DNA of 64,000 nt from NCBI GenBank assembly GCA_963971285.1, contig OZ020259.1:4588001-4652000 (forward strand), in the 5' to 3' direction. A model generated the notes under the pieces. It searched no databases. It worked only from the letters and a program-made list of their open reading frames with translations, and was not told the DNA's origin. Numbering within the stretch: position 1 is the stretch's first letter; each line of letters opens with the position of its first letter. Position numbers and translations under genes: made by a program. Positions 1 through 64,000 of the stretch are shown one piece after another. The DNA comes from Astropecten irregularis (Eukaryota > Echinodermata > Asteroidea > Paxillosida > Astropectinidae).

Positions 1-81
1 CTTCTATGTCCGTGTTAATTTATTTCTTTCTCATTTCTTATCGAGCATCATCTTTGATTGTGATATGCGCTATATAAGTGG

Positions 82-82
<1 letters not shown>

Positions 83-117
<35 letters not shown>

Positions 118-118
118 A
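83..118. repeat. (ATT)n microsatellite
   Basis: About 11 uninterrupted TTA units. The open frames over it are an artefact of the repeat. Confidence 0.9.
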
Positions 119-192
119 TGTAAGGAATAATATGTGCTTACTATACTGCACACACTGTTATGATAAGAACTTAAGAAGTAATTATAGTTTAA

Positions 193-557
193 AGGGATGG
201 TACACGGAACTGTTTTTTGCGACAAAACCGTTGCTGACAGTGAAAGCACATTATGTAATCCATCATATACCTTAACTGACAAACCTGTAGAAGTTTGAGG
301 TCAATCAGCCATCTGGGTCACGAGAAAATAGTGAAAACCTGTCAGTTTACACATTTCAACGAATGAGTAAACTCACGCTTCCGACGAAGCGATTTATTCC
401 AATCGGAAAATAGTCTCATTTATTTCTCAACGAATATGGCATTTCAGACAAAAACATTTCATGGGATGTTTTTTCCTATCATCACCATTATACTGTGTAA
501 GTTTTATGTGAATCTGTGATCTTGAAGTGTATTTTGTCTTAATTTTGTACCATCCCT
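193..557. mobile_element. TTAA MITE, AGGGATGGTAC family
   Basis: Inverted ends AGGGATGGTAC / GTACCATCCCT next to TTAA on both sides (189-192, 558-561). Same family as 16454-16831. A TTAA target site fits the piggyBac or Kolobok superfamilies. Confidence 0.75.
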
Positions 558-744
558 TTAAATTGTATAAAGTAATTAATTTAACACTTAAAATTGGTTC
601 CTCAATATCTGTAAATATTCAAGTTCTATGCTGAGTTGATAATTTTGATTACGGTATAAAAATGCCCTGCAGAGCTCGATACAATTAAGAGATTCGGCTA
701 AAAGGTCTAATAATGATAACGTTCACCTTTTGCATGCACCATTA

Positions 745-1338
745 GGCCACATAAAAAAAAAAAAATTGTTTAGCGTCCACCTCTTCCAAATTTTCTAGGT
801 AGGGAGGGAGGTTTTTATTTTTATTTTTTATTTTAAGGATAGAATGGCAACATGCCTGTGGAAGAAAAGATACATGGTATTCATGGTCAGAAAACATGTT
901 AGGAAGATACTGAAGACCATAGAAGCTTTCAAGCTAGATATCTGACCATTGGAAATTTCAGTAGACTAGAGAAACCTAAGTAAAAGTGTGGACTTGACTC
1001 AAGTCGGGTTACGGTAGTTCTAGTCATGCGCTCGGCTGATATTCCTTCAGTCCGCCACATCGGTACAAATTTCCGGAACGTTGATAATCTAATGTCCCTT
1101 CCGCTTAAATTTGTACATTTTTCGCATGCTGCGGCTTCTACCCTAGGTGGCCTTCATGATGTTTAGTCCGAAAATTACTGTAGATATTAGCGCACACTGC
1201 TTTTACATACAAGAAATAATTGTTTCCCCCAATATTTATTTTTTTTGAGACAAATAAAAAAAAAAAAAAATAATGCAGGTCGGGCTCATATTGGAGGTCG
1301 GGCGGGGACGCTAAACAAGTAATTTTTTTTATGTGGCC
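745..1338. mobile_element. Harbinger-type MITE, 594 bp
   Basis: Inverted ends GGCCACATAAAAAAAA ... complement, continuing TTGTTTAGCGTCC inside. Flanked by TTA (742-744, 1339-1341), the PIF/Harbinger TWA target. No coding capacity seen. Confidence 0.7.
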
Positions 1339-1394
1339 TTATAGGCACTATGATTATGTTTTTGCTGCACTACACTCTACAGATTGTTTGTTAA

Positions 1395-1730
1395 AGGTAG
1401 TATCATGCTTTGGTAAGAGACCAAAACAGAAATGTTTACAGATTTACGTATAACTTTTAAGGTATGAAGATGATGCTATAGTAGAAACCTACCATTAACA
1501 TTTTTCCGTCTGAAATTGTGTATTTATCTAGAAATTATGGTACATCTTTTTGATCTTTTAAAAGATCCAAAATAAAAGAGAAAAGACTTATAAAAAATAC
1601 TGTGGCTGTTTTTCACTTTTTTTCTCAGAAAGTGGGCACCGTAGTATGGGACTGAAATTTTCACAGATGATCTGTCTTGGTATTTTTGCCCATGAATCTG
1701 TATTTCTTTGATAAAAACCAAAGTATGATA
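1395..1730. mobile_element. TTAA MITE, AGGTAGTATCATACTTTGG family, 3' end lost
   Basis: Left TTAA at 1391-1394. The right end stops at AAAGTATGAT without the terminal ACCT. Its interior marks the left edge of the duplicated unit. Confidence 0.65.
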
Positions 1731-1739
1731 AATGCTAGA

Positions 1740-2139
1740 TATCTATAATAGCCTGAGCAGCATATGGACGATATGCTATTCATAAATACAGTATATTCAT
1801 GCACTATTGTGTTATAGGCCGATACTCGTTATGTTAAAAAGGCTTCGGTCGTTTCCCGCGTGCTTCAGTCAGTCGTAAATCATTAATTTTATGTGAGGAG
1901 AGTTTTGTCTGGTTCTGTCCTGTGGCCACGCGAAGGGGTTTTCCCCAACATTTCCCTGTAATCATTCCCTCATCACCTGATAATATCCAGGCTGGCGCAG
2001 GCAGGATGTGCTCAGCGTGGGACTGGATAGGCATGTAAATAATCACGGTTTGGCAGGCAGCCAAAAGACCCACGCCCATATAGTGCTCTTAGTAGACTTG
2101 TAGTCAAGTCGTTCGAAGTCGCGTTGATGCGTCTCTCTT
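1740..2139. other. Unannotated stretch at start of left unit
   Basis: Collinear with 26340-26730. No gene, RNA or element seen. Confidence 0.5.
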
Positions 2140-2338
2140 CTTTTAGGCAGTGGCGTCACCAGACTTTTGAGTCTGGGGGGGGGGGGCACAAGGGGGGCAC
2201 TAGCAATTGTTAGGGGGACACCATTACAATATATATTATATTTTTTTTCACCAACCCAAATCTCAAATGGGGGGGGGGGGGCACGCGGGGGGCACAAGGT
2301 TTTCCGGGGGGGGGGGGGGGGCACGTGCCCCCCGGCCC

Positions 2339-3449
2339 GCGATTTTTTTTTCTGCACCGTTGACGCGTCAGGATGTCAGTTTATTGGATTTTTGCGACTT
2401 GAATGAAGACCATTGAGGTGGCGCACATCAGCTCAGTCGATCCAGACCTAGCGCACACTATACACTGCATGCAGTATAGGCCTAGTAGTAGTCTGTATGT
2501 ACTCGTCCTTGGTGTATTCACAGGGACATTAAAATACTAGTACAAGTAAACAATTCACCAAGGACAAGTAATAATACCATGGAGGAATGAACACCCTCTG
2601 CACACAGAAGGGGAGTGGTGTCGCGACCATGGATTTCTTCCTCCATGGGTGGACTAGTAGCTGGTGGTGGCTATGCCAAATTATATTAATAATGAATCAA
2701 ATCATCAAATCAACTTCTGTATGGAATACTTATTATTGTGTATGGTGGATTGTCACTGTGCAATTTGGATTATCATCCAAATGTGTGTTTGTGCATGGAG
2801 GACTCTTTGCAAACATTGAATAGACAAACAAATATATGTTATCCGTACATGAACTTCTTGTCCCAGAAAGTGGTGCATATCACGGTAAAGCTGATTTAAA
2901 GGGCATTGCAACATTAGTAACGGGTGACAGAGAGTGCAGGCTGCTCAATTTGATTTGTCATGGAATAAAAACAAACATGTGAAATGTTCAGCTCAATCTA
3001 TCATTGGAAACAGTAGAAAACAACGAAAAACAGTTGCAATATATTGCGCCAAATTGTGTGGGCGTCTAGCTGTATCGTTTTTTTTTTTCTTGCCACTCAA
3101 ACGTGTTGTTGTTGTTGTTGTTTTTTTTTTTTTTGGGGGGGGGGTTACTCTTTCCTGGATAAATACAGCATTTCAATTCAGGCAGACACACTATTATGAT
3201 GTTTCTACCATTAAAAATGTATACCCTGTAAGTTATACCATGGAGGAAGGCCTTCCTCCATGGTTATACCATATACATATGTAGCTATTACGCTGCGTAG
3301 TGCACTGCACACACGGTATAGCGATGCACTGTCGTTGATGGCTTGGGTTGCACAATCCTGTCGTGCCAGCACTTTGGTCTTCATTCAGGTCGCAAAAGTC
3401 CAATAAACTGGATGACCTGACGCGTCAGCGGTGCAGAAAAAAAAATCGC
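2339..3449. mobile_element. MULE-2 copy 1, 1111 bp, nested in hAT MITE
   Basis: Inverted ends GCGATTTTTTTTTCTGCACC ... complement, extending to about 60 bp. Flanked by the 9-bp duplication CCCCGGCCC (2330-2338, 3450-3458), lying inside the hAT element. The 9-bp duplication and long ends fit Mutator-like elements. Second copy at 28415-31558. Confidence 0.85.
3239..3262. repeat. Micro-palindrome insertion, 24 bp, 7-bp TSD
   Basis: Perfect palindrome of arm CATGGAGGAAGG, flanked by GTTATAC at 3232-3238 and 3263-3269. Absent from the matching part of MULE-2 copy 2. Confidence 0.75.
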
Positions 3450-3484
3450 CCCCGGCCCCCCTTGGCGACGCCACTGCTTTTAGG

Positions 3485-4148
3485 CCTTTTCATACGACGC
3501 TAAAAAACGCTCATGTTTTCAGTTATACAGTGTAGGCCTACGTGACAATTTGATTGTTAGTTTATTACATTCACTATCTCATTGGGCATATTGTGACCAC
3601 ATTTTTAAGGCGATAATTATTCATGCATCACCGAGCAATTACTGATTGTCTGGGAAAAGTCCATTTTGCTGCCAGTTACAACACAGCTAATAATAATAAC
3701 CACCATTATGGCAGGAAACTTTACCAAACAATCAGTAAATTGCTCGGTGATGCACGAATGGATTACCTTGAAATTTGGTCAGTCAGAAGATATGGCCAGG
3801 GAGATAAATGAATGCAGTAGACTAAAGCTGAAAATTACATTACCTTTTTCCTATTTTGTCAAAATGGATTTCGTTGTTTTGTTTTGTTTGTTTGTTGGGG
3901 TGTTTGTTTGTTTGTTTGTTTGGTTTCTTGTTCGTGCCAGGCACGAAGGGTCTAGCACCCCCCTCTCCCCCCCCCCCCCCCCGAAAAAAAAAATGTTGGT
4001 ATTCTAGCCCCCAGCCAAAAAAACAACAAGAAGAAGATGGAATGAAATTGACTAAAAATCAAATAGCTGAATGAAAACTACATTTTACTTTTCATATTAT
4101 GTTTCAAATGGATTTCGTTGTTTGCTTTTTGTTGGACTTTAGCCTATA
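3485..4148. other. Left-unit spacer with poly-G/poly-C foldback
   Basis: Matches 26760-27420. A (GTTT)n stretch, the inner palindrome GTGCCAGGCAC, then C-run, A-run and CAACAA (about 3890-4032) form the eroded copy of the foldback at 27162-27310. Confidence 0.6.
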
Positions 4149-4155
4149 GTATAAA

Positions 4156-4191
4156 CATGGAGGTAGAAATAGGTCTATTTCTACCTCCATG
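4156..4191. repeat. Micro-palindrome insertion, 36 bp, 7-bp TSD
   Basis: 17-bp arms CATGGAGGTAGAAATAG and complement around GT, flanked by GTATAAA at 4149-4155 and 4192-4198. The right unit reads through this point near 27425 without it. Confidence 0.8.
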
Positions 4192-4286
4192 GTATAAAGA
4201 TAAATTATGGCCGGACACACTTTTTTTTTAATCATGCTTCATGCACCTGCTACATACATACACCTGTACTTCCTCGTAATCGTGAT

Positions 4287-4568
4287 GGGGCCTTATTTTT
4301 CCCGGGCTCAGGCTCCGGCTCAGACTTCGGCTCAGGCTACGGCTCCATTTTCGCAAATCCATAATTGTGAAACGGGTATCAAAAAAAAAAATACAAATAA
4401 AATTAGATTCTCTGGTTTGAAAACAGAGCTATACTATGGGTTTTAAAAAGAAAAACCAGAGGTTCAGTACTTTCAATGAAAAACTCAGCCTGTTAATTAT
4501 TAATAATTATGTGGATGACAGAGACGAAGCCGGAGCCTGAGCCGGAACTGATAGGTTTGGCAAAGGTC
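4287..4568. mobile_element. GGCTCC-rich foldback MITE
   Basis: Ends rich in GGCTC(A/C)GGCTCCGGCTC and their complement, around a core shared with 27546-27861, 35050-35275, 43292-43523, 60446-60674 and 61084-61313. Confidence 0.6.
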
Positions 4569-4974
4569 TTTCATTGCACGTGCGGCGAGTTGAGGCTTGT
4601 TGAGTGCAGTCGGCTAGAACGAATGAGATATCTGGCTGCGTCACTCGTCAGTGGTGGAGGCAGAAGTTACACCGATCGTCAGTTTTTACGTCTTTTCCTT
4701 CCTCCAGACAGCCAGTCATTGGGATAAAGGTACGTAATCACGGGTTTGTTAATGTCATTTCGTCTCCTAATTTCAAGGACCGGTTAGAAAAACATCTGAT
4801 GATCATTTGAAAACGGAGGTTTCTCTGGTTGTTCGATCACTTGTTTTCTCATCAAATTTCTCACTGCGTGCGTAACGTTAGGGCTTATGCTGTACACATA
4901 CACATACGTACACATATAGTAGTACAGTAGTACAAACCAGTAACCCTAACCCCCTGGGGGCATTTTACTGTGTA

Positions 4975-5265
4975 CCATCCTGAATCCTCCACAATCCTCC
5001 AATGGTCACACTTTAAAAACTGCGTTCATCCTGAATCCTCCGCAGTCCTCCAGTTATCTCACTTATACTCAAAATGAGAGGACCCTGAATCCTGAATCCT
5101 TCAGAATCCTTCGTTGGCCATACCTCAAAAAATGCGTTTATCCTGAATCCTTGCAACTCCTCAAGTGGTCCTCACTTGAAAATGACATTATATCCTGAAT
5201 CCTCCGAAATCCTCCAAAACTACAAGAAGGATTTTGGAGGATTTCGGAGGGTTACGGCTTTGTAC
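4975..5265. repeat. Degenerate CCTGAATCCTCC repeat with terminal palindrome
   Basis: Several ATCCTGAATCCTCC blocks about 60 bp apart, ending in an inverted pair (CCTCCGAAATCCTCCAAAA and complement). Matching copy at 33485-33775. Confidence 0.6.
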
Positions 5266-5671
5266 TTTCATTTTCAGTAGGACTTCTAATACTAGCTGTT
5301 TGACTTTTGAGTTCAGGATTACTTCAAAAGTTCTTCAACTTCTTGTGGATTTAACCCTGGCCTGACATGGGTCAGAATGGTAACGGTTTACAAGCAGGTC
5401 CGATACCTATAAAGGGAATAAAATCAACTTAATTGGCCTAGTTTCAACTGTACCAAAATGATATTTTTTACTTTCAGCAAATGTTCCTGCATCCTTAAAT
5501 CCTTAGATAGAAGAATTTTGTGCAACATTTCAGAGTAAAAATGCAATTTTCTTACAATTGCAAACTTCAAAACAGACAGACAAAATAGTTCTATTCCCTT
5601 TATAGGTATCGGACCTGCTTGTACACCGTTACCGGATAAAGGCCTTGTACTTTCATTTTCAGTAGGATCGC

Positions 5672-5709
5672 CATGTGGAGGAAGGAAAAGATATTTTCCT
5701 TCCTCAATG
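5672..5709. repeat. Micro-palindrome, older copy (left unit)
   Basis: Arms CATG(T)GGAGGAAGGAAAA and near-complement ending CTCAATG. Shared with the right unit (34227-34262), so it predates the duplication. GTAGGA on both sides suggests an eroded duplication. Confidence 0.55.
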
Positions 5710-6261
5710 GTAGGACTTATGCAATTCCGGGGTTAGTGTCTTTTACGCCACCCATATTATTTTCTGTATTTATTTACCTTCTTCTGTTCCAAAATGAGAT
5801 TTGTTACGTTTCAGGCGGAAACATTTTAACAGTAGGTTTCTACTAGCATCATCTTCATACCCTGAAAGTTTATATGTAAATCTGTGAACATTTCTGTTTT
5901 GGTCTCTTACCAAAGTATGATACAACCTTTGGAACCAAAACAGACATTATCACAGAATTACGTATAACTTAGGGAGCTCATCCAAAAGGTTACACCGCGG
6001 TGTCACCGCAATCACCGCGGTTTGGACGGGGCCTTAACAACCAGCCCACTTTCGACAGTCCTTGCTTATTTAGCATATTAAAAGAACTGACTAACAAAAC
6101 TCCCTATTGTTATTTTAACTACCCACTGAACGCGGTGGCCGCGGCGCAACCACAGACGCCACAAACTCATTTCTGTCTGCCGCGGCCACCGCGTCTGATC
6201 TTGGAGACAAAAAACCAAACTATTACTTCCTCACTGAAAATACATTTTTGGGGGACTTGGC

Positions 6262-6785
6262 TTGGACCATTTTCTCTGGGACCTGCATTATTTTGTCTCT
6301 ACCAAACTATTATTACCCCCGGGGAAAATACGTCTTTTAGGGACTTGGCCGACCATTTTCTCTGGGACCTGCATTATTTTGTCTCTACCAAACTATTATT
6401 ACCCCCGGGGAAAAATACGTCTTTTAGGGACTTGGCCGACCATTTTCTCTGGGACCTGCATTATTTTGTCTCTACCAAACTATTATTACCCCCGGGGAAA
6501 AATACGTTTTTTAGGGACTTGGCCGACCATTTTCTCTGGGACCTGCATTATTTTGTCTCTACCAAACTATTATTTCCCCGGGGGGAAAATACGTTTTTTA
6601 AGGACTTGGCCGACCATTTTCTCTGGGACCTGCATTATTTTGTCTCTATCAAACTATTATTACCCCCGGGAGAAAATACGTCTTTTAGGGACTTGGCCGA
6701 CCATTTTCTCTGGGACCTGCATTATTTTGTCTCTACCAAACTATTATTACCCCCGCTGAAAATACGTTTTTTAGGGACTTGGCCG
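6262..6785. repeat. 87-bp minisatellite block 1
   Basis: About 6 units (GGACTTGGCCGACCATTTTC at 6341, 6428, 6515 ...). Period 86-87 bp equals 29 codons, so long frames stay open (repeated DHFLWDLHYFVSTKLLLPP). Not a gene. Confidence 0.9.
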
Positions 6786-7738
6786 ACATTCCTGGCGTCG
6801 CTGTCAAAATTCATAATATAAAAAAAATACCACACCACTAAAAGTGTTGGCGTGTGTAGAATCACCTCCTGCTCGCCAGGGAGAATGAATAATCGCAACC
6901 AAACTGAATTATAGATGAGAGTGGCTGATCGATACCAGCAAAGCTCTGTATCGATCAGAAGGCTTCGTACTCACAATTATTTCTCTTCATTCCATTGTTC
7001 CGACCATTTTCTCTGGGACCTGCATTATTTTGTCTCTACCAAACTATTATTACCCCCGCTGAAAATACGTTTTTTAAGGACTTGGCTTGGACCATTTTCT
7101 CTGGGACCTGCATTATTTTGTCTCTACCAAACTATTATTACCCCCGGGGAAAATACGTCTTTTAGGGACTTGGCCGACCATTTTCTCTGGGACCTGCATT
7201 ATTTTGTCTCTACCAAACTATTATTACCCCCGGGGAAAAATACGTTTTTTAGGGACTTGGCCGACCATTTTCTCTGGGACCTGCATTATTTTGTCTCTAC
7301 CAAACTATTATTTCCCCGGGGGGAAAATACGTTTTTTAAGGACTTGGCCGACCATTTTCTCTGGGACCTGCATTATTTTGTCTCTATCAAACTATTATTA
7401 CCCCCGGGAGAAAATACGTCTTTTAGGGACTTGGCCGACCATTTTCTCTGGGACCTGCATTATTTTGTCTCTACCAAACTATTATTACCCCCGCTGAAAA
7501 TACGTTTTTTAGGGACTTGGCCGACATTCCTGGCGTCGCTGTCAAAATTCATAATATAAAAAAAATACCACACCACTGAAAGTGTTGGCGTGTGTAGAAT
7601 CACCTCCTGCTCGCCAGGGAGAATGAATAATCGCAACCAAACTGAATTATAGATGAGAGTGGCTGATCGATACCAGCAAAGCTCTGTATCGATCAGAAGG
7701 CTTCGTACTCACAATTATTTCTCTTCATTCCATTGTTC
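6786..7738. repeat. 738-bp higher-order repeat of minisatellite plus 210-bp spacer
   Basis: The 210-bp spacer at 6786-6999, containing palindromic CTGATCGATACCAG and TGTATCGATCAG, recurs at about 7524-7737. Each spacer is followed by a fresh 87-bp block. Shift 738 bp. Confidence 0.85.
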
Positions 7739-8132
7739 CGACCATTTTCTCTGGGACCTGCATTATTTTGTCTCTACCAAACTATTATTACCCCCGCTGA
7801 AAATACGTTTTTTAAGGACTTGGCTTGGACCATTTTCTCTGGGACCTGCATTATTTTGTCTCTACCAAACTATTATTACCCCCGGGGAAAATACGTCTTT
7901 TAGGGACTTGGCCGACCATTTTCTCTGGGACCTGCATTATTTTGTCTCTATCAAACTATTATTACCCCCGGGGGAAAATACGTCTTTTAGGGACTTGGCC
8001 GACCATTTTCTCTGGGACCTGCATTATTTTGTCTCTACCAAACTATTATTACCCCCGGGGGAAAATACGTCTTTTAGGGACTTGGCCGACCATTTTCTCT
8101 GGGACCTGCATTATTTTGTCTCTACCAAACTA
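7738..8132. repeat. 87-bp minisatellite block 3
   Basis: About 4.5 units, ending abruptly at the 1272-bp satellite after ACCAAACTATTATTC. Confidence 0.9.
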
Positions 8133-8138
8133 TTATTC

Positions 8139-11100
8139 TCCCATGCGACAAGACAGCTGGTAAAGAAAACAGGCATTGACAAGGTACCATCATTTTGTTT
8201 ACGTATGGCCAGAGCAGTTTATTGCCAGATCAATCATTATATCAATTGCATAAGTTTCTCCGGTCGTATGGAACCGCGAAAAACACCTCCGTATGCACAC
8301 ACACAATAATGATCATGAAACTAATTGATTGGCATTGATGTAATTAATAACATTGCATTCCCGGTCGTACGCGACCCGCGAAATGATAAATCTCAACGTC
8401 ATGTTTCCGGTCGTAGGCTACCCGCGAAACATACAATAATCCATAACTGTACAAATGTATCTCCGGTCGTACGCGGCCCGCGAGATGACAACAATTCAAG
8501 TGGTTCCCGGTCGTACGCGACCCGCGAAACTCATCAAAAACCATTTTACAAAATATTCCCGGTCGTACGCGTCCCGCGAAATAATACGATTAATTAAACA
8601 ATACTCCAAGTGGTTCCCGGTCGTACGCTACCCGCGAAACCCAATGCCCCTTGTCACCATAATCTTTGCCACCGATCCAGGGGTTAGGATTGCGATACTA
8701 CACAAAATAATCAAAAGTCCCGGCATAATGGAGCCGTGGATAACATAATAAGTATATTGCCGCCCTTCGGATATTACGCTCCCGACAATCAGTGTAAACA
8801 ATAGGACCCCCGATAGAAGAATCTACCAAAATTCGGCTTGTCCACGAACCCGTATTACATAATTATACATCATGTAATTTCCGTTGAGTCTAAAAAATCG
8901 GGGATGAAAACCTTCTTGCATGATAAGCCTAAGGCATATGACGGCGTTCTGAATGAAATTCCACCAATGGCCCCAATTCGAGGGAGGGCGAAAAACTCCT
9001 GAAAACCTCACGAAGTGCTCTGACAAATGACTGAGGAAAAGTTGGAGGAAATTCCCTCCCGGCTCCACGTATACATGGCAACCGAGTATTGTGTAACTCC
9101 AGAATCGAGACCTAGCAGACTTCATTCAGGCGTGAGAGAACATAATTCACGGAGGTAGAAGGGGAGGTGGCGGGCTTAGAAATTTTCGGAGTAGTAAAAA
9201 CAGAGAATACACGACCGTCTGGTCAAACTGCTCTGACAAGAGTGACGAACTACTCCTTGAAATCCGGAGATATGCACGGCCTTGTATCAATCAACAAGTG
9301 ACCACATGGAGCGCAGGAAGGGAGAGGTTGTTCCGGACCCCGCATACCAAACACCGTCTTGGGGATAATAAATTATTTGAAGCCGTATACCGGCCTCAAA
9401 TGAATTATTCTCCCATGCGACAAGACAGCTGGTAAAGAAAACAGGCATTGACAAGGTACCATCATTTTGTTTACGTATGGCCAGAGCAGTTTATTGCCAG
9501 ATCAATCATTATATCAATTGCATAAGTTTCTCCGGTCGTATGGAACCGCGAAAAACACCTCCGTATGCACACACACAATAATGATCATGAAACTAATTGA
9601 TTGGCATTGATGTAATTAATAACATTGCATTCCCGGTCGTACGCGACCCGCGAAATGATAAATCTCAACGTCATGTTTCCGGTCGTAGGCTACCCGCGAA
9701 ACATACAATAATCCATAACTGTACAAATGTATCTCCGGTCGTACGCGGCCCGCGAGATGACAACAATTCAAGTGGTTCCCGGTCGTACGCGACCCGCGAA
9801 ACTCATCAAAAACCATTTTACAAAATATTCCCGGTCGTACGCGTCCCGCGAAATAATACGATTAATTAAACAATACTCCAAGTGGTTCCCGGTCGTACGC
9901 TACCCGCGAAACCCAATGCCCCTTGTCACCATAATCTTTGCCACCGATCCAGGGGTTAGGATTGCGATACTACACAAAATAATCAAAAGTCCCGGCATAA
10001 TGGAGCCGTGGATAACATAATAAGTATATTGCCGCCCTTCGGATATTACGCTCCCGACAATCAGTGTAAACAATAGGACCCCCGATAGAAGAATCTACCA
10101 AAATTCGGCTTGTCCACGAACCCGTATTACATAATTATACATCATGTAATTTCCGTTGAGTCTAAAAAATCGGGGATGAAAACCTTCTTGCATGATAAGC
10201 CTAAGGCATATGACGGCGTTCTGAATGAAATTCCACCAATGGCCCCAATTCGAGGGAGGGCGAAAAACTCCTGAAAACCTCACGAAGTGCTCTGACAAAT
10301 GACTGAGGAAAAGTTGGAGGAAATTCCCTCCCGGCTCCACGTATACATGGCAACCGAGTATTGTGTAACTCCAGAATCGAGACCTAGCAGACTTCATTCA
10401 GGCGTGAGAGAACATAATTCACGGAGGTAGAAGGGGAGGTGGCGGGCTTAGAAATTTTCGGAGTAGTAAAAACAGAGAATACACGACCGTCTGGTCAAAC
10501 TGCTCTGACAAGAGTGACGAACTACTCCTTGAAATCCGGAGATATGCACGGCCTTGTATCAATCAACAAGTGACCACATGGAGCGCAGGAAGGGAGAGGT
10601 TGTTCCGGACCCCGCATACCAAACACCGTCTTGGGGATAATAAATTATTTGAAGCCGTATACCGGCCTCAAATGAATTATTCTCCCATGCGACAAGACAG
10701 CTGGTAAAGAAAACAGGCATTGACAAGGTACCATCATTTTGTTTACGTATGGCCAGAGCAGTTTATTGCCAGATCAATCATTATATCAATTGCATAAGTT
10801 TCTCCGGTCGTATGGAACCGCGAAAAACACCTCCGTATGCACACACACAATAATGATCATGAAACTAATTGATTGGCATTGATGTAATTAATAACATTGC
10901 ATTCCCGGTCGTACGCGACCCGCGAAATGATAAATCTCAACGTCATGTTTCCGGTCGTAGGCTACCCGCGAAACATACAATAATCCATAACTGTACAAAT
11001 GTATCTCCGGTCGTACGCGGCCCGCGAGATGACAACAATTCAAGTGGTTCCCGGTCGTACGCGACCCGCGAAACTCATCAAAAACCATTTTACAAAATAT

Positions 11101-12438
11101 TCCCGGTCGTACGCGTCCCGCGAAATAATACGATTAATTAAACAATACTCCAAGTGGTTCCCGGTCGTACGCTACCCGCGAAACCCAATGCCCCTTGTCA
11201 CCATAATCTTTGCCACCGATCCAGGGGTTAGGATTGCGATACTACACAAAATAATCAAAAGTCCCGGCATAATGGAGCCGTGGATAACATAATAAGTATA
11301 TTGCCGCCCTTCGGATATTACGCTCCCGACAATCAGTGTAAACAATAGGACCCCCGATAGAAGAATCTACCAAAATTCGGCTTGTCCACGAACCCGTATT
11401 ACATAATTAAACATCATGTAATTTCCGTTGAGTCTAAAAAATCGGGGATGAAAACCTTCTTGTATGATAAGCCTAAGGCATATGACGGCGTTCTGAATGA
11501 AATTCCACCAATGGCCCCAATTCGAGGGAGGGCGAAAAACTCCTGAAAACCTCACGAAGTGCTCTGACAAATGACTGAGGAAAAGTTGGAGGAAATTCCC
11601 TCCCGGCTCCACGTATACATGGCAACCGAGTATTGTGTAACTCCAGAATCGAGACCTAGCAGACTTCATTCAGGCGTGAGAGAACATAATTCACGGAGGT
11701 AGAAGGGGAGGTGGCGGGCTTAGAAATTTTCGGAGTAGTAAAAATAGAGAATACACGACCGTCTGGTCAAACTGCTCTGACAAGAGTGACGAACCACTCC
11801 TTGAAATCCGGAGATATGCACGGCCTTGTATCAATCAACAAGTGACCACATGGAGCGCAGGAAGGGAGAGGTTGTTCCGGACCCCGCATACCAAACACCG
11901 TCTTGGGGATAATAAATTATTTGAAGCCGTATACCGGCCTCAAATGAATTATTCTCCCATGCGACAAGACAGCTGGTAAAGAAAACAGGCATTGACAAGG
12001 TACCATCATTTTGTTTACGTATGGCCAGAGCAGTTTATTGCCAGATCAATCATTATATCAATTGCATAAGTTTCTCCGGTCGTATGGAACCGCGAAAAAC
12101 ACCTCCGTATGCACACACACAATAATGATCATGAAACTAATTGATTGGCATTGATGTAATTAATAACATTGCATTCCCGGTCGTACGCGACCCGCGAAAT
12201 GATAAATCTCAACGTCATGTTTCCGGTCGTAGGCTACCCGCGAAACATACAATAATCCATAACTGTACAAATGTATCTCCGGTCGTACGCGGCCCGCGAG
12301 ATGACAACAATTCAAGTGGTTCCCGGTCGTACGCGACCCGCGAAACTCATCAAAAACCATTTTACAAAATATTCCCGGTCGTACGCGTCCCGCGAAATAA
12401 TACGATTAATTAAACAATACTCCAAGTGGTTCCCGGTC
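8139..12438. repeat. 1272-bp satellite, 3.4 copies
   Basis: Monomers start at 8139, 9411, 10683 and 11955 (last truncated). Copies 1 and 2 appear identical; copy 3 differs at a few bases (for example 11410 and 11463). The near-identity means very recent amplification. The short frames inside repeat with the monomer and show no protein features. Confidence 0.95.
8260..8640. repeat. Seven spaced CCGGTCGTACGCGACCCGCG repeats within the satellite monomer
   Basis: Copies at about 8260, 8360, 8405, 8461, 8506, 8558 and 8616, with a weaker one near 8718. Each is 22-24 bp, separated by 21-78 bp of unique sequence. The core GGTCG-TACG-CGACC can form a hairpin. Repeated in each monomer. They could be protein-binding sites (inference). 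Confidence 0.8.
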
Positions 12439-12439
12439 G

Positions 12440-14665
12440 GTTCTGTCTGCCGCGGCCACCGCGTCTGATCTTGGAGACAAAAAACCAAACTATTACTTCC
12501 TCACTGAAAATACATTTTTGGGGGACTTGGCTTGGACCATTTTCTCTGGGACCTGCATTATTTTGTCTCTACCAAACTATTATTACCCCCGGGGGAAAAT
12601 ACGTCTTTTAGGGACTTGGCCGACCATTTTCTCTGGGACCTGCATTATTTTGTCTCTACCAAACTATTATTACCCCCGGGGGAAAATACGTCTTTTAATG
12701 ACTTGGCCGACTATTTTCTCTGGGACCTGCATTATTTGTCTCTACCAAACTATTATTACCCCCGCTGAAAATACGTTTTTTAAGGACTTGGCTTGGACCA
12801 TTTTCTCTGGGACCTGCATTATTTTGTCTCTACCAAACTATTATTACCCCCGGGGAAAATACGTCTTTTAGGGACTTGGCCGACCATTTTCTCTGGGACC
12901 TGCATTATTTTGTCTCTATCAAACTATTATTACCCCCAGGGGAAAATACGTCTTTTAGGGACTTGGCCGACCATTTTCTCTGGGACCTGCATTATTTTGT
13001 CTCTACCAAACTATTATTACCCCCGCTGAAAATACGTTTTTTAAGGACTTGGCCGACCATTTTCTCTGGGACCTGCATTATTTGTCTCTACCAAACTATT
13101 ATTACCCCCGGGGGAAAATACGTCTTTTAAGGACTTGGCCGACTATTTTCTCTGGGACCTGCATTATTTGTCTCTACCAAACTATTATTACCCCCGGGGG
13201 AAAATTCGTCTTTTAGGGACTTGGCCGACCATTTTCTCTGGGACCTGCATTATTTTGTCTCTACCAAACTATTATTACCCCCGGGGGAAAATACGTCTTT
13301 TAATGACTTGGCCGACTATTTTCTCTGGGACCTGCATTATTTGTCTCTACCAAACTATTATTACCCCCGGGGGAAAATACGTCTTTTAGGGACTTGGCCG
13401 ACCATTTTCTCTGGGACCTGCAGTATTTTGTCTCTACCAAACTATTATTACCCCCGGGGGAAAATACGTCTTTTAGGGACTTGGCCGACCATTTTCTCTG
13501 GGACCTGCATTATTATGTCTCTACCAAACTATTATTACCCCCGGGAGAAAATACGTCTCTTAGGGACTTGGCCGACCATTTTCTCTGGGACCTGCATTAT
13601 TTTGTCTCTACCAAACTATTATTACCCCCGGGGGAAAATACGTTTTTTAGGGACTTGGCCGACCATTTTCTCTGGGACCTGCATTATTTTGTCTCTACCA
13701 AACTATTATTACCCCCGCTGAAAATACGTTTTTTAAGGACTTGGCCGACTATTTTCTCCGGGACCTGCATTATTTGTCTCTACCAAACTATTATTACCCC
13801 CGGGGGAAAATACGTCTTTTAGGGACTTGGCCGACCATTTTCTCTGGGACCTGCATTATTTTGTCTCTACCAAACTATTATTACCCCCGGGGGAAAATAC
13901 GTTTTTTAGGGACTTGGCCGACCATTTTCTCTGGGACCTGCATTATTTGGTCTCTACCAAACTATTATTACCCCTGCTGAAAATACGTTTTTTAAGGACT
14001 TGGCCGACCATTTTCTCTGGGACCTGCATTATTTGTCTCTACCAAACTATTATTACCCCCGGGGGAAAATACGTTTTTTAAGGACTTGGCCGACTATTTT
14101 CTCTGGGACCTGCATTATTTGTCTCTACCAAACTATTATAACCCCCGGGGGAAAATACGTCTTTTAGGGACTTGGCCGACCATTTTCTCTGGGACCTGCA
14201 TTATTTTGTCTCTATCAAACTATTATTACCCCCGGGGGAAAATACGTCTTTTAGGGACTTGGCCGACTATTTTCTCTGGGGCCTGCATTATTTTGTCTCT
14301 ACCAAACTATTATTACCCCCAGGGAAAAATACGTCTTTTAGGGACTTGGCCGACCATTTTCTCTTGGACCTGCATTATTTTGTCTCTACCAAACTATTAT
14401 TACCCCCGGGGGAAAATACGTCTTTTAGGGACTTGGCCGACCATTTTCTCTGGGGCCTGCATTATTATGTCTCTACCAAACTATTATTACCCCCGGGAGA
14501 AAATACGTCTTTTAGGGACTTGGCCGACCATTTTCTCTGGGACCTGCATTATTTTGTCTCTACCAAACTATTATTACCCCGGGGGAAAATACGTTTTTTA
14601 GGGACTTGGCCGACCATTTTCTCTGGGACCTGCATTATTTTGTCTCTACCAAACTATTATTTCCC
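12440..14665. repeat. 87-bp minisatellite block 4, about 25 units
   Basis: Begins with a second copy of the left border sequence (12440-12533 matches 6170-6262), then 86-87 bp units. Some units lose one T (GCATTATTTGTCTC), shifting the frame. Confidence 0.9.
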
Positions 14666-14843
14666 TGGCTGAATACAGGATACAGTTTCGGCCAGCGGGA
14701 AATTTCATTGATGAACCGCGACAACCGCGTTCGCTAGTGCATAATTCATTAGTATCAACATAACAATAGCACTCGTCTTGAGGCTCTGCCTCATTAACTT
14801 GTCTCCGCATGGGTGATTTTTTGTGCAAAGGGCCGCGTTCCCC

Positions 14844-14864
14844 GTAGTCTTGGTCCAAGACTAC
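14844..14864. repeat. Micro-palindrome insertion, 21 bp, 7-bp TSD, different sequence
   Basis: Arms GTAGTCTTGG and complement around T, flanked by GTTCCCC (14837-14843, 14865-14871). Lies in the subterminal region of the Harbinger-type element. Confidence 0.7.
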
Positions 14865-14949
14865 GTTCCCCGCGGTCCTTGGCAACAAACCTAAACCGCG
14901 GTGGCCGCGTGCGGTCAGACCGCGGCGACCTTTTGGATGAGCTCCCTTA

Positions 14950-15242
14950 CAGGGTATGAAGATGGTTGGTAGAAATATACCGTTGAAATGTTTCCGCCTG
15001 AAATTGTGTATTTATCAAAAAATTAGTGAAACAATTTGACCGAAAATCTTTTTGATCTTTTAAAAGATCAAAATTAAAGAGAAAAGACTTGAGAAATACT
15101 GTGGCTGTTTTTCACTGTTTTCTCAAAAAGTGGGCACCGTATGGGACTGAAATTTTCACAGATGACTATTACTGTATCGTCCTTAATATTTTTGCCCATG
15201 AATCTGTTTTTCTTTGACAAAAACCAAAGTATGATATTACCT
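14950..15242. mobile_element. TTAA MITE (AGGTAGTATCATACTTTGG family), right part
   Basis: The right portion of the MITE split by the Harbinger-type insertion; the left portion is at about 5915-5971. Ends ...ATGATATTACCT before TTAA (15243-15246), about 50 bp before the gene A acceptor. Uninterrupted copy in the right unit at about 34479-34817. Confidence 0.75.
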
Positions 15243-15293
15243 TTAAGAACTAATTACCATGCTAACACCCAACACGGTTTGTTTCTCCCGCAG

Positions 15294-15346
15294 AGTACCA
15301 ACCAAGTACAGAGGGACTGCTTAAAGCTTACCGGTAACCTGTCAAC
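15294..15346 (+). other. Gene A 5' UTR part of first coding exon
   Basis: A pyrimidine-rich tract ending CTCCCGCAG precedes 15294, so the start-codon exon is spliced to an upstream noncoding exon that I cannot locate. The same acceptor is kept in gene B at 34866. Confidence 0.6.
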
Positions 15347-15412
15347 ATGATGCAACAACAACAACCTGTTTCACCTCAACAGGGTGGAGTTCTGGCCCAC
15401 CAGAATCAAATG
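15347..15412 (+). CDS. Gene A coding exon 1
   Basis: Encodes 22 residues, a Gln-rich cytoplasmic N terminus (MMQQQQPVSPQQ...). Ends in phase 0 at a GTGAGC donor. Gene B encodes the same peptide. Confidence 0.8.
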
Positions 15413-18400
15413 GTGAGCTAGTGATTTGACTGAATTTATAAATCTGTGAAGATTTCTGTTTCGTAATGTTACCAAAGTATACAGTGTAGTAGTAGGCGGA
15501 AATATTTTAATGGTATGTTTGTAGGCCTACCAACACCATCTTCATACCCTGTAAGTTAAACGTAAATCTGTGAACATTTCTGTTTTGGTTTCCTACCAAA
15601 GTATGATATTACCTTTAAATTGTGATCCTTGATATTGCACAGTGCATCTACACAGTCTCTTGCTTCTGTATATCCAATTACCGGATTTCCTGTTTCCCTG
15701 TGACACGTATTTCCTTTCACGTTTTGTAGAATAACTAAAAAATGAGTTGAGTGACCTTGCAAAGTGCATGATGTAAAATACCCAAGAACTGGCGTTTTGC
15801 CATTTTTTTGTGGAATTTTGCAACTTGAATCAAAGTCCAAAGTTATTTAAAGCTTAGAAACGAAATTGTAACTTGAAGCAATATAGCCATATGTACATAT
15901 ATTCTTGTCAATCGTGCAATGTGTATCTTTACTTGCATGCTTTTGTTCTGTTGTCGTTAAGCCTTTGCGAAAGATCCTGCGATAGGATCGAAATGTCAGG
16001 CCCTTTATAACTCCAAGTTGAGGGCAGTGTGGATGGCAGGCTGGGGGGGATAGATACATCCCAAAAAGTGTAAACTGTACACAATTTTAGTCAGTTATTT
16101 TGTCCATATTGCCAAGTAGAAATTCATGCTTAAATTCACATATTGGATATAAAAGAAACATTGTGTACTTGATCTAAATGCTTGATCTATTTAAAAATAA
16201 CATCGTAAAAATCATTCTGAAAGTGACGATCACATTGAAGAAGACGTACATACCATAAATCGCACACGTTGCACATGACTACACAGGTTAACCATTAACC
16301 TGATATTTGGGGTGGTTTTTTTTTTAATCAGTAACCGGATATGAAATTACCCGATTTTGCCCAGGACTATTACACAGTGGTCGATATAACAATTTTTGAC
16401 CGATTGTACAATTCATCTAATATGATATTGAAAATGCAGGTGCTTTGAGTTAAAGGGATGACCAGTACAGAACTGGTTTTTGCCACAAAACCGTTGCTGA
16501 CAGTGAAAGCACATTTTGTAATCCATCATATACCTTAACTGACACACCTGTAGAAGTTTGAGGTTAATCAGCCATCTGGGTCACGAGAAAATAGTGAAAA
16601 CCCGTGTACGGAGAACTGCACACATTTCAACGAATGAATAAAACACTTCGAATTCGAAGCGATTTATTCCAATCGGAAAATAGTTTCATTTATTTCTCAA
16701 CGAATATGGCATTTCAGACAAAAACATTTCATGGGATGTTTTCTCCTATCATCACCATTATACTGTGTAAGTTTTATGTGAATCTGTGACTATGAAGTGT
16801 ATTTTTGTCTTACCAATTCTGTACCCTCCCTTTAATGTAAAGGAGGGCCTTGCAGGATCTTTCTCTTGAGTGTCCTGCTATATACAGTTATCCGAGCGCA
16901 CGGTTTTGAATGGCGCCCTCTTTCGATTAAAACTAGAAACTTTGGTGTTGTTTATCAATCTAAATGCACTACAACTCCGGCTTGGTGCGTGGTGCACGAA
17001 TTTTTCCTGAAAGAAACACGGAGTTAGAAAAATTATTTGGCATGAACGACATGTCCCGGATTTCGATCCCTACAGGTTTTTTGGTCATGATTAGCTTTCC
17101 AGCTTCCCATATTTCAATTAAAGATGATTGGCAGTGTACAAAATAATATACTGATTCCACTGCAGTTTCTCGTTTTAATCAAAAGAGGGCGCCATTTAAA
17201 ACCGTGTGCTTGAATTACTGTATAGGATCGAAATGTCAGGCCCTTCATGCACACAGGTCATTAGTGTCATCGAGGAGCAGTTAATTACGGTACTTGTATT
17301 GATAACTGACAGGTGATTGCAGATCAGCCAGCCCCTTCAGTCGTGTCGGCCAAAGACAGAACTTGTAACTGGACAGGCATCAAGGTTACAGGCATCATGC
17401 AGATTATGTGCGGTTCAGCAATCATCATCCTGGGCATCGCCTCAGCGATTGTCAATCGATTCGCTTTCACCTACCGGCAGTTTGCCTCGCCGATCTGGTG
17501 TGGCCTCTTGGTAAGAAGATCATACATCGTGTCGATAAGGCCGAACATTTTTTGTTTGTTTTTGTTGCCCTCAGCGACCGACCGTAAAATGCAAAAACTT
17601 TGGGTCGGGATTTTTTATTTTTTTTTCTCCGAGTCTTAAAGTATAAAAACTCACCATTTTTGACAGAAAATGTAAGATTTAGCAGTAAAAAAACCGTGTC
17701 TCCTCTAAACTACACAAGACCTCTTGATTTATAAATACATCCTGTATTTATTCTAAAATGTTTGAAAGTCGGCCAAAAAAAAATTAAATAAATCAATTGA
17801 CCGACCTACCGACCCAAAATTTTAATTTTTCCACTTGAGGGCAACACAACAATTTTTTTTTTCAGCCTCATTCATAAATACTAAAACATTTCGAACCCGC
17901 TCAATGGGAGGGTTAATTTGACTAACCATTGTTAATCTCAAGAGGGCGCGCCATAACACCAGTTTGGGAAAAAGTGCGTCGATTTTTGTTGTCTTTGCTT
18001 TTGGGCACAAATATTTGTCGTAAGCGCGTTTTTCCCCACTTCAAATGTTTTCAACGGGAGACTTTTGGAGAGTCGTTTTTGAGTCAATAGCGCACGCACG
18101 CACAATACAACGCGCGCATGCTCACAATTGTGCAAGCATGGTTTGCGCGTGCGCTGTTGACTTAAGACCGACCCTCCAAAAGTCTCCCATTGTACAATTA
18201 TTTTCAAGTCTCCATTGATGATACCATTACAGGCCTCAGGAATGAGATTTCTCAGATTAAAGTCTGATTTCAGACTTTTGTGTTTTGGATTTCAGACTTT
18301 TTTCCTCACAGGCTGTGTATAGGAGATTCTAAATTTCATACTTGTTTATGCTCCCTGTCAGCTGTTTTCAGACATTTTTATCATTGGTCAGTCTCATCCC

Positions 18401-21400
18401 TGAGGCCTATACTCCTCTCCTGTTGTACTGGTCTGGATTGCATGCTGTACGTGTGTCTACATGCATAAAGGGAGTCAGGTTGGTGTAGTGGTTCTTTCCT
18501 CGTCTTTCACCTCTGGCGGACAGGGTTCAAGTCCGCCTCGGTCCACAAGTGGATTGGGTTTTCAGTCCCTACCTGACATACCTGATTCTGTGAGTTTGGC
18601 GTTTAGCGGAACTGCTGCGCTATTGCCATGCTGTTTGAATTGGCTTTTATAACCGTTGTCATTCTTCTTTTTGCGTAGTTCTTCTCGATAACTGGGATTT
18701 TGGGCGCATTGGCTAGTCTGAAGAGGAACCGCTGTGCTGTAAGTATATCTAGCAGATAACAAATTACCGGTATTCAAACTTAGATAAGGAGCATAGGTCG
18801 CAAGTGCGTTAGGCACTTGTCTCTCACCAATGTGGCCTGGGTTCGATCCCAGCTTGGGTCATATTTGAGTAGAGAGATGTGCGTTGGTTCTCTCCTATGC
18901 TACAAGGGTTTTTCTCCGGTTTTCCTCCCTCCACAAAAATCAAACACTTTCGATCTCAGGCTGTGCTATGTGGTCATATAATTATACATGTATGGGTTGA
19001 TGTGGCTGGCAGCCAAAGGGCGCCCATGAAAGCCGGCAACTCGATCACGTTGAAGTCGCATCCTTCACAATTCAGCACCCCAGCTGCCAGTAAGCAGTGG
19101 CGTCGCCCCCCCTTGAAAACCTCGTAACCCCCGATGGTGAAACCTCGTATGGTGAAAAACATATAATATATATTGTAGTGCCCCCCCCCAACAATTGCTA
19201 GTGCCCCTTTTGTGCCCCCCACAGACTCAACAGTCTGGTGACGCCACTGCCAGTAAGAATGGTTAGCCTCCCAAATTATTATTATTATTTTTAGTTTTAT
19301 TTCTTGACATGAGGAAATAACTTATGTTCTGCATTTTTGTTTAGACTAGAATCTCTGTCACATTTATAAGGAGATATATCTACTTTCTCTGAAGATGTTT
19401 CATGTTTGTTTGTTTGGTCAAGCTTTACTTGAACTGAACATACAATTGTCTCTGTTTATACTCTGACTTTCTCAGGTGGTTGCCTACATGGTCATGTCTA
19501 TCCTTGCCGCCATCGCATCTTTCTTCTTTGGTTATGCTACTGCTACTTTGACAGCCATCGCAGCCGTGTGCCAAAGCGAGTTTGGCAATGGCTGGAGCGA
19601 CCTGTGCCTCGGGGTGAGTAGAGAAGCAAAAAACCTCACTTTAACGGTGTTGCACATTCAGTGAGGGATCAACAGGGGGGGGGGGTTTAGGGGGGGATCC
19701 CTAAAAAATAAAAATAATCAAAATTCAAATGTCAAATTTAAAAAGCTTCCGACGAAAGGGGGGGGGACACACCCCCCTTCCACACCTTCGCGCCCTCGCA
19801 GTGCCTGGCTACAAAATTTCACTCCGGGTAAACCCCCCTTAGCAAAAAGCTAGATCCGCCCCTGACATTCCTGAACGACATCCAAATGTAAAATGAAACA
19901 AATATATCTTTCCATAAAGATCCTGCTTGGATCGAAACATATTTGGCCCTCGTAACTCCAATTTTTTTTTTTTTTTATACATTTCAAGTCATTTTTGGCT
20001 GATGAGCAGTTTACAGCAGTTTAATTATTACTTCGAGTGAAACAATTCTAAAACAAACTGGGGAGTGCTGTGGCCTCATCTGGCGTGTTGAACTCAAAGT
20101 CTTGTGGTAAATCTTCAGATTATGGGTTCGAATCCAGCCATGGCTTAGTGGTGCTTGAGTTCTTGGGCAAGACGCTTTGTCAAATATTGCTCCTCTTCAC
20201 CCAGGTGTAAATGGGTACCTGCGAAATGGTAACAGGGGAAAAGGAATTGTCTGCTTTATATAAATTAAATAAAATTCCTGAGACCATCTTCATGTTTGTT
20301 GTTCTTTTTTTTTTGGGCTGACACGTACAGGGCGGGAACATCTTGGTTGTGTACATCCTGCTGCTTGTTTTGTCCGTATTCGAGTTCATCGTTTCCATCG
20401 TTGGTGCAATCATGACATGTGGCATTGTGTGCTGCAACGGAGAAACTACCCGACCCGCGGTAAGTTATATATGCTGGGGCCGACAGAGGGCGCCCTTTGT
20501 CCTCTGAAATGGCTGATAATATTAATCTTTTCATGTCTCCTTGTCAAATCGCTGATTGGAGCCCTGGCCAAGATTTTTTAAGGCCCGATATTTGTATTTG
20601 ATTAATTGGTTGATTATTTGATTGGTTGATTGATGGATCGATGGTTGATTGATCGATGGTTGATTGATGGTTGATTGATTGATCGATGGTTGATTGATCG
20701 ATGGTTGATCTATCGATGGTTGATCTATCGATGGTTGATTGATTGATGGTTGGTTTGATTGATCAATAGTTGGTTGATCGATGGTTGATCGATGGTTGAT
20801 TGATCGATGGTTGATTGATCGATGGTTGATCTATTGATGGTTGATTGATTGATGGTTGATTGATTGATGGTTGATTGATTCGATGGTTGATTGATTTGGT
20901 TGGTTGATTGTTGATTGATTGATGGTTGATTGATAGTTGATTGATTGATTGATGGTTGATTGATCGATGGTTGGTTGATCGATGGTTGTTTGATCGATGG
21001 TTGGTTGCTGAATTATTTATTTCGCTCTTCTTATTTTCATGTATTTATTTATATTGATTGATTTGATTTATTCCTGTACATGTATCTGTTTGTAATATGC
21101 TTATCTATTTCTTGATATATTTTGGGTGGTTTCTATTTTAGGTATACCGAGACCAGGTGATTGTCAGCACTCAGCCCAGTGTGTACATTCATGGCCAGGT
21201 TCCACAGCAGCAGTATGGTAAGTTCTATAGGCTCGTCCTATCATGAGCTTCCAAGGCTTGGTTTGTGTGGTTAGTTGAACTGGCGGCCTGCATTGTGCCA
21301 GTGTCAATTGTGGCTCTTATCTGTTTTCAGCGCTTTAGTAAAGCCTACTTGTTCTAGATTGACCAGTTAATTTACTCATTTACTCAATGCCAGTGGGTTT

Positions 21401-22260
21401 TCTTTGCTGTGTAGTGTAGCGTGTGGCCAATTCCAGCGTAACGGACATGACAATCACACAGTTTTTGCCTTATTCAGTGGATCACAAAGTAGGATTGGCA
21501 GTTTGCAAACAATTTTAATTAGGCTTATCAGACACATTTAACTATCAGTGACATGAAGTAAATTGTATGTAATTTCATTGAACAGTTGTAGAGAAAATGC
21601 ACTTCTTGTGACCGTAACGGGCATGACACCAAATGGACATGAATTGCCCATATTCCCCCTACAAGTAATAAACTGCTGCAAACTGCTCATCAGCCAAAAA
21701 ATGACCTAAATTTATAAAATGCTTGGTGTTAAGTTAGGAGTGCCTGATGACACGTTTTGATCATAGCAGGATTTTTTTCAAAGGTCTAAATGCAAGAGGA
21801 ATATTGTTATCTAACGTCATCTTATGTGTCGCATCATATTTGTCACGGTATTCCATGCTTGGAGTCTTTTACGAAATGAGGCTTAAGGCTCAGGCTTTGG
21901 ATTTGTTTTGCTGAAATGAAGGGCTTGATGGCCAAGTTGTAGCCTTTCTTTTAGCTCAATCGTGTGGTCCAAGCCCTTCATTTCGCTTTGTATATAGGCC
22001 TCAAATCGCAGTAGTGAAATAAGTCCCAAGCCTAGCCTCAAGCCTGGTTTCATAAAGGCCGTATAACAACTTCTGATATGACTGTTTCATACTGTACTAT
22101 TAGTAATATTAATTTTCATACCCCTTTTAATTTGGCGTCCTTTTTTACAGCCTACCCGACCCAGCAGCCTGGCTACGCTCCTTCCCAGGGACTGGTGGAA
22201 CCTCCGCCTCCGGTGTACGATCCCATATCTCACAACATGAATCAGCCTCTCATTAAGTAG
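15347..22260 (+). CDS. MS4A/CD20-like four-pass membrane protein, gene A (7 coding exons)
   Basis: Spliced CDS: 15347-15412, 17313-17510, 18679-18738, 19476-19613, 20331-20459, 21142-21217, 22151-22260, giving 258 aa. Every junction has AG/GT sites; intron phases are 0,0,0,0,0,1. The start is the first ATG after an upstream acceptor, in an MMQQQQP context. Four hydrophobic segments lie at about residues 47-69, 83-102, 109-133 and 158-184. The TM1-TM2 stretch (GIMQIMCG...SPIWCGLLFFSITGILG) has the pattern of the MS4A/CD20 family (PF04103-like). The TM3-TM4 loop contains Cys140 and Cys152, which could form a disulphide as in CD20. After TM4 there is a C-x3-C-C cluster (184, 188, 189), possibly palmitoylated. 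The tail is Pro/Gln/Tyr-rich with a PPVY (PPxY, WW-domain ligand) at 242-245 and ends QPLIK. Vertebrate MS4A proteins act as plasma or endosomal membrane components, often with receptors; the role here is unknown. Near-identical to gene B. Confidence 0.85.
16454..16831. mobile_element. TTAA MITE, AGGGATG family, gene A intron 1 only
   Basis: TTAA on both sides (16450-16453, 16832-16835). Gene B has one TTAA at 38214-38217 with identical flanks, proving the target duplication and insertion after the gene duplication. Confidence 0.85.
16883..17222. mobile_element. TA-flanked MITE in gene A intron 1
   Basis: Inverted ends TACAGT(T/A)ATC, GCGCACGGTTTT and GGCGCCCTCTTT, next to TA. The target is the centre of a GATCCTGCTATAGGATC repeat. 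Fits Tc1/mariner. Orthologous copy at 38283-39053 with another MITE inside. Confidence 0.8.
17313..17510 (+). CDS. Gene A coding exon 2 (TM1)
   Basis: 66 codons between CTGACAG and GTAAGAAG. Encodes the short N-terminal domain, TM1 and the start of TM2 (PIWCGLL). It differs from the gene B exon by only a few residues (I/M, D/E, R/E). Confidence 0.85.
18056..18188. mobile_element. Short foldback in gene A intron 2
   Basis: Inverted ends GGGAGACTTTTGGAG around a CGCGC-rich centre with palindromic CACAATTGTG. Absent from gene B at about 40045. Target duplication unclear. Confidence 0.6.
18470..18640 (+). mobile_element. tRNA-derived SINE, gene A intron 2
   Basis: Box A-like TGGTGTAGTGG and box B GGTTCAAGTCC (18524-18534). 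Ends shortly before exon 3. Shared with gene B (40150-40345). Confidence 0.6.
18679..18738 (+). CDS. Gene A coding exon 3 (TM2)
   Basis: 20 codons (FFSITGILGALASLKRNRCA), phase 0, acceptor TTGCGTAG and donor GTAAGT. The 60-bp size is the same in genes A, B and C. Confidence 0.85.
18786..19086 (+). mobile_element. tRNA-derived SINE, gene A intron 3
   Basis: Box B GGTTCGATCCC, then a body with GGTTCTCTCC...TTTTTCTCCGGTTTTCCTCC, as in many marine invertebrate SINEs. Orthologue at 40480-40785. Confidence 0.6.
19095..19249. mobile_element. hAT MITE, 155 bp, gene A intron 3 only
   Basis: Ends CAGTGGCGTCGCC / GGTGACGCCACTG, 8-bp duplication CCAGTAAG (19087-19094, 19250-19257). Gene B shows one CCAGTAAG near 40781-40788. 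Confidence 0.95.
19476..19613 (+). CDS. Gene A coding exon 4 (TM3 and large loop)
   Basis: 46 codons. Encodes TM3, then an extracellular loop with two cysteines 12 residues apart. The gene B counterpart is 45 bp shorter and lacks both cysteines. Confidence 0.85.
19662..19865. mobile_element. G-rich hAT-like element, gene A intron 4
   Basis: Starts CAGTGAGGGATC with a G run and ends TAGATCCGCCCCTG, the usual hAT end type. The target duplication is eroded. Orthologue in gene B at 41110-41380. Confidence 0.5.
20059..20278 (+). mobile_element. tRNA-derived SINE, gene A intron 4
   Basis: Box B GGTTCGAATCC near 20126, then a body with GGGCAAGACGCTTTGTCA and CACCCAGGTGTAAATGGGTA. Orthologue at 41571-41790. 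Confidence 0.6.
20331..20459 (+). CDS. Gene A coding exon 5 (TM4)
   Basis: 43 codons covering TM4, with a buried Glu (VFEFIV), followed by the C-x3-C-C cluster. Phase 0, donor GTAAGT. Confidence 0.85.
20600..21008. repeat. (TTGATTGATCGATGG)n minisatellite, gene A intron 5
   Basis: About 410 bp of TTGATTGATCGATGG variants. The gene B counterpart (42140-42937) is about twice as long. Confidence 0.9.
21142..21217 (+). CDS. Gene A coding exon 6 (tail)
   Basis: 76 bp encoding 25 residues of the cytoplasmic tail (VYRDQVIVSTQPSVY...). Ends in phase 1 (TAT G / GTAAGT). Confidence 0.8.
21870..22060. mobile_element. Foldback MITE in gene A intron 6
   Basis: Inverted ends AAATGAGGCTTAAGGCTCAGGC ... 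complement near 22035. Shared with gene B at 44030-44215. Confidence 0.5.
22151..22260 (+). CDS. Gene A coding exon 7 (C terminus, stop)
   Basis: Completes the split Ala codon and encodes a Pro/Tyr-rich tail with PPVY and the end NQPLIK, then TAG. Acceptor TTTTTTACAG. Confidence 0.85.
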
Positions 22261-22399
22261 ATCATCCATGGAGTCTACTTTATGAACCTTTGACCTTTGG
22301 CCTTTGACCTTTACCAATTAAGTCTTAATAATAACGCAGACCAATTACTTTTACATTAATCACTGTGAATGCAACCAAAGTTCTTGGTTTAGTTTAGTA

Positions 22400-23054
22400 A
22401 GGAGCTCCAGGAGTGCCATTCCACTCATTCAGATAACCACATAATTTATCTTGACAATTCGACTTATTAAGCCCTAAAAGTCAACTTATCAAGACAATTT
22501 ATAATTGCAAGATTACTTAATGAATGCTAAAGAAGTCAGTTCAATTCGTTTCAATTTATTCATTCGTCATATGAAAAAAATTTGTGAAATTCATGATAAA
22601 AATTAACAAGACATCAAATTTTAAAACTATACAATATTGCACAAACAAAACAACGTACAGATTATGAAGAGAAACAAAAATATTCCAAAAAATCCTCAAA
22701 AGTCAAATACATCAATAAACAGCAAAGTCAACATATCCTGGTGATTTATCTCGCCAAGATGTCTTACTGTACTGAAAGAAGGAAGTTGATTTGTCGTGAT
22801 AGTTTACCTTGTAAAGACGACTCAATAAAACTGAGGTTATTTATCAGGGTAAGACAACTTTTGAGATGCACTTCGAAGACTTGGCCAGATATTGTAAATT
22901 ATCAGAGTAAGTCGACGACTCCCTTTCGCGAAAAGTCTTCTTCCTTGTTGAAATAATTATTGAGACAAGACGACTTTTACCACTCCAAAAGTCGACTTGG
23001 CGAGATAAATTATCTGGTTATCTGGACAAGTGGTATGGCACTTGTGGAGCTCCA
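22400..23054. mobile_element. MULE-like element in gene A 3' UTR
   Basis: Inverted ends (A)GGAGCTCC...GTGCCATNCCACT about 65 bp long, flanked by TAGTTTA(G/A)TA (22390-22399, 23055-23064; 1 mismatch in 10). Shared with gene B, so it predates the duplication. Confidence 0.7.
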
Positions 23055-23696
23055 TAGTTTAATACACAGGTTTTGCTGTTTTATCAACACCATAATTATG
23101 ATTAAAATGCATGTAGTGAACACATTATTTAGCCACCATTCTTATATTAATGATAAGTAATTACTTTGAATTGTGTAAATTTTCAAAAAATAACTTTGAT
23201 TGTTTTTTTTCTTCTCAGTACTAGATTAATACACTTCTTTGTTACATGTAGTTTTTTGTTGTGAATACTGGTACTCAAAACACTTGTATTACCTTACTCA
23301 TTATTATTACTTACTAAACTCTTGTGTTACTTATTTTTACTTACTTTACTCTTATTTTGTTACTGAGCATTACTTGATCTTGTATTTTTGCTTAAAAATT
23401 TGCTTGCAATAATATTTTTGTTAACAATAATAGGGATGTATTATTATAATTTCTTGCTTGAAATTAGGGTCCAATTTTCATAGTCTGCTTGCCACAAGAG
23501 CCTGTGCTTAATACCATTCATCCGTGTAGGTTAGCACAGAAACAATGATTTGTTAGCTGATATGGTGAGTCGAAGTTTCCATGGAGCAAAACCAAAATTC
23601 AATTTTTTCAGTTGAAACATAATAATTGGCTAACATCTCCACAAGTTGTGTATTGGAAACTAGCTTACTAGTCGGATTTATGTCATGGGGCGAATT

Positions 23697-23942
23697 TCAT
23701 GGAGATGCTTAGCACCAAAAAAATGCTTAGCACTAAAATCAGTCTCGCCTAATAAAACAAACCACCATTAAAAATTCCATTTGATATACATGATGGTCAG
23801 CGAACAACAGCCAAAGAACAATCACAAGTGATGATACACAACACATGGAAATTAATTTTGATTGTTAATCCTGTTTTTATTAAGACAGAAATATATCATG
23901 GTAAGCAAGTTTTTGTGCTAAGCAGGGCCGTGAAATTTGCCC
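23697..23942. mobile_element. GGGGCCAATTTCATGGAGCTGCTTAGC-type MITE, left unit
   Basis: Inverted ends GGGG(C)GAATTTCATGG / CGTGAAATTTGCCC with GCTTAGCACNAAAA inside both arms. Same family as 45846, 48737, 55079 and 56790. Confidence 0.65.
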
Positions 23943-24325
23943 ACTATTTGTAATGTGCAGTTGACCACATTGTCTTTAGTCATTTATTGAACTGTAATAT
24001 CTTTAGTTTTCCCAATAGTTTTCGCTCCATATATTTTTGTGTGCTTTAAACGTGGATTTTAAAGGTTATTTTCGCTGTTTAATTGCTTGTATCGTTTTGC
24101 ATTTTGCTTTTTATTATGTTGCTAAGTGTCTTGAATAAACAACTTATTATTATATTGGAACGAGAAATCTTCTTTGATAAAGCCATGAGAATCATTAGCA
24201 GCTATGTAAAATACGCAAGACCGTATTAGTAATTACTATTAATTAGCTGCATGCTCCTATAAATCAAAAGAATGAGTGTTTATTTAGGCCTACACAGAGG
24301 CCTGACGTTTGGAACCTATATACAC

Positions 24326-24479
24326 GGGGTCGATTTCACGAAGCCCTCCGATCGATCGTAACTCGAGTTACGAAAGATAACCCATCGTAGGGGGCCTATC
24401 CTATGTACGGCTTCAATTCATCCAAAGTCCTACGATTGATAGTAACTTTATATACGAAGAGTTTTGTGAATTCGACCCT
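24326..24479. mobile_element. GGGGTCGATTTCACGAAG-type MITE, left unit
   Basis: Inverted ends GGGGTCGATTTCACGAAG and near-complement, with ATCGATCGTAACTCGAGTTACG inside. Orthologue 46482-46635. Confidence 0.6.
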
Positions 24480-24960
24480 AGGGATCATTTTCAATAGTTG
24501 TATAAAAGTTTAAGTCACAGTTAAAGGCATGCTTACACATAAGTAAATGGTTAATTAATGCATTTACCAGTATAAACACATATATAGCAATTACTAATGT
24601 ACAATCGTGAGTTTTTCAGGCAGAGTAACACTTTTGTGAGTAGCCACTTAATAATTGAAGGCGCTTATTATGTTAGCCATAATTAGACGCTACATGGTTT
24701 GCCATCAAAATCAGAACAAAATACTGGAAAAGGCCCCATAATAGAAGAGATTTAGAAGACAGCAGCGGGTGAAACCTGTATTTCATGATTCAAGAAAAAG
24801 TTATGACGAAAAATCATAGTACAAAAAAAAGTTTAATCTGACCCTTTAATGTAGTACGGCCCAAACATACAATAATGAGATTTTCGAAGTTATTAAGATG
24901 CACATATGTATACATGTGTAGCCTATTAAAACATTATACAAGTAATAAACTTCATCAGCC

Positions 24961-25010
24961 TTCGATAAAGATCCTGCTATAGGATCGAAACGCGTCCGGC
25001 CCTCCTAACT
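24961..25010. repeat. GATCCTGCTATAGGATCGAAACG dispersed repeat
   Basis: A hairpin GATCCTGCTATAGGATC followed by GAAACGNGTCNGGCCCTCC. Recurs near 15970, 19918, 36403, 41428, 47130, 52397, 52610, 52740 and 58762. Family not recognised. Confidence 0.6.
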
Positions 25011-25904
25011 CCAATCATAAAAATAAAAGTTGAAGTTTGAAGTCGGCACTGTTTTGTCCACTTTTTATATGCAAAATGAAGAACTTCAGTTAATTACTAC
25101 TAGTGGAGGTATAGCTAGGAAAAGATTCTCACCAAGCTACTGGACCAAAACACCATCTACAATAGAAATTATGGCCTTCTGAGTTTAGTTTGTCATTTAG
25201 AGAATTTGTACCGGACTCGACAGTTTTTTTTGTCATTTAAGATTTTAATTATATACTATGCATGATAATTATATTTACAAAAAAATGTCGTTATTTTTGT
25301 CAAATCATGTTGCTGTGCGTATACAAGTACACAGAAATAAATAAAGCGTAATGCCAAGAGATAGTACACATGATTATATGGAGTTCCAATATGGCCTATG
25401 TGCTTTTCTTCTTCAATGGTGCGTTGCCAGACAAAATAACAAGACTCTATAATCACAATTGCACGGAGACATTTGACCTAAACCTTTGTGCTGATTTCTA
25501 TAGGTTTGGGTGAGGTATAACAACGAAGCCGCTGGAGGTATATGACGTCAGGAGTTATATACAGGGTGTCCCACAAAAACGCAACACAATAATTGTGTCG
25601 AGAACATTACATAAAAATTAAACTGTTTATCACTTCAAGATTAAGTCTTTGCTATCACCATGTAGAATTTGAGCAAAATTGGACTGAAATTCAGAGAATA
25701 AACTCATAAGACTGAATTACCCAAGATAAAAACCCTAATTCTTTCATACACATTGTGTGTATTGATTACTTATTCTGGAATATTGCAAATTTGTTTTTAC
25801 AAGAGTACTCTTTCAATTGGTCATATTTTCACCAATTTCAGCCCGATTTTGCTTAAATTCTACATGGTGATAGCAAGGACATGGCTGTATCAATATGGTG
25901 CTGG
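25011..25904. other. Left-unit 3' spacer
   Basis: Collinear with 47180-48090. Contains ACAGGGTGTCCCACAAAAA (about 25561), a transposon-end-like string whose partner I cannot find. No gene seen. Confidence 0.5.
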
Positions 25905-26340
25905 TAGAAACATACCGTTATTTTTGTCCCGCCTGAAATGGTGTATTTTTCCAGAAATAAGTTAAACAACGACCGAAAATCTTAATTTTTGATCTTTTAA
26001 AAGATCAAAAATAAAAGAGAAAAGACTTTAGAAATACTGTGGCTGTTTTTCACCGTTTTCTCTAAAATGGGCACCGTATGGGACTGAAATTTTCCCAGAT
26101 GACTGTTACTGTATCTGTCTTGATATTTTGCCCATGAATCTGTATTAATATTCTTTGATAAAAACCAAAGTATGATACTACCTTTAAGAAATACTGTGGC
26201 TGGTTTTCTCTGTTTTCTCAAAAAGTGGGCACCGTATGGGGCTGAAATTTTCACAGATGACTGTTACTGTATCTGTCTTGATATTTTTGCCCATGAATCT
26301 GTATTTCTTTGATAAAAACCAAAGCATGATAAATGCTAGA
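25905..26340. mobile_element. Two joined partial TTAA MITEs at duplication junction
   Basis: The first copy ends ATACTACCTTTAA at about 26190; the second begins internally at AAATACTGTGGCTG and lacks its 3' terminus, as at 1730. This is the boundary between the two duplicated units. Confidence 0.7.
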
Positions 26341-27161
26341 TATCTATATAGAGCAGCCAATATGGACGATATGCTATTCATAAATACAGTATATTCATGC
26401 ACCATTGTATAGGCCGATACTTGTTATGTTAAAAAGGCTTCGGTCGTTTCCCGTGTGCTTCAGTCAGTCGTAAATCATTAATTTTATGTGGGTAGAGTTT
26501 TGTCCTGTTGCCACGCGAAGGGGTTTTCCCCAACATTTCCCTGTAATCATTCCCTCATCACCTGATAATATTCAGGCTGGCAGGCAGGATGTGCTCAGCG
26601 TGGGACTGGATAGGCATGTAAATAATCACTGTTTGGCTGGCAGCCAAAAGACCCACGCCCATAGTGTCCTTATATTAGTAGACTTGTTGTCAAGTCGTTC
26701 GAAGTCGCGTTGATGCGTCTCTCTTCTTTTAGCCTTTTTTATTTAGGCCTTTTCATACGACGCTAAAAAACTCTCATGTTTTCAGTTATACAGTGTAGGC
26801 CTACGTGACAATTTGATTGTTAGTTTATTACATTCACTATCTCATTGGGCATATTGTGACCACATTTTTAAGGTGACAATTATTAATCCATGCATCACCG
26901 AGCAATTACTGATTGTCTGGGAAAAGTCCATTTTGCTGCCAGTTACAACACAGCTAATAAGAATATTAAGATATAAACCGCCATTATGGCAGGAAACTTT
27001 ACCAAACAATCAGTAAATTGCTCGGTGATGCACGAATGGATTGCCTTGAAATTTGGTCAGTCAGAAGATATGGCCAGGGAGATAAATGAATGCAGTAGAC
27101 TAAAGCTGAAAATTACATTTCCTTTTTCCTATTTTGTCAAAATGGATTTCGTTGTTTTGTT

Positions 27162-27310
27162 TTGTTTGTTTGTTGTTGTTGTTGTTGTTGTTGTTTTTTT
27201 TTTTTTTGGGGGGGGGGGGGGACCGTGCCAGGCACGAAGGGTCTAGCACCAACCCTCCTCCCCCCCCCCCCCCCCGAAAAAAAAAAAAACAACAACAACA
27301 AAAAACAAGA
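27162..27310. repeat. (GTT)n-Tn-Gn / Cn-An-(CAA)n foldback
   Basis: GTT repeat, 15-T run and 14-G run, then GTGCCAGGCAC, then the complementary C run, A run and CAA repeat. Strong hairpin or quadruplex potential. Confidence 0.7.
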
Positions 27311-27545
27311 AGATGGAATGAAATTGACTAAAAATCAAATAGCTGAATGAAAACTACATTTTACTTTTCATATTTTGTTTCAAATGGATTTCGTTGTTTG
27401 TTTTTTGTTGGACTTTAGCCTATAAAGATATGGCCGGATACACATTGTTTTTTTTAGTCTGCAAGTAGCCTATTGTGCTCCATGCACCTGCTGCTGCTAC
27501 ATACATACACCTGTACTTCCTGGTAATCGTGATAACATTAATTAG

Positions 27546-27567
27546 GGGCTTTATTTTTCCCAGGCTA

Positions 27568-27613
<46 letters not shown>

Positions 27614-27861
27614 TACGGCTCAGGCTACGGCTCCATTTTCGCAAATCCATAATATTGTGAAACGGGTATCAAAATAAAATACAAATAAAATTAGATTCTC
27701 TGGTTTGAAAACAGAGCTATACTATGGGTTTTAAAAAGAAAAACCAGAGGTTCAGTACTTTCAATGAAAAACTATCACAACCTGTTAATTATTAATGATT
27801 ATATGTGGATGACAGAGACGAAGCCGGAGCCTGAGCCGGAACTGATAGGTTTGGCAAAGGG
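27546..27861. mobile_element. GGCTCC-rich foldback MITE, right unit
   Basis: Orthologue of 4287-4568, with the GGCTCC hexamer expanded to about 8 copies (27570-27620). Confidence 0.6.
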
Positions 27862-29709
27862 CTTTCATTGCACGTGCGGCGAGTTGAGGCTTGTTGAGTG
27901 CAGTCGGCTAGAACGAATGATATCTGGCTGCGTCACTCGTGGAGGCAGAAGTTACACCGATCGTCAGTTTTTACGTCTTTTCCTTCCTCCAGACAGCCAG
28001 TCATTGGGAAAAAGGTACGTAATCACGGGTTTGTTAATGTCATTTTGTCTCCTAATTTCAAGAATCGGTTAGAAAAACATCTGATGATCATCTGAAAACG
28101 TAGTTGCGATGATCGTAACCCTAGGTCTGACATGGGGACAGGGACCTTAGGGTTACGAAGAAGTTCATTCAAACATTGGAGAAAAACTTTTTGGCCAACT
28201 CCTGAAGTACGTTTCCACTTAGTTTTCCACTTTCCAATATCCAAACACAAAATCTGACTACATGGATCTGATCGGTACTTATCAATGAGTCATATAAAAC
28301 CACTTAGAATATCGAAAGATTATTTTATGCAGAAAAAATGACCCAAAACTTACCGAAGGTGTCGAGATTCCCTCCGTTTGCCCTCAGTCGGCCATTTTGA
28401 ATAGTGCGCAGTGTGCGATTTTTTTTTCTGCACCGTTGACGCGTCAGAATGTCAGTTTATTGGATTTTTGCGACTTGAATGAAGACCATGGAGGTGGCGC
28501 ACATCAGCTCAGTCGATCCAGACCTAGCGCACGCTATACACTGCATGCAGTATAGGCCTAGTATACGAAGCAGAAATCGGGTCAAAAAGATTGGAAACCA
28601 TTACTTGGAATCGGATGAATTTTTGAGAAGCTAACATGTTTTGAAACCTTATGTTTTGAAAAATCGAAAATATTTTTTAAGACTCGGATGCATTTTCAAA
28701 AACCTAATCAAATTTAACCACCGAACATATTCAAGTTTCGGATATTTTTGCGAATCCGATCATTTTTCAAACATCTAACATGTTTCCGAATCGGATGCAA
28801 TTCCAAAAACCTAACATGTTTTTCGATTCGAATGCATTTTCAAGTTCCGAATGCCCACAAAACAGCCGTAGGCATAAAACAGCCGTAGAGTGTGTGTTAG
28901 GTTTACGTAATTTCATCCGAGTTTTCATTTCATCCGATTCTGAAAAGCATCCGAAACTTTTGACCCTGTTCGGGCCGGGTTTTGCCGAGTGCCCGAGCCC
29001 AGAACTGATAGTCTTGCAACAAGACGTCCGGGGGAAACTCCACGTCCCACTGCAAGCCTACGGCCAGAGCCACTGTTCGCAGTGTTTGGCCTACAAATCG
29101 TGCCACTACTAAATACTAGACTTTATAGTACAATGATAATTCCTTGTGGAAAATGGAGAAAAGACCAAATGTGCACCCCTTAAACCATGGAGGTAGAAAT
29201 AGAAATTACTGTAGTCACGCTCGTACTAGGCCATGATCATGACACCTATCGAGTGACGGAGGTGGGGCAGGGGGGGGGGGAATTTATTATAAAATGGAGA
29301 AAAGAAGACCAAATGTGCACCCCTTATCCTTAAAAGTTAAACAACCGTTAATTTTCTTGTTGCTTTTTTAAACCATTTTTTTCACACCGGTGATTTAATG
29401 GCCAGGTTTAAGGTTTTATACAATAAAAGAAAAATGTCGACCGTCTTCTACCTGTTTTGTAACTTACAAAGAAAATAACGGAGGTCCTGCCCATTTTCAT
29501 ATACAAGACATAAGCTTGTCCCTCGATAAGTTTTTCAAGCCCACACGGATTGCGACTCAGTTTTTTTGTTTTTGTTTGTTTTCATTTTCAATCAACCCAG
29601 CAATATCCGCCCCTGATCGAGACTGTCGACCCAGCTTTCCTCGATTACTGTTGTAGTTCGACGAACTACACGTTCGATTGATCGTAAAATTTTTGAATGC
29701 TGGTCAACT

Positions 29710-29788
29710 CGTACGCCGACCAACTCGTATGGCGCCAACGTACGTCACCGTACGAGTTGGTCGGCGTACGAGTTGACCAAACAGCGTA
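29710..29788. repeat. Large palindrome of AACTCGTACG units
   Basis: About 27-bp arms GGTCAACTCGTACGCCGACC... and complement around GCGCC/ACGTACGT. Lies in the centre of the level-3 element. No target duplication seen. Confidence 0.7.
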
Positions 29789-29805
29789 CGAGTTGATTGG
29801 CGTAC

Positions 29806-30005
29806 CAGTGGCGCACCCAGGGGGGGGGGCTCGGGGGGCTTGAGCCCCCCCCAAGAGGGTCCCTGAAAAAAAAAAAAACGAAAAAAAAGAAGAAAAAAAG
29901 AGAAAAAAAGGGGGGGGGAGAGGGAAAGGGGGGGGGGGGGAATGTTTTGTGGGAGAAAAATTTTCTTTGAGCCCCCCCCAAGACAAAATCCTGGGTGCGC
30001 CGGTG
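29806..30005. mobile_element. hAT MITE, 200 bp, level 4 of nest
   Basis: Ends CAGTGGCGCACCCAGG / CCTGGGTGCGCCGGTG, 8-bp duplication TGGCGTAC (29798-29805, 30006-30013). Interior of G, A and GA runs. Confidence 0.9.
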
Positions 30006-32845
30006 TGGCGTACGCGGGTGGGTTGATCAGCTTCGGTAATAATTTTAGTACAAAAGATGAGACAAACATGGCAACACTAGCTACTAGTGAACCCCTGGCG
30101 AGTCCGTTCTGAATCCCTTTTGGCAGCCTAACGTAACACTTATGCCTACTATACTAAGCTCACTGGCTTTTGACAGCGTAGTATGCACTGTAAGAAAGAC
30201 ATGCCCGACGTCTTGTTGCAAGACTATCAGTCTGGGCTCGGGCACTCGGCAAAACCCGGCCCGAACAGGGTCAAAAGTTTCGGATGCTTTTTCAGAATCG
30301 GATGAAATGAAAACTCGGATGAAATTACGTAAACCTAACACACACTCTTCGGCTGTTTTATGCCTACGGCTGTTTTGTGAGCATTCGGAACTTGAAAATG
30401 CATTCGAATCGAAAAACATGTTAGGTTTTTGGAATTGCATCCGATTCGGAAACATGTTAGATGTTTGAAAAATGATCGGATTCGCAAAAACATCCGAAAA
30501 TTGAATATGTTCGGTGGTTAAATTTGATTAGGTTTTTGAAAATGCATCCGAGTCTTAAAAAATATTTTCGATTTTTCAAAACATAAGGTTTCAAAACATG
30601 TTAGCTTCTCAAAAATTCATCCGATTCCAAGTAATGTGTTCCAATCTTTTTGACCCGATTTCTGCTTCGTACTAGTAGTAGTCTGTATGTACTCGTCCTT
30701 GGTGTCTTCACAGGGACATTAAAATACCAAACTAGTACAAGTAAACAATTCACCAAGGACAAGTAATTACACCATGGAGTGGTGACCATGGATTTCTTCC
30801 TCCATAGGTGGACTAGTAGCTGGTGGTGGCTATGCCAAATTATATTAATAATGAATCAAATCATCAAATCAATTTCTGTGTGGAATACTAATTATTGTGA
30901 ATGGTGGATTGTCACTGTGCAATTTGGATTATCATCCAAATGTGTGTTTGTGCATGGAGGACTCTTGCAAACATTGAATTGACAAACAAATATATGTTAT
31001 CCGTACATGAACTTCTTGTCCCAGAAAGTGGTGCATATCACGGTAAAGCTGATTTAAAGGGCATTTCAACATTAGTAACGGGTGACAGAGAGTCAGGCTG
31101 CTCGATTTGATTTGTCATGGAATAAAAACAAACCTGTGAAATGTTCAGCTCAGTTTATCATTGGAAACAGTAGAAAACAACGAAAAACAGTTGCAATAAT
31201 TATTGCGCCAAATTGAAATTGTGTGGGCGTAGCTAGCTGTCTCGTTTTTTTTTTTATCTTGCCACTCAAACGTGTTTTTTTTTTTTTTTTTTTTTTTTTT
31301 GGGGGGGGTTACTCTTTCCTGGATAAATACAGCATTTAAATTCAGGCAGAAACACTATTATGATGTTTCTACCATTAAAAATGCATATAGCTATCACGCT
31401 GCGCATTGCACTGCACACACGGTATAGCGATGCATTATCGTTGATGGATTGGGTGGAACAATCCTGTCGTGCCAGCAGCACTTTGGTCTTCATTCAGGTC
31501 GCAAAAGTCCAATAAACTGGATGACCTGACGCGTCAGCGGTGCAGAAAAAAAAATCGCGCGCAGTGTGCCATCTCGACCAAATTACGTCACGTGAAATGC
31601 CGTTTTGGCTGTTCCACCTTTCAAACTCAACCTCGCAGCCCTATGGAGGGTGTTCCCAGAATAACACGTGCGCTGTGCATTGTGATGTACCGTGTACGTG
31701 TACGTGTACACGCATATCGCATACATTATGGAGGTTTTTTTTTTAAGTCGGCATTGTTTGTCCATGTCAAGCTGCTGCTGATACCTGAAGGAAATTGCTA
31801 AGATTTTCAAATGATTTCCTTCATGAATGGTCCCACAAACAGACAAAATGTTAGCAAGTCACAAACTCGGCGCCGACCCAATCGATCCATGATCAAACAG
31901 AAATAAAAAAGTCATCCACCTCATCACAGATCGCGCAGTGGTCGGAATAAACAGTGGACTGAAAAATATATCCGGTCATCAATTACACCAAAAATGCTCA
32001 TACCCGGTAGCACAGTGAGGATATATTCCTAAAAAATATCACCGGAATATTCCATCGGAAAACCACCATTTCACCAAATCTGTACCGAGCCGGCCGGCTG
32101 TGGGCCACCGTCCGTATACGGTAACGAACCCGGCCGCGATCCAAAAAGGTAGCGACCGAGCGCAACATACATTTCAAGCCCACGGCGAAACTCTGTACCG
32201 AGCCGGCCGGCCGTGAGCCGCCGTCCGTAACGGTAGAACGAACCCGGCCGCGATCCAAAAACTGAGGTAGGCCTTCCGACCGCGCGCAAGCCCACGGCAC
32301 GTGTAATGTACTGATTGAGACTTTCGCTGGTGCACGTACACAATGTACGTTAACTACGTTTGCTTTGAAACTGTAGCTATTACGCACGCGGATACCAGGC
32401 TGTATTTCTCTGCGGTGTGGGCAATGTTTTTACGTCTTTGATTTTATAATGCGATCGTCGGTCGGTTTCGGAAGGATTTCACGATATATTTTTTTAGATT
32501 AAGTATAATTATGAAAAGAGTGTTTCTACTTGGCCAATAATTGAACAAAATAACTGAGTGAAATTTAAGTTAGATTTATAAGCTGATCAGCCTGCGATTT
32601 ACGGTACTTTGGAAGGACGGTCGATCAGAATATTTTTATTTAGATGTCGGAAAAAAATCACGCCATATACGTTTTTCTTCACCTGTCATATCAGAAGAGC
32701 GGCGGAAAATAAACTTAATTCGTCAGTGTCGGCACACGTATTGGGTGTTTTGACAAGGGTCTGGTCAATTCAATAACCTGTGATTTATTTAACCCAATAC
32801 ACCGAAGCATGTGCGGCGCGCGGCGGCCGTTGGACACGCTCACAC

Positions 32846-32863
32846 CATGGAGCTAGCTCCATG
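32846..32863. repeat. Micro-palindrome insertion, 18 bp, 7-bp TSD
   Basis: Perfect palindrome CATGGAGCTAGCTCCATG flanked by CTCACAC (32839-32845, 32864-32870), inside MULE-1. Confidence 0.75.
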
Positions 32864-33327
32864 CTCACACACTGTATGCGATATGCCGTGTATAGCACTG
32901 TACAGCGCACGTGATACGAGCCCTCCATAGGGCTGCGAGTTTGAGTTTGAAAGGTGGAACAGCCAAAACGGCATTTCGCGTGACGTAATTTGGTCGAGAT
33001 GGCACACTGCGCACTATTCAAAATGGCCGATTGACGGCGAACGGAGGGAATCTCGACACCTTCGGTAAGTTTTGGGTCATTTTTTTCTGCATAAAATAAT
33101 CTTTCGATATTCTAAGTGGTTTTATATGACTCATTGATAAGTACCGATCAGATCCATGTAGTCAGATTTTGTGTTTGGATTTTGGAAAGTGGAAAACTAA
33201 GTGGAAACGTACTTCAGGAGTTGGCCAAAAAGTTTTTCTCCAATGTTTGAATGAACTTCTTCGTAACCCTAAGGTCCCTGTCCCCATGTCAGACCTAGGG
33301 TTACGATCATCGCAACTACTGAAAACG

Positions 33328-34478
33328 GAGGTTTGTCTGGTTGTTGTTCACTTGTTTTCTCATCAAATTTCTCACTGTGTGCATAACGTTAGGGCTTATG
33401 CTGTACACATACACATACACATACGTACACACTATAGTAGTACAGAAGTACAAACTAGTAACCCTAACCCCCTGGGGGCATTTTACTGAGTACAATCCTG
33501 AATCCTCCACAATCCTCCAATGGTCACACTTTAAAAACTGCGTTCATCCTGAATCCTCCGCAGTCCTCCAGTGATCTCACTTATACTCAAAATGAGAGGT
33601 ACCTGAATCCTGAATCCTTCAAAATCCTTCAGTGGCCCTACCTCAAAAAATGCGTTTATCCTGAATCCTTGCCACTCCTCAAGTGGGGTGGTCCTCACTT
33701 GAAAATGACATTATATCCTGAATCCTCCGAAATCCTCCAAAACTACCAGAAGGATTTTGGAGGATTGAGGAGGGTTACGGCTTTGTACTTTCATTTTCAG
33801 TAGGACTTATGCAATTCCAGTAGGCCTCTAGTAATACTAGCTGTTTGACTTTTGAATTCAGAATTTACTTGAAAAGTTCTTCAACTTCTTGTGGATTTAA
33901 CCCTGGCCTGACATGGGTCGGAATGGTAACGGTGTACAAGCAGGTCCGACACCTATAAAGGGAATAAAATCAACTTAATTGGCCTAGTTTCAACTGTTCC
34001 AAAATGATATTTTTTTACTTTCAGAAAATGTTCCTGCGTCCTTAAATCCCCAGATAGAAGAATTTTGTGCAACATTTCAGAGTAAAAATGCAATTTTCTT
34101 ACCTGTTTGTTGCAAACTTCAAAACAGACAGACAAAATACTAGTTTCATTCCCTTTATAGGTATCGGACCTGCTTGTACACCGTTACCAGATAAAGGCCT
34201 TGTACTTTCATTTTCAGTAGTATCGCCATGGAGGAAGGAAAAGATATTTTCCTTCCTCAATGGTAGGACTTATGCAATTCCGGGGTTAGTGTCTTTTACG
34301 CCACCCATATTATTTTCTGTATTTATTTACCTTCTTCTGTTCCAAAATGAGATTTGTTACGTTTCAGCCGGAAACATTTTAACAGTAGGTTTCTACCAGC
34401 ACCATCTTCATACCCTGTAAGTTATACATAAATCTGTGAACATTTCTGTTTTGGTCTCTTACCAAAGTATGATACAAC
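33328..34478. other. Right-unit upstream spacer
   Basis: Collinear with 4820-5910. Contains the CCTGAATCCTCC repeat and the older micro-palindrome. No gene seen; any gene B promoter or noncoding first exon may lie here but has no distinctive signal. Confidence 0.5.
34227..34262. repeat. Micro-palindrome, older copy (right unit)
   Basis: 16-bp arms CATGGAGGAAGGAAAA with one mismatch in the partner arm, around GATA. Orthologous to 5672-5709. Confidence 0.55.
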
Positions 34479-34817
34479 CTTTGGAACCAAAACAGACATT
34501 TTCACAGACTTACGTATAACTTACAGGGTATGAAGATGGTTGGTAGAAATATACCGTTGAAATGTTTCCGCCTGAAATTGTGTATTTATCAAACAAATTA
34601 GTAAAACAATTTGACCGAAAATCTTTTTGATCTTTTAAAAGATCAAAATTAAAGAGAAAAGACTTGAGAAATACTGTGGCTGTTTTTCACTGTTTTCTCA
34701 AAAAGTGGGCACCGTATGGGACTGAAATTTTCACAGATGACTATTACTGTATCGTCCTTAATATTTTTGCCCATGAATCTGTTTTTCTTTGACAAAAACC
34801 AATGTATGATATTACCT
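34479..34817. mobile_element. TTAA MITE upstream of gene B
   Basis: Same family as 53984-54331; TTAA at 34818-34821. Carries the empty Harbinger target. Confidence 0.7.
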
Positions 34818-34865
34818 TTAAGAACTAACCATGCTAATACCCAACACGATTTGTTTCTCCCGCAG

Positions 34866-34918
34866 AGTACCAACCAAGTACAGAGGGACTGCTTAAAGCT
34901 TACCGGTAACCTGTCAAC
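34866..34918 (+). other. Gene B 5' UTR part of first coding exon
   Basis: Acceptor TCTCCCGCAG lies just upstream, as in gene A. An upstream noncoding exon is implied but not identified. Confidence 0.6.
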
Positions 34919-34984
34919 ATGATGCAGCAACAGCAACCTGTTTCGCCACAACAGGGCGGAGTTCTGGCCCACCAGAATCAGATG
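34919..34984 (+). CDS. Gene B coding exon 1
   Basis: 22 codons, Gln-rich N terminus identical in sequence to gene A; the differences are synonymous (CAA/CAG). Confidence 0.8.
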
Positions 34985-37900
34985 GTGAGCTAGTGATTTG
35001 ACTGAATTTATATTCAGTCACGACTTTTGTCTTGTCCAAATAATTTTGGGGCCTTTTTTTTTCAAACCTCGGCTCCGGTTCAGGCTTTGGCTCCCTTTCT
35101 TTTTAAACCAACTCTGAAATACAGTATCAAAATAGAGACGTTTGGCTGCAGGGGTTCGGAAGTAGATTAGAGCTTATCTGGTTTGAAAAAGGAAAACAGA
35201 GCTTCAATTTCAATGAAAAAGCACAACCTATGTTTTCAGCATATGGATGACACAGCTGGAGCCTGAGCCGGAAAGCTTAAATTTGATTTTGACGGTGTGA
35301 AAATTATCAGTACTCATTACAGATAAGTAATCTGAAATCACAGAGTAGTAGGCCTAATCGGAAATCACAGATTATAATCTGAAATCACAGATTATAATCT
35401 GAAATCACAGATTATAATCTGAAATCACAGATTATAATCTGAAATCATAGATTAGTAATCTGAAATCACAGATTAGTAATCCGAAATCGCAGATTAGTAA
35501 TCCGAAATCGCAGATTAGTAATCTGAAATCACAGATAAGTAATCCAAAATCACAGATTAGTAATCCGAAAACACAGATAAGTAATCCAAAATCGCAGATT
35601 AGTAATCTGAAATCATACATTAGTAATCTGAAATCACAGATTAGTAATCTGAAGTCACAGATTAGTAATCTGAAATCACAGATTAGTAATCTGAAATCAT
35701 AGACTTAAATGTCACGTAGAGTTTTTTGAAAACTTTTCACTGTTATTTTTTTATTAAAAAAAGGTCATTGGTTTTACTCTTTTCTTGATAAATAGGCCTA
35801 CAACATTTCAGGCAGAATTATTATTTATTATATTTAAATATTACCATCTTTATACCCTTTTAGTTATGGGTAAATCTGTGAAGATTTCTGTTTCGTAATG
35901 TTACCAAAGTATACAGTGTAGTAGTAGGCGGAAATAATTTAATGGTATGTTTGTAGGCCTACCAACACCATCTTCATACCCTGTAAGTTAAACGTAAATC
36001 TGTGAACATTTCTGTTTTGGTTTCCTACCAAAGTATGATATTACCTTTAAATTGTGATCCTTGATATTGCACAGTGCATCTACGCAGTCTTTTGCTTCTG
36101 TAGATCCAATTACCGGATTTCCTGTTTCCCTGTGACACGTATTTCCTTTCACATTTTGTAGAATAACTAAAAAATGAGTTGAGTGACCTTGCAAAGTGCA
36201 TGATGTAAAACACCCAAGAACTGGCGTTTTGCCTTTTTTTGGTGGAATTTTGCAACTTGAATCAAAGACCAAAGTTATTTAAAGCTAAACGAAATTGTAA
36301 CTTAAAGCAATATAGCCATATGTACATATATTCTTGTCAATCGTGCAATATGTGTATCTTTACTTGCACGTTTTTGTTCTGTTGTCGTTAAGCCTTTGCG
36401 AAAGATCTTGCTATAGGATCGAAATGTCAGGCCCTTAGGCCTATACCTCCAAGTTGAGGGCAGTGTGGATGGCAGGTTTTTGGGGGGAGGATAGATGCAG
36501 CCCAAAAAGTGTAAACTGTACAAAATTTTAGTCAGTTATTTTGTCCATTTTGCCAAGTAGAAACATGCTTAAATTCACATATTGGATATAAAAGAAACAT
36601 TGTGTACTTGATCTAAATGCTTGATTTATTTAAGAATAACATCGTAAAAATCATTCTGAAAGTGACGATCACATTGAAGAAGACGTACATGCCATAAATC
36701 GCACACGTTGCACGTGACTACATAGGTTAACCGTTTACCTGATTTTTGGGGTGTGTGTGTTTTTTTAATCAGTAACCGGATATGAAATTAGTGCTGTGCA
36801 AAATCGGGTAATTTGTTATTCGTTTCCGGAAGCAAAAAAAAATTCGGATCCGTGTTATACGATTTAATCGCCTTTTAAATAAACAGTGCTAGCGGGCGGT
36901 CGAATTCCACTGTACAATGTACATTAGTTTCTGGTCTCAACTCTCAATCTACGTGCGTGTTTGTGAAAAAAATAGACGGGCCATATTTTTGTGCCTGTTT
37001 GTCCGAACAAAATCAAATATGCACGGACAAATTGTCCGACCAATATAATTATGAATAAAAGCCCTTAAAATATAAAAACAATATACTTATGACTTCCAAT
37101 TTATTATTAGTTTCGTGATAGAATTACGTTAATTACGCCATTTATACGCCATTGGTTCACTGGCCAGTGAAGTTCTACGCGTACGAAACTTCGGTCATTC
37201 AGCTCCGATCAAAGTCGCATGCAAATCATGAGAAGTGGCTGTAGCCGCTACCACCATAGACTTGTGTGTAACATCAAGCCGCAGCCAAGTATTTTAGACG
37301 CGGCCTAACGGCAGTGTCAAGAATTAGACGTAAGGAGAATTTGACCATAAAAAGCACTCGGCGCACGCGGAACGCTGCATATGCAATGGGATTTTGATGA
37401 AATTCTCAATACATGTGACAGATAGAAAGCCACGTGGTCTGTATATCTGCAGGTCCATTGAGTTCACGTGCGTGAAGTTTACACTCTGTTTACACGTACG
37501 GCATGGGAGTTTATAGGCCTTCAGCAACGAAGTTGTTGAAAACTTGTGCCTTTGGGGAAAACTTGTAGCAAGGCTTTTCTTCTACTGTAATATTAATAAC
37601 CATATATGAGTCGAGAAATCGCTTCATCCCATGTTATGAAGCGAAGGAAAGTGTAGACAGAAAGCGCAAACCTGTCTTGTCCCATACACATACACCCAGT
37701 ACACGTAGTGCAGTCTGTAGCGTAAACCGATGGGGTTTGGTATCCAGACACAGGGGTATTTTGCAATTCATTGTGTATGATGTTTTTCCGTAGGCGGAAG
37801 GGTGCCTTGCTAAATGAAAAACCATGCTTGTTGTAGTTGTACATTATACCAATCACGCTCGGAAGGTTTATTTTTACAGTAATTTTACGATGTTTTTTAG

Positions 37901-40900
37901 ATTAAAATATATGAACAGTGTGTTTCTACTTGGCGAAATGGACAAAATAACTGACTGTAAATTTGTTTTGCGTGAGCCAATCGTGAGCCACGGTGAGTCC
38001 ATATTTTTTTGGTGTTGGTTTCGGTTAATCCTTTTGACAAATTAGTAAACGGAAACGTTTAATCCGTGTGGGTTACTCTATATCCGAATAAAAAGCACAG
38101 CACTATATGAAATTACCCGATTTTGCCCAGCACTATTACACAGTGGTCGATATAATAATTTTGGACCGATTGTGCAATCCATCTAATGATATTGAAAATG
38201 CAGGTGCTTTGAGTTAATGTAAAGGAGGGCCTGATATGACTTTTCCTTGCAGGAACTTTCTCTTGAGAAAGGTCCTGCTATATACAGTAATCTGAGCGCA
38301 CAGTTTTGAATGGCGCCCTCTTTTGATTAAAACAAGAAACTTTGGTGTTGTTTATCAATCTCAATGCACTACTCTACAACTCCGGCTTGGTACGTGGTGC
38401 ACGAATTATTCCTGAAAGAAACACAGAGTTAAAAGAATTATTTGGCATGAACGACATGTACCGGATTTCGATCCCCACAGTTTTTTTGCTCATGATTAGC
38501 TTTACGGCTTCCCAGATTTCAATAAAAGATGATTGGCGGTGTACAGAATAATATACTGACACCACAGCAGTTTCTTGTTTTAATCAAAAGAGGGCGCCAT
38601 TTAAAGGTTTACTGTAATCCAAATATATAGTATAAGGGTGAAAGAGCTTTAAAATTATTGCTTAATGCATAATAAATTACTATATAAATTTATATTTTTA
38701 TGTAAGTGCTTAATTTTGACTAAAAAGTTACAAATCAGTACATGTATGCCCCGCCCCTTAAAAAGCCCTCCTGGGAACCGATCCACACAACAATAGAGTG
38801 TGACGTCACATACAGAACTGGCTCGCACCACAGTATACTGCTTGGTGTTCTGCATGTGACGTAAGCAAGGTTTTTCGTCGGGAAAAGTGGGGTGCTAAAT
38901 TATGGGTGTAAAATACCGCCTATTTCTATGTACAATATTTTTTAGCTCAAACAATGATAGCCAGGTTGAGTTTTATAACAATACAGTTGTATTTAACTTA
39001 ATATGTGTTTTGATTACAGTAAACCTTTAAAACCGTGTGCTCGAATTACTGTATAGAATCTAAACGTCAGGCCCTTTAAGCACACAAGTCATTAGTGTCA
39101 TCGATGAGCAGTTAATTACGGTACTTGTATTGATAACTGACAGGTGATGGCAGATCAGCCAGCGCCTTCAGTCGTGTCGGCCAAAGAGAGAACTTGTAAC
39201 TGGACAGGCATCAAGGTTACAGGCATCATGCAGATCATGTGCGGTTCAGCAATCATCATCCTGGGCATCGCCTCAGCGATTGTCAATCGATTCGCTTTCA
39301 CCTACGAGCAGTTTGCCTCGCCGATCTGGTGTGGCCTCTTGGTAAGAAGATCATACATCGTGTCGATAAGGCCGAACATTTTTTGTTTGTTTTTGTTGCC
39401 CTCAGCGACCGACCGTAAAATGCAAAAACTTTGGGTCGGGATTTTTTATTTTTTTTTCTCCGAGTCTTAAAGTATAAAAACTCACCATTTTTGACAGAAA
39501 ATGTAAGATTTAGCAGTAAAAAAAACCGTGTCTCCTCTAAACTACACAAGACCTCTTGATTTATAAATACATCCTGTATTTATTCTAAAATGTTTGAAAG
39601 TCGGCCAAAAAAAAAAAAAAAAAAAAAAAAATCAACCGACCGACCCAAAATAAAAAAAAAAAATTTCGGCCTCATTCATAAATTCTTAAAACATGTCGAA
39701 CGCGCTCAATGGGAGACTTTTGACTAACCATTGATAATTTCAAGAGGGCGCACTTCATCAGTCTCGGGGGAAAATTGCGTCGATTTTGTTGTCTTTGCTT
39801 TTGTGCACGAATATTCAGGGCTCGAACCTGTGGCATTCATGTGCATAGGACAATGTAGGAAAAGATTAATTGTCATGATTGTATGCAATTATGTGTCAAA
39901 AATCATAAATTTAGGACAGCCGGACTAGTGCAGTAGCACACTTTACTAGACCGACAATGAAATCACTAGACTCGGTCCACGGTCTAGTGGATATTTCGAG
40001 CCCTGATATTTGTCGTAAACACGTTTTTCCCCACTTCAAATGTTTTTAATTGGACAAATTTATTTTCAATGATGATGATATGATTACAGGCCTATACTCC
40101 TCCCCTGCATCATTGGTCTGGATTGCATGCTGTTTGTCTACATGCAATAAGGGAGTCAGGTTGGCGTAGCGATTCTTTCCTTGTCTTTCACCTCTGGCGG
40201 ACAGGGTTCAAGTCCGCCTCGGTCCACAAGTGGATTGGGTTTTCAGTCCCTACCTGACATACCTCATTCTGTGAGTTTGGCGTTTAGCGTTTAGCGGAAC
40301 TGCCGCGCTATTGCCATGCTGTTTGAATTGGCTTTTATTAACCGTTGTCATTCTTCTTTTTGCGTAGTTCTTCTCGATGACTGGGATTTTGGGTGCATTG
40401 GCTAGTCTGAAGAGGAACCACTGTGCTGTAAGTATATCTAGCAGATAATAAATTACAGGTATTCAAATTAAGATAAGGAGCATAGGTGGCAAGTGCGTTA
40501 GGCAAGCTTGCCTCTCACCAATGTGGCCCGGGTTCGATCCCAGTTTAGGTCATATTTGAGTAGAGAGATGTGCGTTGGTTCTCTCCTATGCTACGAGGGT
40601 TTTTCTCCGGGTTCTCCGGTTTTCCTCCCTCCACAAAAATCAAACACTTTCGATCTCAGGCTGTGCTCTGTGGTCATATACATGTATGGGTTGATGTGGC
40701 TGGCAGCCAAAGGGTGCCCATGAATGCCGGCAACTCGATCACGTTGAAGTCGCAGCCTTCGCAATTCAGCACCCCAGCTGCCAGTAAGGTTTGGTTAGCC
40801 TCCCAAATTATTATGATTATTATTACTTGACACCAGGAAATAACTTACGTTCTGCAGTTTTGTTTTGCCAGAATGTTCATAAAGGAAATAATTTTTATGT

Positions 40901-43900
40901 AGTTTCTCTTTGTTTGTTTGTTTGTTTGTTTGATCAATTTTTACTTGAACTGAACCTACAATTGTCTCTATTTATATACTCTCTCAGGTTGTTGCCTACA
41001 TGGTCATGTCTATCTTAGCCGCCATCGCATCGTTCGCCTTTGGTTATGTTACTGCTGTTTTGACATCCCATTGGCTCGGGGTGAGTAAAGAAGCAAAAAA
41101 CCTCACTTTAACGGTGTTGCACATTCAGTGTGGGATCTACGGGGGGGGGGGGGGGGTTTGGGGGGGGGGTTTAGGGGGTTTAACCCCCCGCCCCCTTATG
41201 ATCCCTAAAAAACAAAAATCAAAATCAAAATTCAAATGTCAAATTTAAAAACCTTCCGACGAAAGGGGGCGGGGGGACACACCCCCCCTTCCACACCTTC
41301 GCGCCCTCACAGTGCCTGGCTACAAAATTTCACTCTGGGTAAACCCCCATTAGCAAAAAGCTAGATCCGCCCCTGACATTCCTGAACGACATCCAAATGT
41401 TAAATGAAACAAATATATCTTTCCATAAAGATCCTGCTTGGATCGAAACATATTTGGCCCTCGTAACATTTTAAAAAAAAATAAATTTAAAGTCATTATT
41501 TTGGCTGATGAGCTGTTTACAGCAGTTAAATGATTACTTCTAGTGATACAATTGTAAAACAAACTATATGGGGAGTGCTGTGGCCTCACCTGGCGTGTTG
41601 AACTCCAAGTCTTGTGGTCAATCTTCAAATTGTGGGTTCGAATCCAGCCATGGTTTAGTGCTGCTTGAGTCCTTGTGCAAGACGCTTTGTCAAATATTGC
41701 TCCTCTTCACCCAGGTGTAAATGGGTACCTGCGAAATGGTAACAGGGGAAAAGGAATTGTCTGCTTTATATAAATTAAATAAAATTCCTGAGACCATCTT
41801 CATGTTTGTTTGTTTTTTTTCTTTTTTTTGGCTTACACGTACAGGACGGGAACAGCATGGGTGTGTACATCCTGCTGCTTGTTTTGTCCGTATTCGAGTT
41901 CATCGTTTCCATCGTTGGTGCAAGCATGACATGTGGCATTGTGTGCTGCAAAGGAGAAACTACCCGACCCGCGGTAAGTTATGCTGCGGCCGACAGAGGG
42001 TGCCCTTTGTCCTCTGAAATGGCTGATGATATTAATCTATTCATGTCTCCTAATTGTTAAATCGCTGATCGAACATCGAAAACTAACGAAGCCAGAGTTG
42101 AAGCCCTGGCCAAGATTTTTAAAGGCCCGATATTTGTATTTTATTAATTGGTTGATTATTTGATTGGTTGATTGATAGATCGATGGTTGATCTATTGATG
42201 GTTGATTGATTGATCGATGGTTGATTGATCGATGGTTGACTGATCAATGGTTGATTGATCGTTGGTTGATTGATCGATGGTTGATCTATTGATGATTGAT
42301 TGATTGATGGTTGATTGATCGATGGGAGGTTGATTGATCGATGGTTGATCTATTGATGATTGATTGATCGATGGTTGATTGATCGATGGTTGATTGATTG
42401 ATCGATGGTTGACTGATTGATGGTTGATCTATTGATGATTGATTGATTGATGGTTGGTTGATTGATCAATGGTTGTTGATTGATTGATCGTTGATTGATC
42501 GATGGTTGATTGATGGTTGATTGATTGATAGATGATAGATGTTTGATTGATCGATGGTTGATTGATTGATCGATCGATGGTTGATTGATCGATGGTTGAT
42601 TGATCGATGGTTGATTGTTGGTTGATTGATAGTTGATTGATTGATCGATGGTTGATTGATTGATGGTTGATTGATCAATGATTGATTGATCGATGGTTGA
42701 TTGATAGTTGATTGATAGTTGATTGATTGATCGATGGTTGATTGATCGATGGTTGATTGATCGATGGTCGATTGATTGATCGATGGTTGATTGATGGTTG
42801 ATTGATCGATGGTCGATTGATTGATGGTTGATTGATGGTTGATTGATAGTTGATTGATAGTTGATTGATTGATCGATGGTTGATTGGTTGATCGATGGTT
42901 GATTGATCGATGGTTGATTAATCGATGGTTGGTTGCTTAATTATTTATTTCGCTCTTCTTATTTTCATGTATTTATTTATATTGATTGATTGATTTATTC
43001 CTGTACATGTATCTGTTTGTATGCTTATCTATTTGTTGATATATTTTGGGTGTTTTTTTTTTAGGTGTACCGAGACCAGGTGATTGTCAGCACTCAGCCG
43101 GGTGTGTACATCCATGGCCAGGTTCCACAGCAGCAGTATGGTAAGTTCTATAGGCTCGTCCTCTCGAGCTTCCAAGGCTTGGTTTTTGTGGTTAGTTGAA
43201 CTGGCGGCCTGCATTGTGTGCCAGTGTCAATGTGGCTCTTATCTGTTTTCAGCGCTTTAGTAAAGCCTACTTGTTCTAGATTGACCAGTTAGGCCCTTTT
43301 CCAAACCTCGGCTCCGGCTCAGGCTCCGGCTCCAGCTCTGTCATGCATATGCTTAAAATATATTTCATTGAGGCTGAATCTCTGTTTTCTTGTTCAAAAT
43401 AGAGTATCTACTTCCAAACCGTAGCCAAAAGGCTCTATTTTGATACCCGTTATTTAAAAATGGATTCACAAAATGGAGATGGAGCTGGAGCCTGAGCCGG
43501 AGCCGAGGTTTGGAAAAGGGCCCTAATTTACTCATTTACTCAATGACAGTGGGTTTTCTTTGCCGTGTAGTGTAGCATATGGGCAATTCCAGCGTAACGG
43601 ACATGACAATCACACAGTTTTTGCCTCATTCAGAGGATCACCAAGTAGGATTGGCAGTTTGCAAACAATTTTAATTAGGCTTATCAGACACATTAATCTA
43701 TCAGTGACATATGTAGTAAATTTTTATGTAATTTCATTAAACGGTTGTAGAGAAAATGCACTTCTTGTGACCGTAACGGACATGACACCAAATGGACATG
43801 AATTGCCCGTATTCCCCCTACAAGTAATAAACTGCTGCAAACTGCTCATCAGCCAAAAAATGACCAAAATTTATAAAATGCTTGGTGTTATTGTTAGGAG

Positions 43901-44418
43901 TGCCTGATGACACGTTTTGATCATAGCAGGATTTTTTTCAAAGGTCTAAATGCAAGAGGAATATTGTTATCTAACGTCATCTTATATGCCGCATCATATT
44001 TGTCACGGTATTCCATGCTTGGAGTCTTTTACGAAATGAGGCTTAAGGCTCAGGCTTTGGATTTGTTTTGCTGAAATGAAGGGCTTGCTGGCAAAGCTGT
44101 AGCCTTTCTTTAGCTCAGACGTGTGGTCCAATCCCTTCATTTCGCTTTGTATATAGGCCTCAAATCGCAGAAGTGAAATAAGTCCCAAGCCTAGCCTCAA
44201 GCCTGGTTTCGTAAAGGCCGTATTACAACTTTTAATTTGACTGTTTTCATACTGCACTATTTAAGTAATATTAATTTTCATACCCCTTTTTGGCGTCCTT
44301 TTTTACAGCCTACCCGACCCAGCAGCCTGGCTACGCTCCTTCCCAGGGACTGATTCAACCTCAGCCTCCGGTGTACGATCCCGTATCTCACAACATGAAT
44401 CAGCCTCTCATTAAGTAG
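34919..44418 (+). CDS. MS4A/CD20-like four-pass membrane protein, gene B (7 coding exons, loop deleted)
   Basis: Spliced CDS: 34919-34984, 39144-39341, 40368-40427, 40988-41080, 41845-41973, 43065-43140, 44309-44418, giving 243 aa. Structure, phases and splice sites match gene A. Exons 2, 3 and 5-7 differ by a few substitutions each, so the reading frame looks maintained. The main change is an in-frame 45-bp loss in exon 4 that shortens the TM3-TM4 extracellular loop and removes both cysteines. The tail keeps PPVY (residues 227-230) and ends QPLIK. Intron 1 is 4.2 kb against 1.9 kb in gene A because of insertions. Exon 2 contains an in-frame ATG (39147) not present in gene A, which could act as an internal start. 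Likely membrane protein with an altered or lost extracellular interaction surface (inference). Confidence 0.85.
35050..35275. mobile_element. GGCTCC-rich foldback MITE, gene B intron 1
   Basis: Left end CAAACCTCGGCTCCGG, right end CTGGAGCCTGAGCCGG. Absent from gene A intron 1. Confidence 0.55.
35321..35704. repeat. TAATCTGAAATCACAGATTA minisatellite, gene B intron 1
   Basis: About 19 units of 18-21 bp, each with 7-bp inverted arms TAATCTG/CAGATTA. Absent from gene A. Confidence 0.9.
36790..38104. mobile_element. MULE-like element 3, gene B intron 1 only
   Basis: 1315 bp, short inverted ends AGTGCTGTGC, 10-bp duplication ATATGAAATT (36780-36789, 38105-38114). Gene A has the uninterrupted ATATGAAATTACCCG near 16339. 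No transposase seen. Confidence 0.85.
38283..39053. mobile_element. TA-flanked MITE in gene B intron 1, interrupted
   Basis: Same insertion as 16883-17222; split by the TTAA element at 38605-39026. Confidence 0.8.
38605..39026. mobile_element. TTAA element, AGGTTTACTGTAATC ends, gene B only
   Basis: 422 bp with inverted ends AGGTTTACTGTAATC and TTAA at 38601-38604 and 39027-39030. Gene A has a single uninterrupted CATTTAAAACCG near 17193. Confidence 0.85.
39144..39341 (+). CDS. Gene B coding exon 2 (TM1)
   Basis: 66 codons, phase 0. Begins GTGATGGCA, where gene A has GTGATTGCA. Confidence 0.85.
39816..40005. mobile_element. CAGGGCTCGAA MITE, 190 bp, gene B intron 2 only
   Basis: Ends CAGGGCTCGAA / TTCGAGCCCTG, 5-bp duplication ATATT (39811-39815, 40006-40010). 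Gene A reads through near 18010. Confidence 0.8.
40150..40345 (+). mobile_element. tRNA-derived SINE, gene B intron 2
   Basis: Orthologue of 18470-18640. Carries an extra TTTAGCG duplication. Confidence 0.6.
40368..40427 (+). CDS. Gene B coding exon 3 (TM2)
   Basis: 20 codons (FFSMTGILGALASLKRNHCA), with two substitutions relative to gene A. Confidence 0.85.
40480..40785 (+). mobile_element. tRNA-derived SINE, gene B intron 3
   Basis: Same as 18786-19086; continues into CCAGTAAGG, the empty hAT site. Confidence 0.6.
40988..41080 (+). CDS. Gene B coding exon 4 (TM3, loop deleted)
   Basis: 31 codons against 46 in gene A. After TM3 the sequence jumps to TSHWLG at the GTGAGT donor. The loop cysteines are absent, while frame and splice sites are intact. 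Confidence 0.85.
41110..41380. mobile_element. G-rich hAT-like element, gene B intron 4
   Basis: Orthologue of 19662-19865 with expanded G runs (41140-41180). Confidence 0.5.
41571..41790 (+). mobile_element. tRNA-derived SINE, gene B intron 4
   Basis: Orthologue of 20059-20278, ending in a short AAATTAAATAAAA tail. Confidence 0.6.
41845..41973 (+). CDS. Gene B coding exon 5 (TM4)
   Basis: 43 codons, TM4 and C-x3-C-C cluster. The residues entering TM4 differ from gene A (DGNSMGVY against GGNILVVY). Confidence 0.85.
42140..42937. repeat. (TTGATTGATCGATGG)n minisatellite, gene B intron 5
   Basis: About 800 bp of the same repeat. Long open frames in it are repeat artefacts. Confidence 0.9.
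43065..43140 (+). CDS. Gene B coding exon 6 (tail)
   Basis: 76 bp with the same phase-1 end as gene A. One substitution (S to G). Confidence 0.8.
43292..43523. mobile_element. GGCTCC-rich foldback MITE, gene B intron 6 only
   Basis: Ends GGCCCTTTTCCAAACCTCGG and complement, flanked by TA (43290-43291, 43524-43525). Gene A keeps the single TA at about 21368. This fixes the target of the whole family as TA. Confidence 0.85.
44030..44215. mobile_element. Foldback MITE in gene B intron 6
   Basis: Orthologue of 21870-22060. Confidence 0.5.
44309..44418 (+). CDS. Gene B coding exon 7 (C terminus, stop)
   Basis: Tail with PPVY and NQPLIK, stop TAG. The substitutions lie just before the PPVY (LIQPQ against LVEPP). 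Confidence 0.85.
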
Positions 44419-44557
44419 ATCATCCATGGAGTCTACTTAACGAACCTTTGACCTTTGGCCTTTGACCTTTACCAATTAAGTCTTAATAATAACGCAGACC
44501 AATTACTTTTACATTAATCACTGTGAATGCAACCAAAGTTCTTGGTTTAGTTTAGTA

Positions 44558-45230
44558 AGGAGCTCCACGAGTGCCATTCCACTCGTTCAGATAACCACAT
44601 AATTTATCTTGACAATTCGACTTATTAAGCCCTAAAAGTCAACTTATCGAGACAATTTATAATTGCAACTTGACTTAGTGAATACTGAAGAAGTCAATTC
44701 AATTTGTTTCAATTTATTCATTCGTCATATGAAAAAATACATGAAATTCATTGTCCTGTGTGCAGTTCGGATAAAAATTAACAAGATATCAAATTTTAAA
44801 ACTATACAATATTGCACAAACAAAACAACATACAGATTATAAGAAAAAACGAAAATTCCAAAAATCCTCAAAAGTCAAATACATCAATAAACAGTAAAGT
44901 CGACATATCCTGGTGATTTATCTCGCCAAGATGACTCACCGTACTGAAAGAAGGAAGTTGATTTGTCGTGAAAGTTTACCTTGTAAAGACGACGCAATAA
45001 AACTGAGGTTATTTATCAGGGTAAGACGACTTTTGAGATGTACTTCGTCAACTTGGCCAGATATTGTAAATTATCAGAGTAAGTTGACGACTCCCTTTCG
45101 CTAAAAGTCTTCTTCCTTCTTGAAATAATTATTGAGACAAGACCACTTTTACCACTCCAAAAGTCGACGTGGCGAGATAAATTATCTGGTTATGTATCTG
45201 GACAAGTGGTATGGCACTTGTGGAGCTCCG
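44558..45230. mobile_element. MULE-like element in gene B 3' UTR
   Basis: Orthologue of 22400-23054 with the same 10-bp flanks (44548-44557, 45231-45240). Confidence 0.7.
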
Positions 45231-45845
45231 TAGTTTAATACACAGGTTTTGCTGTTTTATCAACACCATATGAGATTATTGATTATGGATTATGATTAAA
45301 ATGCATGAAGTGAACACATTATAGCCACCATTCTTATATTAACGATAAGTAATTACTTTGAATTGTGTTAATTTTCCAAAAATAACTTTGATTGTTTTTT
45401 TTTCTCAGTACTAGATTAATAAACTTCCTTGTTACATGTAGTTTTTTGTTGTGAATACTGGTACTCAGAAACTCTTGTATTACCTATTACTCATTAATAT
45501 AACTTACTTTACTCTTATTTTGTTACTTAGCATTACTTGATCTTTTATTTTTGCTTAAAAATTTGCTTGCTGTAATATTTTTGGTTACCATAATAGGGAT
45601 GTGTTATTTTAATTTCTTGGTGATAATTAGGATCCAATTTTCATATTCTGCTTACCACAAGAGCCTGTGCTTAATACCATTCATCCGCTTACATGGTTAG
45701 CACAGAAACAATGATTTGTTAGCTGATATGGTGAGTCGAAGTTCTTATTGAGCAAAACCAAATTTCAAACTTTTCAGTTGAAACATAATTGGCTAACATC
45801 TCCATAAGTTGTGAATTTGAAACTTACTAGTCGGATTTATGTCCT

Positions 45846-46095
45846 GGGGCCAATTTCATGGAGCTGCTAAGCACCAAAAAAATGCTTAGCACTAAAATCA
45901 GTATTGCCCAATTAAACAAACCACCACAGAAAACTCCATTTGATATACAAGGTCAGCGAACAACAGCCAAAGAACAATCACAAGTGATACACAACACATG
46001 AACATAAATTTTGGTTGTTAATCCTGTTTTTATTAAGACAGAAATGTTTCATGGTTAGCAAGTTTTTGTGCTAAGCAGGGCCGTGAAATTTGCCC
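45846..46095. mobile_element. GGGGCCAATTTCATGG-type MITE, right unit
   Basis: Orthologue of 23697-23942. Confidence 0.65.
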
Positions 46096-46481
46096 ACTAT
46101 TTGTACTAATGTGCAGTTGACCACATTGTCTTTAGTCATTTATTGAACTGTAATATCTTTAGTTTTCCCAATAGTTTTCGCTCCATATATTTTTGTGTGC
46201 TTTAACCGTGGATTTTAAAGGTTATTTTCGCTGTTTAATTGCTTGTATCGTTTTGCATTTTGCTTTTTATTATGTTGCTAAGTGTCTTGAATAAACAACT
46301 TATTATTATATTGGAACGAGAAATCTTCTTTGATAAAGCCATGAGAATCATAAGCAGCTATGTAAAATACGCAAGACCGTATTAGTAATTACTATTAATT
46401 AGCTGCATGCTCCTATAAATCAAAAGAATGAGTGTTCATTTAGGCCTACACAGAGGCCTGACGTTTGGAACCTATATACAC

Positions 46482-46635
46482 GGGGTCGATTTCACGAAGC
46501 CCTGCGATCGATCGTAACTCGAGTTACGAAAGATAACCCATCGTAGGGGGCCTATCCTATGTACGGCTTCAATTCATCCAAAGTCCTACGATTGATAGTA
46601 ACTTTATATACGAAGAGTTTTGTGAATTCGACCCT
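46482..46635. mobile_element. GGGGTCGATTTCACGAAG-type MITE, right unit
   Basis: Orthologue of 24326-24479. Confidence 0.6.
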
Positions 46636-48129
46636 AGGGATCATTTTCAACAGTTATATAAAAGTTTAAGTAACAGTTAAAGGCATGCAATACACAGAAG
46701 TAAATGGTTAATTAATGCATTTACCAGTATAAACACATATATAGCAATTACTAATGTACAATCGTGAGTTTTTCAGGCAGAGTAAACACTTTTGTGAGTA
46801 GCCACTTATGATAATAATTGAAGGCGCTTATTATGTAAGCCATAATTAGACGGTACATGGTTTGCCATCAAAATCAGAACAAAATACTGGAAAAGGCCCC
46901 ATAATAGAAGATATTTAAAAGACAACAGCGGGTGAAATTGGTATTTCATGATTCAAGAAAAAGTTAGGACGAAAAATCATAGTACAAAAAAAAAGTTTAA
47001 TCTGACCCTTTAATGTAGTACGGCCCATACATACAAAAATGAGATTTTCGAAGTTATTAAGATGCACATATGTATACATGTGTAGCCTATTAAAACATTA
47101 TACAAGTAATAAACTTCATCAGCCTTCGATAAAGATCCTGCTATAGGATCGAAACGCGTCCGGCCCTCCTAACTCCAATCATTTATAAAAATAAAAGTTG
47201 AAGTTTGAAGTCGGCACTGTTTTGTCCACTTTTTATATGCAAAATGAAGAACTTCAGTTAATTACTACTAGTGGAGGTATAGCTAGGAAAAGATTCTCAC
47301 CAAGCTACTGGACCAAAACATCATCTACAATTGAAATTATGGCCTTCTGAGTTTAGTTTGTCATTTAGAGAATTTGTACCGGACTCGACAGTTTTTTTTG
47401 TCATTTAAGATTTTAATTATATACTATGCATGCTGATATATTTACAAAAAAATGTCGTTATTTTTGTCAAATCATGTTGCTGTGAGTATACAAGTACACA
47501 GAAATAAATAAAGCGTAATGCCCAGAGAAAGAACACATGATTATATGGAGTTCCTATAGGGCCTATAGGCCTATGTGCTTTTCTTCTTCAATGGTGCGTT
47601 GCCAGACAAAATAACAAAACTCTATAATCACAATTGCACGGAGACATTTGACCTAAACCTTTGTGCTGATTTCTATAGGTTTGGGTGAGGTATAACAACA
47701 GCGAAGCCGCTGGAGGTATTATATGACGTCAGGAGTTATAATATACAGGGTGTCCCACAAAAACGCAACACAATAATTGTGTCGAGAACATTACATAAAA
47801 ATTCACTGTTTATCACTTCAAGATTAAGTCTTTGCTATCACCATGTAGAATTTGATCAAAATTGGACTGAAATTGAGAGAATAAACTCGATCATAAGACT
47901 GAATTACCCAACCTTAAAGCCTGATTATCTTTCTTTCATACACATTATGTGTGTATTGATTACTTATTGTGGATGATATATACTGCAAATTTGTTTTTAA
48001 ACAGTACTCTTTCAATTGGTCATATTTTCACCAATTTCAGCCCGATTTTGCTTAAATTCTACATGGTGATAGCAAGGACATGGCTGTATCAATATGGTGC
48101 TGGTAGAAACATACCGTTAATTTTTTTTC

Positions 48130-48665
48130 CCGCCTGAGCTGAAATGGTGTATTTATCCAGAAATTAGTAAAACAACGACCGAAAATCTTAATTTTTGATC
48201 TTTTTAAAGATCAAAAATAAAAGAGAAAAGACTTAAGAAATACTGTGGCTGTTTTTCCACTGTTTTCTCAAAAAGTGGGCACCGTATGGGGCTGAAATTT
48301 TCACAGATGACTATTACTGTATCTTCCTTGTTATTTTTGCCCATGAGTCTGTAATTCTTTGACAAAAACCAAAGTATACCTTTAAGAAATACTGTGGCTG
48401 TTTTCTCAAAAAATGGGCACCGTATGGGACTGAAATTTTTCCAGATGACTGTTACTGTATCTGTCTTGATATTTTGCCCATGAATCTGTACTTCTTTGAC
48501 AAAAACCAAAGTATGATACTACCTTTAAGAAATACTGTGGCTGTTAGTTTATCTGTTTTCTCAAAAAATGGGCACCGTATGGGACTGAAATTTTTCCAGA
48601 TGACTGTTACTGTATCTGCCTTGATATTTTTGCCCATGAATCTGTATTTCTTTGATAAAAACCAC
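48130..48665. mobile_element. Three partial TTAA MITE copies at right edge of duplication
   Basis: The segment AAATACTGTGGCTG...CCAAAGTAT repeats at about 48235, 48387 and 48530. The same segment forms the 26190 junction. Confidence 0.7.
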
Positions 48666-48736
48666 TACAAAGTACAATGAGATAATGAATTAAATTGGCC
48701 TCAGTGTATGTAAATTGCCTAGTTTTGGGTCATCAT

Positions 48737-48975
48737 GGGGCCAATTTCACGGCACTGCTTAGCACAAATTTGCTAAGCGTGACATTTCTGTCTTAATAAA
48801 AACAGGGTTAACAATCAAATTTCCATATGTTATGTATCGCTGGTGATTGTTCTTCGGCTGTTGTTTGCTGACCATAAATATCAAATGAAATTTTTAGCGG
48901 TGGTTTGTTTTATTGGGCGAGACATTTTTGTGCTAAGCAAATTTTTGTGCTTAACAGTTTTATGAAATTGGCCCC
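48737..48975. mobile_element. GGGGCCAATTTCAC-type MITE
   Basis: Ends GGGGCCAATTTCACGG / TGAAATTGGCCCC, with CTTAGCACAAA motifs inside each arm. Confidence 0.7.
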
Positions 48976-49276
48976 AGGTTGGTAACTTTTCTCCATGGTA
49001 GGTCTGAACGGACTGGAAGCGAGTCTAAAACATGGAGCGCGCACTGTCAAACACTTCCGGGACATTGGATTGCGTGTAAAGATATTAATACGTAATTACG
49101 TACTACGTTGAGTTTGATCTTGTATTGGCTTACGATAACATCTGCTAACATTGCAACAGGACAAGGTAAATATTACAATCTTGATCAATCTTGTTTATAT
49201 CCGGTTCATACTTCAGAAATCTGTGGTGTGGTGTGGTCCCAGTGCAGTGATCGTAATTATAATGCGAGCCTTTTGT
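48976..49276. other. Unannotated spacer
   Basis: No gene, RNA or repeat recognised. Could contain the gene C promoter. Confidence 0.3.
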
Positions 49277-49428
49277 GGGGTTCCTGAAGTTTAGTACACT
49301 CAGGTTAGGTTTAGACTTCAGTACACTCAGTAGCTGGTACCCAGCTTCTACTTAATTACCTACTGTAGAATTTAGGTGAGTAGAAGCTGGGTACCAGCTA
49401 ACCTGAGTGTACTAAACTTCAGGAACCC
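49277..49428. repeat. Large imperfect palindrome with 51-bp arms
   Basis: Arms GGGGTTCCTGAAGTTTAGTA... and complement; the left arm has an extra roughly 24-bp internal duplication of TTTAGACTTCAGTACACTCA. Confidence 0.7.
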
Positions 49429-49562
49429 CCATTTTGTTCTTGCCTGTAAATGGTATTTGTAGTCTGTACATGCCATTCCTCCATGCCTAAAAAAACTGCT
49501 CATGTTGACATGACATGACATGTACATGTACTGTACATCATGTGTGTACATGTAGGGTCTAA

Positions 49563-50047
49563 GGGGCCGTCCATAAAGTACGTACGCACGAAGGGGGGGA
49601 GGGGGGGTTGTTACCGATGCGTACGCCATGCGTACAGGGGGGGGAGGGGGGGTTCAGGCCAATGCGTACCGTACGCAAACGAAAAATTTGCATAGCATTA
49701 TCGCGCGAAAAGAGAGGTGAAAAAAGCACCGGGATTGTTTAGTTTTTTCCTTTTTTTCTTATTCAACATTAGTAAAATACATCTGTAAATGTACAAAACC
49801 TGTAAAACTTTAGTCATTCATTTCAGAATTTGAAAGTGACGTCCCAATAACGGTACCGGCCCGGATTACTGTGACATTTTAATGATGCTAAAGCAAGGGA
49901 CCACGAGAAGTGAAAAACATAATGTGCAATGCGTATGCGTACAGGGGGGGAGGGGGGGTTGGGACCACTGCGTACGCCTTGCGTACAGAGGGGGAGGGGG
50001 GTCAAAAAAGTTGGCATTTCATGCGTACGTACTTTATGGACGGCCCC
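49563..50047. mobile_element. Harbinger-type MITE, 485 bp
   Basis: Inverted ends GGGGCCGTCCATAAAGTACG..., flanked by TAA (49560-49562, 50048-50050). Interior repeats TGCGTACGC with G runs. Confidence 0.8.
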
Positions 50048-50050
50048 TAA

Positions 50051-51003
50051 TGGATGTGTGTGCCTACTCAAGGCTCTAGCAGTAGTAGAACCATCTGTGG
50101 AAATATATGTCGCATCTTCGTTACCGTTTATTTGAGTTTATACCCACCACCATATTAATAGCGCTCCGCACTTGCGCTAAAAATAGCACCAGATCTCAGA
50201 CAAACCATGGAGAAATAAGACACACAAACATTGCAACCATGCAAACGTGTGTGGGTGTGCGCGTACATGTACACTACGTACATGTTTGTGAGTCAATGCT
50301 TGTCTGACATCCGGGGATTTTCTGACGTCATTAGCGCTATTCCCTCAAAAATGAAAGCCCTGCCCTCTTTCCACAAATTTAATGTTATATTCAACACCAC
50401 CACCAACGTGTTGTTTATATTTGCACTTGGGGCTATACCAAGGGCGGGGCGAGCAAGGCAAGCCAAGAATGTGTCTGGGCATGTTATTTTACCAGATCCC
50501 CCCCCTCCCCCCCAACAGGAGCCAGAAATCAGGATTTTTTTGGCACGTTTGGAGTATTTGCATATGGGCCGATTTCACGAAGCACTAAGATTATATTAAT
50601 CCGATCTAAGTGTGATTCAATCCTAGCTAGGGCGTTTATGAAACAGAGGCTCAGGCTCAGACTCAGACCCAGGCTCAGGCTCAGGCCTGTTTCCAAGTTT
50701 TAATAATAAAAAAAAAATCCGTAGACTCAGGTGAAGGTAGTCATTTTTTTTGATGTCCGTCCCTCACGCCCTAAGACCAACAAAATAGACAAATTGAAAA
50801 AGGCATGTGGCCAACTTGCATCATGGTGTCAGGGCTAAACATTCACATGTTTTTTACTGACAATAAGTATTCAAGAAATCTTTGGCAAAACAATTAATGC
50901 ATTGATGTCCGTCCCTCACGACCGCGTGAGGGACGGATTTGGATCACGCTCTTTTTGTCAATATTTCTTGCCATGAACATGATTGAATGAATCACACTCA
51001 CAG
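50051..51003. other. Spacer upstream of gene C
   Basis: Contains fragments only: a GGCTCAGG cluster (50640-50692) and an inverted TCCGTCCCTCACG pair (50757 and 50908-50938). The gene C promoter may be here; no distinct signal. Confidence 0.4.
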
Positions 51004-51063
51004 GTTGTTCGATACGGGAGACAGGTGAACTTCTGAGACACTTGTTGACAGTGTACGTCCAGT
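51004..51063 (+). other. Gene C 5' UTR part of first coding exon
   Basis: Acceptor ATCACACTCACAG ends at 51003. As in A and B, the start-codon exon follows an upstream noncoding exon. Confidence 0.5.
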
Positions 51064-51150
51064 ATGGCGTCTACTACTCCTGCTACCGGTGCTCCAACAG
51101 TGGTCCAGATGGCCGGCCAGCAACCACAAACCATAGTCCAGCAACCCTCG
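51064..51150 (+). CDS. Gene C coding exon 1
   Basis: 29 codons, Thr/Gln/Pro-rich N terminus (MASTTPATGAPTVV...). Ends in phase 0 at GTAAGA. Confidence 0.75.
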
Positions 51151-54100
51151 GTAAGACTTGAAAAAAAATATCCTGTGAAAAGATTTTAAAATACTGTGAG
51201 TGCATGTTTGATCAGACAAAGTATGAGTGCTGTCCTGTGACCTTTACCAATCATGTTTTGTGCCTTTAAAGGTAGTATCATACTTTGGTAAGACACCAAA
51301 ACAGAAATGTTCACAGATTTTCCGCCTGAACTGGTGTATTGATCCAGAAATTAGCAAAACAACGACCGAAAATCTTTTTGATCTTTTAAAAGACACAGGC
51401 ATGCAACTTTTCCTCGGATCAGCTGATTTCCTATTTTTCACTTTGGTACTCTTGTTATTGAAAAGTGGAAAACACTGTACAAAGTACATGGTAAAGATCG
51501 GAATTTCCTCTTTCTTTGGAAAGTCCAAGTTGCATGTCTGAAAAGATCAAAAATAAAAGAGAAAAGACTTAAGAAATACTGTGGCCGTTTTTCACTGTTT
51601 TCTCAAAAAGTGGGCACCGTATGGGACAGACATTTTCACAGCTGACTGTTACTGCATCTTCCTTGATATTTTTGTCCATGAATCTGTATTTTCTTTGACA
51701 AAAATCAAAGTATGGAGTTACATTTTAAAGGTACTGTACATTGGTATATAAGGACCATGTTACACGAGGCAATTTTTCTAGACAACTTGGAGGCAACCAA
51801 GTACACCACATACCAGAGGAAAGTCTTGGTAGAACAAAAGTCACTTTTCTGTCAGTTTCTCACTATCCCCTATAAAATTCAATCAAGATTGAAAGATGAA
51901 TGTTATTTCTTGTTGGAGATTGCCTGGAACTGATTGCCTGTACATTGCCTTGTGTGACTCAGACCTAAGAGTGATACTGGTATGGAAGAAGGTTTGTTTT
52001 TGCCTGCTCAGAAATTCACAACTCATCATCATGTCAGTGTTGTGGTAATCCCTTTGGCTCGCAGGTGCTTGTTCAGCCTCGGCCCTCGGCAGCAGGAAAC
52101 AGATCCAGTCATTGGAAGGGTCTTGCTTTCACGGGATACGCCCAGGTCATCATGGGCTTGGTCTCAGTCCTCTTGGGCGTGGTGGCCATTGTGTTCCGAT
52201 CCTTTAGTTTCCAAGTCGGGCATCCAATTTGGAGTGGTGTATGCGTAAGTATCCCATGTATATACACATGCAGGGCTTTCAATTTTTTTTTTGTCTTGAT
52301 ATAAATTAAATTGGAAATTTTATGTCTTAAAATGATGCTTGGAGTTTGGAGGGTCTGACGCATTTCGATCCTAGCAGAATCTTTCTCAAAGGCTAAATGA
52401 TCCTGCTAGGATCGAAACGCATCAGGCCCTCCTAACTCCAAGCATTTCAAAATTTCACGTCATTATTTGTCTGATGAGCAGTTTGCTGCAGTTCATAACT
52501 TGTATTGTCTTAAAATGATGTTTAAAATCTTGGGTTGACTTCTTGAAGCCCTACGGTCAATCGTAACTCTAGTTACGAAGGATAACCCATGGTATCCTAC
52601 AATTGATCCTGTGATAGTGCTAGGACCAAAATACGTCAGGCCCTCCTATCTCCTAACTTTTTACAAATTTAAGGAATTTTTTTTGCTGATTAGCAGTTTG
52701 CAGTGCTCAGTTTATTACTTGTATTAAATCCTTTAAGAATGATCCTGCTAGGATCGAAAAGTGTCAGGCCCTCCTAACTCCAAGATTTGTTTTTGTTGCG
52801 TTGCAGTTTTTCATCGTTGCGGGAATGTTTGGCATAGCAGCTGGAAGAAAGAAAACTAAAAGTCTGGTAAGACCGAACTTCCCCTGATAGGTCTGACTTT
52901 GGTTTGTTTCAACTTTATTTTATTAGCTATAGGGAGAGAAACTTGAAAACCAGTCAGGCTACTGATAAGCCTGGCCAGGCTCAGGCTTTGCTCGGGCTCT
53001 GCAGCTTCTGTCATCCAGTTTGAGCCAAACAGTAGCCACATGAAGGACTTAATGTGGGCAGAGGCACTCTCATAGATCTTTAGCACCAAAAACCTTGGTT
53101 AATAAAATCAGTATGGCAGCCAAAACTCCTTTGTGAATATTATGCTCAGCAAGCAATGGCTGAATGCAAGTCAAAAGCAGTAAACATCACATGAGAATTT
53201 GGTTGGTAATCCTGTTTGATCAAGGAAGACTTTTCATGCTTAAGCAAATTTTGTGCTTAAGCAGCTCAAAATGTGAGGAATCAAGCCATTGAAAAAAAAA
53301 AAACTGTACACCTTTTTTTTAAAGTCTGAGTTGCATGCCAGGGGTCAAGTTCATGAAGTCCTACGATTGATCGTCGTATCCTACGACTTCAACGGAGGAC
53401 CGCAATGCATCATAAGTCCTACTCTCTCTCTAGGGGATCGTCCTCAGACGAGCCTTCCATCGTCGCTTCCAGTCATTCCGGTTTTCGATACTTCCTGCCA
53501 GCTCCCTGGTGCTTTGCACTCCTGCGTCCTTCTTGAGAATGTCCAGATATGTTATTGTGGGATGTCCTCGTGCCCGGTGCCCATGCACTGGTTCCCAAAG
53601 CACCAGTTTGCTGGCCGGCAGCTCTTGGTGTCTTTGGCAGTATCCAGCAAATCTCATTCTCCTGGCAGCTATAAGTCCTACGATTGATTGTAAGTTAGGA
53701 TGAGTTTGGTGAAGTCGACCTCTGGTTTGTTTGTTGTTGTTTATTTTTGTTTGTTTGTTTGTTTTTCCTGCCTGCAGGTGGTAGTGTACCTGGTTCTGGC
53801 TATCATCGCTGCAGTTGTTGCTGGTACTGTGGTCATAATCGCTGCCATTAGCTTAGCATCCGCGTGGTATTACTGCCCAGACTATGCCTACAGTAACCCG
53901 TATGGTTTCGGGTACGAATTCTTCGATCGGAATGGATGTTCCTCGTCAAGGGTAATAACTAAACCCACCTCATGCCTCTTTAAAGGTACTATCATACTTC
54001 GGTAAGACACCAAAACAGAAATTTTTGCAGATTCACCTACATGTATAGCTTACAGGGCATAAAGATGGTGATGGTAGAAAAATGTTTTACGCCTGAAATG

Positions 54101-57100
54101 GTGTATTTATCCCGAAATTAGTCAAACAATGACCGAAAATATTTTTGATCTTTTAAAAGAACACAAAGAAAAGAAAAATAAGATATACTGTGGCTGTTTT
54201 TCTCTGTTTTCTCAAAAAGTGGGCACCGTATGGAACTGAAATTTCCACAGATGACTGTTACTGTATCTTCCTTGATATTTTTGCCCATGAATCTGTATTT
54301 CTTTGATTAAAACCAAAGTATGATATTACCTTTAAGAATAAAGATGTTTTGACCGATCGGAAGATAGTTTGACAAGCTGTGGTTGTGGATGGGGAAGGGC
54401 GGCTACTCTGTTTGTTTCACATGGGGATCTATCTTTGGTCAATTTCACGGAGCCATACGATCGACTGTAAGTCGTGATGAAGGATACACCCCCCCTCCTC
54501 CCGCAGGTTTTCATTTTCTGGCGAGCTGCGAAGCAAAGCGAAGCCTATGTAGTAGTACCGGTCGTCCCGTCCGTCGGGCCGTTCGGCCATCCGCGTGAAA
54601 TGTTTAAGTTTTTTAGTATGTGCTTGAACCCCAATTTTATTTTTGAATGGGTGCGTTGTCCAAAATAATGTTGTTAATATTGTAAATGAAAAATGTTGAA
54701 GTTTTTTCTGTTGTTTCAAAATGTTGAAGTTTTTTCTGTTGTTTTTTTTTCTTTATGGGTGTGTGTGTGTGATGGATGGGTGTTTGCTATCATGTTTGTA
54801 ATACGTAAGGCTGCAGCGAGCCATGACAGCCTGTAGTTATATATGTGTATGTATGTATTTGTGCACAAACGTATATGGAAGTATGACCCAGCTACAGGAT
54901 CATACCCCCAGGTCTGAGGACGTGTCTACGCTACTTACCTCAACAGCACAGTTTGTTTTTCCTTTGCGTCTTGCGTGCCCCGTAAAAAGTGCCGTCTGGG
55001 GCACTTGCCCCCCCCCCACCCTTGCCCCCCAAAAAATCCTAGATACGCTACTGACCACTGTGAATCTAAAGCAGAACAGGGGCCAATTTCATAGAGCTGC
55101 TTAAGCACAAAAACTGCTTAAGTAATGAAAAATCTTCCTAAGATCAAACAGGATTGCCAACCAAATTTGCATGTGATGTTTACTGCTTTTGACTTGTATT
55201 CGGCCATTTTTTGCTAAGCATAACATTCACAAGGAGTTTTGGGCTGTTGTACTGATTTTGTTTACCAAGGCTTTTGGTGCTTAACCAAACTTTGGTGCTT
55301 AAGCAGCTCTATGAAATCAGTTGGACCCTGGTACATTTCTAACCAATACTGCCCTTGTGAAGACACGGACATGACATTATTACTGACAATTCTGTTCTTT
55401 ACTTGTTTGCCGCCCTCTATCATAGGGAAGTCGTCTGGCCATCAGTGGTCTGATCCTGCTGACTGGTTTAGCCGAGACAGTATTCGCAGTCGTTGGAGCA
55501 TCGTTCACCTGCACAAGACTGTGCTGCAGAAAAGATAACTCCCGTTCTGTGGTAAGTATCAACCCCTAGGCTATTGTTTTCACAGAATTTTATGTTTGGT
55601 GTCAGAGCCATAGCCGGAGCTTGAGCCATAGCCGAAGTTAGAGAAAGGCTCTGAGTCATCCTAGTCTATGTGATAGACGCACTCGCCGAACAGCGAGCGA
55701 GCGTCTATCACATGCGCGCAGATCACCTGATGAATTATGTAAACCAACCCAGCACTGACCGCTCTTAAGTTTTGACTATTAATCAGGGGGCATGTACATT
55801 GTACTATCATACCGTTTGGCAAGCGCGTCTATCACTAAAATAGCTGCTGCCACGCGGACGTGCGAAATTGACCAATCAACATCCTCCATCACGATCCTGA
55901 TGGAAATATTCTCAATAACGGATCTGATTGGCTGATGTGCCACGTTGCATATAATTTGCATGCACGCATGTATCAGACGTTCGTACGTTGTGGCACGGAG
56001 TAGAATGGGTGATACTCAGTCATCCATGCCCTTTTGACATTTCAAACTCAAACCCCATTTTTTCAGTCGAGCATTTTCAAATTAAGCCCTTTGTATGTGA
56101 CTTGAATTGCATTTAAAGGTACTATCATACATTGGTGGCATGCTGAAACTGAAATCTCCACGGATTTACCTTTAACTTTTACAGGGTATAAATATGGTGA
56201 TGGTAGGCCTGTATCGTTAAAATTATTCTTCCTGAAATGCTGTATTTATCCAGAAAAGAGTAAAACCAATTGACCATACAGTATTTCTCTGAAAAGATTG
56301 TAAAAAATACCGTGATAATTTTTCACTGTTTTTTTTTTTAAAAAGGTGGGCACCAAATGGGACTGGAAATTTCACAGATGACTGTTACTGTATCTTTCTT
56401 GATATTTTGGGCTGTGAATCTGCATTTCTTAAAAAAAAAAAAAAATGAAAATGACCTTTAAGATGAGTTGTCAATATCGCCATGGTGATTTCTATTGTGA
56501 CATCACACTTTACTTAGCAACTGAGATTGATTCAAGACTGAAGATTGACCTTGAAATACTTTGTGGAAACTGACCCTAGGTACATGTAATTGCCTAAGTT
56601 GATATTATTTTAAACAATTTATCTCGACATATTGGTTGTGTGTTTTTTTTTCGGCCAGGTGCAGTACCAGAGTGCCCCTCAGATCGTTGTAGCTGGACAG
56701 CCACCTGGTGCCGTCCAGTATGTCTTTGCATCACCTCAACAGCTTGTTCCTCGGCCCGGTAAGCCTGTCCAATCAACGCCCTCGCTCCTGGGCCCAATTT
56801 CATGAAATCCGTTATACCGTTAGCAAAAATTCTTCGCTTACGGTAGCAGACTGTTTTGGGTTACGATTTATAGCGTATTTCACGGAAGAGTTTTCTTGTT
56901 GGTAACGGTAAGCAAGGAATTTGTGCAGAATGCATACAACAGCGCATTAGCAGAAAATAATCACGGTTACTCTAGAAATTCTTTGCTAACCGAAAGGTCT
57001 TGCTTACGGATTCCATGAAATAGATTTCACGCGTAGCAGTGCCTGTTGTTGTGTTCCAGTTGCTTTATTAGCAAAGACAATACGACTGTTTGTCTAACCA

Positions 57101-57953
57101 TGGAACTGACTAGGTTGTACATGACTGCATTATACTGTTGTTGTTTTACATGTGTTCAATGGTGCACTCAATATACAGTGCATACACTATGTACATGTAC
57201 GTTGTATACGTAACCAAGGACAGTCTTTTAGTAAACTAGTTCAAGTCCTTCTATTACACCACAACACGTGTAAGCACAAAAACAGGCCGTAACGGATTCC
57301 TTGAAATTGGCCCCTGATCATATCAGGCCTCGTTTGTTCACTGAGCCACAAAAGAAACGCAAACGCACTTTTAACTTATTGTCATTTAAAGGTATAATAC
57401 ATGATTGGTAAAGGTCACGAACAGCACGCATACTTTGTCTGATCCAATATGTGCATAACATGATAAACCTGTGGAAATATGAGCTCAATCGGACATCCGA
57501 GTCACAAGAAAATGATGAAAAAATGACTGAATATTTCTTATTAGAAGCAAAGAACTCCTTGATTTTACCCTCAGAAGGTTTGACTTTGTGTGTATCCTCC
57601 GTATTTCTTATCCAGGTAATGTCATGTACATGGGCCAACCTGTTGCAGTTCCCAATCAGCCACAGTTCCAACCTCTACTGCAACACCAGGGTCAGGTCTC
57701 GTACCAGCCTCCCCCACAGGCTCCACCCCAGTACCAGCAGGCCTACCCCCAGGGTCCAGTCCAGGCCTACCCCCAGGGTCCAGTCCAGGCCTACCCCCAG
57801 GGTCCAGTCCAGCCTACCGTCACGATGATGCAAGCCCAAGGCCAAGGTCTGGCTGAGGCTTCTGCACCAGTGGATGGCAGCACCGCGGTGGCAGCTACGA
57901 CCAAAGTGTCCAAATTACCCGAAGACCACGACAGCAAGCCACTCATTACCTAA
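51064..57953 (+). CDS. MS4A/CD20-like four-pass membrane protein, gene C (7 coding exons, long repeat tail)
   Basis: Spliced CDS: 51064-51150, 52065-52244, 52807-52866, 53778-53951, 55426-55551, 56659-56758, 57616-57953, giving 354 aa. Intron phases match genes A and B (0,0,0,0,0,1), so all three share one ancestor. TM segments lie at about 50-72, 84-102, 110-138 and 171-195. The TM2 entry PIWSGVCFFIVAGMFGIAA matches the family pattern. The extracellular loop is larger (about 29 residues, Tyr-rich) with Cys142 and Cys163. A C-x3-C-C cluster follows TM4 (196, 200, 201). The cytoplasmic tail (about 145 residues) is Gln/Pro/Tyr-rich with three tandem AYPQGPVQ units (285-308). It ends DHDSKPLIT, in which DSKPLI fits the acidic dileucine sorting pattern [DE]xxxL[LI]. 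That suggests endolysosomal routing (inference). The function is unproven. Confidence 0.82.
51270..51724. mobile_element. TTAA MITE in gene C intron 1, interrupted
   Basis: AGGTAGTATCATACTTTGG after TTAA (51266-51269); right end eroded before TTAA (51725-51728). Carries the element at 51394-51540. Confidence 0.7.
51394..51540. mobile_element. CA...TG MITE, 147 bp, nested
   Basis: Ends CACAGGCATGCAACTT / AAGTTGCATGTCTG, with AAAAGA on each side (51388-51393, 51541-51546). Superfamily uncertain. Confidence 0.65.
52065..52244 (+). CDS. Gene C coding exon 2 (TM1)
   Basis: 60 codons: TM1 (GYAQVIMGLVSVLLGVVAIV) and the start of TM2. Acceptor GGCTCGCAG, donor GTAAGT. Confidence 0.85.
52330..52790. 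repeat. Cluster of GATCCTGCTAGGATCGAAA repeats, gene C intron 2
   Basis: Three forward copies (52397, 52610, 52740) and one inverted copy (52330-52395). The inverted pair forms a long foldback. Confidence 0.65.
52807..52866 (+). CDS. Gene C coding exon 3 (TM2)
   Basis: 20 codons (FFIVAGMFGIAAGRKKTKSL), the same size as in genes A and B. Confidence 0.85.
53070..53271. mobile_element. Truncated GCTTAAGCA-type MITE, gene C intron 3
   Basis: The interior matches 55079-55328 (ACATCACATGNNAATTTGGTTGGTAATCCTG); the outer ends are lost. Confidence 0.5.
53341..53723. mobile_element. GGGTCAAGTTCATGAAG-type MITE interrupted by LINE
   Basis: Ends GGGGTCAAGTTCATGAAGTCC and GGTGAAGTCGACCTC, with CTACGATTGATCG in both arms. 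The LINE fragment lies inside. Confidence 0.6.
53423..53670 (-). pseudogene. 5'-truncated non-LTR retrotransposon (reverse transcriptase C-terminal tail)
   Basis: The minus strand encodes about 75 residues (53657-53430) with RMRFAGYCQRHQELPASKLV and a WEPVHGHRARGHPTITYLDIL stretch typical of the C-terminal tail after the reverse transcriptase domain in LINE polyproteins. Flanked by the 11-bp duplication ATAAGTCCTAC (53412-53422, 53671-53681). Its 3' end carries a GAGAGAGA tail. Only the last 250 bp were copied in. Confidence 0.75.
53778..53951 (+). CDS. Gene C coding exon 4 (TM3 and large loop)
   Basis: 58 codons, TM3 followed by a Tyr-rich extracellular loop with two cysteines. Acceptor CTGCCTGCAG; the donor GTAATA is weaker. 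Confidence 0.8.
53984..54331. mobile_element. TTAA MITE, complete, gene C intron 4
   Basis: 348 bp, ends AGGTACTATCATACTTCGG / CCAAAGTATGATATTACCT with TTAA at 53980-53983 and 54332-54335. A good reference copy for the family. Confidence 0.85.
54975..55054. mobile_element. hAT-like MITE fragment, gene C intron 4
   Basis: C-run-rich sequence ending ATCCTAGATACGCTACTG, the usual right end of G-rich hAT MITEs; the left end is missing. Confidence 0.5.
55079..55328. mobile_element. GGGGCCAATTTCATAGAGC-type MITE, gene C intron 4
   Basis: Left end GGGGCCAATTTCATAGAGCT; right end degenerate (AGCTCTATGAAATCAGTTGG). CTTAAGCA motifs in both arms. Confidence 0.65.
55426..55551 (+). CDS. Gene C coding exon 5 (TM4)
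   Basis: 42 codons, TM4 with a buried Glu (GLAETVF) and C-x3-C-C. Donor GTAAGT. Confidence 0.85.
55668..55716. repeat. TGTGATAGACGC palindrome, gene C intron 5
   Basis: Arms TGTGATAGACGC / GCGTCTATCACA around CTCGCC...GAGCGAG. GCGTCTATCAC recurs alone near 55826. Confidence 0.6.
56117..56457. mobile_element. TTAA MITE, gene C intron 5
   Basis: Left end AGGTACTATCATACATTGG; right end eroded; TTAA at 56113-56116 and 56458-56461. Confidence 0.75.
56659..56758 (+). CDS. Gene C coding exon 6 (tail)
   Basis: 100 bp encoding 33 residues of tail, ends in phase 1 within a Gly codon. Acceptor TTTTTTTCGGCCAG. Confidence 0.8.
56790..57314. mobile_element. GGGCCCAATTTCATGAAATCCGT-type MITE, gene C intron 6
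   Basis: 525 bp; ends GGGCCCAATTTCATGAAATC and GATTCCTTGAAATTGGCCCC; inner CCGTTA/TAACGG and GCTTACGG motifs repeat. Confidence 0.65.
57371..57590. mobile_element. Truncated TTAA MITE before gene C exon 7
   Basis: AGGTATAATACATGATTGGTAA after TTAA; interior matches 59465-59600. The right end is missing. Confidence 0.5.
57616..57953 (+). CDS. Gene C coding exon 7 (repeat tail, stop)
   Basis: 111 codons plus TAA. Contains the three AYPQGPVQ units, encoded by near-identical 24-bp repeats, and the C-terminal SKPLIT. Confidence 0.85.
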
Positions 57954-58040
57954 AGAGGTCAGAGGTCAGAGGTCAGGCTGATCGACGCTTGTCTGGCAAC
58001 ACCAGGAGTCTCCTGATTATGTGTCTATGACTTATTGAGT

Positions 58041-58375
58041 TTAACCCTAACCCTCTGCACCTACTACACAAGACAAGTGCTGCTTACCACACATTACCAC
58101 AGTCTCCACAGGGGAACTGGATATTAACCCTAACCCTCTGCACATACCACACAAGACAAGAGCTGCTTACCACACATTACCACAGTCTCCACAGGGGGAC
58201 TGGATATTAACCCTAACCCTCTCAGACAAGATCTAGCTGCTTACCACACTCTACCACAGTCTCCACAGGGGGACTGGATATCAACCCTAGGTAACCCTCT
58301 GCACCTACCACACAAGACAAGAGCTGCTTACCAAACATTACCACATTTTCCACAAGGGAACTGGATCATAAACCA
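58041..58375 (+). repeat. 83-bp minisatellite, about 4 copies, in gene C 3' UTR
   Basis: Units beginning TTAACCCTAACCCTCTGCAC recur at 58041, 58124, 58207 and about 58281 (last spacing 74). The CCCTAACCC piece resembles telomeric repeat but is only 1-2 units long. Confidence 0.75.
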
Positions 58376-58399
58376 TGCATTACCACACATACCACACAG

Positions 58400-58442
58400 T
58401 GACGTATAGTGGCATTAAGGATACCACTATACGTCACTGTGG
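58400..58442. repeat. Palindrome after gene C
   Basis: 18-bp arms CACAGTGACGTATAGTGG and complement flank a short loop. No flanking direct repeat seen. Could fold as an RNA hairpin in the 3' UTR. Confidence 0.6.
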
Positions 58443-59231
58443 AACACATGGAAAATTCTGCGGTCAACTTTAGTATGTGGATGGGTTAGGGTTTAACGGA
58501 ATTAGCTGTAGACACTTTTAATACATAAAGATGCTGTAGCAATGATTATTACTGCTTTGCATTATTGCATTATGATATTAAGTAATTATAATATCATACA
58601 TTGAAGCTCAAACTTACCCAGATAATTATTGCAGTATATGGCTTGAAAATATGTAATTTAAACCATTTATACCATTTTACTATTTGTAGTACAGTACTAT
58701 TTTTGCGTTTTTCCCGACTTTTCCATTACATTTGTATAGTCAGCATTTTAGCCTTTGAGAAAGATCCTGCTAGGATTGAAACGCATCAGGCCCTCCTAAC
58801 TCCAAGCATTTTATATTAAATTTCAGGTAATTATTTTTGCTGAACAGCAGTTTGCAGCAGTTTATGTATACATGTACTTGTATTAGTCAGCATTTTACTA
58901 TGATAATTTTGCCTCGGACTTCCCGTCATGCCTATGAAATATTAACGAAAAGCAGGCACTCTTTTTAATAATTATCTAGTTGTAGTCAATTGAATGTTTA
59001 ATAATTAACATTTTCCATTTAATATTAATATTGTTCTAGAAGTACTTGTACATAATAACTTACATTGCTTTATATTAAACATCTATTTTTGTAACCCCTG
59101 TTGTGTAGATTTTACCTTCTAATACTATAAACTATATTGTGTCACTGTACAAACAATGAATTTACATTTTATTTTTTACTAACCCTTAAAATGTGAACAT
59201 GTGCAAAAGTGTGACTTTTTGTGTACATTAA

Positions 59232-59601
59232 AGGTACAGTACAAGATTGGTAACATACGCAAACAGAAATGTTCACAGATTTACATATAACTTTACAGAT
59301 GTAATGATGGTGGTGGTAGAAACATACCGTTAACTTAAAAATATTTCCACCTGAAATGGTGTATTTATCCAGAAATTAGTCGCACAAAGACCGAAAACAG
59401 TTTTTATCTCGGGGTAAGATCAAAACAGTTGTTTATGTTTTATTATAAGAAAAATTCAGTCGGGGTTTCGGTTTGTTTTTTCTCGTGACTCAGATGTCCG
59501 ATTGAGCTCAAATTTTCACAGGTTTATCATTTCATGTACATGCTGGATTAGACAAAGTATGAGTGTTGTTTTCTGATCTTTACCAATCATGTATTATACC
59601 T
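59232..59601. mobile_element. TTAA MITE, hybrid type
   Basis: Ends AGGTACAGTACAAGATTGG / CCAATCATGTATTATACCT, TTAA at 59228-59231 and 59602-59605. The left half matches the ACAGAAATGTTCACAG family and the right half matches 57371-57590, so it joins two subfamilies. Confidence 0.75.
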
Positions 59602-59890
59602 TTAAGCTTTTCCATAGATTGACCAACAATAATAAGTACATCAGATCATAGAAACATTTTTATTCAATCATTGTTTTAGTTGATTCTTTTTCTCCGATAT
59701 TAAATATCAGAAAGTAATAATTTTTTTATTAAAAATAATTATTGGTTATTTCTCTTTCTTTGTTGGTGATGGGCAATATGCCGAAAGTAAATGATACCTA
59801 TAAGGGCTGCAATTATATTATATCTGTCTTCTAATAGCTACTTATTGAATAACTTGATTTATGTCTCGCACTTCTTAGTTTAATTATTAA

Positions 59891-60253
59891 AGGTAGTATC
59901 ATACTTTGGTAAGAAACCAAAAACAGAAATGTTCACATATTTATGTATAACTTACAGGGTATGAAGATGGTGGTGGTAGAAACATACCGTTACAATTTTT
60001 CTGCCCGAAATGGTGTATTTATCCAGAAATTAGTAAAACAACGACCGAAAATCTGTTTGATCTTTTAAAGATCAACCATATCGGTGAACTGATTTAAAAA
60101 GATACTGTCGGCGTTTTTCACTGTTTTCTCAAAAATGGGTCGCCGTATGGGACTGCAAATTTCACAGATGACTGTTACTGTATCTTCCTTGACATTTTTG
60201 CCCATGAATCTGCATTTCTTTGACAAAAACCCAAAGAAAGTATGATAGTACCT
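59891..60253. mobile_element. TTAA MITE, complete
   Basis: AGGTAGTATCATACTTTGG ... AAAGTATGATAGTACCT, TTAA at 59887-59890 and 60254-60257. Confidence 0.85.
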
Positions 60254-60445
60254 TTAATAATTGTTTAACTAGGTTTATGCAGTGGTTGAAATTATATTAT
60301 AACAAAAATGTAAAAATCTTTTCGGTAGACACAATAGACATTCTGAAATGCACAATGTACATAATAATTCACATAAGTAATACAGCAAGGTTTAATCAGA
60401 TGTAACGATGAGGAATGCCATGTGCCTTGGAAGATGTAGGAGACT

Positions 60446-60674
60446 ATACGAAACGGAGGCTTAGGCTCAGCCTCAGGCTCTGATAACATGCTGAAAATAC
60501 AGGTTGTGGTTTTTCATTGAAGCCGAAACTCTGTTTTTCTTTTTCAAAGCAGAGAATCTACTTCCGAACCGCAGCAAAAAGCCTCTATTTCGATACCCGT
60601 TAGCTCAAAATGGTTTCACGAAATGCAACCGGAGCCTGAGACGGAGCCTGAGCCCCCGTTTCGTAAACGCCCCT
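60446..60674. mobile_element. GGCTCAGG-rich foldback MITE
   Basis: Left end TACGAAACGGAGGCTTAGGC, right end GAGCCCCCGTTTCGTAAACG. Confidence 0.6.
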
Positions 60675-60731
60675 TTCACATAGGGGGGCCTATTATGATG
60701 ATTGTCTTCAATTATTATTAACCATGATGTA

Positions 60732-60966
60732 CGGAAGCTTAAAATGACCATCCGAGTTTCAGAGATAAAATATCCTCTCTGGGAAAGACGTCTTTCCCTG
60801 GTATGGTTACTCGGAAAGACGTCCCCGATATTTCAGAATGGCGTCTTTCCAAGTTAAAATAATATTAGGGAAATACGTTTTTTCCGAGATCAGAGAAAGA
60901 CGTCTTTCTCAGCCGCCTTTCTGGGATAATTAACTCAGAAACTCGGATGGTCACTTTAAGCTTCCG
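60732..60966. mobile_element. TA-flanked MITE with AAAGACGTCTTT palindromes
   Basis: Ends CGGAAGCTTAAAATGACC and complement, TA at 60730-60731 and 60967-60968. Inside are GGAAAGACGTCTTTCC and GAGAAAGACGTCTTTCTC plus two half copies. Confidence 0.75.
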
Positions 60967-61083
60967 TATTAATAATGTGGTTCTCTACGGACATTATTTT
61001 GATTAAAAAAAAAACTTTGACACGTTCTAGCTGACACTATTTGGCATGTTTGGCAACGGACACCTTTTGGCATGGAGCCTATA

Positions 61084-61313
61084 GGGCCCTCCCTAAACCT
61101 CGGCTCCGGTTCAAGCTCCGGCTCCATTTCGTGAATCCATTCTAAAATAACGGCTATCAAAATAGAGGCTTTTGGCTACACGGTTTGGAAGTAGATACTG
61201 TATTTTGAACTAGAAAACAGAGATTCAGCTTCATTGAAATGCCTCAACATACATTTTCAGCATGACAGGGCCAGAGCCGGAGCCGGAGCCGGAGCCGAGG
61301 TTTGGAAAAAAAA
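61084..61313. mobile_element. GGCTCC-rich foldback MITE
   Basis: Starts TA-GGGCCCTCCCTAAACCTCGG and ends GAGCCGAGGTTTGG, with a GCCGGA tandem (61270-61300). Confidence 0.65.
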
Positions 61314-61686
61314 ACAGAGCAAAGGCTCCATCAAGCCGAGCTAGCCGCTTAATCCAAATGCTGACCCACAGCACTAAATCAACCCGCCTGAAATATATCA
61401 GTAAACATTCAAGTCAGCACCATGATCTAGGCTAGCTTCCAGACAGAATCAATGTAAATATTCTTGTCACGATCTTTGATGATAATAAAATTATACGTGT
61501 TCAAAGAACTCATTGCTATCTATGTTGTTTACAATTTTCTATTTTATTTAATTTTATTATCATTTTTTTTTAAAACAAATATTGCCCAACACAAGGTCCA
61601 AGAGTTCCACTCAAATGGTGAGGGCTAAAGGAAAGGAGAGAGAAAAAACAGCGATTAGGAAGATCTGTTTGCAAGAAAACTATTAA

Positions 61687-62059
61687 AATTCTTCATACTT
61701 CGGTAAGAAACCAAAACAGAAATGTTCACAGATTTACGTATAACTTACAGGGTATGAAGATGGTGGTGGTAGAAACATACCGTTAAAATTGTTTCGCCTG
61801 AAATGATGTATTTTTATCCAGAAATTAGTAAAACAACGACCGAAAATCTTTTTGATCTTTTAAAAGATCAAAAATAAAAGAGAAAAGACTTTTAAGTCTT
61901 TCTTAAAAGAAATGTTGCGGCTTTTTTCACTGTTTTCTCAAAAATTGGGCACCGTATTGGACTGAAATTTTCACAGATGACTGTTAGCATATCTGTCTTA
62001 ATAATTGTTTTCCCATGAATCTGTATTTCTTGGATAAAAACCAAAGTATGATATTACCT
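61687..62059. mobile_element. TTAA MITE, left end eroded
   Basis: Ends ATGATATTACCT before TTAA (62060-62063). Contains a small inverted duplication AAAGACTTTTAAGTCTTT near 61885. Confidence 0.75.
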
Positions 62060-62063
62060 TTAA

Positions 62064-62947
62064 CATTACGTTTGAACTGAGACAGCTTATATTCATGCAT
62101 ATCCTGAAAGTTATACGTAAATCTGTGAACATTTCTGTTTGGGTATGTTACCAATCCTGTACTGTATACCTTAAATATCAGACACGCATCAAACATGGCC
62201 GCTGATCATGCACTACAAACGTGAATTTACATAATACACAAAGAAAGCCACATTTTTTTTTTGCACTCGACCGTTGCCCATCGAGTACATAAAATGAGTG
62301 TTTAATATTGACATTATTTCTATAAATCATTGACATTCATAATGTCAATTGCAGTATAAAGTTCAACAGACACACCTTTGGACTGGTTGGTGATCATGAA
62401 CACACATGCGTTGCCGCTAGAATTGTATCCGGGTGAGTCGGGTATCAGACCACAGACATTGTGTTATGTTGTGTCCGCTTTCGTTTCCACTGCAGTATAC
62501 AACTAGATCGCTTTGACATCATTCCAACGCTTACACGATCCGCTAGGAAAAAGGTAGGAGTTTTATCATTTTTGTATGCATCTACGTTTTGTTTATAAGG
62601 CAATGGAGATACACAGGGACAATTTCTCCTTGTCTAAAGGTCTATTTTTATTTTTTACGAAACCAGAGGCTAGGCCATTTTGAACCGCCAAGTTGAGGCC
62701 CACTGAAAACGAAATGAAGAGATTGAAACCACGTACATGTACATGACGAAGCTGAAGAAAGGCTCCAACTTCCCCATGCATGTCAAGCCCTATATAGCTT
62801 CATTTCATTTAGGACACAAAGTCATGGCGGTAGCAATATTTAAACGTCAAGCCCAGCCTCAAGCCTCATTTCATAATTAAGGCCATAAGACAATAAGTAT
62901 GGTTTTTTATTTGTTTTGTTTTGCAAATTATAATATACATGTGTATA
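62064..62947. other. Unannotated downstream stretch
   Basis: An inverted TTAA MITE fragment (62105-62175), then sequence without recognised features. A weak ATG-to-donor segment at 62398-62434 is discussed under rejected items. Confidence 0.4.
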
Positions 62948-63208
62948 GGCTTGCCCTTCACCGACGTGGATGAGCACTGTATACTCAGCGCTTGTGAGTG
63001 CACGTTGTGAGTGCGTAGCGATATTGGATTCGATTCACCCTGCTGACCCCAGCTATATTTAGCTCCGTGGCCTAGCGGTCTGGCATCTGCATTAGTAAAC
63101 AGGAGGTAGTGGGTTCGAATCCCACCTGAGCCAGCATGTGATTTTTTCACGTGCACTCACAAGCACTGAGTATATACAGTGCTTATCCACGTCGGTGAAG
63201 GGCAAGCC
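62948..63208. mobile_element. TA-flanked foldback carrying a tRNA-like sequence
   Basis: About 65-bp inverted arms starting GGCTTGCCCTTCACCGACGT, flanked by TA (62946-62947, 63209-63210). The centre holds the tRNA-like region. Confidence 0.75.
63061..63132 (+). tRNA. tRNA-like sequence (pseudo-tRNA or SINE head)
   Basis: Box A TGGCCTAGCGG (63068-63078), box B GGTTCGAATCC (63112-63122). The T arm is perfect (GTGGG-TTCGAAT-CCCAC) and the D stem is GCC/GGC. The acceptor stem pairs at 5 of 7 positions and the anticodon arm is 18 nt with a mismatch, so no anticodon can be assigned. More likely derived than functional. Confidence 0.45.
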
Positions 63209-63259
63209 TAATTTGCATATTACTATCTATTTCCCAACCAAAATCGTTTAATATTCTTG

Positions 63260-63345
63260 TTTTGTTTTGTTGTCGTTGTTGTTGTTGCATTATATTGTTG
63301 TTGTTGTTGTTGTTGTTGTTTTTTTTTTTTGGGGGGGGGGGGGGT
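63260..63345. repeat. (GTT)n-Tn-Gn tract
   Basis: GTT repeats, T run, then 14 G. The same order appears at 3104-3145, 27170-27222 and (T and G only) 31274-31308. Confidence 0.85.
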
Positions 63346-63583
63346 GTCCATTGCGATAATTTTAATCGTTAGTTAGTTCTCGTGCTATGAAAAAGATGAG
63401 GCCAATACACTTGTTGAATTTATGAAGTATATTATTCTGAACTGAATTTATTGTTATTATTTACATTCAGTCTTTTGCCATCGTTGCAAATCAATGTACG
63501 TCTTTTCCTAGTGTTAGCACTTTGCCGTGCAAAACTCACTGCGAATAATATCGCAACAACTGACAAGTCATTCGTAATATTAA

Positions 63584-63890
63584 AGGGCATAATCATATAG
63601 TAGCATACCGAGACAGAAATCTTCACAGATTTACTTATATAACTTAATTATTACAGGGTATAAAGATGATGATGGGAGAAATCTTATACAGTTAACTTTG
63701 TTTCTGCCTGAAATGCTGTATTTATCCAGAACTGAAGAGTTAACCCATGCAATTAATGCACAAAACAGATTTAATCTTCGGAAGATCAAAAATAACGGTG
63801 AAAAGTGGGCAGTGGGCACCATAGATGACTGTTACTGCCAATGAATCTGCATTTTTTTTTGACATAAACCTAAGTGTATGATATTACCTT
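63584..63890. mobile_element. TTAA MITE, diverged
   Basis: TTAA at 63580-63583 and 63891-63894; the interior keeps TTCACAGATTTACTTATATAACTT. Another TTAAAGGGAGAATATAGG start follows at once, running off the window. Confidence 0.7.
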
Positions 63891-64000
63891 TAAAGGGAGA
63901 ATATAGGATTTGCAAAGATGTGCGTTTTGGCTGAATTTCGTACTTTGGCTGAAACTTCCTTACAGACGTTGTTTCATGTATACTTTTTTATACGCTCTGT

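Follow-up and report, generated by a model that had tools for sequence, protein, structure and literature searches.

Three very short palindromes, each flanked on both sides by the same seven letters, raise the question of what kind of event leaves such a structure behind in the genome of Astropecten irregularis (475.7 Mb, 168 contigs). They lie in a stretch of 64,000 nucleotides (C23:4588001-4652000; hereafter the window), and the initial annotation regarded them as a possible new class of insertion, in which either every insertion copies its second arm from its first or selection preserves the pairing. We propose instead that, in this assembly, they are very probably excision scars of the P superfamily, i.e. 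the repaired donor sites of DNA transposons that have left.

Palindromes and flanking repeats in the window

The positions and letters of all three palindromes were confirmed, and each is bracketed by exact 7-bp repeats (3/3; Table 1). The 4156 site was near-perfect, as had been claimed (17/18 facing positions pair), and two of the three palindromes pair perfectly with different interiors. Shuffling predicts 0.01 occurrences in the window of CATGGAG and CTCCATG separated by 0-30 bases. A family-free scan of the window (outer 7-bp arms perfect, length ≤50 bp, flanked by exact 7-bp repeats, with low-complexity repeats removed) returned five sites, the three above plus 14844-14864 and 42464-42489, the last of which sits inside a GATT-like repeat array; 200 dinucleotide shuffles of the window gave two matches in total, and never more than one per shuffle.

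Table 1. Coordinates of palindromes, target duplications, ends and whole elements (window positions unless a contig is given)
Feature	Position	Strand	Details
Left 7-bp target duplication GTTATAC	3232..3238	.	sequence read
Probable scar CATGGAGGAAGGCCTTCCTCCATG	3239..3262	.	presumptively 12+12 bases from a second family of ends (CATGGAGGAAGGAA..)
Right target duplication GTTATAC	3263..3269	.	sequence read
Left 7-bp target duplication GTATAAA	4149..4155	.	sequence read
Probable scar CATGGAGGTAGAAATAGGTCTATTTCTACCTCCATG	4156..4191	.	17 left-end bases CATGGAGGTAGAAATAG, filler G, 18 right-end bases (TCTATTTCTACCTCCATG)
Right 7-bp target duplication GTATAAA	4192..4198	.	sequence read
Solitary 17-base end CATGGAGGTAGAAATAG, then AAATTACTG	29186..29202	+	sequence read
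Left target duplication CTCACAC	32839..32845	.	sequence read
Probable scar CATGGAGCTAGCTCCATG	32846..32863	.	presumably two ends joined at self-complementary CTAG
Right target duplication CTCACAC	32864..32870	.	sequence read
Possible older scar CATGGAGGAAGGAAAAG-ATA-TTTTCCTTCCTCAATG	34227..34262	.	one arm apparently mutated
Family-A element	C1:36526603-36535738		9136 bp; inverted repeat 33 bp; 7-bp duplication AATCAAT/AATCAAT
Family-A element	C8:11495263-11504927		9665 bp; inverted repeat 31 bp; 7-bp duplication ATTATAC/ATTATAC

The absence of the 4156 palindrome from a paralogous unit was also borne out: the related copy aligned at 27370-27520 lacks it and reads TTTAGCC-TATAAAGA, vs. TTTAGCCTATAGTATAAA-[palindrome]-GTATAAAGA at the 4156 site, so that most of the repeat is present there just once, and the lengths differ by 5 bp. 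The other two comparisons were uninformative, since the related copy of the 3239 site (31330-31450) misses a larger stretch around it and the 32846 site aligned poorly to its related copy. These results uphold the view that the palindromes trace back to insertions with 7-bp target duplications.

Other structures in the window were less regular. The mutated palindrome at 34227 has no target duplication (GTATCGC vs. GTAGGAC), the 12 kb downstream of the solitary end at 29186 hold no partner for it with an exact 7-bp repeat, and pairs at 2578 and 30773, which by eye show no target repeat, were left out. A perfect palindrome with a different end sequence, TAGTCTTGGTCCAAGACTA, lies at 14845-14863 between 9-bp repeats (CGTTCCCCG), and is perhaps a scar from another transposon type. 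Positions 35368-35441 hold tandem 20-bp units (AAATCACAGATTATAATCTG) with one palindrome in each, and the long stop-to-stop frames at 5973-8309 and 12410-14672 are made of repeated units (..GTWPTIFSGTCIILSLPNYYYPRGKIR..) and are therefore probably satellite-like arrays rather than genes.

P-like elements that carry the arm

The 17-base arm of the 4156 site, CATGGAGGTAGAAATAG, occurs 300 times forward and 282 times in reverse in the genome (582 vs. 0 in the control), and at two loci a P-type transposase frame lies between a forward and a reverse copy (Table 1). Both of these elements, which we call family A, start and end with the arm, followed on both sides by AAGGAGTT(A/C)GAACG; their inverted repeat reads CATGGAGGTAGAAATAGAAGGAGTT(A/C)GAACG.., and inward of 31-33 bp the two ends of each element diverge. 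The TNP-like RNase H profile PF21787 matches both above its cut-off (E 9.0e-25 in an open frame of 712 aa on C1; E 7.3e-26 in one of 776 aa on C8), and it matches again beside a third 23-base end on C160 (E 7.3e-26, 776 aa), at 2684, 2716 and 2716 bp from the end on C1, C8 and C160, respectively. Just seven copies of this 23-base end exist in the genome. PF12017 (the P helix-turn-helix), a 73-position profile that can miss divergent copies, had no match at E≤0.001 at the CATGGAG elements. With a TNP-like RNase H domain, a 7-bp duplication and inverted repeats starting with CA, the CATGGAG elements are P-like, and their inverted repeat has the arm of the 4156 site as its outer part; the site is made up of the two end tips of an element family present in the same genome. 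The proposed new class of insertion found no support, the arm belonging to the end of a P-like element that is far larger. Nor is the 7-bp duplication, which had been called uncommon among known superfamilies, foreign to the P superfamily: Galileo of Drosophila is described as having mostly 7-bp target duplications with consensus GTATTAC (PMC4168063), which resembles GTTATAC and ATTATAC here, although its ends are reported as long and internally repetitive (PMC3573991), vs. an inverted repeat of 31-33 bp here.

Among the end families, whole elements were found for family A alone, and none was found with the end of the 3239 or the 32846 site. The end family of the 3239 site, CATGGAGGAAGGAA.., is known here from other palindromes rather than from a whole element, and the identical 18 letters of the 32846 site (CATGGAGCTAGCTCCATG) recur at C1:1610715 and C1:1759206.

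The 17-base end also forms a local cluster at C1:4557602-5100513, with 17 copies on one strand throughout. On C1 below 12.6 Mb there are 23 copies, these 17 and six others, and 21 of the 23 (the 17 clustered and four of the six elsewhere) fall outside the listed palindromes, with the remaining two inside them. Many ends must therefore be something else, perhaps short non-autonomous elements.

Genome-wide copies, retained tips and joins

The initial annotation had called for a genome-wide scan for short palindromes between exact 7-bp repeats. Counting the motif pair by itself, CATGGAG and CTCCATG stand 0-30 bases apart (≤44 bp overall) at 2834 places, vs. 47 for the reversed-pattern control, on which the genome-wide evidence depends throughout. 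At 31-60 bases apart (45-74 bp overall) the counts were 364 vs. 29, and of ten such pairs among the matches listed, four belong to one repeat family and two resemble two neighbouring palindromes. Flanks could be read at seven motif places (52 sources, 349,941 bases, overlapping loci included), of which four, the three window sites and C1:18048, have exact 7-bp repeats. C1:18048, the first palindrome in the genome listing, has ATACAAC on both sides and retains up to 18 + 15 end bases that overlap by one. The other three places, copies of one repeat, show no target duplication (2/7 positions matching).

Of the 50 palindromes on C1 among the matches listed, we set aside 16 that belong to a few repeats (TGTTTTATAG, CCCGGGAACAGA, CTATCTGTTG) and compared the remaining 34. 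These are 14-38 bp long and vary in trimming and filler, and so are not one spreading sequence. Many of the listed palindromes are lopsided (e.g. 16+10, 7+15 and 12+7 end bases retained), which argues that pairing is neither copied from arm to arm nor maintained, contrary to what had been suggested; the self-complementarity is what remains of two identical inverted ends, trimmed and then rejoined.

Published work on Drosophila describes how such remnants can arise. The P transposase makes its cut some 17 bases in from either end and leaves a 17-base 3' extension (PMC10983969, PMC7776569), and the tabulated excision junctions of P{wa} hold, between 8-bp repeats, up to 17 bases per end together with short overlaps or filler (PMC2895639, Chan et al. 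2010). We measured 47 of the 48 junctions in Tables 2 and 3 of the latter paper, leaving out one row with long microhomology: lengths were 20-78 (median 32, vs. 24 for the 34 core C1 copies here), with 31/47 at least 90% palindromic and 20/47 fully so. The layout is the same as in these tabulated footprints (target repeat, ≤17 bases per end, short filler or overlap, target repeat), as is the CATG start of the ends; the P{wa} footprints differ in their 8-bp repeat and in being laboratory-induced, in repair mutants, whereas those here have 7-bp repeats and are natural.

Compared with a 17-base overhang, the tips retained by family A come close but do not keep to it exactly: in the nine probable scars compared (18 arms) no arm exceeds 18 bases, out of an inverted repeat of 31-33. 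Three of the 18 arms reach 18 bases, and two of these three overlap the opposite arm by one base. Another end family, CATGGAGAAATAAGACACA, whose continuation is known from one window end, retains 19 bases in three of four arms. Since family-A arms stop at 17-18 bases, we infer that the cut in the A. irregularis genome would lie at a place similar to that of Drosophila P. In one family-A copy, at C1:4019976, the two ends meet exactly at AT, which is also a frequent join motif in the Drosophila excision table (PMC2895639). Further joins read on C1 were at CTAG in two places (window site excluded), AGCT in two and TATA in one, overlaps that assume end families read from palindromes or single ends rather than from whole elements.

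Proposed excision scars and the alternatives

We reasoned that a P-superfamily transposon would insert, creating a 7-bp duplication, and would later leave by a cut that, by analogy with Drosophila, may be staggered by about 17 bases, so that each broken end would carry a single-stranded element tail of about 17 bases. The element ends being inverted repeats, the two tails would share the same 5'-3' sequence, and because the overhangs are identical, pairing between them would be limited to self-complementary stretches such as CTAG, TATA, AGCT and AT; alternatively, they may be trimmed and joined with one or a few filler bases. By either route, a short and roughly palindromic sequence would be left between both target repeats. 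Both tips would stay at the site because the transposase cuts within the element, some 17 bases from each end, the scar would look self-complementary because both ends are one sequence inverted, and interiors would differ because of several end families and unequal trimming. Annealing at self-complementary motifs would thus account for interiors that differ but still largely pair, with neither arm copying nor selection required. For excision scars we counted the identity of the family-A arm, the 7-bp flanks, the limit on arm length, the uneven trimming and the Drosophila-like layout; against them, the 18-19-base arms, the repeat-borne palindromes without target duplication, the 34227 site, the many 17-base ends outside listed palindromes, the lack of a PF12017 match, the excess at 45-74 bp and, within the one assembly covered, the lack of any site seen both with its element and without it.

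The alternative closest to excision scars is that the palindromes are ultra-short MITEs, internally deleted P-like elements moving as 18-36 bp units on the transposase of full elements. Such units would have the same end sequences and 7-bp duplications, and the 582 copies of the 17-base end vs. seven of the 23-base end suggest that non-autonomous relatives may exist. P elements are reported, however, to need more than their tips to move: end sequences of 138 and 216 bp are given for Drosophila P, and the P-related ends of Anopheles P-MITEs are <100 bp (PMC1562414). Moreover, the 34 compared copies differ in trimming and filler, and the ends retained in family A stop at 17-18, so that we regard ultra-short MITEs as unlikely. 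A new class of micro-insertion, with the second arm templated from the first or pairing kept by selection, would suit the finding that two of the three palindromes in the window pair perfectly while their interiors differ, but it sits poorly with lopsided copies in the same genome and with a 4156 arm that is the end of an element of known type, and we consider it very improbable. Least credible of all are chance palindromes or palindromes within ordinary repeats, even though 16 of the 50 listed copies belong to a few repeats and the sole readable repeat family (L002-L004) lacks a target duplication: the excess over the reversed control (2834 vs. 47), the exact repeats at all three window sites and the two scan matches in 200 shuffles all argue against them.

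Excision footprints of the P superfamily are a known process, and the case in this genome is remarkable mainly for the possible number of scars: true scars among the motif places may reach ~2800. In the literature on P elements and footprints that was covered, few subscription journals among it, we recognised no genome-wide account of P scars by title or opening of the abstract. It is possible, though we hold it only tentatively and at somewhat under an even chance, that most traces of one P-like lineage are scars rather than elements (up to ~2800, vs. seven full 23-base ends of family A), that the germ line mended P breaks chiefly through end joining inside the overhangs, in many cases at self-complementary motifs, and that thousands of natural repair junctions are preserved. 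Reading the palindromes as excision scars recasts an apparent new insertion class as a known process and explains why such scars stay palindromic. Should most genomic copies be scars, they would form a ready data set on germ-line double-strand-break repair across evolutionary time, one in which the position of the cut is known at each break, and the repair pathway would become readable from thousands of natural junctions. They would also show where a 7-bp P-like lineage once inserted, at sites that counts of elements alone miss.

Other P families are present in the same genome, with P transposase profile matches at elements whose ends are CACGGACG, CATAGATATA, CATAGAGTTATA and CACTGATC. They share ends of the form CA[CT]NGA and differ in having 8-bp target duplications (8 of 20 fetched loci with ends placed); CATAGATAT, CACGGACG and CACTGATC are ends of families with 8-bp repeats. 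One of the other P families carries all four of Pfam's P domains and matches the solved Drosophila transposase. Among these families there are long open P-transposase frames, and the sole one tested matches Drosophila P transposase 6p5a (E 5e-27). On C11, P-like RNase H matches form a dense cluster at ~18.99-22.09 Mb, many with stops or in short frames. Six near-identical P-transposase gene copies (L005-L010; C1, C8, C9, C14 and C19) have an 809-aa open frame; compared with one of them without gaps and in the same orientation, the other five are changed at between 2 and 19 of 2531 positions, a similarity in sequence that suggests recent movement or duplication. A CATGGAG..CTCCATG pair inside the six was rejected as element ends, since the flanks outside the pair are common to the copies; in one copy of this P (L030), an exact 8-bp repeat lies at ends that begin with CACTGATC.
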